Shown here: positions 1-64,000 of the stretch, one piece after another
How positions within the stretch are numbered: position 1 is the first letter of the stretch
Layout: each line of letters begins with the position of its first letter
Source of the DNA: Collybia mongolica
Lineage: Eukaryota; Basidiomycota; Agaricomycetes; Agaricales; Clitocybaceae
Direction of reading: 5' to 3'
NCBI GenBank assembly: GCA_013420905.1
Contig: JAAXNY010000003.1
Span: forward strand, 372,001-436,000
Length of the DNA stretch: 64,000 bases
Notes under the pieces: model-generated
Databases searched by the model: none
What the model was told of the DNA's origin: nothing
The model's input: only the letters and a program-made list of their open reading frames with translations
Program-made: the position numbers and the translations under genes

Positions 1-12
1 GATTCGGAAAGA

Positions 13-1596
13 ATGCCGATACGATGGCCATGGGATCATGCAATAGATTTAAAACCTGATTTCATTCCAAAAGATTGTAAAATCTATCCCATTAGCCCAG
101 CGGAACAAGGAAAACTCGATGAATTCATTGATGAAAACATGCGAAAAGGATATATCCGACCATCAAAATCCCCACAAGCATCACCCTTCTTCTTTGTATC
201 AAAGAAAGATTCAGCGAAACTTCAACCAACACAGGATTACAGAAGACTAAACGAAGGAACAATAAAGAACGCATACCCTTTACCACTAGTAGGGGAGCTT
301 CTTGACAAACTGAAAGGGGCAAAATACTTCACAAAACTGGATTTATGATGGGGATATAACAACATCCGAATCAAAGAAGGCGACGAATGGAAAGCGGCAT
401 TTAAAACAAACAGGGGTTTATTTGAACCACTTGTTATGTTTTTCGGCTTATGCAACTCGCCAGCAACATTTCAAAATATGATGAACGACATATACGCGAT
501 AGAGATTGATGAAGGATGGATCCTGATTTATATGGACGACATCCTCATTTACTCTGACAACATCGATGATCTACGAAGAAAAACCTTGAAAGTCTTGGAC
601 AAACTAGAGGAAAACGATCTATACCTGAATTTGGACAAATGCGTATTCGAAGCCACAGAAATCGAATACTTGGGATTAATCATCAAAGAAAATCAGATAG
701 GCATGGAACCAACCAAATTGGCAGGAATCGCAGATTGGCCAGCCCCAACAACAGTGAAACAAGTCCGATCATTCCTTGGATTTGCAAACTTCTACCGAAA
801 ATTCATTGGACATTATGCTGAAATTAGAAAACCATTAACAAATTTGACAAGGAAAGACATTGAATGGAAATGGACACAAGAATGTCAGGAAGCATTCGAC
901 AAATTAAAACGGAAATTTCTGAAATCACCCGTTCTTATGATGCCAGACAAGAACAAACCATTCCATATCAAATCAGAAGCGTCAAAATGGGCTACAGGAG
1001 CAGTATTACAACAACAGAATGACAATGGAGAATGGCACCCATGTGGATATATTTCACATTCATTCACAGAAACTGAATGGAACTACGAGATCTACGACAG
1101 AGAATTACTAGGCATTATTCGAGCCTTAAAAACATGGAGACATTATCTCGAAGGATCCCAATTTCCAACAGTAATTCTCTCAGATCATAAAAACTTAACA
1201 TATTTCCGAACGGCACAAAAACTTAACCGACAACAAGCGGGATGGAGTTTATTCCTATCACAATTTGATCTCAAACTGGTACACACACCCGGAACACGGA
1301 TGATACAATCTGATGCTTTATCGAGAAGATCAGATTATGTCAACACAGAAGATACAGACAATGAAGATCGAATTCTGTTACCAGACGACATTTTCATTAA
1401 AATGATTGACATAGGTTTACAAGAAGATTTGAAGAAATTGGTTGAAGAAGACAAATTTTTTGCAAAGTCAATTGAAGCATTGAAAGAAACAGGAACACCA
1501 CCGATTAAATCAAATCTATTTGATTGGAAATTCGAAGACAGACTTCTGTTTTTCAAAAACAGATGTTATGTAGGACCAGATGCAAAACTGCAATGA
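13..1596 (+). pseudogene. pol: reverse transcriptase and RNase H segment
   Basis: One reading frame covers the RT and RNase H domains of a Ty3-type Pol polyprotein. The RT core shows the palm motif YMDDILIYS at about 529-555 and the upstream motif FTKLDL just before position 346. The RNase H region contains LSDHKNLTYFRT (about 1180-1215), typical of Ty3 elements. At the expected first catalytic aspartate the sequence reads KSEASKWATG, so the usual TDAS-like aspartate appears replaced by glutamate. Two in-frame TGA codons interrupt it, at 346-348 and 1594-1596, each where related proteins would be expected to have arginine (CGA). The reading frame is otherwise continuous. Family assignment is firm; loss of function is inferred from the stops. 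Confidence 0.9.
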
Positions 1597-1809
1597 GAAA
1601 TAGTGCGAAGATACCATGATACGAAACCAGGAGGACACCCAGGTCAATATAAAACACAAGAATTGATCAGTCGCGAATATTGGTGGCCAGGTATGGGAGT
1701 GTTTATTAAAAATTACATTGATGGTTGCGCCACTTGTCAACAAATGAAGGTAAACACACACCCAACAAGACCGGGACTAATACCAATTGCAACAAATGGA
1801 GAACCACGT
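1597..1809 (+). pseudogene. pol: integrase zinc-binding (HHCC) segment, cut by LTR insertion
   Basis: Directly downstream of the TGA at 1594 the same frame encodes an HHCC zinc-binding domain. The two histidines lie in RRYHDTKPGGHPGQY and the two cysteines in CATCQQMK. In integrases this domain precedes the DDE core. The frame runs into the LTR at 1810. Without the LTR and one copy of the 4-bp duplication it continues in frame into the core at 3032, which shows that the LTR arrived in a continuous pol. Confidence 0.85.
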
Positions 1810-3027
1810 TGATAGGGCCCGAAATTGTTTGCACTTGTAAAGTCGACAAGTAAGGCTATTAGTATCATTTCTAATAACCAAGTAAACGGTAATAAAGGAT
1901 TAGAGTCGAGCTCCAAGACGGCTAATCAGAGTGAACTAGTCTAATGGATAATACACTATCAGTACAGAGGACTATGAGTACGGTCTATTATTAGTCCTAT
2001 TCACCATGCCCGGTTACAACCTCGGTGTCTTAGTTCATAAGTAACCGTTGTAGTATGATATCATTAGTCCGGGGATCATCATTAATAGGAGAAGTAATTA
2101 TAAATTCGGGACTTGCACAACCCGATCCTAGTCAGGGGTACTTGGTGTTAACTACCGGAAGCGGCGGGACCCCGTGAATAGCAACCGGGACAATCAGGAG
2201 GAGTAAATGACAGTGCCGCGCTGTTTTAAATAACGGAGCACGCGGTCGCGACTTGATAAGAGTTTAGCCAGCTCTTTCAATATTTGATAAGTAACCAGTA
2301 AACGGCATAATTGGCACGCATGGCGCGTGCGCCAAGTTGTAGAGGACGCATCAGCATTGAATACAGATCCTTGGCGCACGGGAGTGCGGTTCCATGTAAA
2401 ATTTACAATTCCGTATGATATTTAGTTTGTACACTATAAATAGACTGTAGATAAGTAGCGCTAAGGCAAGGAATCTTGCCCCCACTTCGCGCGACTATAG
2501 AGTATACAAATCACATTTGTTAAAACACTATTGCGTGTCCGAATTAAGGATCAGATTGCTTCAACGTGTCTTGATTGGAATTGATTGGAGAACCACAGAA
2601 TTAAAGAAACTTAGTTCACTTGGAACTTAGTACCGTATTGTCCGTTGGAATTACTAGGCACTTGGCCTAAGTGCACTTGGCACTGTATTGTTTGATAAGT
2701 CGCTTGGACTTATAGATCCGCTTGGGATCGCTAATAATTGAACGTACACTTGGTACTCAGTCTATTGGATCGAGAGATTTTATAAATATACCTAGCAGGT
2801 TTTTGAACCTGTGTTGAAGCTTTTGTCTAAATCGAACCCGTTGAGAGATCATTGGAAAGGGCTTTGGCTAGTACTATTCAAAGCTTAGTGCTTCTAAGCA
2901 CTTGAACCCGAACTCAAAACAGGCGATTCCTACTGTTCGTGTGTTGATTGTTAGGTTTGGTGTGTGTGTGTGTGAAGGATTACATTACATAGCATCAGCG
3001 CACTTATAGCCCAGGAGCCCCCTTTCA
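1810..3027 (+). mobile_element. solo LTR (1218 bp) inserted in the integrase gene
   Basis: The segment starts TGATAGGGCCC and ends GCCCCCTTTCA, with TG...CA termini, and is flanked by ACGT at 1806-1809 and 3028-3031. It is the reverse complement of the LTRs at 41058-42256, 58992-59672 and 59673-60888, so it belongs to the Ty3-like family that fills the right side of the window. No internal sequence is present, so LTR-LTR recombination removed the rest. A TATAAATA box lies at 2435-2442, consistent with a sense promoter, and several CACTTGG-type motifs occur at about 2600-2760. Confidence 0.93.
2435..2442 (+). promoter_or_regulatory. TATA box in the solo LTR
   Basis: TATAAATA occurs in the LTR sense orientation. 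The corresponding position is kept in the LTR at 41058-42256 in reverse complement and slightly altered in the copy at 59673-60888. It is the best candidate core promoter of this LTR family. The transcription start is not determined. Confidence 0.5.
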
Positions 3028-4081
3028 ACGTCCTTTCTCATTTGTCACAGCAGATTTTGTCACAGACTTACCAGAAAACAATGGAAAAGACAGCCTCATG
3101 GTCATGGTAGATCATGGCCTTACGAAGGGGGTAATTTCTATCCCTTGTACCAAAACAATTGACGCTTTAGGAACGGCAAATCTTTACCTGGAACACGTTT
3201 ACAAGAGATTTGGACTACCTGATACGTTTTTATCAGACCAAGGTCCTCAATTCGCAGCAAAAGTCTTCAAAGAACTAGGAAAACTCCTCGGAATAAAGCT
3301 CGTAATAAGCACGGCGTATCATCCACAAACAGATGGGGAAACAGAAAGATTAAATCAAGAACTCGAAATCCACTTTCGCATGTTCTGTCAGAACAATCCA
3401 GCGATATGGAAGGATCTTAATCCAATAGCAGAATTCGCGCATAATCAAAGAACGCATTCCACAACAAAGAAATCCCCATTCTTCCTCATGATGGGATACG
3501 AACCACAAGCAATTCCATCAGCATTCCAGAAAACAAACGTTCCAAGTGTAGAACAACGGATGATCGAATTAAATAGAGCATGAGAGGAAGCTATAGCGGT
3601 GCATGATCTGGCAAGAAGAAAAGTAGCGGAAAGAACGACACGAGGCTTCAATCCATTCAAACGAGGAGAACATGTCTGGTTAGAAGGAACAAATCTTAGA
3701 ATCCCTTATCCATCAAGGAAACTAGCACCAAAAAGAGAAGGACCTTTCGAAATTCAAGAAGTCCTTGGACCAGTGACATACAAATTGAAACTTCCATCTC
3801 AATGGAGAATTCACCCCATGTTTCATGCATCTCTTCTCACACCGTATAAGGAAACCAATACTCATGGACCTAACTTCTTAGAACCCTCACCGGATCTTGT
3901 GAACCAAGAAGAAGAATACGAAGTAGAAGGGATTATAAATCACCGACAACGAGGCCGAGGCTTCCAATACCTTGTAAAGTGGAAAGATTACTCATCTGCA
4001 CACAACACGTGGGAACCTGAAAAACACTTAAAAAGAGCTCAAACGATACTTCAATCCTACCAGAAGCTACATCGCCTCTAA
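3028..4081 (+). pseudogene. pol: integrase core and C-terminal chromodomain
   Basis: After the LTR the integrase core resumes. The three acidic catalytic residues are visible: D in TADFVTDLP, D in SDQGPQF and E in HPQTDGETERLNQE. A TGA at 3581-3583 replaces an expected arginine codon, and the same frame continues at 3584. The C-terminus (about 3900-4060) is a chromodomain, with EYEVEGIINHR, QYLVKWKDY and NTWEPEKHL. In chromoviruses such a domain directs integration to modified histones. The frame ends at 4081. The DDE triad and the chromodomain aromatic residues look intact, so only the stop codon and the LTR insertion are obviously disabling. Confidence 0.9.
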
Positions 4082-4132
4082 CCAACTATCGTCTTTCATC
4101 GCTCTCAACAAGTTCCAAACCTTTTCACAAAC

Positions 4133-5145
4133 ATGTTGTCTCCCACTGTCAACAACTTCTATATCGCCACTGCTGCTCCTCTCACCACTCCTCCCAACAC
4201 TCCAATCGTAAACATCGCATCCCAAGAACATCTTGAATTGGCCACAAAAATCATACGTCGTCAAAAGTTTTTATCGTGGTTCATGCACGAAGAACATTGT
4301 GAACGAATGATTCAAGCATTCAACAACCCACCATACGATCAACAAATCAATTAGTCAAAAAATATCTAGAGATCAGAAACATGCTGTATAATCAAACAGC
4401 AGACATCAGTTGGATTCTCGACCAAACCACCGAAGAGCTAGTAGACACACAAGAATTCCGAATCTTAGAAGATCTAATCCCATTACTACAAGATGGAATC
4501 TGACTACCCACATCTACTCCCTCGACGCTGACAGAATCTACTGAAAGAAATTATACAGTCGATAAAGAAATACAGACATCTCCTCCTAGAACTCCAACAC
4601 CATTGACTACAAATTCCCCTATTTATCAGACCGAACCACTCCCAATCCCGCCCTTTCGCGAACCATCCCCTGCATCATTGGAACATTCCACTCCTGATCC
4701 AGCGGACATGGTTCCAAACAAAGAAGTATTTAAATATTTAAAAGGACGAAAAGCCACAAAATCTGTCATCAAAAAGAAGAAATCACCCAAACCTATCAAA
4801 TATACATTGAACCCACTCAATTATGCCGGAAGTTGAGAAAACCCTATCGACCTCACTCAAGTCGAAAGGACGCTCATGAACAAGAATGTATTATGTTCTA
4901 GATGCCTCAACTTTGGACATTTGTCGATATATTGTGAAAAACAATATTGTCCAATTTGTTTTCAACCGGCACCGGGACATCGTCGTGACCAATGTCCTCA
5001 AAGACCTACAACTAGAACAGTAGGACATTATCAAATGTGGCAACAGTTTGGTGAAGAGTATGAAGAAGTAGATGACAGGATTGACGATCCTTTTGACTAT
5101 CCAGAAGCCATCGCCAACATGACGGGAGAACCTATCGATTACTAA
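4133..5145 (+). pseudogene. post-pol reading frame with zinc knuckles
   Basis: Downstream of pol lies a second coding region of about 337 codons. It begins around MLSPTVNNFY, shifts frame near 4340, and has TGA codons at 4501-4503 and 4834-4836 where CGA would restore arginine. The C-terminal part (from 4876) holds two cysteine/histidine knuckles: C-x2-C-x4-H-x4-C in CSRCLNFGH and a variant C-x2-C-x6-H-x4-C in CPICFQPAPGH. It ends in an acidic tail. Zinc knuckles normally mark Gag nucleocapsid, so a knuckle protein after pol is unusual. It could be a Gag-like accessory protein or a relocated gag. Function is not known. Confidence 0.6.
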
Positions 5146-5159
5146 AGCTGGGATGCTTT

Positions 5160-5178
5160 AGAGATAGAGAGGGGGTAA
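5160..5178 (+). other. polypurine tract of the Ty3 element
   Basis: A purine-rich run (AGAGATAGAGAGGGGGTAA) lies directly before the LTR start TGTTAC. It has the position and composition of a plus-strand primer site. Confidence 0.7.
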
Positions 5179-5654
5179 TGTTACAAATTCCCTTATCTGT
5201 TCAACCTATCACTTCTTTTCTTCTTTCTCTTACCTATTATTGATTATCAGATGCTTATCAACCTTATCTTTCAACATCTCCATATGCATTTCTTTTCTCA
5301 TACTTACTCAGCTTTCTTACTCATCCTCTTCGATAGCTTACTCATCTTTATCTATAACGAATAGCGTAAACAACGCTTATCGGACTATTATGTATATATA
5401 GGGATACTTTAGCTTAGCTAGCTCTTTAGCTTGACCTAGCTGAATCAACCTTATTCATCTATCTTCTTGACGCAAACTCAATCCTATCCGCCTTATGAAG
5501 GGGGTAGTGTATCTTTGATCAGATAACTCGATAACTTGACTTTAGCCCTATTGAGGGAGTCAATAGACGTTGGACTTACAGAAGTCAACGGTCCAAGAAC
5601 AAACAAACGATACATTGGATTGACCTAGAGGATAAGGCCTAAACAGCTGTAACG
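5179..5654 (+). repeat. 3' LTR of the Ty3 element
   Basis: It starts TGTTACAAATTCCC after the purine tract and ends near CAGCTGTAAC, an imperfect inverted match to the start. A TATATATA stretch at about 5390-5400 may be its promoter. The right end is set only by the inverted terminal match, so it may be off by a few bases. No target duplication can be checked because the left end lies outside the window. Confidence 0.65.
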
Positions 5655-5907
5655 AATTCCTATGGTGCCGGGTCTGTCAATAGGTGTGAACAGATGAACC
5701 GGAGTCCATAGTACCAAAAGCCATAAAAAAGTAACATGTAAAGATATTTGCATGTCAGGTGGACATTTATCACCCTTGGGAGGTTCCATCTGGATGACAC
5801 ATCCTGTGCGTTCCCACCACGGCAAAGGCATTGATGTGTTTTCAAATGGACCCATGACCAACCCACTTCTTTGGTGTATTGGTGTCTTGGTTGAGCAACG
5901 AACATAA
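5655..5907. other. unassigned spacer
   Basis: Between the Ty3 LTR and the trs65 duplicate I see no coding region, RNA gene or repeat that I recognise. Confidence 0.4.
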
Positions 5908-6648
5908 AGCCTATGTTGGGGCCTGAATCACCAACATCATCGACCTTGACACACAATACGACGGTACGCTCTTCATTCCCTGCTTTCCGTCTTTCCCGCT
6001 CTTCTTCGCCTTCTTCAACATCCAAGTCCTCATTCTCAGGAAGGAGCACATATGGGACAAAGACCATGCGCATGTGCACATGGGATCTAGATACTATCTG
6101 GAGAGTTTCACGATGTGACTTTTGTAGCGTGGGGTGTGCAGTACAGACAGCCATCATCGGTGGGGGCGAAGGTGTTTCAAGAGTGGGCAATGAGAGGGGG
6201 GGGGAGGGAGAACAATTTTTGCCAGGACACTGTGCCAAGGTGCGTTGTTGGTAGGTGTACGCGGTTGGCTCCCTTTCTGAGAATGTGGAGGTGGAATATA
6301 AGTATATAGGAAAATTGACCTATTTGAAAAATAAAGCTCATCTGCCAATAATCCTTCAAGGTGATGCACTTCTTCAAGCCCACTAAGGATATCCTTCTCC
6401 GCCCCCACCGGTCCTCCATTTGGTGATGCTGGAGATTCTGGAACTGCGGTAGGTTGGCCCACGGAAGTAAAGTACACAGTAAGGGGATGCTTGGACTGAG
6501 TGAGCACCTGTGGCTTTTCTTGCAGTGTTGCCAATACCATCAGACAAGGAAGAGGATTCATGATTGCATGTAAGCTAATGAACCATGAGTCATCACGACA
6601 CATTGTATGATCAAAAATCCTACCAACAGTAAGGGCGAGTTGATAGTG
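5908..6648 (-). pseudogene. partial duplicate of the trs65-like gene
   Basis: This stretch is a diverged copy of 19977-20729, the part of the trs65 gene from the end of exon 2 through exon 3 into exon 4. Recognisable pieces on the minus strand include FVPYVLLPENEDLDV and RTVVLCVKVDDVGDSGP. The introns between exons 2-3 and 3-4 are still present, so it arose by DNA duplication and not by reverse transcription. Both ends stop abruptly. Many differences are C-to-T or G-to-A at sites that are CpG in the intact gene. It lacks the start, most of exon 2 and most of exon 4, so no functional product is expected. Confidence 0.85.
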
Positions 6649-8000
6649 TGGGAGCTGATGGACTGAAAGTGATATTGGCAGATCATTGTCCACCCCTGAA
6701 TGACATCCTTGACCTTGGTATGTTGGTTTGGAGTACCGCCAAAGAACGGATGGCTTAACACCTAGTACATTCATTAGCAAAGAAAATATAAGGTCATGAT
6801 TATCATGACATTTTCTATACCTGGTCATTGCCCTAAAGTGAACTGTATACAGTGAAAACTGTATTCTCAAGTTCCTTCTGATTCTGTGCAGTTGTGGCTT
6901 CAGATATCACCCATTCCTTGCTCTTATTCTGAGCGTTGCTGAAGGGAATTGCAATTCCACACAAGTGTGAAGTGTGTACAACCCATCCAATATTCCGAAC
7001 ATGTTCCTGGCTCGCTATCCATTGCAAAATGACCTTAGCTCTGCACAACTTCCTACCACATAAAAACATCCCTAGCACCCCGATTGCTGGAACGTAAAAT
7101 CTCAAGTTTGATTTCCCACCAACTTGAAAACACTTGCCCATTACCGTTGGGGTACATATGCTTCACCTCCCATCTGCACAGCTACACTCAAACCCATTCA
7201 ATCTGGGATAGCGAGAATAACTATAAATGCTCTGGGAACCCAAAAACTTGTCACTCCTGGAGTAGTCAGGATCTATACTCAGCGGATCTGATGCAGGGCA
7301 GAGGGCAGAGAAAACTCATCTATTTAGTGTGCAAATGGAGCACTTTTACCAGGGCTTTGGAGTGGGTAGTTATCAGTCAGGGAGGTTCAGGTAAGTATTG
7401 TTCTTGGCTCGTTACCTATTGCAAAGAAACACGCATCTTTGTTCTGTACCAGCATGTCAAGCCATTGCTACCACCCCAATCACCAGAACGCGAAAAATCA
7501 AGTTTGATTATTACACACTAAACCTCGCCCATTGACTTTTCTGGTATGTACGCTCTACCTTGTGTCCATTGGGATGACATCCGTTGCAAGCCTTCCATAC
7601 CCAGAAAGCCAGGGATGTTCAGGACCGAGGTAAGTGTTGTTCTTGGCTCGTTATCTATAGCAAAGAAATGCTCATCGCTGGCCTACGCCAGCATGTTTGA
7701 ACCATTGCTATAACCCTGATCACCGGAACTGTGCCGCTTGTCAGTAACCTGGTGCACATAACAGTCTGTATTCTAAGAGAGGTCTGGACTGTCAGATAAC
7801 AAGGTACTTGGTAAAATTTTGTGCCAATATTATGATGGAGCCCAAACGGCTGGAAGTTGAAATCTTGAATTTCGTTTCCATGCACTTTGCAAATCTTATT
7901 TGCTAACTATTCCATTGTGCAAATACCTGATTGGAGTTGTTTCCAGGCATATATGAGTAGTGGCTCCGAAGTGAGTCTATATTTTTGTTGTGAGACCTAC
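6649..8000. repeat. non-coding stretch with three diverged direct repeats
   Basis: No gene is recognised. Three related blocks occur near 6985-7130, 7375-7540 and 7610-7750. They share segments such as TTCTTGGCTCGTTA, the dinucleotide context of CCATTGCTA and a CACCGGAA-like core. Their spacing is irregular (about 390 and 235 bp), so this is an old duplicated block and not a satellite. Origin unknown. Confidence 0.4.
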
Positions 8001-8008
8001 ATCGGCCG

Positions 8009-8567
8009 AGGCTCCTGGAAGCTCCCCTATATGTTTGGAAATTTTTTTCGCTAGAATGGGCCTCAAATCTGCTATATGGGCCAGGGTTTATGTTATGAAA
8101 CATAAAACATATGAAAAAAAAACATGAGAATTCTCTTTTATAAGGCATTTTAGGCAAGAAAGACCATCTATATGGCAAATGTTTTATATTGGGGTATTAC
8201 ATCAAGTAGATTGGCAATTGAGAGGTTTGGATATCATTCTACCTCCTGGAATCTGGATTCTTGGTAAAACCTTTCAGACCTGGGGCTTATTTTATATTGA
8301 GACTGACAGAAGGCAGAAGATGTTTTTTTTTCCATGCTTCTTCAAGGATTGTGGTCTCTGGCTCTTCTCAAATTGAATCGGACTAAACAGCTCAGCGACC
8401 CATTTCTTGAAAAAAATCTCTAAGGAAGGTCTGAAATCTGCTATATATGGGCTGAAGATTTTGCCAAAATAGCCTCAGATCTGCTATTCTGGGCCGGGAA
8501 AATCATCATTTTGGGAGTCTCAAACCGCAAAAAATTTCCGGGCATATAGGGGAGCTTCTGGGGGCCT
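8009..8567. mobile_element. hAT-type MITE, copy 1 (559 bp)
   Basis: The ends are inverted: AGGCTCCTGGAAGCTCCCC on the left and the complement of GGGGAGCTTCTGGGGGCCT on the right. The flanks ATCGGCCG (8001-8008) and ATTGGCCA (8568-8575) form an 8-bp target duplication that differs only by CpG-type transitions. The same termini bound the copy at 22205-22544. No transposase is encoded. It is longer than the other copy because of an extra segment of about 220 bp inside. Confidence 0.75.
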
Positions 8568-8575
8568 ATTGGCCA

Positions 8576-9145
8576 ATTCCGAAATCTTGAGAATAGTTTG
8601 TGTGCGGCTCGGAATTGTTAAGTATTCATGGGCCACATTCTTATTAGTCTCGCAGTTTGTGTTTTGCACGAATGACTATGAAGCAAGTTCAAATAGGTAT
8701 CAAGGTCGCACAGTTAAATACTGATTGCATATCTGGACAGTTTTGAGCAACTTTGGGTGATTTTGATCCAGATTTTGATTGAAAGATTATTGGAAAATTA
8801 TGGAAATCATAAATTTTCTCATATTGCTCTAATAATATGTCCTAACACAGCACAAAACCATAAATTCTGCCAGAAGCCAAATTTGAGCAAATTTGAAAAT
8901 TTCCCACATTATTCTCACATTCCGCCTAGCATACATTTTCCTCCTAGCATTACTGTAACATATCTGAAATATTGTGACATAATACTGTCAGTGGAATTTG
9001 GGCCTCTTTGTGCATGTTGATGTGTCGGGACTTAGAGATTTTTACTTTCATGCATGTGTTTGACTGCAATCGTGTGAGACCATTGTGTCTTGACCTCAGC
9101 CTACCAATATTTAACATTCTCATTTCACTTTTCTTCGACACACAT
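8576..9145. other. AT-rich spacer without recognised features
   Basis: No recognisable gene or repeat structure between the MITE and the tnp2-like fragment. Confidence 0.35.
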
Positions 9146-9430
9146 GGGACGGCAGCTCCTAGGGTATCATGTCAATGTACTTGTTGTTCAAAGGCACCCC
9201 AAGGCTTCATATTACAAACACAACAGAACAAAGCACAACATGAATGCCAATACCAGCATCCTAAGCAGCCCCAACAGCCAGTTCAACTTTCGGACATTCA
9301 CAAAGAACTAGCACAACAACCTTCTCCAGAGATTGTCCAACCAGTAAGCCCTGTAAACGAGTGGACAATGCACATGGACCTTGGCCATGACAATTCAAGC
9401 TTGGATGAGGGTGATTTCAATGAAGAATAT
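9146..9430 (+). pseudogene. possible N-terminal fragment of a tnp2-type transposase
   Basis: The plus frame encodes a cysteine-rich start (RVSCQCTCCSK), a glutamine-rich stretch and an acidic end (SSLDEGDFNEEY). A cysteine cluster followed by an acidic linker is the layout of the N-terminus of basidiomycete tnp2 (CACTA) proteins, and a similar layout is seen at 34394-35120. The frame is cut by the start of repeat X at about 9428. The match is weak and based only on layout, so another DNA-binding protein is possible. Confidence 0.35.
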
Positions 9431-9770
9431 GAGTCCTTATGTTTACATAAGTAACTCATTCATCATCCTGGGTTTGCGGGGAAAATTCAGCATACCCAAC
9501 AAGATCCAGTGTTGTTTTTCCCACAGTTAGTAAGTTTGAAGTGTTCCGAGATTTCATTAGAACATGATCAGTAAACATTTTGAAGTACATCAGTAAGACT
9601 TTGTAGTTGTGGAAATATTTTTCTAACTGTGGGAATCAAAATTAGCCGACGCGCGGATTTCGAGCAAAAAAGGCAACTGCTAACATGGGCTGCAATTAAT
9701 AATATAAATTCGAGTTAATTGGTCTTTTTCTTGGGATATCTCAAGAATTAATTAATAACTGTCCACTGCA

Positions 9771-9834
9771 TAATCATGCTTACATTTGTCAACTATGCTG
9801 TTAGAGCTAACAGTGTAGTTGACAAACATAAGCA
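9771..9834. repeat. palindrome inside X copy 1
   Basis: Two inverted arms of about 30 nt around a 3-nt centre, starting TAATCATGCTTACATTTGTC. Copy 3 keeps the same structure at 55211-55285 with 34-nt arms. Copy 2 loses homology inside the left arm at about 38423. Confidence 0.7.
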
Positions 9835-9879
9835 CAATTACAAGAGGCTTGTTCCACTTTGGGTCAAACTTTTCCCACA

Positions 9880-11790
9880 ATACAAAACATTGCATATCTC
9901 CACAATGACAAGAGTTATGGATACAATTTAAATTGCTACTACTACCCAATGTAGATATTTATATGTATTTGTATTTGTTTGTACACCATCAAATATCATG
10001 ATTGAAAGCAGCTCTCTCACTACAAGCATGTTACAAATGAATATCAAGTTTGTGTATGAGTTAGCCACATAGCTAGCCAAACAAACAATACCATCAAAGT
10101 TCCCACACTATAAATCATTGCATATCTCAACAACAACAAGGCCTATGGATGTAATTTAAATTGCTAGTGTTAGATATGGTGAAGTAGTACCTTGTGTATA
10201 TATTTGTAAGTGTTTGTATTTGTCTTTATTTTTCTAAACCTCATCAACAACAAATTTCTTGCTACATATTGTAAATGAATACTGTCTGCATATCATTTCA
10301 CCACACATCTGGCCAAACAAACAATAATACTAAAGAAATTTCCCACAATATAGATGATACTTATCTCAGCAAATACAAAGCTGATGGACATGCTACTACT
10401 AGACATCATGAAGGATTACATTATGTGTTGTTTATATGTATTTGTAGTTGTTTGTACCCTCCCAAATCACATTATTCACAACAACTTTTTGACTGCATAT
10501 TACAAATGAATATCATCTGTATATCACTTTGCCAACATCTGGCCAAACAAACAATATTAATGAAGTTCCAACAATATAGATGATGCATATCTCAGCAACA
10601 CTTCTTGCTCTTTTACCACCACCATCTGACTGTGGGAATTTGTCCCTCCTGCACTAGGTTGTCCCTAAACTACCTAACACCTCATCCCTAATCGACATTG
10701 CCTTTCATCAGACCATTCTTTCAGCCTGGGCCACTATCCTTTTACACCATATCCAAATTTCTGACTTATCAGAGCTGATCCTGACTATCTGCAGGGTCAT
10801 CTCATCTTGCCTGTACTGGGGGCTTCACTAATCCGTTCACATCCACCTTATCAACTATCAGGCCATGCGAGGACACCACAACTCTTGTACTCTGCTTTGT
10901 GCAGATCCTTAGGGAGCATCACTGCCAACATTTTTGATGATTTTTTTGTACTCGCTTAACCAATACACCCAAATACAAAAGGAGGAAGGGGTCTGGCCCC
11001 CAATCAGCTACTGTCCCTGCACAGAGCACACCTCTTGGGGAGAATGCCAGTTTATTGTCCAATGGTGGGATTTGGCAGCCTCATTTTGGAGGGGAGTCAT
11101 TGCTTTGGGAGAGTGATGTGGAACAGGGGGGCATGTAATAGGGGGATTCAGGAGAGGGGGAGCAGGTTTGAGGTATGGGTCATTCATTTAGATTGGTCAT
11201 TTATCTTCAACACTAGGGGGGAGTAATGGGTTTCCAGGGCAACCTGAAAATACCAGGGGGGGAGTGGAACGGGGTACCAATGTGAAGGGAGGGGACCATG
11301 CCCCGACAAGTGAAGGCAAACCTTTAAGGCATTGGGAGGTTCAGACATGGTACAGTACAATACCATTGGACTGCAGGTATCCTCAGTCTAGACCCGTAAT
11401 ATGACCTGGAGAGCAACTTAGTGTACAGCTCCACCCTGATGGCCCATTACAGATTACTTAGTGGTAATAGGTGTTTCTGCCTGCATGTAGCTGGGTCAAA
11501 CCCACATGCGCTAAATATTATTATATGACCAAAAAAAAAAAAAAAAAAAAAAGATGCATATCTCAGCAAATACAAGGCTAATGGACACAATTGAAATTGC
11601 TACTACTCCTAGACCTATGGAAGGGGTACACCAGGAAATGTATATTTATATTTGTTTGTACCTTTCCAAATTTGATTATAATTTCTTGTTATGTATATCT
11701 ATTTTGATATCACATTCATATATTACTTGGCCAAAAGCATAGCCAAACAAGTCAATGTGGATGCTCATAGAATCTATAATGCTCAATATC
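9880..11790 (+). repeat. tandem array of about 230-bp units in X copy 1
   Basis: The motif TGCATATCTC recurs at about 9895, 10121, 10352, 10585 and, after the retroposon, 11557, a spacing of 226-233 bp. Each unit also carries GTTTGTTTGGCCAGATG-like and TTACAAATGAATATC-like parts. The retroposon at 10599-11553 sits exactly in the fourth occurrence. The units are diverged, so this is an old array. Confidence 0.7.
10599..11553 (+). mobile_element. non-autonomous retroposon (about 930 bp plus A tail), copy 1
   Basis: The insert starts CACTTCTTGCTC and ends TATATGACC followed by 23 A residues. It is flanked by a perfect 17-bp duplication, GATGCATATCTCAGCAA, at 10582-10598 and 11554-11570. The A tail and long duplication show target-primed reverse transcription. 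Related copies are at 38922-39870 and 53709-54636. No reverse transcriptase is encoded. A small frame starting MPVLGASLIRSHPP is open in the other two copies but broken here, so it may be chance. Confidence 0.85.
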
Positions 11791-12531
11791 TTGACAATGG
11801 CTAGCTATATGAGTATGGTTAAATATACTGTAGTATGTGATAATACAAGAAAAAAACACTTAACAGGCATATGTACATTTGTTTGAACTTTGTCTTTGAT
11901 AATGATATTTCTATTTTTAGCATATCTGATAAGTTCTTGATTAGGATGTAAGGCTAGAAATAAATTGTTAAATGTTGGATGGTTAATATACATTTCAATA
12001 CTGTGGGAACTTGTTTCTTTTATTATTATGAGTTCTTTATCAACCTAGATTTTGGGCAAAAAGTTGATTCATTCATTCATATTTCAACACCATGGGAAAA
12101 TATTTCCATAATGGGATTTTTCTTCTCTTGTGGCTCTTTACAGCATTTCTCTACAAATACAAAGTATTGTGACATGATTTGCATGTATTTGGGATGCTTA
12201 CATAATGCTTTTGATGATGCCATCAAAATTATGCATATCTAATATTTCAAAGTGTCACGTTTGAAAATTTATTTTGTGTTTTTCTCCATAACCAGTAAAG
12301 CTATTAACTTTGTTTTCATATGTTTGGAATGTACAAACATGGCTCTACAATTTCCTTGTTGAGCATATTTTTCCCACAGTCCATTTTGAGTGAAATATTA
12401 GAAATGTCCAGGATCAGCTAGTTTTGAAGGTCTGTGTGTTATGCCAGGGGTAAACAAACATTTTACTGTATAACAACAATGACCCTTACCAAACATGACC
12501 CTTGTAGGAAATTACATCAAACATTGGAATA

Positions 12532-15131
12532 CAGCCAAACCTGCCATAACCCATGGCCCTCGGTGGAAGCCAAAAAGTATGGGTTATCACAGAGTATGGG
12601 TTTTGGGAGGGGTCATTATAGGGTCAGTTAAACAGCTTGTATTTGGTCATTATACATAGTTCTAAGGTATTTGCATGGTGTATATATGATTTCTAAGTAA
12701 AATAATTGGTAATAGTTGTAGGTTTAAGTGAGTTGAGCCTGTCGAGGCATGTTTGACGGCCAAAACTTGCGAGGAGCCCCTCCAACTTGCGCGCAAATGG
12801 CTCATCAAGATCTGCAACGTATTTTTGGATTGTCAAGGCAGCAGATAATGCCTCATGACGAGACAGCTTCTTCTCTGCAGAGTCATTATCTGAGTTGTCA
12901 TCCCCATTGATCACTGCCTGCTGCGCTGCGTTGCGCCTTTCTAACACCGCCTTGTAGATGTCCTCGTCTGCCACTTCACTGTAAGTATTGTCCTTGTTGA
13001 CTGGGTTGAGCAACTCAGTAAAATCCATCTGATTACCCCGCTGCAGGACACCAATTTCCTCAAGATGATCTAGGGAAGCAGAAACATTGTTCTCTGCAGC
13101 AGTGACTGGGTCAGCAGGTTTGTTTAGAAGGGATGATATGCGGATAGCTGGAGCATCGGGAGTGGAGTTAGGATTGAGAAGACTGTCGGGGAGAATGCCA
13201 GACTTCCGCCAACAATTCCGGATTGTGGTTGTGTCGACCTCTTTCCACGTGATATCAGCCATTCGCATTGATTCGAGTATGTTAATGTTGTAAATGTCAG
13301 CAGGAGGGATGTTGCTGTCATAGCAATCAATAGTGCGATCCATGAAACGGGCGCGGTAATGTGCTTTGAAGCAGCGAATGATTCCTGCATCAGCGGGTTG
13401 AACATGAGCTGTCAGATTAGGGGAGAAGTTCTCAACCACAATGTTTGTGAGATCCTCAGGTGGGTTGTGTGCACTAAAATTGTCCTGGAACAGAAGGATC
13501 TTGCATCCCTCACGTCGCAACTTTGCATCCCAGTCATGAAGCCATTCTTGGTAAAGGACTGTGGTCATCCAGGCCTTTGCATTACTTCGATAGTAGAAGC
13601 CAAGCTGCACCCCTGATTTTCGTTGAAATGGTTGTGGTTGCTCGAATTTCCCAATGATGATGGGTCTGAGTTTTTCTGTACCAGTGGCATTGATTGTGAA
13701 TGCATATGTCAATTGCTTCTTGTCGCCCTTCACTCCAGAAGATGGTTTGTTCATCAGGCCACGGTCTGGAGGCATTCTGAAGGAGCCATAGTAAGTACAC
13801 AAAATTATGTCAGTGAAGGAATCCAACTCACGCCCAAAAAAGGCCAGTCTCATCCATATTGAAGATGTCCTTCAAACGAAATCCATGCCTCCTGATAAGC
13901 TCGCAAAGTCTCTCGCGCTCGCACTCAATATCCTCGGGGTTTGCAGAACCGGCCTCACCATGCCGCTTGTAGTTCCGCAAACCACAACGTTTCTTTAAGG
14001 CTTCCAGCCACCCTTCACTCAAGGCAAGCCTTTCATCGTCTGGCATGCCCACAAGATTGGCAAAGCGGTTCCATTTCTGCCTGAGAATCTCCCCACTGAC
14101 ATGAATATTATCTGACATGGCCTTCGTAACCCACAGCTCCAGCATCTTGTTGACTTCTGGATGCTCTGTCTGCTTGACGTGCTTTGCATTCCCAGGTTGT
14201 CCCCTTCCAAGCACCTCTGCATATTGCTTACAGTACTTGTTCTCGTCCTTCAGCCATGCTGAAATGGTGGGTTGCTTGAGGCAAAGGTTTGGGTATGCTT
14301 CATTCCAATGCAAAGCAGTCTTTCCTTGGCTGGACTTCTGTGCATGATGCCAGTCAAGAATTTCAATCCGTTGCTTCAATGTCGCATTCTCTTTCTTTGT
14401 GAAAACTGGTGCTTTCTTCCCCTTCTCTGCCTGTGGCACTATCTTCTGAGTCTCGGGGCCTAAATCAGAGAAATGTGAGATCCATGTCAAGTTCACACTA
14501 CAAATTTCACAAACATTTTCTCTTATTGCCCACAGCTTTTTTAACACCTCCTCCCAGCTCCATAAGCTTGTAAACCACTGCCTTCTGCCTTGACTCCAGC
14601 TGTCCCAGCCCACACTCATAGTCAGAAGCATTCTTGAGAAGATCAATGACAGCATCTTTGTCAACGAGATTGGCCTCATTGTCAAGCCAGGTTTCATCAT
14701 CACTTGAAATCTGCTCGTGGTTGGACATCTTGGCAAGTAGCTCATCCTTGCGTGATTTTATTTGTGCCTTGAGTCAGGACACACCAGCTTTGAGTACTTC
14801 AAGAGGCTTTCTTGACATTGACTCAGGGCACGGAATTTGTTGAGGTGTCAGGCTTAATAGGCAGGGTACCATTATTTAGGCTTTTTTCCCTTGAGTGGTT
14901 GGGGTCATGCAGCCCTCCTTGATGTGTTGACAAAATATTGATGTCATTGAGACCAGAAATTACATAAATTTTAGTACATTATGGGTTATGAAACCCCCCC
15001 AGGACCTATGGGTTATGGAGTATGGCAGGGAGCCCGAATTTCCCTGCGAACCAACTTGGTGGAAGCCCCAAACCCATGGGTTATTACAGAGTATGGGTTA
15101 TGACAAGTATGGGTTAGGACAGGGTTGACTG
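12532..15131 (-). mobile_element. pogo/Fot1-type DNA transposon (2600 bp), apparently intact
   Basis: The ends are inverted (CAGCCAAACCTGCCATAACC on the left, CAGTCAACCCTGTCCTAACC read from the right) and flanked by TA at 12530-12531 and 15132-15133. The unoccupied site, with a single TA, is present in X copy 3 near 49437 (reverse strand) and, slightly changed, near 46325. Repeated TATGGGTTA/TAACCCATA motifs lie just inside both ends and may bind the transposase. One complete transposase gene fills the interior. Confidence 0.93.
12693..14728 (-). CDS. pogo/Fot1-type transposase (CENP-B-like DNA binding, DDE_1 nuclease)
   Basis: The gene has three exons (14728-14515, 14459-13832, 13776-12693) and two 55-nt introns: 14514-14460 (GTTTGT...TTTAG) and 13831-13777 (GTGAGT...TTCAG). 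Spliced, it gives 641 codons with no stop. The N-terminal half contains a helix-turn-helix segment (LCLKQPTISAWLKDE) and a Tc5/CENP-B-type DNA-binding region. The nuclease follows, with the first aspartate in FNMDETGLFW, the second in LFQDNFSAH and the third in QPADAGIIRCFK, giving a DDD triad. It should cut and paste the surrounding element at TA sites in the nucleus. The start at MSNHEQISSDD is the first ATG of exon 1. Intact reading frame, splice sites and ends suggest recent arrival and possible activity. Confidence 0.9.
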
Positions 15132-15133
15132 TA

Positions 15134-17630
15134 ATCAACAACTACTACTATATTTACCTGAAATACAAAAAGGATTGATTTCTCTATTTATTGACACATG
15201 TCACATGGTCTATTCCATCACATAAGTATGCCAAATACATGGCAACAATCTGAATGCTTATTTAGTGTCCATGATCCTGGAAAAAGTTAGTTCTGATGGT
15301 TTTTGTGTTTTCTCCATAACCAGGCAAGCTATGGCATTGGGTTTTGTGCACAGGCATTGCTTGTTTACTTGGTAACATTTTCCCATGGTCACATGACCTC
15401 TATAAACTATCATTTACATTTTTTCTAGTCATTTACAACTTCCTGAATGTGGAATGGACTTATTTCTCCTAAGAAAAGAAATAAAGAACAAGTACCTGCC
15501 ACACAGTGTGTTGGCCCACTCCACCCAAGTAGGCATTTGGATCAATATTACTTCCTTAGTGATTTAGCTATTTGGTATATTCTTTGTTTATTAATTGTCT
15601 TAAAATTTAAACAATTAGTTTAAGTTTCACAATTGGGTAGTCCAATCTATAAATAGGTACATTGGATAAATACTGTGGGTGTACCAGAAGTCTATATTAG
15701 CTGACTAGAGCTGTGCAAATAGTACAGGGTTAAAGTATCAGTAAGAAGTAAACTAATATTTGTAAAAGGAATAAGAACATATCACAAGGTAGATAGAATT
15801 ACACCAAGGTAGTCTCAAGGTATACAGCAGCATATAGGTGCATATACAATAGAACAAGGTATATCTGGGCAACTAGATGTGGGGCACATATGCACTCACC
15901 TTACACACATCTGGTTAGGGCATAGGGGTGATTGGCACTACTTGGTTTAGACAGCACATCTAGGGGTGCACACCTAGCCACTAGGTGATGGTTCTACCAT
16001 ATGGAATACACCACTGCACCACCCATGTCCACCATGCTAGCTGCTCACTGGTAATGTGGCAGGTGCCTCTGTAGTTCTTGCTGCAGCTCTTATTGTTGTG
16101 ATTTTGCAGTTGTTATTTTCACTGAGAGGGGTGGGTATGAGAGAGGGTGGTGGTATCCATGGCAGTGGACCTGGCATTGTATTTGGCAGTATTGTGCACA
16201 ATCATATGGCAGGGAGGCGATGGGAGGGGCAGCTGGGGATGTAGTGGTGGAGGTTGACAACAAGGCTGACAGGTGATGTAGCACCTATCAACAATATTCA
16301 GCCATTGCCAGTAATGGCCAAGAGTAGGCAGCAGGGGTCATTATAAAAACAAGCACCTTGGACTGACAAGCTCATATTGCTAAATGGTTAATCTGCATGC
16401 TTTATGCACATGACATGTAACCTTGATGCCTTGTATTTGACTCTCCAAAATATTGCATTTTTGTGCATTAAATAAGCAATGGTAACTATAATTAAGTAAG
16501 CAATCTGGACAGTCTGCATGGACTTCATGAGGAGTTGTTCCAAGCTGGGTCTGAGCATCCAAGTAACAGCATGGATTTATGGACTTAGCTTTGACTTGGC
16601 TCAGATGCAGACTGCCAATTAAGCAGGGCTCCCTGCCAAACAGGGTCTGAGCTCAGTCTGCAGACATCTGCATTTGTCTGTGTGGTCTGTGTGGCTCATG
16701 TGGCTCAGTGTAAAGTCCCCAGGGAAGCTACTGAGTTGGTTGTATATTTGGAATATACAAATATGGATCTACATTTTCAAGTTTGTTAATTTTTTCACAG
16801 TCCATCTCTGAGAGTCTGAGTCCCCAGTTTACCAGCTGACTTATTTTTAAGGAAAATGCCTAGATATATATTGTTACCTTTTGTTGGTGGATATTTGTAT
16901 AGGATCTATAAATGCCAACTTCTATTGGCAATTCATATGCAGTTGCTTATACCATACACCATGGATATGGGTGAAGTTGTAAGGGGATCACTTGTTTGTC
17001 CACATCTAGCCATCAGAATTACTATTGCACAGCTTGCATAGCCTCACTGTTATACATATTATTCTGACACACACTGCTTTAACCCCTTGACAGATAGTAG
17101 TTTACTCTGGACTAATATATCACAGATGTATTGTTGCATCAGTAGAGTTACTGATATTGGATTCTGTTGTTATTTGAGACATAGGCACAATGTACTGTAT
17201 ATAAGGTGCCCCTTCCTCTCCATGGAAGGGCACCTTTGTAATAGGGTTGGGCTAGGGTCTCTACCATGGTCAAGTCTCTAGTGCTCTATGCTCATCCTTC
17301 CCTGCATGGTTGTTTGTACTGTGTATACTGCTCCCTGTCTGAGCCTCTTGGCAACATGACCCCTTACAGAAGTGCAACAAGTATTTGGCAAGCTCAAATG
17401 TGTGGTCATATTACATCTTCATGTTGTGCATCCATCAGGCCTTCCATGTTGTCAAGCTACTCCCTGTACCCTACAATCTAATTCTAGGACAATGCCTGAC
17501 AAGTGTTCCAGAACCAAACTTATCAACAACAAAAAGTAATATAAAGTTGAAGAGATTCTGGATAGCTAGTTCTATTGCAACAACCTGACTCTAGAAATAT
17601 AAAGAAAAGTTAATCAAAAAAAAAAACATA
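15134..17630. repeat. right part of X copy 1
   Basis: Continuation of repeat X after the pogo element. 15134-15530 matches 46330-46684 and the reverse of 49030-49430. 15530-15730 matches 48840-49030 in reverse. 16740-17590 matches 46685-47470 in reverse. The part 15740-16680 is not found elsewhere in the window and includes a stretch ending GTGGCTCAGTGTAAAG, like the terminus of the element at 47489-48832. No gene is recognised. Confidence 0.55.
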
Positions 17631-17719
17631 AGGACTTGTATCTGCCAGTAATGGCCCTCTACCTCAAGTGTATCAATATGACAGTAAGGCCTGAATTGCC
17701 AAGGTAACTGTAGCACTAA

Positions 17720-17949
17720 CACACTGTAAGTTCCTTCAACAATGTAACAAGGTCTGGGCAGCCAATGGTCTCCCTGCCACTACAGGGCATGAATTCCAAA
17801 TTGGGGGAACCACCCACTTTCTTCTAATCTATGGGATGCCACCAGATATTGTAAAAGCATTGGGGAGATGGTCCTCAAACCTTTTGCACTACTAGAGATC
17901 ACTGGCCACCTTAGGTGGCCTGTACACCAAATTTCTTCCACATGTGTAG
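17720..17949 (+). pseudogene. remnant of a tyrosine recombinase (integrase) C-terminus
   Basis: One plus frame reads GHEFQIGGTTHFLL, then GMPPDIVKALGRWSS and, after a TAG, RSLATLGGLYTKFLPHV. This matches the C-terminal catalytic layout of fungal tyrosine recombinases, which usually have GHSFRIGGTT at this place. Here the catalytic arginine is glutamine (CAA, from CGA), and the tryptophan expected after HY is TAG. Only about 75 codons remain. Such genes occur in Crypton-like or DIRS-like elements; I cannot tell which. It is non-functional. Confidence 0.6.
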
Positions 17950-18416
17950 ATATACAGCACCATGACTCTACTACAGGCTCAACTGCTTGAGTGGATGTCT
18001 CCTGTTTCACAATCCTTTGACACACCTGTGGCTTAGTCCTCTGTGTCATCTCTTTCCGGTTCATGTCAACACCACCAGACCCTCAGTAAGCAAAGGCTGA
18101 GGTCCAACACCCATCACTAAGACAGAGTGGAATGATCATCACACACAATATTCCTCAACCTCAAACAGTGCTTGAAAATTATATTGGTATCATGTCAAAC
18201 CAATTGGTATGCTACTCAGGTCCCAGGCCATGAAGAGGCCTAAATGGTATGCAATGAAGTCATAACAAGCCATAAACCACCAAAAGACAGGTAAAGTATT
18301 TTCACTATGAAAACTGTCATTCACTTGGGTCATGGACAACAACATCCATAACAGATCTGCATTATACAGGCCGTTAGCATAAGATCAACCAAGAATAGCG
18401 TGCTTTAAAGCAGTCC
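17950..18416. other. spacer 3' of trs65
   Basis: No feature recognised between the recombinase remnant and the stop codon of trs65. Confidence 0.4.
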
Positions 18417-21339
18417 TCACCGAAGATTCATCGAGAACCCGGATTCAATGTCAGTCAGAGTCAAAGTGTCAATAGAATGAACACCGGGTGTCACAGCCAA
18501 GAACTCCATGCGAACTGACTGACAGGCAGATGGGCGGAGCGGTCTGGAAGGATCTTTAGGCCAGTCGTCTCGTGGTGAAGTTCGATCACTTACCCAATTC
18601 GAACCCGCGCGTCCATAGGCAACACACCAGGGAACCCCATCTTTTTTGACAGGGCCGACGCTCCATCCTGCCCCATACCGCCACCCATGGTACCCCTCCT
18701 CCGCCGTGTACGATCCGGACACGTAACCTCAAACCGCCTCGTCCATCCCGACTGGTTAAACACGAAGATATCCAGCGTAAAGTAGTCCAGCGGGTATATC
18801 TTCCCGGGCCCCAATATCCCTTTCTCTTCACCTCGACCCCGCCTCGTCTCGTCGCCCGAAGGGAGCAGCCCAACCGACACGACGATCGCCTCGCCGCTCT
18901 CCTCCACATTCTGGAGTTGGCTGAACATCTTCTGTTCCCCAAATGCGCCCGCCACCCACGGGCCGGGGGTTTGCGGGACAGGCACACCACCCATTCCCAC
19001 ACCGCGTTCTCGCCGAATCTCGACGCTGGGCCCTACGTTCCCGGTACTATGGGAGGCGATGGGACTTTGGGACATGGGAGTGGGTGGCGTGGCTGATAAG
19101 GGTGGATAGGCGGGATATGCGGGTGTCATTGGAGGCACCTGGTCATACGGTGACATTCCCGAGCCGGAGTTGTAATTCGTGCCCACAGCGTCAGGTATGG
19201 GTGGTGGAGGCGGGGCGCTGTACGTCGTCGGCGAGCGTGGCATCTGAGTTGTAATGGAAGGAGGAATATATGATATCCGCGAGGAAGATCCAGGAAGGGA
19301 AGGGTGCTCCCTATCCCGGGAGGAGTTGTTCGGATTCAGCATTGATGTGGAGGCACGGTTGGGGGTGCCGCTAGCTTTCATCGAACGCGCTGCAAAGATG
19401 TTTGCCCCAGGGAGCGTGTGGCGTTTGCTGCCCGCTGTCGCGAACGGTTGCGGTGTCGAACCAGTGGAGTATGAGCCTTGCGTGGAGGATGTAAACCCGG
19501 GTGTGCGCGGCGTTGTGGCACCAGGGAACGGGGAAGCTGGTTCTGGCAGGGCGTGCCGTCCGCTCAGGAAATCGCTCCCATCGGATATGTCGACGGCATC
19601 GAACGGGTGTGTTTGATGGGCGGACAGGTCCAGGACACAGTTCCACCTTGATGAAAAGGTCTGCGTTGGAAATACGTCTGTGTGAACATCCGACCGCGGG
19701 GCTACATACGGCTTTCCATGTATATTTATTGTGACTGCACGTTGGAGATCAGACACCCCATGCCGTTTTTCGTGATCACGGGAAAGAGAGAACCCTTCGA
19801 ATTCTTCCGGCGCCCGGAGAAACGAGACAGCGTACAGCAGGTTATACTGCCCCATCGACCCAACTCGAAGGGGAAACATTTTTTTCTCGGCATTCTTGTC
19901 AAATCCATCGTCTCCCCATCCAATGAGAGTAGCCTTGGCCCCATCCCCGCCAACGTTGACATCGATCTTCTCGACCATGAACCCTACGTTCGGGCCCGAA
20001 TCCCCAGAATTCTCGACCTCGACACACAATACGACCGTACGCTCCTCGTTCCCCGCTTCCCGTCTTTCCCGCTCTTCTTCGCCTTCGTCAACATCCAAGT
20101 CCTCATTCTCAGGAAGGAGCACATATGGGACGAAGACCGTGCGCATGCGCACACGGAATCCAGATACTGTCTGGAGAGTTTTGCGATACGACTTTCGTAG
20201 CGTGGGGTGTGCAGTACGAACGGCCGTCATCGGCGAGGGGGAAGGTGTTGCAAGCGTGGGTAACGAGACGGGGGCGAGGGAGAACAGTTTTTGCCGGGAC
20301 ACTGTGCCAAGGCGCGTTGTTGGCAGGTGTACGCGGTTGGCCCCCTTTTCTGAGAACGTGGAGCCTGTGGAATATAAGTATATAGGAGAATTGGCCGTTC
20401 TGAAAATAAAGCTTACCTGCCAATAACCCTTCAAGAAGATTCACTTCTTCAAGCCCACTAAGAATATCCTCCTCTGTCTCCACGGGTGCTCCACTTGGCG
20501 ATGTTGGAGATTTTGGAACTGCGATAGGTTGGCCCACGGAAGCAAAGTACACAGCAAGGGGATGCTTGGCCTGAGTGAGCACCTGCGGCTTTTCTCGCAG
20601 TGTCGCCGATACCGTCAGACAAAGGAGAGGATCTGTGATTGTCAATCGCAAAAAAGCTAACGAACCGTGAGTCATCGCGACACGTTGTATGATCAAGAAA
20701 TCCTACCAACAGTGAGGGCGAGTCGATAGACAGCTACCCAGGTATTCTCTTCGACTGACCACAATAGCGAGAACGCCTCTTCTGCTGTGTTCTGTCCCCA
20801 TATGCTTGCTAACAGGAGTGTTCCCTCGGAGGTTGCATACCTACGGTCTTGTTCTGCGGACGAGGGCGTCGGGTTGGGAGTACTTGGTGGAAATATTGAA
20901 GGATGGTGAGGTTGGAGGCGAGTGCTGCCCTTGGCAAGGGAAGCCGTCCGAGGAGGTGCAGAGAGCCTGGAGGTCCGTAGGGGCTCTGCATTGGAGTTTG
21001 GCGCAGGCGATATGTACGTGGCCTCGAGGGAGATTTGGATATGGGCTAGAAAGGATAACAGCACGGGTGGTGGATGGTTTGGATCCACTGGATCCGCTGA
21101 AGTTGGATGTTCGATACGAAGTGTAAGGAGGGATTGAAGCTGCTCGTCTGAGTACGCGTGAGTTTGCAAAGACTGCCGAGGCTGTACGACTCACCGAAAA
21201 ACGCCTGTTTTCTCTCCGCATGCGACGACCGCAATCGCTTCAACCAGTCATCCGTATCTGCTGCGGGTGGAAATTCGATTGAGGTGTCGGGGACGACCAC
21301 GTTCAAAGACGAAGACGCGAACAAGTGCTCGAACAACAT
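18417..21339 (-). CDS. trs65: TRAPPII complex subunit, Trs65-like
   Basis: Five exons: 21339-21195, 21147-20707, 20632-20417, 20364-18594 and 18543-18417. The four introns are 47, 74, 52 and 50 nt, all GT-AG. Together they give 2700 nt, 899 amino acids, without a stop. The N-terminus reads MLFEHLFASSSLNVVVPDTS. A beta-rich central part contains RTVVLCVEVENSGDSGPNVG and VGSMGQYNLLYAV, followed by a long Ser/Pro-rich disordered linker and a C-terminal immunoglobulin-like part ending in SGFSMNLR. This fits the Trs65 subunit of TRAPPII, which helps activate Rab11-type GTPases at the late Golgi. Identification is from remembered family layout, without a search. GC content and intact CpGs contrast with the surrounding repeats, as expected of a selected host gene. 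Confidence 0.75.
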
Positions 21340-22196
21340 GTTTTCGACGACCTTGGGGGAAATCTAAATTCAGAATAAGTACTTGTCAGGCCTATCGTGT
21401 CGCTATCTTACCAACTATTATTCAAGAAAGGTCTAGTCTGAAGTCAAACCACTGTCCACGATATAGCAGACGCGCTCGGACAGCTTATTGGGGAGCTTGC
21501 TCTAGGGTTCAGGAAGAAACTCCGAGGTTAGTAACTAACAGGTTACTAACAGGCAGCTTTGGAGGGGGTTATTCACAGACGTCAATAACATGTTAGTAGC
21601 ATGTTAAAAATTGTTAGAAATGTTATTAACACTGTTAATAATTGTTAAAATATCCCTCACCCCTACCAATCCCACACTGTGAGCTCCATAGAGGATGAAT
21701 TTACAACCCCCCTTTCCTTGCTTAAGCAGTGGGAAGTCATCTTTATAAAGTACAAGCTTACTACCTGTGCCAAAGGCACGGGGGGGTGGCTCGTCCATTC
21801 TGAGGGCAAATAATATTTACACAAATATATAAAGGGATTTCCAGATTATAAGAGCTAGATTACGGATGTAAGTCTAGGTGGGCATAAGTAAGTAATGGTA
21901 TGAAACAGTAAAGTAACGGGGAATATTCACCTCAGTGTGTGCACGGGAGCAAGAGCAACAGCTGAGGTGAGGGAATGAAATGTAACGGTATATCTACAGT
22001 GTAGGATAGGGGTGGTTCAGAAGGTGGATGGAAGGTGTATGGTAAGCATATCAAATGGTAAGGAGTGTTTCAGAACTGATGGCTCTTAGGTATAGCACAC
22101 TGCATGGACAACGGCACCTTGGCATCCAACACAGATATATGGTCACTGGAGTGTGGATTGCAGTTGGCCACAAATGGCATTGTTTTTTTTTTTCCC
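21340..22196. other. upstream region of trs65 and spacer
   Basis: Presumed promoter region of trs65 and AT-rich spacer. Repeated GTTA/TTAAC-type words occur at 21535-21660. I see no clear TATA box or other gene. Confidence 0.35.
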
Positions 22197-22204
22197 CATA
22201 CCAC

Positions 22205-22544
22205 AGGCCCCTGGAAGCTCCCCTATATGTTTGGGAATTTTTTGTGGATTTGAGACTCCCAAAATGATAATTTTCCCAGCCCAAAATAGTAGATCTGAGT
22301 GATTCTGGCGAAATCCTTAGCCTAAATATAGCAGATATCAGACCTTCCTTGAGGATTCTTTTCAAGTAATGGGTCACTGGTTCATTTGATCTGTTTCAGT
22401 TTGAGAAGAGCCAGAGCCCAGATTCACAATCCTCAAAAAGCACTAAACTATGTTTTATGATATAAGCCCTGGCCCATATAGTGGATTTAAGGCCCATTCT
22501 GGTGAAAAACTTCTCCAAACATATAGGGGAGCTTCCAGGGGCCT
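22205..22544. mobile_element. hAT-type MITE, copy 2 (340 bp)
   Basis: The inverted termini AGGCCCCTGGAAGCTCCCCT are perfect over at least 20 nt, and a perfect 8-bp duplication CATACCAC flanks them (22197-22204 and 22545-22552). The interior is non-coding and related to copy 1 at 8009-8567. An 8-bp duplication is the hAT hallmark; the autonomous partner is not in this window. Confidence 0.88.
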
Positions 22545-22552
22545 CATACCAC

Positions 22553-23181
22553 TATAAGGAACAACTGTAAAATTGAAATTTACAACAAAATACCTTGGTA
22601 TTTCAGGAGAGATTCATCTGCTTCATTCTTATTTTTACTGTGGCAAGAATAGATGATGAATCATGATTATGGCTTTTGGTTTTGTAAATGAGATGGTAAT
22701 TAGTCTCATAACAAATACATGTGATATGTTCCTGCCTACAATCAAGGCACTTTCTAGATTGCACACAATCTTATATATTTCCCTGTATACCTCAATTGAG
22801 CCTCAAAACTATTATGCATGCTTTGATAAGTATTTTGTAATCACCAGGCTATGGCCATGAAACTTTATTAAATTGATTTGACCTTTCCAGAATGTTCTAT
22901 GAGAGGGGAGAAAGAAGAATGACACCACTTCCAGATCCCAGCAACAAATTGACACATGAGCTAGTAGTTAGAAGCCTGAGGGCACACATTTTACAAATTT
23001 GATGCTGGACGTTTTTTGGTCACATGACTAAATGATGTGCCTGACAGCTGCTTCTGTTTCAGGCATCTGTTCAATATTTGTCATCTTTCTTTGATTAGTC
23101 ATATTTTTAGTCAGCAAAGCGAATATTAGGTCAGCAAAGCTAGGGTCAAAACACCCAGCTGTTTTAATGTATAGGACAAGC
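22553..23181. other. AT-rich spacer
   Basis: Nothing recognisable apart from two TTAGTCAGCAAAGC-like words near 23107 and 23133. Confidence 0.35.
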
Positions 23182-24371
23182 TTATGGCCCGTGGCTACGC
23201 CACGGCACTGCTACACTCACCCATGGCTCTACCACGTAACCTTCAGCTTGCTGGGGGCTCTGCCCCCAGACCCCCATCTTAGTCTCAATACTTTATTCTA
23301 TGTTCAATTTCAATATTTTGGATGTAGGCTTTTTTCCCTATTCAAATCATAATCCATATAATACTTCTACTCCAAAGGAACATCTTTACTGTTAAAGTGA
23401 CCCTATTGTCTACAGTATTTGGTATCATAGCTTTGATTCCATGTACCAATATTACCTGTGAAATCACAATATAAAACTGCCCATGTATAACTACAGGAGA
23501 TCTAAAGTCAAGTCCAACTTGGTGTAATCAGTGCCCTTGATATTGGTTAATTGTCATACAGAATCCCAGCTATAAAAGCAGTTGTGACCATGCCAATTTA
23601 AAAGCTATCAGGCTATTAGATGGCATCATTTGGAATCTTGAGATAATTTCTTTATGCCTATCATTTTGCCTCCCAATTAACCATACTTCTACAATATGGT
23701 TGCTTGTCCATGTTATTATTTCCCTTGACCCATTATAAAGACTATCAACTGTGTTCAAATTGTGCAATATCATTACATGGCACCCCACTTTTTAAGTTAG
23801 CTTACATAGATAGAGGTAGCCCTGATGCATTGATAACATTCAGATATTCAACAGGGTATATTGCTTCAGCTCCATCAATTCCTTCATATGCAATACAATC
23901 TGCACTGTGGTACATCTTGCCATCTCCAGGAAACATATCCAGTACTTTTTTATTGAAAGAGTCAACATCACCATTTCTGGCAGAAAGAATAGCTCTCTCA
24001 GGGTAAAATGTATCAGGTTTTAGAACAGGGTTTCCAATGTCAGGATATAATGTGTCAGTTAGAGACTCCACAGTATTCTCAGCATCATAAAAGTGGCTAG
24101 GTAAGGTGACATTTCCATTGCCATCTGTAAGCTTCCCATGGCCAATTTCAATTTGCCATTTGGAAAGTCTCATTTTATCATTAGTAACACCATATAAGTA
24201 CAGATTTTTCTTTAGTTTGAGTATTTGAAGTTCATCCCCACAGTCTGCACCATCAAATACTATAATTAGCCTACCAAAGGCTCTATCATCTCCTCTAATA
24301 TTTTGGAATAGCCAGTTGACTGCATCAAAGGCAACAATGCTGTCCAATATTGTGTAGTCAATTCCTATCAC
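23182..24371 (-). mobile_element. Helitron remnant (3' part of the RepHel helicase and 3' end)
   Basis: On the minus strand the helicase C-terminal part is clear: ENTVESLTDTLYPDIGNP, ERAILSARNGDVDSFN, HSADCIAYEGIDGAEAIYP and VEYLNVINASGLPLS. This is the Pif1-like domain of Helitron replicases. After a frameshift near 23800 it continues with GCHVMILHNLNTVDSLYNGS and MMPSNSLIAFKL. Part of the middle helicase region is deleted. Downstream lie two stem-loops, a 17-nt GC-rich hairpin at 23252-23268 and CCGTGGC-GTA-GCCACGG at 23189-23205, as expected near a Helitron 3' end. The terminal CTRR is not preserved. Confidence 0.8.
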
Positions 24372-24970
24372 ATTTGCAAATTATTATGTGAAAAGTTAGT
24401 TGTTATTGCTCTAATTTGATAGGGATCAGCTCTATTCAAAATCCTTGGAATCAATGTTTCTTCTACCTATAATATTTCTCTCAACCATGTATTACTATTT
24501 CCCTTACTCATTTGCACTGGATTCCTATTGTTCTAAAGATAGGGTTAGACAGAGAGTAATTTTTTCAAAATAGAATGTATCAGATTTTAAAGCAGGCTTT
24601 GTAGTGTTAGAACATTTTATGTTAATTTATGGATTAACAACCAAATTGCTCAGATAAACTCATTTCCATTTTTATCTGCATGCTTTCCATGTTCTACTTT
24701 GATTTGTAATTTTATGGGTAGTGGCACCATTTAAATACTTTTTTTTTTTCCAGTTTGAGCATCTGAAATTTATGAGGCAGCTTAAGGTTAATAGGTATTG
24801 TTTGTTATTTGTTGACTTAGTCCGCTTTGGAGGTCATGTGATGTGGTGTTGCGGATCAGGTGATTAGTATGTGTCTTAGCATGTTACCTGGATAGATTTT
24901 TTTTTAAATATATAATGTATTAGTTTTTAAAGCAAGATATGTAATGTTAGAATTTATTGTGGTAATTAAG
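24372..24970 (-). pseudogene. decayed partial repeats of the Helitron helicase region
   Basis: The stretch 24560-24790 is a weak copy of 24005-24240 (shared words such as AATGTATCAGATTTTA and CAGTTTGAGCATCTGAA). 24900-24960 shows a third, weaker trace. They have no open frame. They appear to be serial duplications of one helicase segment. Confidence 0.4.
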
Positions 24971-25169
24971 GGTGACTTAAGCAGGTGACTTGAGCAGGTG
25001 ACATGGCATGTGACTTCAACAATTTTCCTGCTTTGTCATCCTTAGTCAGCACTCTACTTAAAAGACAACTTTTTTGCTGCTTTGTCAGACTTAGTCAGCG
25101 CTTAGTCAGGATTAGTCACAATCAAATTCACACGGCCGTAGTACTTTAATATAGACAGATAAATTTCAT

Positions 25170-25600
25170 CCCATGGTAACAACAGAAATATAATGAATTT
25201 CATTTACAAATATTGGGAAATTCAACCCTTAGGGTAGGTAAAAAGAGATGATTTTCCCCCTTGAAAGTATGTAATTTATTGGCTGAATTCAAGCCATAGA
25301 ATGTCCCAAGTCAGCACCTTTAGATTCATCCACTATTCATACCCTGGATGAATTTCATACCTCTAAAGGCAATATTAACCATGTTATCCCAGGATAAATT
25401 CTTCACCAAAGCTGGATTAAATAAATGGCTTTTATTCATCCTTTTTCTTAGAATGAATTTCATACTTTAAAAGGTGGGATTAGTTACAGTATCTCTGGAT
25501 GAATTCTTCACCATAACTGGATTAATTCTATGGCTCTCAATTCATCCCCTTGCTCATAATGAATTTCATACCTTTGAAATTGGATGATTTTCAACAATTT
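25170..25600. repeat. array of ATGAATTTCAT palindromic words, array 1
   Basis: Units of roughly 100 bp each contain GAATTTCATACC and GGATGAATTCTTCACC, with the two halves forming short palindromes. Similar words recur at 29870-30410 and 40490-40760. The array precedes the first Spt5-like module. Confidence 0.5.
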
Positions 25601-26690
25601 TCAGGGGATTTTTCAGACTGGGGAGCAAGAAACATTCATCCACTTAATGCAATAATTATATTGCCTAAAATATAGCCTTTTCTAAATGAAAGTGCCAAAA
25701 AAATCCAATTATATATGAAAAAAATGGTATCTGTATGGTTTATCAATTAGAATATTTTGGAATATTCTCCTACTCAGAAGTTCTCCTCTTCTAGGTCTGA
25801 TTCACCTGTCATGTCCTCATCCCCATCCTCATTGCCCTTGCCCTCATCCCCATCCTCTTGGTCCCCATTTCCTATGGCTGTGTCCACGTCATCACTCTCA
25901 CCGTGTTCACTTCCATCCTCATCTGCTTCCATTTCTCAATCATCATCATCTGTGTTATTGGCGAGTGTCAAGGGTGGTGGTAGATATCCATGACAACAAG
26001 CATAGGCATGCCTGTTTTTGAGGTTGTATTTTATAAATTCCTTGACAGGCCAGCTATGGGCAAATCGGTTCAGGTACTTGTGGCACTTTTGAGCCTGACA
26101 ACTTTGTTAGTCAAAGGGAGGGTAAATAACAGGAGAGTTACTACAGCAATTATTCAGGCTATTACTGGTTTGGGTTGTTGGTGCCATGAAAGGGTGTAAT
26201 TGATCCCTGCCATGGCAGTCAATTCACAAACAGAACACTATAGATAATCAGATAGATTCCATGAATAAAAATGTAACTTACACGAATTGATGTATATAAA
26301 TCCTGGTCATCTTCTAAACACATTGCAAACTGTAAGTTAAATTTCTTTCTTCTAGAGGCCATTGCTGGCTGTGGTATCAAGTCTGATGTTATCTCTTTTG
26401 CAGCAGTGGATTTGCGCAGGGTGTCATTCTCGGCTGATGGTATTGACACAGAAGTGGAAAACACAAAATCTTGACACTAGTGCAAGGGTCGGAATGAGGA
26501 ATTCTGACTCCAATTCACTTAATTGTCACTTGATGAGTTCTAATGTCGGATATTGGGGCAGAGGGTTTTGCTATTGCAGCTCCACAGATCTCTGAACAAG
26601 CATCAGAAAAGACACCCATAGAGTAGTGAAATCACATATAGTGTTATTTGAGTTAGTAAAATTATAGCTCATTATACTAAATGCATACCT
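25601..26690. other. stretch without a confident gene
   Basis: At 25790-25960 the minus strand could encode an acidic Asp/Glu-rich segment, and around 26360-26460 splice-like signals flank short plus-strand pieces. Neither is enough for a gene model. Confidence 0.3.
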
Positions 26691-26691
26691 C

Positions 26692-27260
26692 ATGCCTACC
26701 ATGTCTCATTCCTCAATACTTCACAGTGGAGTTGCAAGTCCATGCATCAATGAGGATGGCCACAACACCATAGAAAGTGTGACAGAGCCCAAAACAGACT
26801 CTGACTGCAAACAATCCATTGGTCCAGAAAATCAACTTGGGCTACTGGAATACATTGGGTGGGTTCTGTATCGTTCCAATGCCTCCAGTAGGGAGGCCAG
26901 TACAGCCAAAGAAATAGGTATAGATCAATTTGACAATTGGTGCTAAGGCTGAACATCGGATGCAGGTGATAATAATCATGTCGAGAATTCTGGGAAGGTA
27001 TCTGAGGATGGCAAGGGGGAAATGGGAGTCAGCATTATTCAATCTGTGAAAGACAAGGTATGTGCAACACTTAACTGCATTTTGGTTGTATAATTGATCA
27101 TGAAAAGGATATTACAATACATATACACGTTGAAGGTGGAAGCCTAGTAAACCCAGTATTTAACTTCAATTTCCAACAAAAAAGGCAGCAGGGAAGTAAA
27201 CTGGGCTGTAGGATAATAGAAAAAGGAAGGCAGCATAAACAACAGAAATTAAGTCATACT
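26692..27260 (+). CDS. uncharacterised convergent gene, module A (partial model)
   Basis: A coding region is suggested by a plus-strand piece MPTMSHSSILHSGVASPC from 26692, an acidic segment ending SIIQSVKDK before a GTATGT donor-like site at 27059, and a following piece with VEGGSLVNPVFNFNFQQK. The same arrangement, acidic segment, GTATGT and VEGGNLINPVFNFNFQEK, recurs in module B at 30520-30878, with a lysine/arginine-rich C-terminus in both. Conservation of this motif between diverged modules implies a real protein. I do not recognise the family. It faces the Spt5-like gene and ends about 80 bp from it. Exon limits are uncertain. Confidence 0.4.
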
Positions 27261-27335
27261 TAGGATAGGATGTGGGCATGTCAAATATCAAGCAATGTAT
27301 ATATTATAGAAGGATTATGTTAATAGTGCCCCTAC

Positions 27336-29650
27336 TTATTTTGCATGAGTTTTTTGAGCCTCCTCATGAAGGCTGGCCATCAGCTCACCACCATGGGCTT
27401 TCTCATCCTTAGTCTCAATACCAACACAGAGTTTGTTGGGATTGAGCTCAAAATGCTCCTCCAATAAACTCTCATGGCCATCCTCTGTCCAGTTGATCAC
27501 AGCTAAAAGAACAAATGCATTGTTACCATCATATCAATGGTGAATTCACCAGACATATTTACCACAATGCTTGCCCTCAATTACGAGAAGCAAGCCATTG
27601 TTGTGTGTTGGATTGGGATGTTTCAGAGTAACTTGCTCCAGTGACAAGAGTTCTGAAGTGGTATAGTGCGTGGAACAGATGGATAACTCTCCATCTGTCT
27701 CCACAACCGAAGTGGCTACCTCCTTGCTCTTCCGTTTCCCTTCAGTGACCAGCACTTTCACCTTTCAACCAACCAGCCACATGTCTAATAGTGGGTGGAT
27801 GGGGCCTTGCGGCTGTGGTGAAGGGAGTGGGGAATATATCTGGGTACTTGGCCCAGCCTCGAGGGGTGGGAGTGGTGTGAGTGGAGTCCTTGACAATGGA
27901 TTCCAAGCTGGCGTGAGGTAGTGGAAGTTGGGCATTGGAGTGCCACTTCCGGATGGCTTGGGGATAGGTTGTGAGGCTGCTGGTGGGTGATTTGTGATAA
28001 AATGAGTGGGAAGGGGTGTAAATATTTTATTTTTGGTGGGGGCAAAGTCATATAATTTATGATGAGAGCTTAATGAAAATGAGGCCAAGCTGACTATCAG
28101 TAGATATGAAATGACTTACTGCACTTCCACAATATCATTGTAGTCCAGAACCTGCTTGGTGAAGGGATTTGCTGGGTTGAGGTGCATAAATTGCACAGTT
28201 ACTTTGAGGCCACTCAAAGTCTCCTGCGACTGCTGAACATCCTGGACAACTGCATGGTAACCTCTCATTGTGTGACCTTTCTTCTGGACTATGACTTCCA
28301 TGCCTTTCCAGGGTGTATGGTTGCACTTCATAAGGCCTGTCAATTTGTTGTCTGATACTGGAGCATGTCCATGGAGTGTAATTGGTGGGCTGATAACTTT
28401 GATCCAATTCCTATGGACTTCGTTTGGCTGTTGGACATTAATTAGTAGTTACTTGAAAATATATCAACTGTTTAGTCACCTTTAGGGCATTGTGAAGGAC
28501 AAAATCCTCTTGTACCTCTTGTTCCAGCCATTTGGTAATAGAGACCATTTGTTCTTCAACCCCTACCACCCATCCCTGTTCCCCTTGCAGAGGGCTGCTC
28601 TGCACTTCAACAAAGTGGCCCAGAGCTATATACTTCCACACATTAGACCACCGGAACATCTTTTGACCCTCCCCATTTGTAAGATCTATTTCCACAGAGC
28701 GAGTTCCTATAGCTTTGATAATCCCATTGTTTCTTGACAACTTGATCACCACTTCTTCACCTTCAAAGAATTTCCATTCCATGGGGCAAGGGAATTGTGC
28801 TGTTGCAATATGGGGGTGGGGGGATCTTAAGAACTTGTCAAGTATATCACTTGGCATCGAGAGTGGCTTGGTGTCAATGGGGACAGAAATTGAGTGGAAA
28901 TGATAAGTTCAACATTCAAGGGAGTGGTCGAATATGCAATTGAAGACAGAGGCCATTCCATCTTCTCTATATTCAACATGCACATTGGGATAATTTGCCA
29001 TGGTGTTGACCTCTGTCCCAAGGTCAAATAAGGCAGGGTTTGTGTGGGTAAGAGGTCATTTCCTTTTCTTAGAGGAAGAGGACTCATTTTGAGGGAAGTG
29101 GGGGAGACGGGGAACTAAAAGGAGGGTAGCTTTCCCCCAGTTCTCAGTAGACAGAACATATCCAACATCCCCTTTGTATAGCCCCCAGTTGACTGTGACC
29201 CAGTCTCCAATTGATGGAGACCCTCCATGCATCTCCATATCCAGCAATTGTGTCCATTCCTCTGTCCTAATCCCAAAAAGACCATCATGGGGACGAATTA
29301 TTGTTGGGGCTGAATAAAGAAGTGTCAAAAGCTCGGTGTTCATGGCAGCCTCAATGTAAAACCAGCCTTGTATAGCATCTCGGGTGAATGCTGATCGCAA
29401 CCTGTGAACTGGAAGTGCATTCTGGAAGAGGTAAATAATGGCCTCCTCCTCCCTCCCCAGCTGGAGGCAGAATAAGGTATTTCTGTAAGAGGTATCACAA
29501 CATGCGGTGGTGAAGACTCACAGTGCAGCAGACCCTTAGCAATGGATAATCCGAGTCGACTGGACCGCATATGGTGTTGATGGGTAGGTCATCTGATTCA
29601 ATGTCTGATCCTGGCTTGTAATCATGCGCTGGGCATTGGGTGCATGAATG
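27336..29650 (-). CDS. Spt5-like protein with NGN and multiple KOW domains, module A
   Basis: On the minus strand, exon-like frames follow in order. An acidic N-terminal piece (DIESDDLPINTICGPVDSDY, about 29540-29630) is followed by an NGN-like region (RLRSAFTRDAIQGWFYIEA) and a first KOW (GDWVTVNWGLYKGDVGYV, near 29150-29200). Further KOW-like domains follow at about 28440-28860 (GEEVVIKL, LQGEQGWVVGVEE) and 28116-28343 (WKGMEVIVQKKGHTMRGYHA). Then come a proline/serine linker (27765-28088) and a last KOW unit with KVLVTEGKRKSKEVATSVV and LLLVIEGKHCGKYV, ending HAK-stop. Spt5 binds RNA polymerase II and promotes elongation; a duplicated divergent copy here is probably not the housekeeping gene. 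Exact splice sites were not derived, so it may carry lesions. Confidence 0.6.
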
Positions 29651-29869
29651 TTCCAATAAAGCAATATTTTAATAATAGTAATAGCATAATCCTTTGGTTC
29701 CTTAATGCCATGCTGAATTACTCTCAAGAGCTTGCCTTTGGGCCCCCTTCACCTGAACTTACTAAGTACTCCAAGCTTACAAAATATAACCTCAGATCAT
29801 TCCCCCTATTAATTTAATTAATCAAAGTACTATCTTTAAATTCCATTCTTTTGTATAAATTTTGTACCC

Positions 29870-30410
29870 CCCTATCAGATGAAAATATACAACCCAACTC
29901 ACTCTCTTATAGGTTGAAATTTCATCCAGTTAATTGGAGAAAATTCTAATATCTTTTTTCATCTAAAGGATGGCTGAAATATGTGGGATGAAAATAAACT
30001 ACTAAAATCACTCTTCTATAGGATGAAATTTCATCCAGTTAACTGGGGGAAATTTTAATACTTTTTTTCATCTAATGGATGGCTAACATATTTTGGATGA
30101 AAATCAGCCACTAAATTCACTCTTCTATAAGATGAAATTTCATCCAATTAATTGTAGTTAATTGAAGGGATTTTTAATACATATTTTTATCTAATGAATG
30201 GCTGAAATATGGGGGATGAAAATCAGGCCACCAACTTCACTCCTTTATAGGATGAAATTTCATCCAATTAATGGAGGGAAAATTTAATACCCCTTTTCCA
30301 TCTATTGGATGGCTGAAATATGTGGGGTGGAATTTCAGCCACAATTCATACCCCTTTAATTCAGCCATTTAAGTGTGGAAATATGAATTTCCACACTTAA
30401 ATGGCTGAAT
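29870..30410. repeat. array of GGATGAAATTTCATCC palindromes, array 2
   Basis: Four units of about 110 bp each contain GATGAAATTTCATCCA, a perfect palindrome core, followed by TTAATTGG-like and TTTTCATCTAATGGATGGCT-like parts. It lies between modules A and B. An inverted pair of AAATTCAGCCATTTAAGTGT words ends the array near 30356-30405. Confidence 0.75.
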
Positions 30411-30519
30411 TTCATGATCCAATGGGGACACAGTGCATGGATCCAGTGTACCCAAGGATAACAGTAAGCAATAATCTAACTCCACATGATGGTGAAGGAA
30501 AAACTCTTACCTAGGTGAT

Positions 30520-30878
30520 ATTAAAATGGAGGCAGACATAGTCCCTGAAGAGTGTAAGGTGAATATCAGCACTATCAACCCATTGGAGGGGAAGGTATGT
30601 GAATTGACTCACATAACCAGTTTCCAACAGTATCTTATTAATTGACAACAAAGTTTATTATTCAAATCTGTGTTGAAGGTGGCAACTTAATCAATCCAGT
30701 ATTCAATTTTAACTTCCAGGAAAAAGTAAAGAGCAAAAAACAGAGACGTAAATCAAGTAGAAGGGATGATGAGCAGGGAAAATGGCAAAAATTATTATGT
30801 GTATATACATGTGACACAGTAAAGTCCCAAAAGATATATGCAAAATTGAAAGTAATGCCTGTTACTTATTTTGCATGA
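30520..30878 (+). CDS. uncharacterised convergent gene, module B (partial model)
   Basis: This is the counterpart of 26692-27260. An exon-like piece MEADIVPEECKVNIST (from 30524) ends at LEGK before GTATGTGA. After an intron-like gap, VEGGNLINPVFNFNFQEK is followed by a basic stretch KVKSKKQRRKSSRRDD, which may be a nuclear localisation signal. The frame ends at 30878, overlapping the last codons of the Spt5-like gene on the other strand. Function unknown. Confidence 0.4.
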
Positions 30879-33592
30879 GTTTTATGAGCATCCTTTCAAA
30901 GAGCAGTCATTAATCCCTCATTTTGTGCCTGTTCTTCTTTGGTTTCATGGCCAATGCAGAGTACATCAGGGCTTAGTTCCAAATGATCCCCCAAAAGTGT
31001 TTCCCTCAGTCCAGTTGATGATGGCCAATATCATAATTGGCTGGCCATTCTTGTAACAATGGTGAATTCGGTGGACATATTGGCCCAGGTGGTCACCTTC
31101 AACTACAACCAACAATCCGTTATCACGTGTAGGATTGGGACATTTTGGTGTGAGGTCTCCTGGAGGCAAGGATCCCAATGTCTTGTAGTGGTTGAACCGG
31201 ACTGATAATGCTCCCTCTATCTGCACTACGGAGACCACCATTTCTTTACCTTGATATTGCCCACCTGTAACCAACACCTTTAATTTTAATATCAATAAGC
31301 CGTGGATCTAATAACAGGTGAGCAGGTCCCTGCTGTTGTGATATAGTTGGTGGAGGGGAGGCTTGAGAGGAGGATCCTACATCAGGTGTTCGAGATGAGG
31401 GGTTCCAGGCCGGCATCAAGTGGTGAAAGTCAGGCATGGGCATGCTACCCCCCACTGCTGCAGTAGTGGCAGCTGTGGCAGGTTCCTGGGGAGGGGGGAA
31501 TTTGGCAACATGGCCTGGGAGGGGGACAAATAATTTGTTCTTGGGTGGGGCAAATTCGTTTAATCTGAGGCAAGACCTTGGGGGAGAAATTAGCTCATAA
31601 TGAATATGAAGAAGAATATAATATTTACAAAGATTCTACAACATCATCGTAGTCCAGAACTTTGCCACTGAATGGATGTGCAGGATTCAAGTGAATAAAT
31701 TGAACAGTTACTCAGAGTCCACTGAGTGTAGTTTTCGAGAGTTGAACATCTTTGATTACTGCACAAGAACCCTTCATTGCATGTCCTGTTTTGACAACCA
31801 AAACCTCAAGCCCAATCCAGGGAACTTCCTCACATCTAATTGGGACGGTTGGTACATTACTCAATGTTGGTGGTTGACTGTGGAGTATTATCGGAGGGTC
31901 AACTACTTTCACCCAGTTCCTATGGACTTTGAGTGGCTGTTTAAAAGTAAATTACAATGTGACTGGCATAATATCTTGGGTTTTTACCTTGAGGGAGTTT
32001 GGACTGATGTAACTCTGCAGTCCTTGTGTTTCAAGACATTTGACAATGTAGACATATTCCTCCATCACCTCAACTACCCATCCCTTTTCCCCTTGGAGAG
32101 CCCCACTGATTACTTCTGCGAAATGGCCATGAGCAATGTACTTCCACATATTGGACCACAGGACCATGTGTAAACCCTCCCCCATTTCTAGTTCCACCTC
32201 TGCCGAATCAATACTGATGGACTGGATTATACCCCTCTTAGAGGATTCCTTTATGACCACCTGTTCACCTTCAAAAAATTGCCATTCTGAAGGGCATGGG
32301 AATTGCACGCTTTTGATTTCAGGGTGAGGACAGCATAGAAACAAGTCCATCATCTTGCTTTGTGAGGAAATGGGGGCACACAATACCAAACCAAAGCCAT
32401 AAGTTCTGCGTTCAAGGAAAAATTCAAATTTGTGACCAAAAGCAGCAAAATGGCCCATAGTTTTGCTGTCAATGATAGTGACTCTGGGGTGAGTTTTGAT
32501 GATTTGGTCCCATTTTTCATCATCAAACAAACCCAGCTCGGAGTGGAGGGTACCTCATTTCCTTTTCTTGGAGGAATCTCCATCTTGAAGGGGAGGGAGG
32601 CAAGGTAACAGCAGGACTTCCAGTTTTCCCCAATTCTCTACTGAGGAAACATATCCTACATCCCCTTTGTAGAGCCCCCTACAAATCGTGACCCAACCTC
32701 CAGCAGAAGGGGTCTCTTCAGATTGCCTTAAATTCAACAGAGACACCCATTCCCCCAGCTTCACCCCCATAATACCATCCCGAGGGCAAAAAATTGAGGG
32801 TGATGAATTTAGAAGGGCCAAAAGGTCAGCATTCATTGTGCCCTTGATGTAGAACCAGCCATGTATGGAATCTCGACAAAATGCTGATCTGAGCCAATGT
32901 CAAGAGTCTGTATTATTGAGGAGAAAGGAAACAGCATCTCTTTCCCTCCCCTCCTAGAATACATTGCATCAAGTCTCAGTCATAGTATCAGTAAGATGCA
33001 GGTACTGATGCTCACCACACAACAGACTCTCATAGATGGGCTGTCTTCGCCTGTTGGAAGTCGTTCCACATCCAGACCAGGGTGTCTTGAAAGGCCTTCA
33101 TTGACTGGGGGTTGTTCCTCATCTGGATCGCAGGGTTTTGGCGTGCCTTCATCAGAAAAGTATCCGTTTGCAAGGCGGTTATAGTAGTCATCTTCATTGT
33201 TCTCTTCCATATTGCTATCCTCCTCCAACTCCTCCTCACAACTTGCCCATGATTGTCTCATTATCCCATGAATAAATTTATCAAATTCGTCAATGTTGTT
33301 GAGAGGGCTGTTGGTGGAAGTTGATGGTCTTGGTGCACTGCCCAACTGCCCATTGTCCTCATTGACCTCATCATCAATGAAGTCATCTGTAAAACGGGTT
33401 AGTGTTAACGTGCTTTGAATCTGAATGGGTAGATTGACATACTGAGTCCTGGCTCCTCTCCAAAGAGATCGTCCTCCCCCTTGTTGTCCACCTGTGCTTT
33501 GAGGTCAATGAAGTGATGTACCATGTTGCAGACATCGTTGGGCATGGTCTTGTCCTGCATGACGGTGATGTCCTTAGGTTTCCTGTAGGATC
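30866..33592 (-). CDS. Spt5-like protein with NGN and multiple KOW domains, module B
   Basis: This is a paralog of the gene at 27336-29650 with a longer visible N-terminus. The N-terminal part has HHFIDLKAQVDNKGEDDL and, after an intron-like gap, DDFIDDEVNEDNGQLGSA plus a Glu/Asp-rich run, resembling acidic Spt5 N-termini. Then come an NGN-like region (LRSAFCRDSIHGWFYIKG), a KOW with ICRGLYKGDVGYVSSVENWG (32555-32836), KOW-like domains at 31952-32530 (GEQVVIKESSKRGIIQ, LQGEKGWVVEVMEE) and 31712-31912. A Ser/Pro linker and a last KOW (LLVVVEGDHLGQYVHRIHH) precede HAK-stop at 30866. One in-frame TGA near 32907 could be an intron edge or a lesion. Nuclear elongation-factor-like role inferred only from domain layout. 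Confidence 0.6.
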
Positions 33593-33730
33593 ATTATTAG
33601 CTTTTATTAATGTTCTTAACGAAGTCTCATAGTTTTGTATTGGAATTCAATTAACTACTACAAATTCTACTATACTAATTGTAATCTATCAATAAAAAGT
33701 ACTTACAACAAGGGGGAGGGGGCCAACAGG

Positions 33731-34025
33731 CAATGGTTGTGGTACAAGAGCAAGAGGGAAAGTGTGCAAAAGCAGGCTGCCAACACATGATACAGCTCGG
33801 AATGTTCAGCTGTCAGGCATCTCAGTCAATAAGGCCATGTGATCAAATTGGGCATCTCGGTCATATCACTCTTATACAATGTGACTTGGATTTCTCAGGT
33901 AACAATTTAGCTGTAAAGGCCCGATCCCCAAGATGCCCGACGGTTGAACATTCTGAGCTGTATCATGTGCTGGCAGCCTGCTTTCGCACACTTTCCCCTT
34001 TGCTCCCATACCACAACCATCACCC
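33731..34025. mobile_element. fold-back (long inverted repeat) element
   Basis: Two arms of about 95 nt, 33731-33826 and 33928-34025, are inverted copies with a few mismatches. Shared words include AAAGCAGGCTGCCA and CACATGATACAGCTC. About 100 nt separate them. No clear target duplication is visible. It has the look of a MITE or foldback element. Confidence 0.65.
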
Positions 34026-34393
34026 GCTGCAACTTCTGCCCAGCCTCCTGGCCCCTTCCCCAGCCTCCCTCCTCAGTATTTCAGTAAGTAAAAGACATTT
34101 TTTAGTATATAGTATATAGTAGCTCTATACAAATGTAGTCAATATGTTATAAGTACTCAATATTGAATACAATATAAGATTTTGCAACCTGAGCTAAAAA
34201 TAAAGAAGCTAATGATCCATTGTAAATAGGTGAACTAGGACTGCTGCTGCAGGCACAACGTGCGCAACACCCCATGTTTCATAAGACTGAGGAGGTCATT
34301 GCGGCTTTCTAGGGGCCTTGAGACCTGGTGCATACACATTTGCCTCCTTTACATACCAACTTATATCTTTCACTCTCCAGGTGAACGTGCATT

Positions 34394-36045
34394 ATGGGCA
34401 GTAAGACAGTGCTTTGTGCATGTGGCTGCGCCAAAAGGGTCAACTCCAGGACTGAGAGCCGGCACTTAAAAGGGAAAGGGCACTCTCACCTCACATCAAA
34501 AATCCTATCGCAGAACCGGTCTCTTATCCAGAGCCTCAACCAGGAAGATCAGCCCCAATGGAAAATGTCGTCCTGTCCCCATCCCAAGCATAAAGTTATT
34601 GGATCCACCCCCCACCCACAAGCCCAACTAGCAAAGAAACTGGCCCCTAGTCCTACAAAGGGCAATGCCTCTTTCAGCTCTCAAAATAATGCAGAAGAAA
34701 TTATTGATAATTTGATGGGCAAGGCAGGACCATCTGGATTTCATGACAGCTCTCCTGATCCACCATTGGCATCGTCCTTACCTCCATTGGAGGATTGCTC
34801 AAACAAATACAGCTTGTCCAACTTACACCACTCTTCTTGCATTGCAGGACATATCAATCAGCTTAGCCAGCAATGGTGGGGGCTTAATTCAACACAAAAA
34901 TTTACTGTTGATGAGGATGATGGGGATAGCAATGATGATGAGATTGGATCTGGAGAAGACAAAGGCAATGACAATATGGGGGGGGACTTTGACGGTTCCA
35001 ATGAAGACTTTGGGGAAGACAGTAATGGATTTGAAACACCAATTGCAGAGGCAAGCCAGGCAGGAATCTCAGTATGGGATCTCCTTGGGGAGGGATTTAT
35101 GAAGGAAGACTTGCAATTAGGTATGTACATTGTTATCATTATGTGCATCATATTAACTAGTTTACAGACCAAATGCTAGATATGAGTGATATGAAGCTCA
35201 TCCAGTTCTTTGCCCTGAAAGTTCAAGATGGCCTAATGGATAGAACATTCCAGAAAATCCACTACATAACTTCAACAGAATCGCTGAAGAATACACAGAA
35301 ATGTATTCAGTTTCTCTCTGGTTTTCAGCCCATATGCTATGACTGCTGTCGTTGTGACAAAGAACTTCCAGAGTGGTTTTTTTCTGATCCTTGTGATATT
35401 GCACTTGGGTTATCTACAGATGGCTTCGGTCCTTTCAAGCACCATACCAAGACAGCATGGCCTATAATCATGTTTAATTATAACCTCCCTCCTGAGGAAC
35501 ACTTTCTCAAGGATAACATAATTCATCTAGGGACTATACTATTCCAGGGCCCAAAAAGCCTGACAATGCACATTCATTTTTTTGGCCTGTAGTTCAGGAG
35601 CTTCTGCAGCTCAAGATTGGGGTTTCAGCCTTTGATGGAACCAGCAAAGAAATCTTCCTACTTCATGCTCACCTCATCATTGTCTTTGGCAATATTCCTG
35701 CAATATCAATGCTTATGCACATGAAGGGCCACAATGCAATATATCCATGCCAAATGTGTACTATTTGGGGAGTTTGCATTCCCTTTTCACAAAAAACAAC
35801 ACACTATGTTCCATTGCGACAAAATGGCTTTCCAGACCCTCAACAACAATATCATGCATCCACACTTCCACTACGAGACCATGCAACATTCTTAAGACAA
35901 GCAAAGAAGGTCCAATATGCCTTGAACACTGCAGAATCTGAATGCCTTGCTACTAAATATGGTGTCAAAGGCATTCCACTACTCAGTACTTTGAGTTCCC
36001 TCTCTTTTCCAGTCTCATTTCCCTATGACTTTATGCACCTTACAG
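34394..36045 (+). pseudogene. CACTA (En/Spm) tnp2 transposase, first part
   Basis: Exon 1 (34394-35120) starts with a cysteine/histidine motif (LCACGCAKRVNSRTESRH), then low-complexity and acidic stretches. A 47-nt intron (35121-35167, GTATGT...TTACAG) leads to LDMSDMKLIQFFALKVQDG. The tnp2 core follows: DIALGLSTDGFGPFKHH, AWPIIMFNYNLPPE and, after a one-base frameshift near 35545, HSFFWPVVQELLQL and SMLMHMKGHNAIYPCQMC. The reading ends at YDFMHLT where a Tc1-type element was inserted at a TA. Tnp2 is the catalytic transposase of CACTA elements. The terminal CACTA repeats were not found. Confidence 0.85.
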
Positions 36046-36047
36046 TA

Positions 36048-37655
36048 GCTCAAAAAACTGTCCCAATGTTTGGTCATTTTATAATGATTTACTTATAACA
36101 GAGTACTGGGGATTAATATCATTCTGAGAAAAATATATATAATACTACACCATATTAGCTTTGAAATGAGCCCTTACTTTCCTTATTTGAATAAAAACTC
36201 ATTTCATAACAAATTGAACAAAATAATTACTCATTGGGACAGTTTTTTGACCTATGCTTAATTTTGGCAAGATCTTTACTGCAGCAAGCTTTAACATCAT
36301 GTGATGTATTGTGGGAACAATAAACAAAGTCATGTGACCATGTTGATATAAATTCAACATGTTTCCATCATTACAATCATTCTTTCCTTCCCCCATCATC
36401 CCATGAGACCTACATCTTCTACCCAATGCCTTTCTGTGATCTCCCTTCTTCAAGAAGGCTATACCTTGCGTCAGATCCAGTCCAAAACCACTCTGGGAAA
36501 GTCTACCATTGGGAGAATCAAGAAGGAACTGGATATGGACAAGGAAAACCACAGGGGGGGACATCCTTCTAAGCTCTCTCCTGGTGACAAATGGTCAATT
36601 ATTCAACAAATCACCACTGGAAGGCTTGATAATGCTGTAGAGGCCACCCATTTCATCAACCAAACTCTTCCCAACCCTGTCACACCCCAAACAGTCAGGA
36701 ATGCACTCAAAAAGAATGACTTTTGTAGTGTTGTCAAGAGAAAATGTCCTCTTCTCAAAAAGGCTCATTGACTGCAACATCTTCAATGGGCAAGATACCA
36801 TGAAAACTGGACAGTGGAGGATTGGAAAAGGATCTTATGGTCAGATGAGGTCAAAATCAACAGGATTGGGTCAGATGGAAGGACTTATACTTGGAAGAAG
36901 AAGGGAGAACCACTTTCTGACAGAACCACCACTCCTACTGTCAAACATGGAGGAGGAAATAATCTTATGGTGTGGGGTTGTATGGGGTGGAATGGAGTAG
37001 GAGTGCTTACAGAGGTCCAGGGGATTATGAATGCAGACCAATACTGCCAGATTTTGGATGGGGGAGTAGTGGAAAGCTTTGAAAAGCTGGAGATTCCAGA
37101 GGGAGAGAGGATGTTTCAGCAGGACAATGACCCCAAACATGCATCCAACAAGGCAACCAAGTGGTTTGAAGACAACAACATTGATGTTATGGTCTGGCCA
37201 GCACAATCCCCTGACATCAACCCCATTGAACATCTCTGGGTAGTGTTGAAGAAGGCACTTAAGAAATACCCAACAGCCCCCAAAGGAGTACATGAGTTGT
37301 GGGATAGGGTGGTAGTGGAATGGAATGGGTTTCCACCAGAAACATGCCAGACACTTATAGAAAGCATGCCTAGAAGGGTTCAAGCAGTTATTAAGGCAAA
37401 AGGTGGTCATACCAAGTATTAATTGTGTAAATAGAGACTTTGGAGATGTAGGTCAAAAAACTGTCCCAATGAGTAATTATTTTGTTCAATTTGTTATGAA
37501 ATGAGTTTTTATTCAAATGAGAAAAGTAGGGGCTCATTTCAAAGCTAATATAGTGTAATATTATATATATTTTTCTCAGAATGATATTAATCTCCAGTAC
37601 TCTGTTATAAGTAAATCATTATACAATGACCAAACATTGGGACAGTTTTTTGACC
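36048..37655 (+). mobile_element. Tc1-type transposon with 205-bp inverted ends, in the tnp2 gene
   Basis: The element is flanked by TA (36046-36047 and 37656-37657). The two ends, 36048-36252 and 37451-37655, are 205-bp inverted copies. Each of these is itself bounded by inverted words (TCAAAAAACTGTCCCAAT outside, its complement inside) and by a TA on its inner side. So each end looks like a complete small MITE. A transposase gene lies between. Confidence 0.9.
36403..37422 (+). pseudogene. Tc1-type transposase (DD34E), one stop codon
   Basis: A 339-aa frame starts MRPTSSTQCLSVISLL. It has a paired-like N-terminal helix-turn-helix region (GYTLRQIQSKTTLGKSTIGR), then the catalytic aspartates in LWSDEVKINRIG and QQDNDPKHASNKA and the glutamate in SPDINPIEHLW, spaced as DD34E. 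A single TGA at 36769-36771 lies between KKAH and LQHLQWARYHENW, where CGA (arginine) would be expected. Apart from this the frame is complete. The element could move only if supplied in trans. Confidence 0.9.
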
Positions 37656-37657
37656 TA

Positions 37658-38064
37658 CTGTATATGGTCCAATCTCATTCCAAATCTGATTTCCCTGTGG
37701 ACTGGAAATTACAAAGATCTTTCCCACAATGGTGCAGGCTATGTGTTAGCACCAACTGTATGGGAAGCTATTGGTCAGGCCACAGCAAAGGCTGGGGATA
37801 CAATTCCTGCAGCATTTGGTTCAAGGGTCCCAAATATTGCATCAGAAAAGGCACAGATGATTGCTGAAACCTATTCAATCTGGCCTTTATATATTGCACC
37901 AACTCTCCTTAAAGGACAATTTACAAGTCCGCAATATTATACACACTTTATTAAATTAATTAGGTTATTAAACCTTTGCCTTCAATTTGAGATTACTCAG
38001 GATCAAGTTGATGAACTTGAAATGGGTTTCAACAGCTGGGTTGAGAAGTATGAAGAGTAAGTAT
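37658..38064 (+). pseudogene. CACTA tnp2 transposase, second part
   Basis: After the Tc1-type element tnp2 continues with CIWSNLIPNLISLWTGNYK, VWEAIGQATAKAGDTIP and YYTHFIKLIRLLNLCLQFE, ending NSWVEKYEE at a GTAAGT donor-like site. X copy 2 begins directly after, near 38065. These motifs are typical of the region following the tnp2 core in basidiomycete CACTA proteins. Confidence 0.8.
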
Positions 38065-40004
38065 TACGAGTCCTTATGTTTACATAAGTAACTCGTTCAT
38101 CATCCTGGGTTTGCAGGGAAAATTCAGCGTACCCAACAAGATCCAGTATTGTTTTTCCCATGGTTAGTAAGTTTGAAGTGTTCTGAGATTTCATTAGAAC
38201 ATGATCAGTAAACATTTTGAAGTACATCAGTAAGACTTTGTAGTTGTGGAAATATTTTTCTAACTGTGGGAATCAAAATTAGCCAACATGCGGATTTCAA
38301 GCAAAAAAGGCAACTGCTAACATGGGCTGCAATTAATAATATAAATTCGAGTTAATTGGTCTTTTTCTTGGGATATCTCAAGAATTAATTAATAACTGTC
38401 CACTGCATAATCATGCTTACATTAGGGTCGTACAAAGTTGAATGCAGATTCGCAGATGCAGACACTTTCCCGCATATGCACCGGATTATGTAAGGATTTT
38501 CCGAAGTCTGTTTTGTGACACAGTGTGACTATTAGGATAGCGAGCCGTGAGTGCATCAAAAGTTTACCCACCGCTGTCGTGGTTATTCCACATGGTCCTT
38601 ACGTATACATTTAACTCTTTATACATGAAAAATGTCTTGTCAATTCCACCACATTTTCCTCCCAGAAAAATCTTGAATATTTCTCTTGAATAAATCTGAG
38701 ATGAACTCACTATTCATTTGGTATGTTTGTCAAGAGATTATTTCAAGATTATTTGTAGATTTTTCCTTAAAATGTAGAGCAGAGCAATGCAGGGTCTTTC
38801 CTTTTGTGTTTCTGACGAAAATGCTTCCCATCCTTGTTTGTGATAAAGGTGAAGTATTTTCCAAGCTATATTTCTCCTGGAAGAATTTCCCAATTATCTT
38901 GGGGATACATTCAAACACTGACACTTCTTGATCTTTTACCACCACCATCCGACTGTGGGAATTTGTCCCTCCTACACTAGGTCATCCCTAAACTACCTAA
39001 CACCTCATCCCTAATCAACATTGCCTTTCATCAGACCACTCTTTTGGCCTGGGCCACTATCCTTTTACACCATATCCAAATTTCTAACTTATCAGAGCTG
39101 ATCCTGACTGTCTGCAGGGTCATCTCATCTTGCCTGTACTGGGGGCTTCACTAATCCGTTCACATCCACCTTATCAACTACCAGGCCACACAAGGACACC
39201 ACAACTCTTGTACTCTGCTTTGCACAGATCCTTAGGGAGTGTCACTGCCAACATTTTTGATGATTTTTTCGTACTTGCTGAACCACTACACCCAAATACA
39301 AAAGGAGGAAGGGGTCTGGCCCCTGATCAGCTACTGTCCCTGCACAGAGCACACCTCTTGGGGAGAATGCCAGTTTATTGACCAATGGTGGGATTTAGCA
39401 GCCTCATTTTGAAGGGGAGTCATTGCTTTGGGAGAGCGGTGTGGAACAGGGGGGAAAGTAATAGGGGGATTCAGGAGAGGGGGAGCAGGTTTGAGGTATG
39501 GGTCAGTCATTTAGATTGGACATTTATCTTCAACACTAGGGGGGAGTAATGAGTGTCCAGGGCAACCTGAAAATACCAGGGGGGGAGTGGAACGGAGTAC
39601 CAATGTGAAGGGAGGGGACCATGCCCTGACAAGTGAAGGCAAACCTTTAAGGCATTGGGAGGTTTAGACATGGTATAGTATGTACAATACTGTTGGACTG
39701 TAGGTATCCTCAGTCTAGACCCGTAATATGACCTGGAGAGCAACTTAGTGTACAGCTCCACCCTGATGGCCCATTACAGATTACTTAGTGGTAATAGGTG
39801 TTTATGCCCACATGTAGCTGGGTCAAACCCACATGCGCTTAATATTATTATATGACCCAGAAAAAAAAACAATCACTTGTTTGACAGATAGTAGTTTACT
39901 CTGGACTAACATATTACAGATGTATTGTTGCATCAGTAGAGTTACTGATATCAGATTCTGTTGTTATTTGAGACATAGGCACAATGTACTGTATATACAA
40001 AGAA
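38065..40004 (+). repeat. repeat family X, copy 2 (shortened)
   Basis: 38065-38423 matches the start of X copy 1 (9428-9787). The match stops inside the palindrome arm. 38424-38921 is unrelated sequence with GCAGATTCGCAGATGCAG-type words. 38922-39870 is a retroposon copy, and 39885-40004 matches 17085-17203. Both sides are tnp2 coding sequence, so the copy lies inside the CACTA gene and replaced part of it. Confidence 0.7.
38922..39870 (+). mobile_element. non-autonomous retroposon, copy 2
   Basis: Homologous over its length to 10599-11553, starting CACTTCTTGATC and ending TATATGACCCAG plus ten A residues. No matching flanks are visible, perhaps because X copy 2 was rearranged. A small frame at 39130-39381 (MPVLGASLIRSHPP...) is nearly identical to one in copy 3. 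Confidence 0.75.
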
Positions 40005-40129
40005 TTAGGGCCAACTGAAGTTGTTGATCTTGATCAAGTACAATGTTTAGTTGGTCAGATTAAAGACCATAGCAAATGGGCAATTATTGACCGAAGTCAA
40101 TTCATGGCTCAGGTGCATAATGTAGATTG
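40005..40129 (+). pseudogene. CACTA tnp2 transposase, C-terminal piece
   Basis: The frame KELGPTEVVDLDQVQCLVGQ, then IKDHSKWAIIDRSQFMAQ, ends with TGA near 40129. This resembles the end of tnp2 proteins, where an IKxxSKWAIIDRS motif is common. It shows that X copy 2 sits within the gene, with the middle part lost. Confidence 0.65.
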
Positions 40130-40489
40130 ATATATATATAAGCATTTATCCCATACACTACATATTATACATTCCTTCATCTACAAACATCTTTTCTACC
40201 CTAAATAATCATTGTTTCCTTTTTTAATGTTGAAGTTGAGGCACCTGAAATATATTTATATAGGATGGATATGTTTGTGTTAACTCATTACTATGGTTTA
40301 CTTGGTTTCTTCTGTAGACAATGTTTAAGCCAATTTTTTCAGGTTGATTGCTGCATAGCCCTCAAGGCCAGGTAGTGCCTATGCAGGACAGCTCTATTGA
40401 TACATAAAGCATAATGATTTTTAGAGTAACATACATGGAGCTGCTCTAAACTTTGTGAAATGACCTACAAAGGCCTCCTTTCCCCCCCC
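40130..40489. other. 3' flank of the CACTA gene
   Basis: AT-rich; nothing recognised. The CACTA terminal repeat should lie here or further right but was not found. Confidence 0.3.
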
Positions 40490-40760
40490 AGAACTCACCC
40501 TTGTATGGGATGAAATTCACCCCTTTTATTAGATGAAAATCATCCCATATATCCCCTTGTATGGAATGAAATTCACCCCTTTTATTAGATGAAAATCATC
40601 CCATGTAATTCACCCCTTATGGGATGAAATTCATTCTATTAAAAGATGGTATTTTAAGAGTACAATTTCACCCTCTTAAAGGATGAAATATGTGGGATGA
40701 AATTTCATCCTATTTTCATACCCCTTAATTTCATCCACTAAACTTAGGAAAAACCCTTTT
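40490..40760. repeat. array of GGATGAAATTCA words, array 3
   Basis: Repeats of GGGATGAAATTCACCCC and TTAGATGAAAATCATCCCAT, related to arrays 1 and 2. It directly precedes an acidic coding fragment at 40770-41012. Confidence 0.65.
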
Positions 40761-40769
40761 CATCCATTA

Positions 40770-41012
40770 AGTGGGGGAAAAACCACCCCCACCAGGTGCA
40801 CAGTGCATCATCCACTTCATCATCACTGTCCAAGCCATTGTCATCCTCCAGTGGGGTTCCTTCATCCAGAAAGAAAAATCCACTTTCCAAGAAGTCCTCA
40901 TCATTGGAATCTGTGTCATCATTGTTGTATCTCTCACTGTTGGATTCTGGGGGTTTCTAGCCTTCAGCAAGTTATTAACTTGAGATTTTGTTGCATTAGA
41001 TTGTTGGCGCAT
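40770..41012 (-). pseudogene. acidic fragment, possibly N-terminus of a third Spt5-like copy
   Basis: A minus-strand frame reads SNDEDFLESGFFFLDEGTP and LEDDNGLDSDDEVDD, resembling the acidic stretch of module B (YFSDEGTPKPCDPDEE). With the neighbouring array it may be a broken third module. Acidic low-complexity sequence alone is weak evidence. Confidence 0.3.
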
Positions 41013-41057
41013 AGTTTTCAGTGATGCTGATGCACTTTTTGACTTTTTTTTTCCCAG

Positions 41058-42256
41058 TGAAAGGGGGCTCCTGGGCTATAAGTGTGCTGATGCTATGTAA
41101 TGTAATCTCTTACACACACACACACCAAACCTAACAATCAACACACGAACAGTAGGAATCGCCTGTTTTGAGTTCAGGTTCAAGTGCTTAGAAGCACTAA
41201 GCTTTGAATAGTACTAGCCAAAGCTCTTTCCAATGATCTCTCAACGGGTTTGAGTCAGACAAAGCTTCAACACAAGTTTAAAACTTGCTAGGTATAGTTG
41301 TAATATCTCTCGATCCAATAGACTGAGTACCAAGTGTACGTTCAATTATTAATGATCCCAAGCAACTTATTAAATAAACAGTGCCAAGTGCACTAAGGCC
41401 AAGTGCCTAGTAATTCCAACAGACAATGCGGTACTAAGTTCCAAGTGAACTAAGACTCTTCAATTCTTTGATTTCTTCAAACAATTCCAATCAAGACAAC
41501 TTTGAAGCAATCTGAGCCTTAATTCAGGCACGCAATAGTGTTTAACAAATGTGATTTGTATACTCTATAGTAGTGTGAAGTGGGGGCAAGATTCCTTGCC
41601 TTTGTGCTACTCACCTACAGTCTATTTATAGTGTACAAACTAAATATCATATGGAATTGTAAATTTTATACAGAACTGTGCTCCCCTGTGCCAAGGATCT
41701 GTATTTAATGCTGACGCATCCTCTACAACTTGGCACGCACGCCATACGTGCCAATTATGCCGTTTACTGGTTACTTATCAAATATTGAAAGAGCTGGCTA
41801 AACTCTTATCAAGTCCTGACCTGCGCGCTTTGTTATTTAAAACAGCGTGGCGCTGTCATTTACTTCTCCTGATCATCCCGGTTGTTATTTACGGTGTCCC
41901 ATCTCTTCCAGTAGTTAACACCAAGTGCCCCTGACTAGGATTGGGTTGTGCAAGTCCTGAATTTACAATTACTTCTCCTATTAATGATGATCCCTGGACT
42001 AATGATATCATACTACAATGGTTACTTATGAACTAAGATACCGAGGTTGTAACCAGGCATGGTGAATAGGACTAATAATAGACCGTACTCATAGTCCTCT
42101 GTACTGATAGTGTATTATCCATTAGACTAGTTCACTCTGATTAGCCATCTTGGAGCTCGACTCTAATCCTTTATTACTGTTTACTTGGTTATTAGAAATG
42201 ATACTAATAGCCTTACTTGTTGACTTTATAAGTGCAAACAATTTTGGGCCCTATCA
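41058..42256 (-). repeat. 3' LTR of element B (1199 bp)
   Basis: In plus orientation it starts TGAAAGGGGGCTCC and ends GGGCCCTATCA. Almost identical to the partial LTR at 58992-59672 over the shared 680 bp, which supports the two being the ends of one element. Compared with the LTR at 59673-60888 many CpGs are changed to TpG or CpA. Confidence 0.85.
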
Positions 42257-42269
42257 TCTCCCCCACACC
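42257..42269 (-). other. polypurine tract of element B
   Basis: On the minus strand GGTGTGGGGGAGA directly precedes the LTR start TGATAG. The same tract, with one change, precedes the LTR of element A at 60889-60901. This fixes the orientation of both elements as minus. Confidence 0.7.
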
Positions 42270-42706
42270 ACAAATGTAGACTGTCCTCAGTCTCTCTTTG
42301 CCAGCATGTTAGTCCAATACTTTGGGTCTGCACATGTCTAATCATTCAGTACAAGGTCACAATGGTTCCGCTTTTAGACAGGTAGGCACGCAATGTTGGG
42401 ATTGAGCCCAGAGGTCTACTTTCCATCAGGATCATGACAGTTATATACGTCTCCTGAGAGAGTACTTGACATTCGGACATCGCTTTACAGATATTTCAGT
42501 CATCTGAGCATTTCTCTCGTTATGTTTCTGACACTTCAGCAAGAGATTGGTGCTCCTGCTTGTCTTTTAGAGCTTTGCAATGCAGGGTTGTGCGTTTTAA
42601 AAAGCTCTTGCTTTTGCTAAGTTTTAGACAATTTGGACTTTACAGCCCATTTCTAAATTTCTTTGCTATTTGCATCGCTCAAACACTCCAACTCCTTTAA
42701 ACAAAT

Positions 42707-44667
42707 ATGTCTTCCACTTCCACTTCTGCCATGGCTCGTGCTCTGCACTTGCCTTCTGCACTGTCCCTTTTGTTTTCCACCGTGATTTTACCAACTGAGG
42801 GCTGTTCCCCTGCTATGGTCTATGTGGACCAGCCCATCCCTTTGTTTTCCAATCTCCTTGAAGATGCCGAGGGCGATGTCTTCGTTGCCATGGAGCAAGG
42901 GTGGATCATTATGGCTGAGGAGCTTGTGCCCCATATGGACCATCAGGGCCCCCTTGACCTTGATGATTTAATTGACTTCGTCAATCACTGCTCCTTGCTC
43001 ATCATATGCCCATCTTTTACTTGTTAAAACCTTTTGCTAAATTACCTATTTACTGGTCTCAGGACACCATCACTGGCGTGGTCCATGGCGTGTGCTTTCA
43101 CTGCCGTACCCGGCCATTCTCCTCCTGCGCACGCTTCACCTCCAAGTGATGCGCATCCCAGTTGACACGCACAAAGCCTCGTGGTCTTCCTGGCGTACGG
43201 TCATATCAGCTGACCTAGGAAACAATTCCATTGTTCTGGTAAATGGCTTGTTTACTTCTTTACTCTGTCTGTCCTTGTCATACTGACTACTTTTTACTTT
43301 AGGGTCAGGCTCCCACTGTGGAGCAAGTTCTGGACCAGGTGGGGTCGCGCTACAAGCATGACAATGGTGACAGTATCTTTCAAGATACTTTCCTTGTACC
43401 CTCTCGCATGGTTGGCGCGCCATGCCATTACCATCAGTACTGGGACAGTTGGTCCGCCACGCCCTTGCTGGCGGGCTCCCTGGTTTTGGTACCCACGGTT
43501 CATTGATCACTACTTTTATTACTTTTCTTCTGTTGTTGACTTATTTCGATAGCCCCTTAAGTGGAAGCATAATGCAGGGTCCAAGGGCAAAGGCCATGTG
43601 GTTCCCCAGGTATACCATCCTTTACTTCACAAGCTTTACATTATTCCTGACTTGATTTCAAAATTCTAGTCTGACATGTAACGTGCCCAGGGGGCTGGCA
43701 GTGATTCTGTGTTGTGTCCCACGGAGGCAGGTCCCATATGTCTCCTTTCTCTTTTAAAAACTCATTTACTTTTACTTATTTTTATCTCTTTAGTCCTCTG
43801 GGCAGCCACTGGTTAAGGTTGAGGTCCCTGAGCTTCGGCTCTTTAATGAAGAGATTGCACACCAGTTGGCTCAAGAGGGATTTGTGGAGTTGTTGCCTCC
43901 CGCGGCCCCTTCTCCTCGTCGGTCACATAAGACCACTCATTCTAGGGATGGGGTTCAGGCGACACGCCGTAAGCACGTGCTGGTTCCCAATTGGGAGCCT
44001 ATGCCGCTACAGTCCCCTATTACCTCCCTGCTGGCTGACCTTGTGCCTCGGTGCTCTACTGTATGTTTATTACTACTTTATTTCTTGTTACTGATCATTC
44101 TTACTAGGTTGGCTATCCTTGTACAATGTGTGCCACCCGCAGCGACATTGAGTGCTCCTTCAACGGTTGGGGTAAACCATGTGTTGAATGTGCTACCACC
44201 AAGAAGGGGAAGTGCAGCTTCAGTCTCACTCCCCAGAAGCGCACTAGGCTCCGGGAGGATCTGGGGCCTATGCTTGGTGCGGGCATTTCCAGTAAGCCAT
44301 TTTCTTTCTGTCTTTTTGTTTACTAAATTTTTTACTTATTCTACTAGCAGTTGCTGAAGCATATGCTCAGCTGGACGATGCGGACACTCTTGCCGCAGAG
44401 GTTATTCAGGCTGCTAACCGCGCGCTTGAAATGCGTGACTCCTTGTTGGCACGCATAGTCGGCACCATTGGTAGGTTATATGAGGAGGAAGGCCTGGAGG
44501 GCCTTCAAAACCTCTTGCTGACTATGCCAGCCACGGAGAGCGCTCTCCTCTTCTACGCGGAGTTTCAGAACCTCCCTTGGCTGCCCTTGGAGGACGAATC
44601 AGAGGTTGATGATGGTTCTTCATTGTCAACCTCCTCTTTGTCCACACCTGATAGCGAGGAGGAGTAG
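42707..44667 (+). pseudogene. antisense zinc-cluster-like gene, copy B (decayed)
   Basis: This is the paralog of 61341-63286 with the same eight-exon layout. The first exon (MSSTSTSAMARALHLP...) is open, but the intron 1 donor at 43004 is AT and not GT, a CpG-type change. A one-base deletion near 43100 shifts exon 2. The zinc-cluster-like exon (44126-44300) and the last exon (to 44667) are well kept. It lies antisense to element B, between its 3' LTR and where pol should be. Because the protein motifs survived, the decay seems to postdate a period of selection. Confidence 0.8.
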
Positions 44668-45257
44668 CCACGCTGCGCCCCCCCATCTACGTTTTATTTT
44701 TATTTTTATCTACTTGTGTTTTCCCAGGCCCTAGTGCCCTTTTATTACTGATACCTAAATTCCCCCGCCTTTCATTGGGCTTCAATTTTATTAATTGAAG
44801 TCCAATACATGTTTTACATACAGTCCCCTGGACTATAAACAATTGGTTTAACCGTTGTTCTATTGTCTTCATAAGAAAGCTTCTGTCCTTGCACCGGCTA
44901 CTTAAATTATAAATAGTACAGTTTAACTCTGGTGCAATTCTCTCAATCATTAAGACTGTGGTGCAATCACTGACTTTTTATAGACAATCTATTTTAATCC
45001 TTGTAACCTCGGTAGGTTTTTCCAAATCAATTTTGCTTATACCCATCTCCCCCTCAACACTGAATACAACTGTCCCAGTTGTAATGCGGACACTGCCGTG
45101 CTCCACATGAATTTTTACGGAGCTCCTTTTTCAATTGGGCTCAGCATTTCAATTAGGCACACATCTCGGACCTGTTCAATTGAAATGTATAGATTTTTCT
45201 GGGGTAGAACGCGCACAACAAATGAGAGGCTGGGTAGCACTTTTCTAGTCATAGAGG

Positions 45258-45267
45258 TATAAAAAGG
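45258..45267 (+). promoter_or_regulatory. TATA box of the second antisense gene, copy B
   Basis: TATAAAAAGG lies 106 bp before the ATG at 45364. The same box and spacing occur in element A (63881 and 63987). Confidence 0.65.
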
Positions 45268-45363
45268 GCATTGGCTGCACTATTTTTCCAAAGACCTTGC
45301 CAGACTCTATTATACTCTCTTTACAACGTTCTGTTTCGAAAAACCAATTTCCTCTGCATTATT

Positions 45364-45775
45364 ATGACTAGCCTCCCCAACTATCAAGACATCGAGAACT
45401 TCAAGATGGTCCAAGCTCAGTGGAACACCTTTCAAGCTCGTTTATCAATGGACACCCTTGTTGAACAAAGGGTCAGTGTCTGGAAGTTAGGCAAAACCGC
45501 GGTACACTTTTTACCAATTAAACTTTTAACACCGTTATCATAACCAACTTTTACAATTTACAGCTACTCCTGACTGAGTCCAAGATGGTTTTGACGGAGC
45601 GGTCCTGGCAGAATGTTATCTTTGGCGTCCGTAAGGCATTCCAGGGACTACAACATGTATACCCCAAGTTACTTCAAGAGCCTGTCTACCATAACATTGT
45701 GACTCTTACTGCCGCTATTCACCGTCACCATGAAAAGGTCCGCACTGAGCACCTCTCTCAAACCGCAGTGCATGC
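45364..45775 (+). pseudogene. second antisense gene, copy B, truncated
   Basis: The gene starts MTSLPNYQDIENFKMVQAQW. Exon 1 (45364-45501) ends phase 0 at a GTACAC donor, the intron ends TTTACAG at 45563, and exon 2 continues LLLTESKMVLTERSWQNVIF to about EKVRTEHLSQTA. It is then cut by inverted X sequence near 45780. The protein is helix-rich with no domain I know. Only its first five codons are in the window for element A (63987-64000), where it is presumably complete further right. Confidence 0.6.
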
Positions 45776-45789
45776 TTTTTACCTTATCT

Positions 45790-46684
45790 TGTACTTTCCT
45801 GTTCTTAAACTATGGTTTTCTGGTTATGAGTTCTTTATCAACCCAGTTTTCGGGCAGAAAGGTGATTCATTCATTCATTCATATTTCAACACCGCGGGAA
45901 AATATTTCCATAATGGGATTTTTCTTCTCTTATGGCTTTTTACAGCATTTCTCCACAAATACAAAGTATTGTGACATAATTTGCATGTTTTTGGGATGCT
46001 TACATAATGCTTTTGATGATGCCATCAAAATTATGCATATCTAATATTTCAAAGCGTCGCATTTCAAAATTTATTTTGTGATTTTCTCCATAACCAGTAA
46101 AGCTATTAACTTTGTTTTTATATGTTTGGAATGTACAAACATGGCTCTACAATTTCCTTGTTGAGCACATTTTTCCCATGGTCTATTTTGAGCAAAATAT
46201 TAGAAATGTCCAGATTCAGCTAGTTTTGAAGGTCTGTGTATTATGCCAAAGATGAACAAACATCTTATAACAACAATAACCCTTACCAAACATGACCCTT
46301 GTGGGAAATTATCCTAAACATTGGAAAAATCAACAACTACTACTATATTTACCTGAAATACAAAGAGGATTGAATTCTCTATTTATTGACATATGTCACA
46401 TGATCTATTCCATCACATAAGCATACCAAATACATGACAACAATCTGAATGCTCATTTAGTGTCCATGATCCTGGGAAAAGTAAGTTCTGATGGTTTTTG
46501 TGCACAGGCATTGCTTGTTTGCTTGGTAACATTTTCCCATGGTCACATGACCTCTATAAACTATCATCTACATTGTTTCTAGTCATTTACAACTTCCTGA
46601 ATGTGGAATGGACTTATTTCTCCTAAGAAAAGAAATAAAGAATGAGTACCTGCCACACAGTGTGTTGGCCCACTCCACCCAAGT
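45790..46684 (+). repeat. X segment forming an inverted repeat with 49030-49990
   Basis: Forward match to X copy 1 positions about 12024-12530 and 15134-15530, without the pogo element. It is an inverted copy of 49030-49990 in X copy 3. Its left end abuts the truncated second antisense gene. Confidence 0.75.
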
Positions 46685-47488
46685 ATTTCTTGAACCAGCT
46701 TGTTGCAATAGAACTAGCTATCCAGAATCTCTTCAACTTTATATTACTTTTTGTTGTTGATAAGTTTGGTTCTGGAATGCTTGTCAGACCATGTCCTAGA
46801 ATTAGATTGCAGGGTACAGGGAGTAGCTTGACAACATGGAAGGCCTGATGGATGCACAACATGAAGATGTAATGTGACCACACATTTGAGCTTGCCAAAT
46901 ACTTGTTGCACTTCTGTAAGGGGTCATGTTGCCAAGAGGCTCAGGCAGGGAGCAGCATATACAATATGAACAGCCATGTAGGGAAGGGATTAGTATAGAG
47001 CACTAGAGGCTTGACCATGAGTAGAGAACCCAATCCAAGTCTATTGCACTGTGAAATGTTAGTCCAGAGTAAACTACTATCTATCAAGGGGTTAAGGCAA
47101 AGCATGTCAGGCTGATAGATGTAACAGTAAGGTTATGCAAGCTGTGCAATAGTAATCCTGTTGGCTAGATGTGGACAACAAGTGATGCCCTTACAACTTC
47201 ACCCATATCCATGGTGTATGATATCAGCAACTCCAAATGAATTGCCAATGGAAGTTGGTGTTTATAGATCCTATACAAAAATCCAACAACAAAAGGTAAC
47301 CATATATATCTAGGCACTTCCCTTAAAAACAAGTCAGCTGGTAAAGTAGGGCCTCAGACTCTCAGAGATGGACTGTGTGAAAAAATTAACAAACTTGAAA
47401 ATATAGATCCATATTTGTATATTCCAAATACACAACCAACTCAGTAGCTTCTCTGGGGATCTTACACTGAGCTACAATATATGGAGGT

Positions 47489-48832
47489 CTTTACACTAAG
47501 CCACATAACCCATGCGGACTCCACACAGACACATGGACTCATTTGGCAGGACCATCAGCCAGACAGCAATCCATGTCCACACCAAGTCCGCATCAATCTG
47601 CGTAATTTTTACGCGGACACAGACAAGCATGGACAGACAGCTTGCAGAATCTGCACAGCCAGTCAATTACTAATCAGATTACTAATATAATTTTTATTTA
47701 CTCAAATTATATATACTATTTGTTATAAATAACATAACATAACAGTGCTGAAAAACTTGCAACCAACTAGGTTTGAATGTGTACATGCACAAACATTATG
47801 TAATATGTTTGGCATTCATAACTGTTGGGCAAGACAGACATTCCTAGCTACAGGCTACACTGGCCTCAAGTCAACACATTTAGGTCACATGACTACAAAG
47901 CACATGTAATGGTCACATTACCATTGCCATGTCTTCATTGGTTCTCTTCAACCACATCAACAATGCCTGCCAAACCGCCAACGCCAATGCCAATGCCAAC
48001 ACACTGAACACCAACCAACACCAACATGACAATGCATGAGACAGTGTGGGGTGAAGGATAGAAACAGATGCAGAATGAGGGGACGACAAGGAAAGGGCGC
48101 CCCAAGGGGCAAAGGGAGGTGAGTCCCACATGCCACTCATCTACACACTCACCATGCAATGTGTCCCCTCCCACTTCAGGAACCCGAGATGAGAAGGACA
48201 TGGCCACCAAAGACAACAACAACAACAACAACAACAACAACCATGAAGACAGCAGCAGCAGCAACTGTGATGACAAGGCCTGCAGCCATGACAGCAACAG
48301 CAGCAGCAGCAGCCATATCAACAATGGTGCAATGACAATGACAAAGGATGGCAACAAGAACGAGGACAAAGCCAACAACCACCACCATGAGGACAACAAA
48401 GACAACAACAACTAAGAACAACAGGGACAACAGCCAGAAAAATGGCCTGTGCTGGACCATGCCAGTGCCGCCGCCACTGCTACCCAGGCCATTGACAATG
48501 CTGTGGGGGTGCATCCTGCACCACCTGGTGCCAAAAGCAACAGCAACAATGGCAACAAGGACAGCAGGGGCAGCAGGGGCCCCTGCCCATACTAGATTAA
48601 GTATTTACAATCATGTAGTCTTTATTATTAATACATATATCATTTTTATTATCAATCTTATTAGCAAGTATTATAATAGTAAAAGAAAGTGAGTAAGTCC
48701 ACATGGACTGTGTGGAGTCCATGTGGAGTCCATGCAAATCCATGCAGAGTCCGTGCGGACATGCATGTGTGGTCCATGTGGAGTCCATGCAGTCCGTGCA
48801 GAGTCCACAAGGACATGTGGCTCAGTGTAAAG
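47489..48832. mobile_element. terminal-repeat element with low-complexity interior (1344 bp)
   Basis: The ends are inverted (CTTTACACTAAGCCACAT on the left, complement of ATGTGGCTCAGTGTAAAG on the right). Sub-terminal GTCCATGTGGAGTCC-type words repeat several times at both sides. The interior has CAA/CAG trinucleotide runs (48200-48420) that give asparagine- and serine-rich frames, probably meaningless. No transposase. Target duplication unclear. Confidence 0.55.
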
Positions 48833-50760
48833 TACAGGACTTTACCCCTGTACTATTTGCACAGCTTTAGTAGGCTGATATAGACTTCTGGTACACCCAC
48901 AGTATTTATCCAATATACCTATTTATAGATTGGACTACCCAATTGTGAAACTTGAACTACTTGTTTAAATTTTAAGGCAATTAATAAACAAAGAATATAC
49001 CAAATAGTTAAATCACTAAGGAAGTAATATTGATCCAAATGCCTACTTGGGTGGAGTGGGCCAACACACTGTGTGGCAGGTACTCATTCTTTATTTCTTT
49101 TCTTAGGAGAAATAAGTCCATTCCACATTCAATAAGTTGTAAATGACTAGAAACAATGTAGATGATAGTTTATAGAGGTCATGTGACCATGGGAAAATGT
49201 TCCCAAGTAAACAAGCAATGCCTGTGCACAAAACCCAATGCCATAGCTTGCCTGGTTATGGAGCAAACACAAAAACCATCAGAACTTTTCCCAGGATCAT
49301 GGACACTAAATAAGCATTCAGATTGTTGTCATGTATTTGGTATGCTTATGTGATGGAATAGATCATGTGACATATGTCAATAAGTAGAGAATTCAATCCT
49401 CTTTGTATTTCAGGTAAATATAGTAGTAGCTGTTGATTATTCCAATGTTTAGTGTAATTTCCCACAAGGGTCATGTTTGGTAAGGGTCATTGTTGTTATA
49501 AGATGTTTGTTCACATCTGACATAACACACAGACCTTCAAAACTAGCTGAATCTGGACATTTCTAATATTTTGCTCAAAATAGACCATGGGAAAAATGTG
49601 CTCAACAAGGAAATTGTAGAGCCATGTTTGTACATTCCAAATACATAAAAACAAAGTTAATAGCTTTACTGGTTATGGAGAAAATCACAAAATAAATTTT
49701 GAAATGCGACACTTTGAAATATTAGATATGCATAATTTTGATGGCATCATCAAAAGCATTATGTAAGCATCCCAAATACATGCAAATTATGTCACAATAC
49801 TTTGTATTTATGGAGTAATGCTGTAAAAAGCCACAAGAGAAGAAAAATCCCATTATGGAAATATTTTCCCGCAGTGTCGAAATATGAATGAATGAATGAA
49901 TCAACTTTTTGCCCAAAACCTGGGTTGATAAAGAACTTGTAATAATAGAAACAAGTTCCCACAGTATTGAAATGTATATCAACCATTCAACATTTAACAT
50001 TTTATTTCTAGCTTTGCATCCTGGGTTAATCAAGAACTTATCAGATATGCTAAAAATCGAAATATCATCATCAAAGATCAAGTTCAAACAAAGGTATGTA
50101 CATATGCCTGTTAAGTGTTTTTTGTTGTATTATTGCATACTAAATTTAACCATACTCATATAGCTAGCCATTGTCAAGATATTGAGCATTATAGATTCCA
50201 GGAGCATCCACATTGACTTGTTTGGCTATGCTTATGGCCAAGTAATATATAAATGTGATATAAAAATAGATATAACAAGAGATTATAATCAAATTTGGAA
50301 AGGTACAAAGAAATATAAATATACATTTCCTGGTGTACCCCCTCCATAGGTCTAGGAGTAGTAGCAATTTCAACTGTGTCTGTGAGCCTTGTATTTGCTA
50401 AGATATGCATCTTTTTTTTTTTTTTTTTTTGGTTCAACATTTTATATACCAACTGTACGTAATACGTGTGCTGGTCACTACAAGTAGTAATTGGGAAAGG
50501 GGGGAGAGGGGGGGCAGGAGACAAAGCGCTGCAGGGCTAGGGTGCTCGCCCGACTGGGGTCGGACTAGCGAATGGAGCCAGAGCTCATTGTACACAGGCC
50601 GGAAGGGCCAATCTACGCCAGGGGGTGGGCCCCCTGCTGTGGCACTCCGCAGCAGGTGGTGGCTTCAAGTCCACCGATTATCCAGGTTCACATGTTCGGG
50701 CAGGGAGCACCCTATAGCCGCCACTTAGAACACTGAGTACCACCCCTAGCCTGTTTAGGA

Positions 50761-51170
50761 CTAGGGAACATCGAACGCGAAAGCGCTTTCGTTCTCCAAG
50801 AGGAATTCAACCAGCCACGCATAGCGCAGCTGGCGGCTGGGCTTGTCTTCCCGTCCGTGTTGTGGACAGTCGAATAGGACGTGTTGTATGGTTTCCAAGG
50901 GAGCACTGCACCTACAGGAGACAGATTCTTCCTTGAAGAATCGCAATCAGAACGCCCCAATTGGAGCGTGTCCAGTGATGCATCGCACCAGTTGGGCAGT
51001 CAGAGCATGGCTGTGACCAGTCTTGCGCATCCACGGCCCATTGTTTACATGGGTCGGAGTGAGCGGGGTGTCCTTTTTTGCATAGAGCGTCAGGAAATTG
51101 GAGCCAATGTACTTCTTGGACTGGAAGAGACAGGGATTTGGATGAGCCTGAGAAGTGAACACACTTCTGC
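50761..51170 (-). pseudogene. LINE ORF2, C-terminal part
   Basis: The part TGHSHALTAQLVRCITGHAP is followed by a TGA (50947-50949) in place of an arginine, then by RFFKEESVSCRCSAPLETI and QHVLFDCPQHGRED. The CxC...ET...H...CP zinc-knuckle-like end is typical of ORF2 after the reverse transcriptase and RNase H. Confidence 0.7.
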
Positions 51171-51984
51171 AAGGAAAGCGGTCTCTTCTTCAGAGTCGAT
51201 TTTGATTGACATCTTCCCTTCGGGGAGCTCGACCCTAAGGGGGATGTCTAGGAGTAGAGGAAAGTGATCAGGTTCACCCTTATCACCTATCGTCAGGTCG
51301 GCTGTGTAGCCCCGGAATGCCGGGACAAACACAAGGTCAAGGACCGAGCCGCGCAGGGCCGAATTATACAGCCGATGTGTGACCCGCCCCGAGGGGGGGG
51401 CAATCCGCTCAAGGCTGAGGGCAGCCGCGCACTCCATGAGCCTGTTGGCCATGGGGTGCTCATGATTGAGGGTAGCATCCCAATGCACTGAGGGGCAATT
51501 AAAATCACCCCCCATATACATAGCTAACATCAGGGAACTCATCCAGGTGGTCTTCGAGGAATCGGACTGCTGATCCATTCTCATCTGAGTAGACATTCAT
51601 CAAATGCACTGGGCCAAGGTGCCCTTGAACAGTGATGAGCATGACGTCGCGGTGGTTAATGACATCCAATCGGAGCTTAGGTTTCACTGAGCGGATAGCT
51701 CGGTTGACATAGGCCATGATGCACGGCTGATCTTCGGCAGCGTCGAACCCTTTGGGGAACATGGGGATCCAGTCCGGGTGGACGGGGGGTCCCCTGATGG
51801 GGATCCTGTCTTTTTCGGTCAAGGAGGCTGTATACCGTACAGTGGCCCATGGCGGCTCCTGCAGGAAGAGAATGTCAGTGACGTCCTTGCGGCGTTCTAA
51901 CAGGTCAACTGTCCAGTGTTGTTTGCGCCTGACATTTTGGCAGTACGTTCTGAGCGTATTTACATTACAAGTTGTACTAGACAT
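51090..51984 (-). pseudogene. LINE ORF2, endonuclease domain
   Basis: ORF2 starts MSSTTCNVNTLRTYCQNVRR. It shows the apurinic-type endonuclease motifs: LFLQEPPWA with the catalytic glutamate, GGDFNCPSVHWD and KGEPDHFPLLLDIPL with the terminal histidine. A run of six G at about 51505-51510 shifts the frame just before GGDFN; one base less would restore it. After SEEETAFLAE the sequence jumps to the ORF2 C-terminus near 51170. Confidence 0.8.
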
Positions 51985-51987
51985 TAA

Positions 51988-53499
51988 TCAAGTAACTTTT
52001 TGTCGAAACGCTCGAGTACCCTCCCTGCGTCCTCGGAGCCTGTCTCCTGTAACGGTGGGGAAGGGGGTATTAGCAGATGGTGCGAAGTGTAAGAGCTCGT
52101 CACCTACCTTCTGGGCAGTGTACTTGGCCACTAGCCACTTGGCGTCATAGCAGTGTTTCCAAAAGGAACACTTCCTGTCGTCAGACTCATGGGCAAGGCC
52201 ACAGTTGACACATCGGGAGGCGTGGGGGCACTTATGACCTGCTGGTGTTGCAAGTCTCGGTGGGGTGGCCTTGGGGGCAGCCTTGCAGCACGCCGCTAGG
52301 TCGCGGTGATTGCAGGCGTTGTGAGGTCCGCCACAATAGGAGCACAGTTGAGCTCTGAAGGGACAGACCTCCTTGCAGTGGCCAAACCTCCAGCACTTTG
52401 TGCAGATAGGGACCCCTATTCGCTTGTCAGCGGGCAGGATGGTCAGAGACTGGGACCCGAGCATGAAGCTCTTGTTCCGAAGGCTGCGGAGGTGGGTGCC
52501 TCCACGAGAATCATAAATGTCAAAGAACACAGTGCATGAGTCTGACGTTTTGGAGTTTCTGACCATGCGGGGGAGCGCCCCTTGGTACAGATGGATCGCA
52601 CCTTTCCATTTGCAGGTTTCAAGGATAGTCTTGACCTCCAATGGAGTGATGGGAATGGGCTTCCCGGTTTCGTCATATGTGACAGTTGTACCGAAGAAGG
52701 GAAAGTTGGGGATGTGGAGGAAGGTCTTGGAGGACCCAACCTCAACCCGTGTCTCTGTATCAGCCCCTCGAGCCTCCTTCGCCTTGGCGTCAAAGAACTG
52801 GTAGAGGACCTGGAGATCGTCTTTGGAAGGCACAGAGTCCATGATGAGGGACAAACCCCCAAGATGGTTCTGTGTTTCCACGACAGCGCGGATGGTTCGG
52901 CGGTTAGAACCAAGAGTACTGTTGATCGTTGGTATAACGAGAGCGTCGTCCCAGTACACCGGCGGAGAACAGAAAACCACAACTTCTTTCCGAGAGGAGC
53001 CGTGGGTGGTGGAACGCTTCACGTTGGCGCGAGCTCGTTCAGCGTTTGTGCAGGAGATGGCAGCCCCGCCCGCAACAATCTGTTGCGCTTGGACAATGGA
53101 TGCATTGGGAGCCGAGGGGAATGACTTGGCCATTTGGACTAGTCCCTCCGCCGTGGCAACGGCGCCCTTTCTCCTCTTGGAAGGGGGAGGTTGGGGGAGA
53201 GAGGCAGCAGCAGCTGCTGTAGATGCAAACGAGGCCGGGGTTGGCCTAGGGGGGGGAGGCGGAGGCTGTCTGGACGACTGAGCCGGGATAAGCTTCCTTT
53301 GGGGCCTGCGGAGACCTGCAGGGTCAGAGGTAGCATTGGACGAATGGGGGGGCCGCTGCCCTGATCCAGGGGGGCCGTACTTAGGGGCGGGGGGAGTGTC
53401 AGGGGGGAGCTGGCTCTGAAGGCTGTCGATGACCTGTTGTAGGGCGGCAACTTGAGAGGTCCCATTGGCAACATGCCGGATGAGGCCGATTTCGGAGCT
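51988..53499 (-). CDS. LINE ORF1 (Gag-like, zinc knuckles), 5' truncated
   Basis: The frame is open from the 5' edge (SSEIGLIRHVANGTSQ) to a stop at 51988, at least 503 codons. It begins with a proline-rich region and a basic SKRRKGAVA stretch, continues through MAKSFPSAPNASIVQ, and ends in a cysteine-rich part with three knuckles: CTKCWRFGHCKEVC (C-x2-C-x4-H-x4-C), CSYCGGPHNACNH and CVNCGLAHESDDRKC. ORF1 proteins bind LINE RNA and act as chaperones. No stop lies in the retained frame. ORF2 begins three bases after the ORF1 stop. Confidence 0.8.
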   Translation of the reverse strand, partial: SSEIGLIRHVANGTSQVAALQQVIDSLQSQLPPDTPPAPKYGPPGSGQRPPHSSNATSDPAGLRRPQRKLIPAQSSRQPPPPPPRPTPASFASTAAAAASLPQPPPSKRRKGAVATAEGLVQMAKSFPSAPNASIVQAQQIVAGGAAISCTNAERARANVKRSTTHGSSRKEVVVFCSPPVYWDDALVIPTINSTLGSNRRTIRAVVETQNHLGGLSLIMDSVPSKDDLQVLYQFFDAKAKEARGADTETRVEVGSSKTFLHIPNFPFFGTTVTYDETGKPIPITPLEVKTILETCKWKGAIHLYQGALPRMVRNSKTSDSCTVFFDIYDSRGGTHLRSLRNKSFMLGSQSLTILPADKRIGVPICTKCWRFGHCKEVCPFRAQLCSYCGGPHNACNHRDLAACCKAAPKATPPRLATPAGHKCPHASRCVNCGLAHESDDRKCSFWKHCYDAKWLVAKYTAQKVGDELLHFAPSANTPFPTVTGDRLRGRREGTRAFRQKVT

Positions 53500-53708
53500 G
53501 AGATATGCATCATCTATATTGTGGGAACTTCATTAATATTGTTTGTTTGGCCAGATGTTGGCAAAGTGATATACAGATGATATTTATTTGTAATATGCAG
53601 TCAAAAAGTTGTTAATAATGTGATTGGGGAGGGTACAAACAACTACAAATACATATAAATATACACATAATGTAATCCCATACAATGTCTAGTAGTAGCA
53701 TGTCCATC

Positions 53709-54636
53709 TTTAATATTAAGCGCATGTGGGTTTGACCCAGCTACATGCGGGCATAAACACCTATTACCACTAAGTAATCTGTAATGGGCTATCAGGGTGG
53801 AGCTGTACACTAAGTTGCTCTCCAGGTCATATTACAGGTCTAGACTGAGGATACCTGCAGTCCAATGGTATTGTACTGTACCATGTCTGAACCTCCCAAC
53901 ACCTTAAAGGTTTGCCTTCGCTTGTCGGGGCATGGTCCCCTCCCTTCACGTTGGTACCCCATTCCACTCCCCTCCTGGTATTTTCAGGTTGCCCTGGAAA
54001 CCCATTACTCCCCCCCAGTGTTGAAGATAAATGTCCAATCTAAATGAACAACCCATACCTCAAACCTGCTCCCCCTCTCCTGAACCCCCCCTATTACTTT
54101 CCCCCCTGTTCCACACCGCTCTCCCAAAGCAATGACTCCCCTTCAAAATGAGGCCGCTAAATCCCACCATTGGTCAATAAACTGGCATTCTCCCCAAGAG
54201 GTGTGCTCTGTGCAGGGACAGTAGCTGATCGGGGGCCAGACCCCTTCCTCCTTTTGTATTTGGGTGTAGTGGTTCAGCAAGTACGAAAAAATCATCAAAA
54301 ATGTTGGCAGTGACACTCCCTAAGGATCTGTGCAAAGCAGAGTACAAGAGTTGTGGTGTCCTTGTGTGGCCTGGTAGTTGATAAGGTGGATGTGAACGGA
54401 TTAGTGAAGCCCCCAGTACAGGCAAGATGAGATGACCCTGCAGACAGTCAGGATCAGCTCTGATAAGTTAGAAATTTGGATATGGTGTAAAAGGATAGTG
54501 GCCCAGGCCAAAAGAGTGGTCTGATGAAAGGCAATGTTGATTAGGGATGAGGTGTTAGGTAGTTTAGGGATGACCTAGTGCAGGAGGGATGAATTCCCAC
54601 GGTTGGACGGTGGTGGTAAAAGATCAAGAAGCATCG
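53709..54636 (-). mobile_element. non-autonomous retroposon, copy 3
   Basis: Reverse-oriented relative of 10599-11553, flanked by a 15-bp duplication AGTAGCATGTCCATC at 53694-53708 and 54637-54651. It lacks an A tail. The small frame at 54174-54425 matches the one in copy 2. Confidence 0.85.
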
Positions 54637-55210
54637 AGTAGCATGTCCATCAGCTTTGTATTTGCTAAGATATGCATCATCTATACTGTGGGAAATTTCT
54701 TTAGTATTATTGTTTGTTTGGCCAGATGTGTGATGAAGTGATATACAGACAGTATTCATTTGTAATATGCAGCAAGAAAAATGATGTTGATAATGTTTAG
54801 AAAAATACAAACAAATATAAACACATACAAACATATACACGAGGTACTACTTCACCATATCTAACACTAGCAATTTAAATTACATCCATAGGCCTTGTTG
54901 TTGTTGAGATATGCAATGATTTATAGTGTGGGAACTTTGAGGGTATTGTTTGTTTGGCTAGCTGTGTGGCAAACTTGTACACAAACTTGATATTCATTTG
55001 TAACATGCTTGTAGTAAGAGAGCTGCTTTTGATCATGATGTTTGAAGGTGTACAAACAAATACAAATACATATAAATATCTACATTGGGTAGCCCCTCAC
55101 CATATCTAGTAGTAGCAATTTAAATTACATCCATAGGTCTTGTCATTGTTGAGATATGCAATGTTTTGTATTGTGGGAAAAGTTTGACCCAAAGCGGAAC
55201 AAGCCTCTTG

Positions 55211-55285
55211 TAATCGTGCTTACATTTGTCAACTACGCTGTTAGCTCTAACCTAACAGCGTAGTTGACAAACGTAAGCACGATTA
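55211..55285. repeat. 34-nt-arm palindrome in X copy 3
   Basis: Left arm 55211-55244 and right arm 55252-55285 are inverted with one mismatch around a 7-nt loop. It corresponds to 9771-9834 in copy 1. Confidence 0.85.
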
Positions 55286-55594
55286 TGCCGTGGAGTTATT
55301 AATTAATTCTTGAGATATCCCAAGAAAAAGGCCAATTAACTCGAATTTATATTATTAAATGCAGCCCATGTTAGCAGTTGCCTTTTTTGCTCAAAATCCG
55401 CGCGTCGGCTAATTTTGATTCCCACAGTTAGAAGAATATTTCCACGACTACAAAGCCTTACTGATGTACTTCAAAATGTTTACTGATCATGTTCTAATGA
55501 ATTCTCGGAACACTTCAAAATTACTAACCATGGGAAAAACAACACTGGATCTTGTTGGGTACACTGAATTTTCCCCGCAAACCCAGGATGATGA

Positions 55595-55625
55595 ACGAGT
55601 TACTTATGTAAACATAAGGACTCGT
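55595..55625. repeat. 31-bp terminal palindrome of repeat X
   Basis: Imperfect palindrome with arms ACGAGT/ACTCGT and TTATGT/ACATAA. It lies at the outer limit of X in all three copies (also 9429-9459 and 38066-38096). Confidence 0.7.
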
Positions 55626-55626
55626 A

Positions 55627-56097
55627 ACCTGTTACCATTCCAAGACCGTGCTCATTAGTGCCAATTTGCCACTGCTTTAATTTACTTAAAGCTTTATCGA
55701 GCATGGGCTGTTCTTGAGCATATGTCATAGGTCTAGTGGGTGTACTTGTCTGGTCCCTTCTGTTCTGCTCATAGTTTATTACTGGTCCATTGCGCTCATC
55801 TACGGAAGCCAAGTACGTGGCTAGTAATTTGCATCCAGGTACTGTACTATTCATGTTTACATCACTTCTAGACAAAAAGACATCTCTAAGTTCTTTGTGA
55901 CCAAAATTCCGCTTATCAGTAGGGTGTCTATAACCCGTTATAATAAAGTTTCCGTTCTCATCTTCAGCAATTTCTACAGCTAGTTCTCCTTGATCACTTT
56001 GGATTAATTCATCGAAGGCCAAAAATCCTGCTCTGGTTGTCTTTTCAACAGTGTAGGTGGTGATCCCTTTGCATGGGTAGGGATAGTACACCTTCAT
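55627..56097 (-). pseudogene. element B: start of pol
   Basis: The frame reads MKVYYPYPCKGITTYTVE and on to GTNEHGLGMVTG, then runs into repeat X. It matches the linker between protease and reverse transcriptase in position. The reverse transcriptase and integrase are missing, X copy 3 lying in their place. Confidence 0.5.
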
Positions 56098-56417
56098 CCT
56101 GTGTTAGGGTCTGTGATAGTGACTACTTGTCCCCCATCTCTAGCATTTTTGATCTGACTTTCCGTGAGTGTATCAAACGGTCTCCCAAGCAATATTTTGT
56201 ATGCAGGTGAATTTATGATATGTACTTGGAGGTAAATGGCCATGTCATTAAACAAGAAAGGGACGTTGCGCGCTAATCCTGCTGTTTTCTCCACTTGTTT
56301 ATTAGCACTCTGCATGTGTATGACAACATCTGGATCCCATGAAATGTCCAAGTCTAAAGCCGTTTGTTTAGCCATTGATACTATTTGGGATCCCCCATCT
56401 AATAAAGATTCCTCCAT
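56094..56417 (-). pseudogene. element B: retroviral-type aspartic protease
   Basis: The sequence has ESLLDGGSQIVSMAKQTA, where D-G-G-S stands at the active-site position normally D-T/S-G, and the flap and C-terminal strands end in YKILLGRPFDTL. This is the protease of a Ty3-type element. The frame differs from the flanking ones, so the copy is shifted. The DGG variant might reduce activity. Confidence 0.65.
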
Positions 56418-56419
56418 TC

Positions 56420-58830
56420 CTATGGTAGCGCGTCATGCCGTAAGTAGTTATCATCAAGTTCCCAGTCCCCTCCAAAGGGTAAGGCATCTTCCTCATCTGT
56501 TCCATTTATTTGCAAGTTAGCGTCCCTTTGGGTGAGGGATTTACGTCTGGCAGTTACAATATTCTTTATCCCATCTCTAATGGTTTTTGACAAGCCCATT
56601 AACTCTCCTGTGGTCAATGTGATAGGGTTGTCTAACACTTTAGCAATTATATTGCCACCTTTTAATTTTACTTCTATTGGGGACTTAGTTTCATAAGTCG
56701 GACCATGCTTGGTGTTAAAATTAGGTAGCAGATCAACTGGTTCAGGGTTGCGTTCCGTTCTCCAGGGTATGTAGGGTACTGCGGGCACATCGATGTAGGG
56801 TAATTCTTTTCGTACTGGAGACTTTACTGATGGTTCAACAATTTTTACTTTCTTTTTCCTAGGAGGCAGTGCTACCAGCTCCTCTTTGCTACTATCCTGA
56901 GTACTCTCCGAATCATTACTTTCTTGACGACTATTTCTATTTTTACTACAGTCCTCAGGCTGTCTCTTGGAACGCAATCTAGTTGTAGGTCTAGCATGTT
57001 CCTTAGCCTCCTTCATCGGACCTAATTGAAACCCGACTCTTTAACCTTGTTTTGGTTATTGAGCTCTGCTACCTGCCCTAATAAAGTACTCATTTGTGCT
57101 TGTAAGGCTACTATGTCAGGATTTGGCGCGCTCTTTGCAGTAGGATTATAGTTATTATTTATATATTCCTGTTTCTGCATCTGAGGCGGTACTGGCAACG
57201 CAGTTTGCACACTCTGTTGTCCTAACATTTATTGCGCTTGAAATTGGGCCATTTGTGCCATTATGGCTTTCAAGATTCCAATGTCATTACTATTGTCTAC
57301 TGCATTATGTGACTGATGCATAACTGACAATACTCCTGGAGCAGGTCCTTCCGTGACATCTCCATAATAAAGGGCCGCTACCTTCTTTGAATGGAAGTGT
57401 TCCACTTTATCTTTCAACGATACCGTTTCTGGTTCTCTTGGAATATATGATCCGTCTGGTAAACATACTCCTCCATTTGCATTGGTTTTTATTTTTCCTT
57501 CTTCAAAATGTTTCTGTTTCTTGGGACAGGCCATTATGAAGTGTCCAGGTGTAAAACAGTAGTGACATTTATACGCATTTGGTCTTTGCGGTTGTCCTTC
57601 TTTAGGCTTTCCGTACTGATTCTGATACTGATGCTGCTGGGGCGTGCTATTCATGGCATGGTTCTGAACAGTTGCTTGTTGAAGCGCTTTCATTACATCC
57701 TCAAATCCACTCCTCGTATTCTTCTCATTTACTTGGAGACGGTCTAACAAATTAACTATTTGTTGTTTTATTTCATCCATCTCTACTTTGATCTTGGGTG
57801 CTGCTGCTGCTGTTACAGACATTATAAAAGATCTATTTGTGTCCGGAATATTCATGTTGGCTACACCTTCAGAAATGCTGATTGCAGTTGCTATAACTTC
57901 CTCCAGATTGTACTGATCCCCTTTTCATTGTGTGAGCACGGCGGCTTCGGCAATAGTATTAGGATCTGCTTGGTTGTTTGTAGCAACGGCCTGTCCTGCC
58001 TGTGTGGCATTAGACTGATTATTCCCTAGCAGGGTTAGCCTTCCTTGTACTTGGGATCTGAAGACTTCATCTAGACATCCCAAGAACGTGGTAACTAATT
58101 CTTGGTTAGAGATAATAGGTGGCCTAACTCCCAAGAGTTTAATAGATTCTGCTTTGAATTCACGCTTTAGCTTTTTCAGCGTGGCCTCATCGGTTACTCC
58201 AATACATGGGTTGGCACGACACACAGCTTCTAACTTGGCTACTGATCCTTCTACTTGATCGAGTGCTTCCGGATAACTAGAGATCAACTCTGTCTTGAAA
58301 TCCGTCCAAGTGCCTGTTTTATAGTGGTCTAATGCCCTCCACTCATCCTCTGATTGTAGGTCTGCGTATCTTCCTAACATTAACTTCTTTTCTTCATTAT
58401 TTGTAATGTTACACTCCTTCCATAGGACCTCCATTTGCTCCAGAAACTGGATTAAACCTGTGGGCTCTTTTCCTTTGAATACTGGTGCATCACGGATGCC
58501 TGGTTGGGGCATATATTTACAAGGGGGTTCAGTCATGATTACTGAATGGTTCTGATTAGCTAACGAGTTCGGGTTTGCTACTGGGTTTACTATGGACAAT
58601 CTTCTGCGCGCTACTGGTTTACTAGTAGTCAATATGTTTCCTAAGGACTCTGGGGTTCTAAACACTTGCCTTGGTCCTGAAGATCCAAAGGCTGGTTGTG
58701 AAGACCCTCATGTGCGCACTTGTCTAGGAGGTGGTAACAGCTCTGTTACTCCAGCATTTTGCAAATTTTTAGTCTTCCGTGTTTTTGTAGCTACTTGTCT
58801 TGCAAGTGGCTGATTAGTTAGTCTGTTTGA
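56420..58830 (-). pseudogene. element B: gag with nucleocapsid knuckle
   Basis: Capsid-like sequence from about 58830 to 57928 includes FKGKEPTGLIQFLEQMEVLW and DFKTELISSYPEALDQ, common to Ty3 Gag. The knuckle CHYCFTPGHFIMAC (C-x2-C-x4-H-x4-C) follows at about 57560. Stops interrupt it at 58708-58710 and 57925-57927 (both TGA where CGA fits) and at 57229-57231 (TAA). Frame changes occur near 57020 and 56418. The region 56420-57016 is a basic linker towards the protease. Confidence 0.8.
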
Positions 58831-58970
58831 CGAGCTGGCTTGTGGGCATGGCTCTTGAGACAGATTGACTAAACTTTCTCCGCTCTACTTCAATTTGTAG
58901 ACAATGTTACTCGTCTTGGTATAATATTTTTCAAAGAAAGATGCTCTCTTTAGACTATTCAAAACTCTGA

Positions 58971-58990
58971 ACCCTCATGGTGGGCTCCAG
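58971..58990 (-). other. primer-binding-site-like sequence of element B
   Basis: On the minus strand, two bases after the LTR end, TGGAGCCCACCATGAGGG begins with the TGG expected opposite a tRNA CCA end. The matching tRNA was not identified. Confidence 0.5.
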
Positions 58991-58991
58991 A

Positions 58992-59672
58992 TGAAAGGGG
59001 GCTCCTGGGCTATAAGTGTGCTGATGCTATGTAATGTAATCTCTTACACACACACACACCAAACCTAACAATCAACACACGAACAGTAGGAATCGCCTGT
59101 TTTGAGTTCAGGTTCAAGTGCTTAGAAGCACTAAGCTTTGAATAGTACTAGCCAAAGCTCTTTCCAATGATCTCTCAACGGGTTTGAGTCAGACAAAGCT
59201 TCAACACAAGTTTAAAACTTGCTAGGTATAGTTGTAATATCTCTCGATCCAATAGACTGAGTACCAAGTGTACGTTCAATTATTAATGATCCCAAGCAAC
59301 TTATTAAATAAACAGTGCCAAGTGCACTAAGGCCAAGTGCCTAGTAATTCCAACAGACAATGCGGTACTAAGTTCCAAGTGAACTAAGACTCTTCAATTC
59401 TTTGATTTCTTCAAACAATTCCAATCAAGACAACTTTGAAGCAATCTGAGCCTTAATTCAGGCACGCAATAGTGTTTAACAAATGTGATTTGTATACTCT
59501 ATAGTAGTGTGAAGTGGGGGCAAGATTCCTTGCCTTTGCGCTACTCACCTACAGTCTATCTATAGTGTACAAACTAAATATCATACGGAATTGTAAATTT
59601 TATACAGAACTGTGCTCCCCTGTGCCAAGGATCTGTATTTAATGCTGACGCATCCTCTATGACTTGGCGCGC
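58992..59672 (-). repeat. 5' LTR of element B, cut by element A
   Basis: Contains the 3' 681 bp of the LTR in the minus orientation. It stops at GCGC, where the LTR of element A begins. The rest should lie beyond the window. Confidence 0.8.
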
Positions 59673-60888
59673 TGAAAGGGGGCTCCTGGGCTATAAGTGC
59701 GCTGATGCTATGAAATGTAATCCCTTACACACACACACCAAACTTAACAATCAACACACGAACAGTAGGAATTGCCTGTTTTGAGTTCGGGTTCAAGTGC
59801 TTAGAAGCACTAAGCTTTGAATAGTACTAGCCAAAGCCCTTTTCAATGATCTCCCAACGGGTTTGATTCAGACAAAAGCTTCAACACAGGTTTATAAACC
59901 TGCTAGGTATATTTATAATATTTCTCGATCCAATAGACTGGGTACCAAGTGTACGTTCAATTATTAATGATCCCAAGCGGATCTATAAGTCCAAGCGACT
60001 TATCAAACAATACAGTGCCAAGTGCACTAAGGCCAAGTGCCTAGTAATTCCAACGGACAATACGGTACTAAGTTCCAAGTGAACTAAGTTTCTTTAATTC
60101 TGTGGTTCTCCAATCAATTCCAATCAAGACACGTTGAAGCAATCTGATCCTTAATTCGGGCATGCAATAGTGTTTTAACAAATGTGATTTGTATACTCTA
60201 TAGTCGCGCGAAGTGGGGGCAAGATTCCTTGCCTTAGCGCTACTCATCTACAGTCTATTTATAATGTACAAACTAAATATCATATGGAATTGTAAATTTT
60301 ACACGGAACCGCGCTCCCGCGCACCAAGAATCTGTATTCAATACTGACGCGTCTACTACAACTTGGCGCGCGCGCCATGCGTGCCAATTATGTCGTTTAC
60401 TGGTTACTTATCAAATATTGAAAGAGCTGGCTAAACTCTTATCAAGTCCCGACCGCGCGCTCTGTTATTTAAAACAGCGCGGCACTGTCGTTTACTCCTC
60501 CTGATTGTCCTGGTTGCTATTCACGGTGTCCCGTCACTTCCGGTAGTTAACACCAAGTACCCCTGCCTAGGATCGGGTTGTGCAAGTCCCGAATTTACAA
60601 TTACTTCTCCTATTAATGATGATCCCCGGACTAATGATATCATACTACAACGGTTACTTATGAACTAAGACACCGAGGTTGTAACCGGGCATGGTGAATA
60701 GGACTAATAATAGACCGTACTCATAGTCCTCTGTACTGATAGTGTATTATCCATTAGACCAGTTCACTCTGATTAGCCGTCTCGGAGCTCGACTCTAATC
60801 CTTTATTACCGCTTACTTGGTTATTAGAAATGACACTAATAGCCTTACTTGTTGACTTTATAAGTGCAAACAATTTCGGGCCCTATCA
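59673..60888 (-). repeat. 3' LTR of element A (1216 bp)
   Basis: Complete LTR with TG...CA ends. CpG-rich compared with the LTRs of element B. The polypurine tract GGTATGGGGGAGA lies to its right on the minus strand (60889-60901). Confidence 0.88.
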
Positions 60889-61340
60889 TCTCCCCCATAC
60901 CACAAATGTAGACTGTCCTCAGTCTCTCTTTGCCGGCAGGTTGGTCCAATACTTCGGGTCTGCACGCGTCTAATCTTTCAGTACAATGTTACAACGGTTC
61001 CGCTTTTAGACAGGTAGGCGCGCGATGTTGGGATCGAGCCCAGAGGTTTACTTCCCATCAGGATCGTGACAGCTATATACGTCTCCTGAGAGAGTACTTG
61101 ACATTCGGACATCGCTTTACAGATATTTCAGTCATCTGGACATTTTTCTCGTTATGTTTCTGACACTTCAGCAAGAGATCGGTACTCCTGTTTGTTCTTT
61201 AGAGCTTCGCAATGCAGGGTTGTGCGTTTTTAAAAAGCTCGCGTCCTTGCTAAGTTTTAGACAATTTGGACTTTATAGCCCATTTCTAAATCTCTTTGCT
61301 ATCTGCATCGCTCAAACGCCCCGACTCTTTTCAAACAGAA
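60889..61340. other. element A, region between LTR and antisense gene
   Basis: Non-coding leader of the antisense gene, shared with 42257-42706. It carries pyrimidine-rich stretches typical of basidiomycete start sites, but no clear TATA box. Confidence 0.45.
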
Positions 61341-63286
61341 ATGTCTTCCACTTCCACTTCCGCCATGGCTCGTGCTCTGCGCTCGCCTTCCGCGCTGTCT
61401 CTCCCGCTCTCTGCCGCGATTCTGCCGACTGAGGGCCGTTCCCCCACCATGGTCTATGTGGACCAGCCGATCCCTTCCTTCCCTGACCTCCTCGAAGATG
61501 CCGAGGGCGACGTCTTCGTCGCTATGGAGCAAGGGTGGATTATCATGGCCGAGGAGCTCGCGCCCCGTATGGACCATCAGGGTCCGCTTGACCTTGACGA
61601 CTTGATCGACTTTGTCGATCACTGCTCCATGCTCATCGTACGCCCATCTTTTACTTGTTAATTCCTTTTACTTATTTACTGGTCTCAGGATGCCATCACT
61701 GGCATGGTCCGTGGCGCGCGTTTCTCGCTGCCATATCCGGCTATCCTCCTCCTGCGCGCGCTTCACCTTCAAGTGATGCGCATCCCAGTTGACGCGCGCG
61801 ATGCTTCGTGGTCGTCCTGGCGTACGGTCATATCGACTGACCTGGGCGCCAACTCCATTCTTCTGGTAAATAACTTGTTTACTTCTTTACTCTGCCTCCC
61901 TTTGTCAAGCTGACTACCTTTTTCTTTTAGGGCCAGGCTCCCACAGTGGAGCAAGTCCTTGACCAGGTGGGGTCGCGCTTCGAGCGCGACAATGGTGATA
62001 GTATCTTTCGGGATACTTTCCTCGTCCCGCCTCGCATGGTTGGCGCGCCGCGCCGTTACCATCAGTACCAGGACAATTGGTCCGCCGCGCCCTTGCCGGC
62101 GCGCTCCCCGGTCTTGGTACCCGCGGTTCGTTTATTACTGCCTTTTTATTACTTTTCTTCGGTAGTTGACTTATTTTAATAGCCCCTCAAGCGGAAGCGT
62201 AATGCTGGGTCCAAGGGAAAAGGCCGTGCGGTTCCCCAGGTATATCCTTTACTTTACGAGTTTCACATTATTGCTGACTTGATTTCACAATTCTAGTCCG
62301 ACATGTCGCGCGCCCAGGGGACTGGCAGTGCTTCCGCGCTGCGTCCCTCGGAAGCAGGCCCGGTATGTCTCTTTCTGAAGTCATTTACGTTCACTCATCT
62401 TTATCTCCTTAGTCCTCTGGGCAGCCGCCGGTGAAGGTTGAAGTCCCTGAGCTTCAGCTCTTCGATGATGAGGTCGCACGCCAGTTGGCTCAAGAGGGGT
62501 TCGCGGAGTTGTTGCCTCCCGCGGCCCCTTCTCCTCGTCAGTCGCGTAAGACCACCCGCTCTAGGGATAGGGCTCAGGCGACACACCGTAAGCACGCGCT
62601 GGTTCCCAACCGGGAGCTGACGCCGCTCCAGTCCCCTATTACCTCCCTGCTGGCTGACCTTGCGCCGCGGCGCTCTTCCGTATGTTTATTACTACTTTAT
62701 TTCTTGTTACTGATCATTTTTACTAGGTGGGCTATCCTTGCACGATGTGCGCCACCCGCGGCGACATTGAGTGCACCTTCAACGGTTGGGGTAAACCGTG
62801 CGTGGAATGCGCCACCGCCAAGAAGGGGAAGTGCAGCTTCAGCCTCACTCCCCAGAAGCGCGCTAGGCTCCGTGAGGATCTGGGGCCCATGCTTGGTGCG
62901 GGCATTTCTAGTAAGCCATCTTCTTTCCGTCTTTTTGTTTACTACTGATTTTACTTATTCTACTAGCGGTTGCTGAAGCCTATGCTCAGCTCGGCGACGC
63001 GGACACCCTTGCCGCGGAGGTCATTCAGGCCGCTAACCGCGCGCTTGAAATGCGCGACTCCTTGTTGGCGCGCATTGTTGGCACCATTGGTAGGTTGTAC
63101 GAGGAGGAAGGCCTGGAGGGCCTTCAAAACCTCTTGCTGACTACGCCAGCCACGGAGAGCGCCCTCCTCTTCTACGCGGACTTCCAGAATCTCCCTTGGC
63201 CGCCCTTGGAGGAAGAAGCAGAGGTTGATGACGGTTCTTCGTCGTCAAGTTCCTCTTCGTCCGTGCCTGACAGCGAGGAGGAGTAG
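61341..63286 (+). CDS. antisense zinc-cluster-like gene of element A (intact, 8 exons)
   Basis: Exons: 61341-61637, 61689-61865, 61931-62125, 62183-62239, 62297-62362, 62413-62679, 62727-62910 and 62967-63286. The seven introns are 47-65 nt, all GT-AG, and all but the last are phase 0. The product is 520 aa. The N-terminal part is acidic (LLEDAEGDVFVAMEQGW). Exon 4 encodes PLKRKRNAGSKGKGRA, a likely nuclear localisation signal. Exon 7 has six cysteines at about 358, 361, 369, 378, 381 and 389 (C-x2-C-x7-C-x8-C-x2-C-x7-C), close to a fungal Zn2Cys6 cluster. A helix-rich region and an acidic serine tail (VPDSEEE) end it. It lies antisense to the retroelement. A nuclear DNA- or chromatin-binding role is inferred; no family is identified. 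Confidence 0.75.
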
Positions 63287-63880
63287 CCGCGCCGCGCCCC
63301 CCCCCCCTATTTTTTTTTTTTTATCTACTTGTGTTTTCCCGGGCCCCTGGCCCTTTTATTACTGCTACCTAAGTTCCCCCGCCTTTCGTTGGGCTTCAAT
63401 TCTTTAATTGAAGTCCAACACATGTCTTATATACAGTCCCTCGGACTATAAACAATGCTATTGATTTGGCTGTGGTTCTATTGTCTTCATAAGAAAGCTT
63501 CCGCCCTTGCCCCGGCTACTTAAGTTATAAATAGTACGGTTTAATTCTGGTGCAATTCTCTCGATCATTAAAAACCGTGGCGCGATCACTGACTTTTTAT
63601 AGACAATCTATTTCAATCCTTGTAACCTTGGTAGGTTTTTCCAATTCGATTTTGCTTATACCCATCTCCCCCTCAACACTGATAACAACTGTCCCAGTTG
63701 TCATGCGGACACTGCCGCACTCCACATGAATTTTTACGGAGCTCCTTTTTTTTTAATTGGGCCCAGCATTTCAATTAGGCACGCGTCTCGGACCTGTTCA
63801 GTTGAAATGTATAGATTTTTCTGGGGATAGAACGCGCGCAACGAATGAGAGACTGGGTAGCACTTCTCTAGTCGTAGAGG
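63287..63880. other. intergenic region between the two antisense genes
   Basis: Starts with long C and T runs, followed by the hairpin GGGCTTCAATTC/TTAATTGAAGTCC near 63390-63416, which may help 3' end formation. Matches 44668-45257 in element B. Confidence 0.4.
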
Positions 63881-63890
63881 TATAAAAAGG
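63881..63890 (+). promoter_or_regulatory. TATA box of the second antisense gene, element A
   Basis: TATAAAAAGG, 106 bp before the ATG at 63987, as in element B. Confidence 0.65.
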
Positions 63891-63986
63891 GCACTGGCTG
63901 TGCTTTTTGTCCCAAGACATCGCCCGACTCTATTATACTCTCTTTACAACGTTCTGGTTCGAAGAATCAATTTCCTCTGCATCATT

Positions 63987-64000
63987 ATGACTAGCCCCCC
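63987..64000 (+). CDS. second antisense gene, element A, start only
   Basis: ATG followed by ACTAGCCCCCC gives M-T-S-P, matching the start of the gene at 45364. The rest is outside the window. Confidence 0.5.

Follow-up and report, generated by a model that had tools for sequence, protein, structure and literature searches.

The plant LTR retrotransposons Grande, RIRE2, and Retand are described as having antisense accessory ORFs in the interval from pol to the 3′ LTR (PMC7264820, PMC11963269). According to these sources, gene23 of Grande has an upstream promoter of its own that drives its transcription, and its product is nuclear, TRP28 of Retand is predicted to bind DNA, and the function of the plant antisense ORFs is called unknown; the word "intron" appears nowhere in the main text of either paper. 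In the fungus Botrytis cinerea, the element Boty has an antisense gene termed brtn (Zhao et al. 2011, as cited in PMC8365987 and PMC7264820), and the retrovirus HTLV-1 carries near its 3′ LTR the antisense gene HBZ, with transcripts that are reported to be spliced (PMC1459196). The initial annotation of the locus described here had pointed to retroviruses as the parallel; the precedent also includes plant and fungal LTR retrotransposons.

The element described here, from Collybia mongolica, shares with Grande, RIRE2, and Retand the position and orientation of the antisense ORFs and their presence in most copies, as these are given in PMC7264820 and PMC11963269. Unlike the plant elements, it has two antisense genes with seven and probably four spliceosomal introns, which bear no Pfam relation, and its host is a fungus. 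Boty, likewise fungal and of the Gypsy type, also has an extra antisense gene, but it resides in an ascomycete, and one such gene is named for it in the sources cited. HBZ is a bZIP gene of an animal retrovirus, whereas two genes are present here, one of them zinc-cluster-like, and neither has a Pfam bZIP match. Neither this family nor any intron-rich two-gene antisense module was noticed in the open-access literature searched, nor was a multi-intron antisense gene pair shown to be selected by an exon/intron contrast. Antisense accessory ORFs at this position are known, and it is the two-gene, intron-rich form that looks new.

Anatomy of the element

The window, that is, the whole stretch of 64,000 nucleotides analyzed here (positions 372001–436000 of contig C3), ends inside a full-length 14.2-kb LTR retrotransposon, element B, which is of the Ty3/Gypsy type as judged by domain order and Pfam matches (Table 1). 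In its own 5′ to 3′ direction, element B is composed of the 5′ LTR, a primer site, gag, protease, RT/RNaseH/integrase, two antisense genes, a polypurine tract (PPT), and the 3′ LTR. Its ORFs for gag, protease, and pol all lie on the minus strand, the RT/RNaseH/integrase ORF being 1347 aa long. The putative primer site, called from its position and its TGG start, adjoins the right LTR and the PPT adjoins the left LTR, so the sense strand of the element is the minus strand. The LTRs form a near-identical TG...CA pair (99.4% identity, 8 mismatches in 1218 compared columns), and the element is flanked by a 4-bp target duplication. In terms of pol domains, Integrase_H2C2 and both RNaseH families score above the Pfam cut-off; rve, RVT_1, and the gag-asp protease fall below it, yet in the Gypsy order of protease, RT, RNaseH, and integrase. 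The chromodomain that marks chromoviruses gave no match in pol of element B at E ≤ 1.

The initial annotation had placed the antisense block next to the 3′ LTR and its purine tract, on the strand opposite to gag and protease, and the succession of LTR, PPT, and block in the window, with gag–pol on the minus strand, agrees with that description. Since gag, pol, the primer site, and the second LTR are found on C3 past the end of the window, the block is the pol-to-3′ LTR part of a complete element. Its location in this interval, on the strand opposite to gag–pol, is that of the antisense ORFs designated aORF-3R.

The LTR of element B also contains four CCAAGTG words within 140 bp (window 59945–60081), where about 0.2 would be expected per LTR-sized stretch; these words are possibly a regulatory array.

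Table 1. Features of elements A and B and of an interrupted Gypsy element (window positions unless marked C3)
Feature	Position	Strand	Remarks
Chromodomain-bearing Gypsy element interrupted at 1810–3027	RT/RNaseH 349–1593, integrase 2993–3580, chromodomain 3584–4078		
Decayed target duplication CCAG, element A	41054–41057		opposite end (L046) is CTGG
3′ LTR, element A	41058–42256	−	
Antisense block, element A	42257–45824	+	stops in gene 1; gene 2 truncated near 45.8 kb by a subsequent insertion
gag and protease-region ORFs, element A	56420–58707	−	products clearly the same as those of the L031 ORFs
5′ LTR part, element A	58992 to about 59668	−	remainder at C3:445900–446420, divided by element B
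Element B	59673–64000, onward to C3:445899		sense is minus strand
Target-site duplication GCGC, element B	59669–59672 (left copy); C3:445900–445903 (right copy)		
3′ LTR, element B	59673–60888	−	1216 bp, TG...CA ends
PPT, element B	60889–60899	−	sense TATGGGGGAGA, adjoins 3′ LTR
Gene 1	61341–63286	+	ATG 61341, stop 63284–63286, eight exons, 520 aa, no internal stop
Gene 1 introns (7)	61638–61688, 61866–61930, 62126–62182, 62240–62296, 62363–62412, 62680–62726, 62911–62966	+	
Gene 1 exon 7	62727–62910	+	zinc-cluster-like motif CX2CX7CX8CX2CX7C
TATA box of gene 2	63881–63889	+	TATAAAAAG
Gene 2	63987 (ATG) to about 65364 (C3:437364), beyond window end	+	most likely 4 introns, 383 aa
Gene 2 introns	64125–64185, 64390–64451, 64785–64836, 64937–64987	+	
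5′ LTR, element B (partner of 59673–60888)	C3:444684–445899	−	

The antisense genes and their products

An eight-exon gene followed by a second gene with its own TATA box was predicted in the initial annotation, and both are present. The prediction that gene 1 splices to 520 aa without a stop holds for the copy at 60889–64000, which is the intact gene 1 of the window; it does not hold for the copy at 42.3–45.8 kb, in which the projected gene model meets four internal stops and two non-GT donors.

The gene 1 protein has a stretch of basic residues (PLKRKRNAGSKGKG), a motif of six cysteines, and a tail that is acidic and rich in serine. The zinc-cluster-like motif that had been annotated in this protein is conserved, its six cysteines being present in 32 of 33 aligned copies. 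Zn2Cys6 clusters of the GAL4 type have the spacing CX2CX6CX5-12CX2CX6-8C. The gene 1 motif exceeds this spacing by one residue and has no Pfam match; it may work like a Zn2Cys6 zinc cluster. At E ≤ 1, Pfam returned nothing for gene 1 or gene 2, including bZIP (as in HBZ) and PF04195 (as in Retand TRP28), and NCBIfam gave no match for two gene-1 exons. Protein searches with the whole of gene 1 (7995 candidates sharing most words scored) and with its residues 352–480 (553 candidates) yielded no match at E ≤ 0.001, and the PDB sequence search yielded no meaningful solved relative of gene 1, the lone match at E 0.91 being taken as chance.

The TATA box of gene 2 is identical in 33 of 33 aligned copies. 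On C3, gene 2 and pol end tail to tail, about 145 bp apart. A fifth gene-2 intron, a 69-bp GT-AG stretch at 64554–64622 that would leave 360 aa, was considered and set aside. The 383-aa model is preferred because this stretch has a constant length in 30 of 30 loci and because most of its residues are kept in a Collybia nuda protein, so that the stretch is probably coding. By eye, the gene 2 protein is conserved in its N-terminal part, basic in the middle, and acidic in its tail.

The Collybia nuda protein P0001, named hypothetical protein in its source, matches gene 2 over its full length with 63% identity. Of the four exon joins, three are crossed by the alignment without a gap, and a two-residue gap lies beside the second. 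AlphaFold modeling of P0001 alone gave a mean pLDDT of 40, too low for the model to be usable, and two NCBIfam matches of P0001 far below cut-off were taken as meaningless.

Copies across the genome

The block is part of a mobile, multi-copy family in the 46-Mb genome searched. With the block DNA as query, at least 42 matches were obtained (40 of 145 candidates scored), with copies up to 99.8% identical. The zinc-motif exon of gene 1 has 110 matches (110 of 110 candidates scored) with identities of 68–100%, a few of which are partial or contain stops, and no genome match under 68% identity was seen at E ≤ 1. An 18-base word spanning the LTR/PPT junction occurs 107 times genome-wide, and the zinc exon lies downstream on the same strand, at most 12 kb away, at 87 of 100 listed junctions. 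Exact primer-site/LTR junctions number 89, and gene 1 or gene 2 is located within 20 kb of 70 of them. The module is therefore present in most family copies, as is characteristic of aORF-3R.

These counts, together with the complete element B, bear out the initial view that an intron-bearing antisense block is integral to elements with gag–pol. Absence of the block from full-length elements, its occurrence without LTRs as an ordinary host gene pair, and a consistent separation of gag from the block had been named as outcomes contrary to that view; none was found, with the reservation that 13 of the 100 listed PPT junctions have no zinc exon in the adjoining 12 kb and neither gene is listed within 20 kb of 19 of the 89 primer-site copies. 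Such copies may be truncated or interrupted.

The association also extends along the element. A listed last exon of gene 2 is found 1.9–2.9 kb from 78 of the 110 zinc exons (94 gene-2 places, with 113 of 277 candidates scored), and a primer site is found at about full-element distance from 45 of the 110. The last exon of gene 2 is where all 33 pol matches scored among 174 candidates start, and 32 of them cover the whole query.

Matching 4-bp duplications flank 10 of 12 LTR pairs compared. The LTRs of these ten pairs differ at 1–8 positions, which identifies the elements as young. The other two pairs, with 28 mismatches at L008 and 19 at L021, have no matching duplication and may be recombined or mispaired; they still carry CG on both sides. 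The left flank of L021 shows an element copy that has landed within gene 1 of another. The LTR and the initial 94 bases of the block are missing from L012, and the diverged copy L043, which matched the later part of gene 2 only, was left out of the alignment.

Selection on both genes and retention of introns

An open reading frame is kept in 28 of 30 young loci for gene 1 (520 aa in 27, 516 aa in one) and in 26 of the 30 for gene 2. GT-AG boundaries are present at every intron of these loci, 330 of 330 with the four-intron model of gene 2 (210 in gene 1, 120 in gene 2). The youth of the copies makes an open frame weak proof by itself, and it is the comparisons between subfamilies that are telling.

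The proposal in the initial annotation that copies be compared by dN/dS proved informative: among five young representatives, values are 0.14–0.31 in nine of ten gene-1 pairs and 0.11–0.34 in all ten gene-2 pairs, so that 19 of 20 comparisons fall within 0.11–0.34. The remaining gene-1 pair, L013/L028, has a dN/dS of 0.55 based on few changes. Pairs with diverged copies gave 0.20–0.40. Three comparisons of pol gave 0.08, 0.12, and 0.11; the L047 pol in this set has one internal stop, and L048, a diverged copy, was dropped because its pol alignment reached only 51%.

Variable sites at codon positions 1, 2, and 3 amount to 2.9, 3.3, and 13.4% in gene 1 and to 4.2, 2.1, and 8.3% in gene 2, with 5.5% in gene-1 introns and 11.9% in gene-2 introns. 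Since gene-1 introns vary less than third positions, substitutions alone do not show that introns evolve faster; indels do. In the 30 loci, no exon indel is found in more than a single copy, whereas many copies share indels in introns and non-coding parts. Gene 1 and gene 2 evolve under protein-level selection. The exon/intron structure serves as an internal control, in which exons keep frame and amino acids and introns take indels, and with this control it can be told from the DNA alone that the antisense proteins matter to the replicating element.

Introns in the sense orientation of a retroelement are lost when its RNA is reverse transcribed. From established retrotransposition, we infer that the antisense position lets the introns of gene 1 and gene 2 escape this removal. 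Ordinary genes with several introns can be kept by a retroelement through many copies, provided that they lie antisense.

Silent divergence between two young subfamilies (L001 and L019) is uneven along the element and highest in gene 1, above all in its exon 1: it reaches 0.32 in that exon and 0.11 over gene 1, as against 0.019 for gene 2 and 0.028 for pol. The simplest reading is that the gene-1 part has been exchanged between lineages by recombination.

Integration target

CG occupies the two central letters of the 4-bp target (NCGN) at 27 of 27 readable young 3′ LTR flanks. The readable flanks come from 27 of the 30 young loci, L012, L018, and L027 having no match to the exact LTR-end word, and all 27 differ from one another. 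CpG has a frequency of 4.7% in the same flanks and 2.2% in the window, where base composition would predict 4.6%. The whole genome has 365 exact LTR ends, of which 89 adjoin a primer site; CG is found at 166 of the other 276. Among the remaining 110, flanks were read for the two old copies A and L044, both CA, which fits CpG decay at these diverged copies.

This target is reminiscent of that of the Drosophila errantiviruses (gypsy, ZAM, and Idefix groups), which have palindromic targets, CGCG in one group (PMC5408687). Errantiviruses have AGT/AnT ends, whereas the family of element B has TG/CA ends and the looser target NCGN. In the account of PMC5408687, sequence-specific integration is called exclusive to errantiviruses and their derivatives, and complementarity between enzyme and target, together with the LTR ends, is discussed as the basis of their targeting.

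Proposed role of the antisense module and alternatives

We propose a recently active, autonomous-looking Ty3/Gypsy family with an expressed antisense two-gene module between pol and the 3′ LTR that encodes nuclear regulatory proteins, an account that we consider reasonably likely as a whole. The element would be copied through its sense RNA, in which antisense introns go unrecognized, so that all of them would survive. After integration, the host would transcribe the module using promoters that the element itself supplies, the TATA box in the case of gene 2 and the region adjoining the 3′ LTR in that of gene 1, and the transcripts would be spliced and translated into two nuclear proteins. The gene 1 protein would most likely bind DNA and regulate the element's own transcription or chromatin state, and the gene 2 protein would most likely act together with it. 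Both products are probably nuclear regulators of the element, with composition and motif as the indications of nuclear location and DNA binding.

The two genes could instead be a captured host gene pair, carried as passengers that have no role for the element. They are host-like in having introns and at least one promoter of their own, but a passenger pair is hard to reconcile with dN/dS well below 1 between element subfamilies or with the constant place of the module in many elements. Selection across lineages that exist only inside elements, which would speak against capture, is largely seen, and the zinc exon, with no match below 68% identity (E ≤ 1), shows no separate host parent at this sensitivity; we regard this origin as quite unlikely. 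The module might also act mainly as antisense RNA, with convergent transcription giving dsRNA that tunes silencing and with proteins that matter little. The tail-to-tail arrangement of gene 2 and pol would suit such a role, which is proposed for plant elements in PMC7264820, but the constraint falls on codons, frame, and splice sites, and we consider a mainly RNA-level function unlikely. That the copies arose by segmental duplication of a chromosomal block merely containing an LTR beside a gene pair is scarcely conceivable: the high identity of block copies would be expected of it, but the matching short duplications at most LTR pairs contradict it, as do the differing flanks of the young loci.

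A further question is whether the gene 1 protein helps to choose the integration site by bringing the integration complex to CpG-containing DNA. GAL4-type zinc clusters bind CGG-containing sites, and the central CG of young flanks and of many LTR ends genome-wide would fit such a role. The integrase itself may set the exact target letters, however, and Drosophila errantiviruses have palindromic targets such as CGCG (PMC5408687), so that we hold a targeting role of gene 1 to be doubtful. A more elaborate form, in which a spliced antisense two-protein system reads CpG DNA, the zinc-cluster protein guiding NCGN integration and preventing silencing of the LTR with the gene 2 protein as its partner, in a CpG-depleted and presumably CpG-methylating host genome, strikes us as rather improbable. 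If it were true, a CpG-reading accessory system would survive many rounds of transposition by hiding its introns on the antisense strand. The NCGN target makes directly testable how the element meets CpG methylation.

Element A and nested insertions

The initial annotation treated the older copy of the block as a second element separate from the gag-bearing one. This separation is not upheld: the block at 42.3–45.8 kb and the gag at 56–59 kb (ORFs at 56.4–58.7 kb) are two parts of one older element, A, which has been split apart by nested insertions, and element B is inserted within its 5′ LTR. The 3′ LTR of element A agrees with the first piece of its 5′ LTR in 673 of 679 aligned columns (4 gap columns) and with most of the length of the second piece in 403 of 420 (14 gap columns). 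The outer flanks, CCAG and CTGG, fit a CCGG duplication in which CpG was lost on different strands, as expected.

Elsewhere in the window, an LTR of the same family (1810–3027, 95.8% identical) interrupts pol of a different Gypsy element, beside a CG, and DDE transposase ORFs are located at 12696–13871 and 36772–37419 (DDE_1 and DDE_3).
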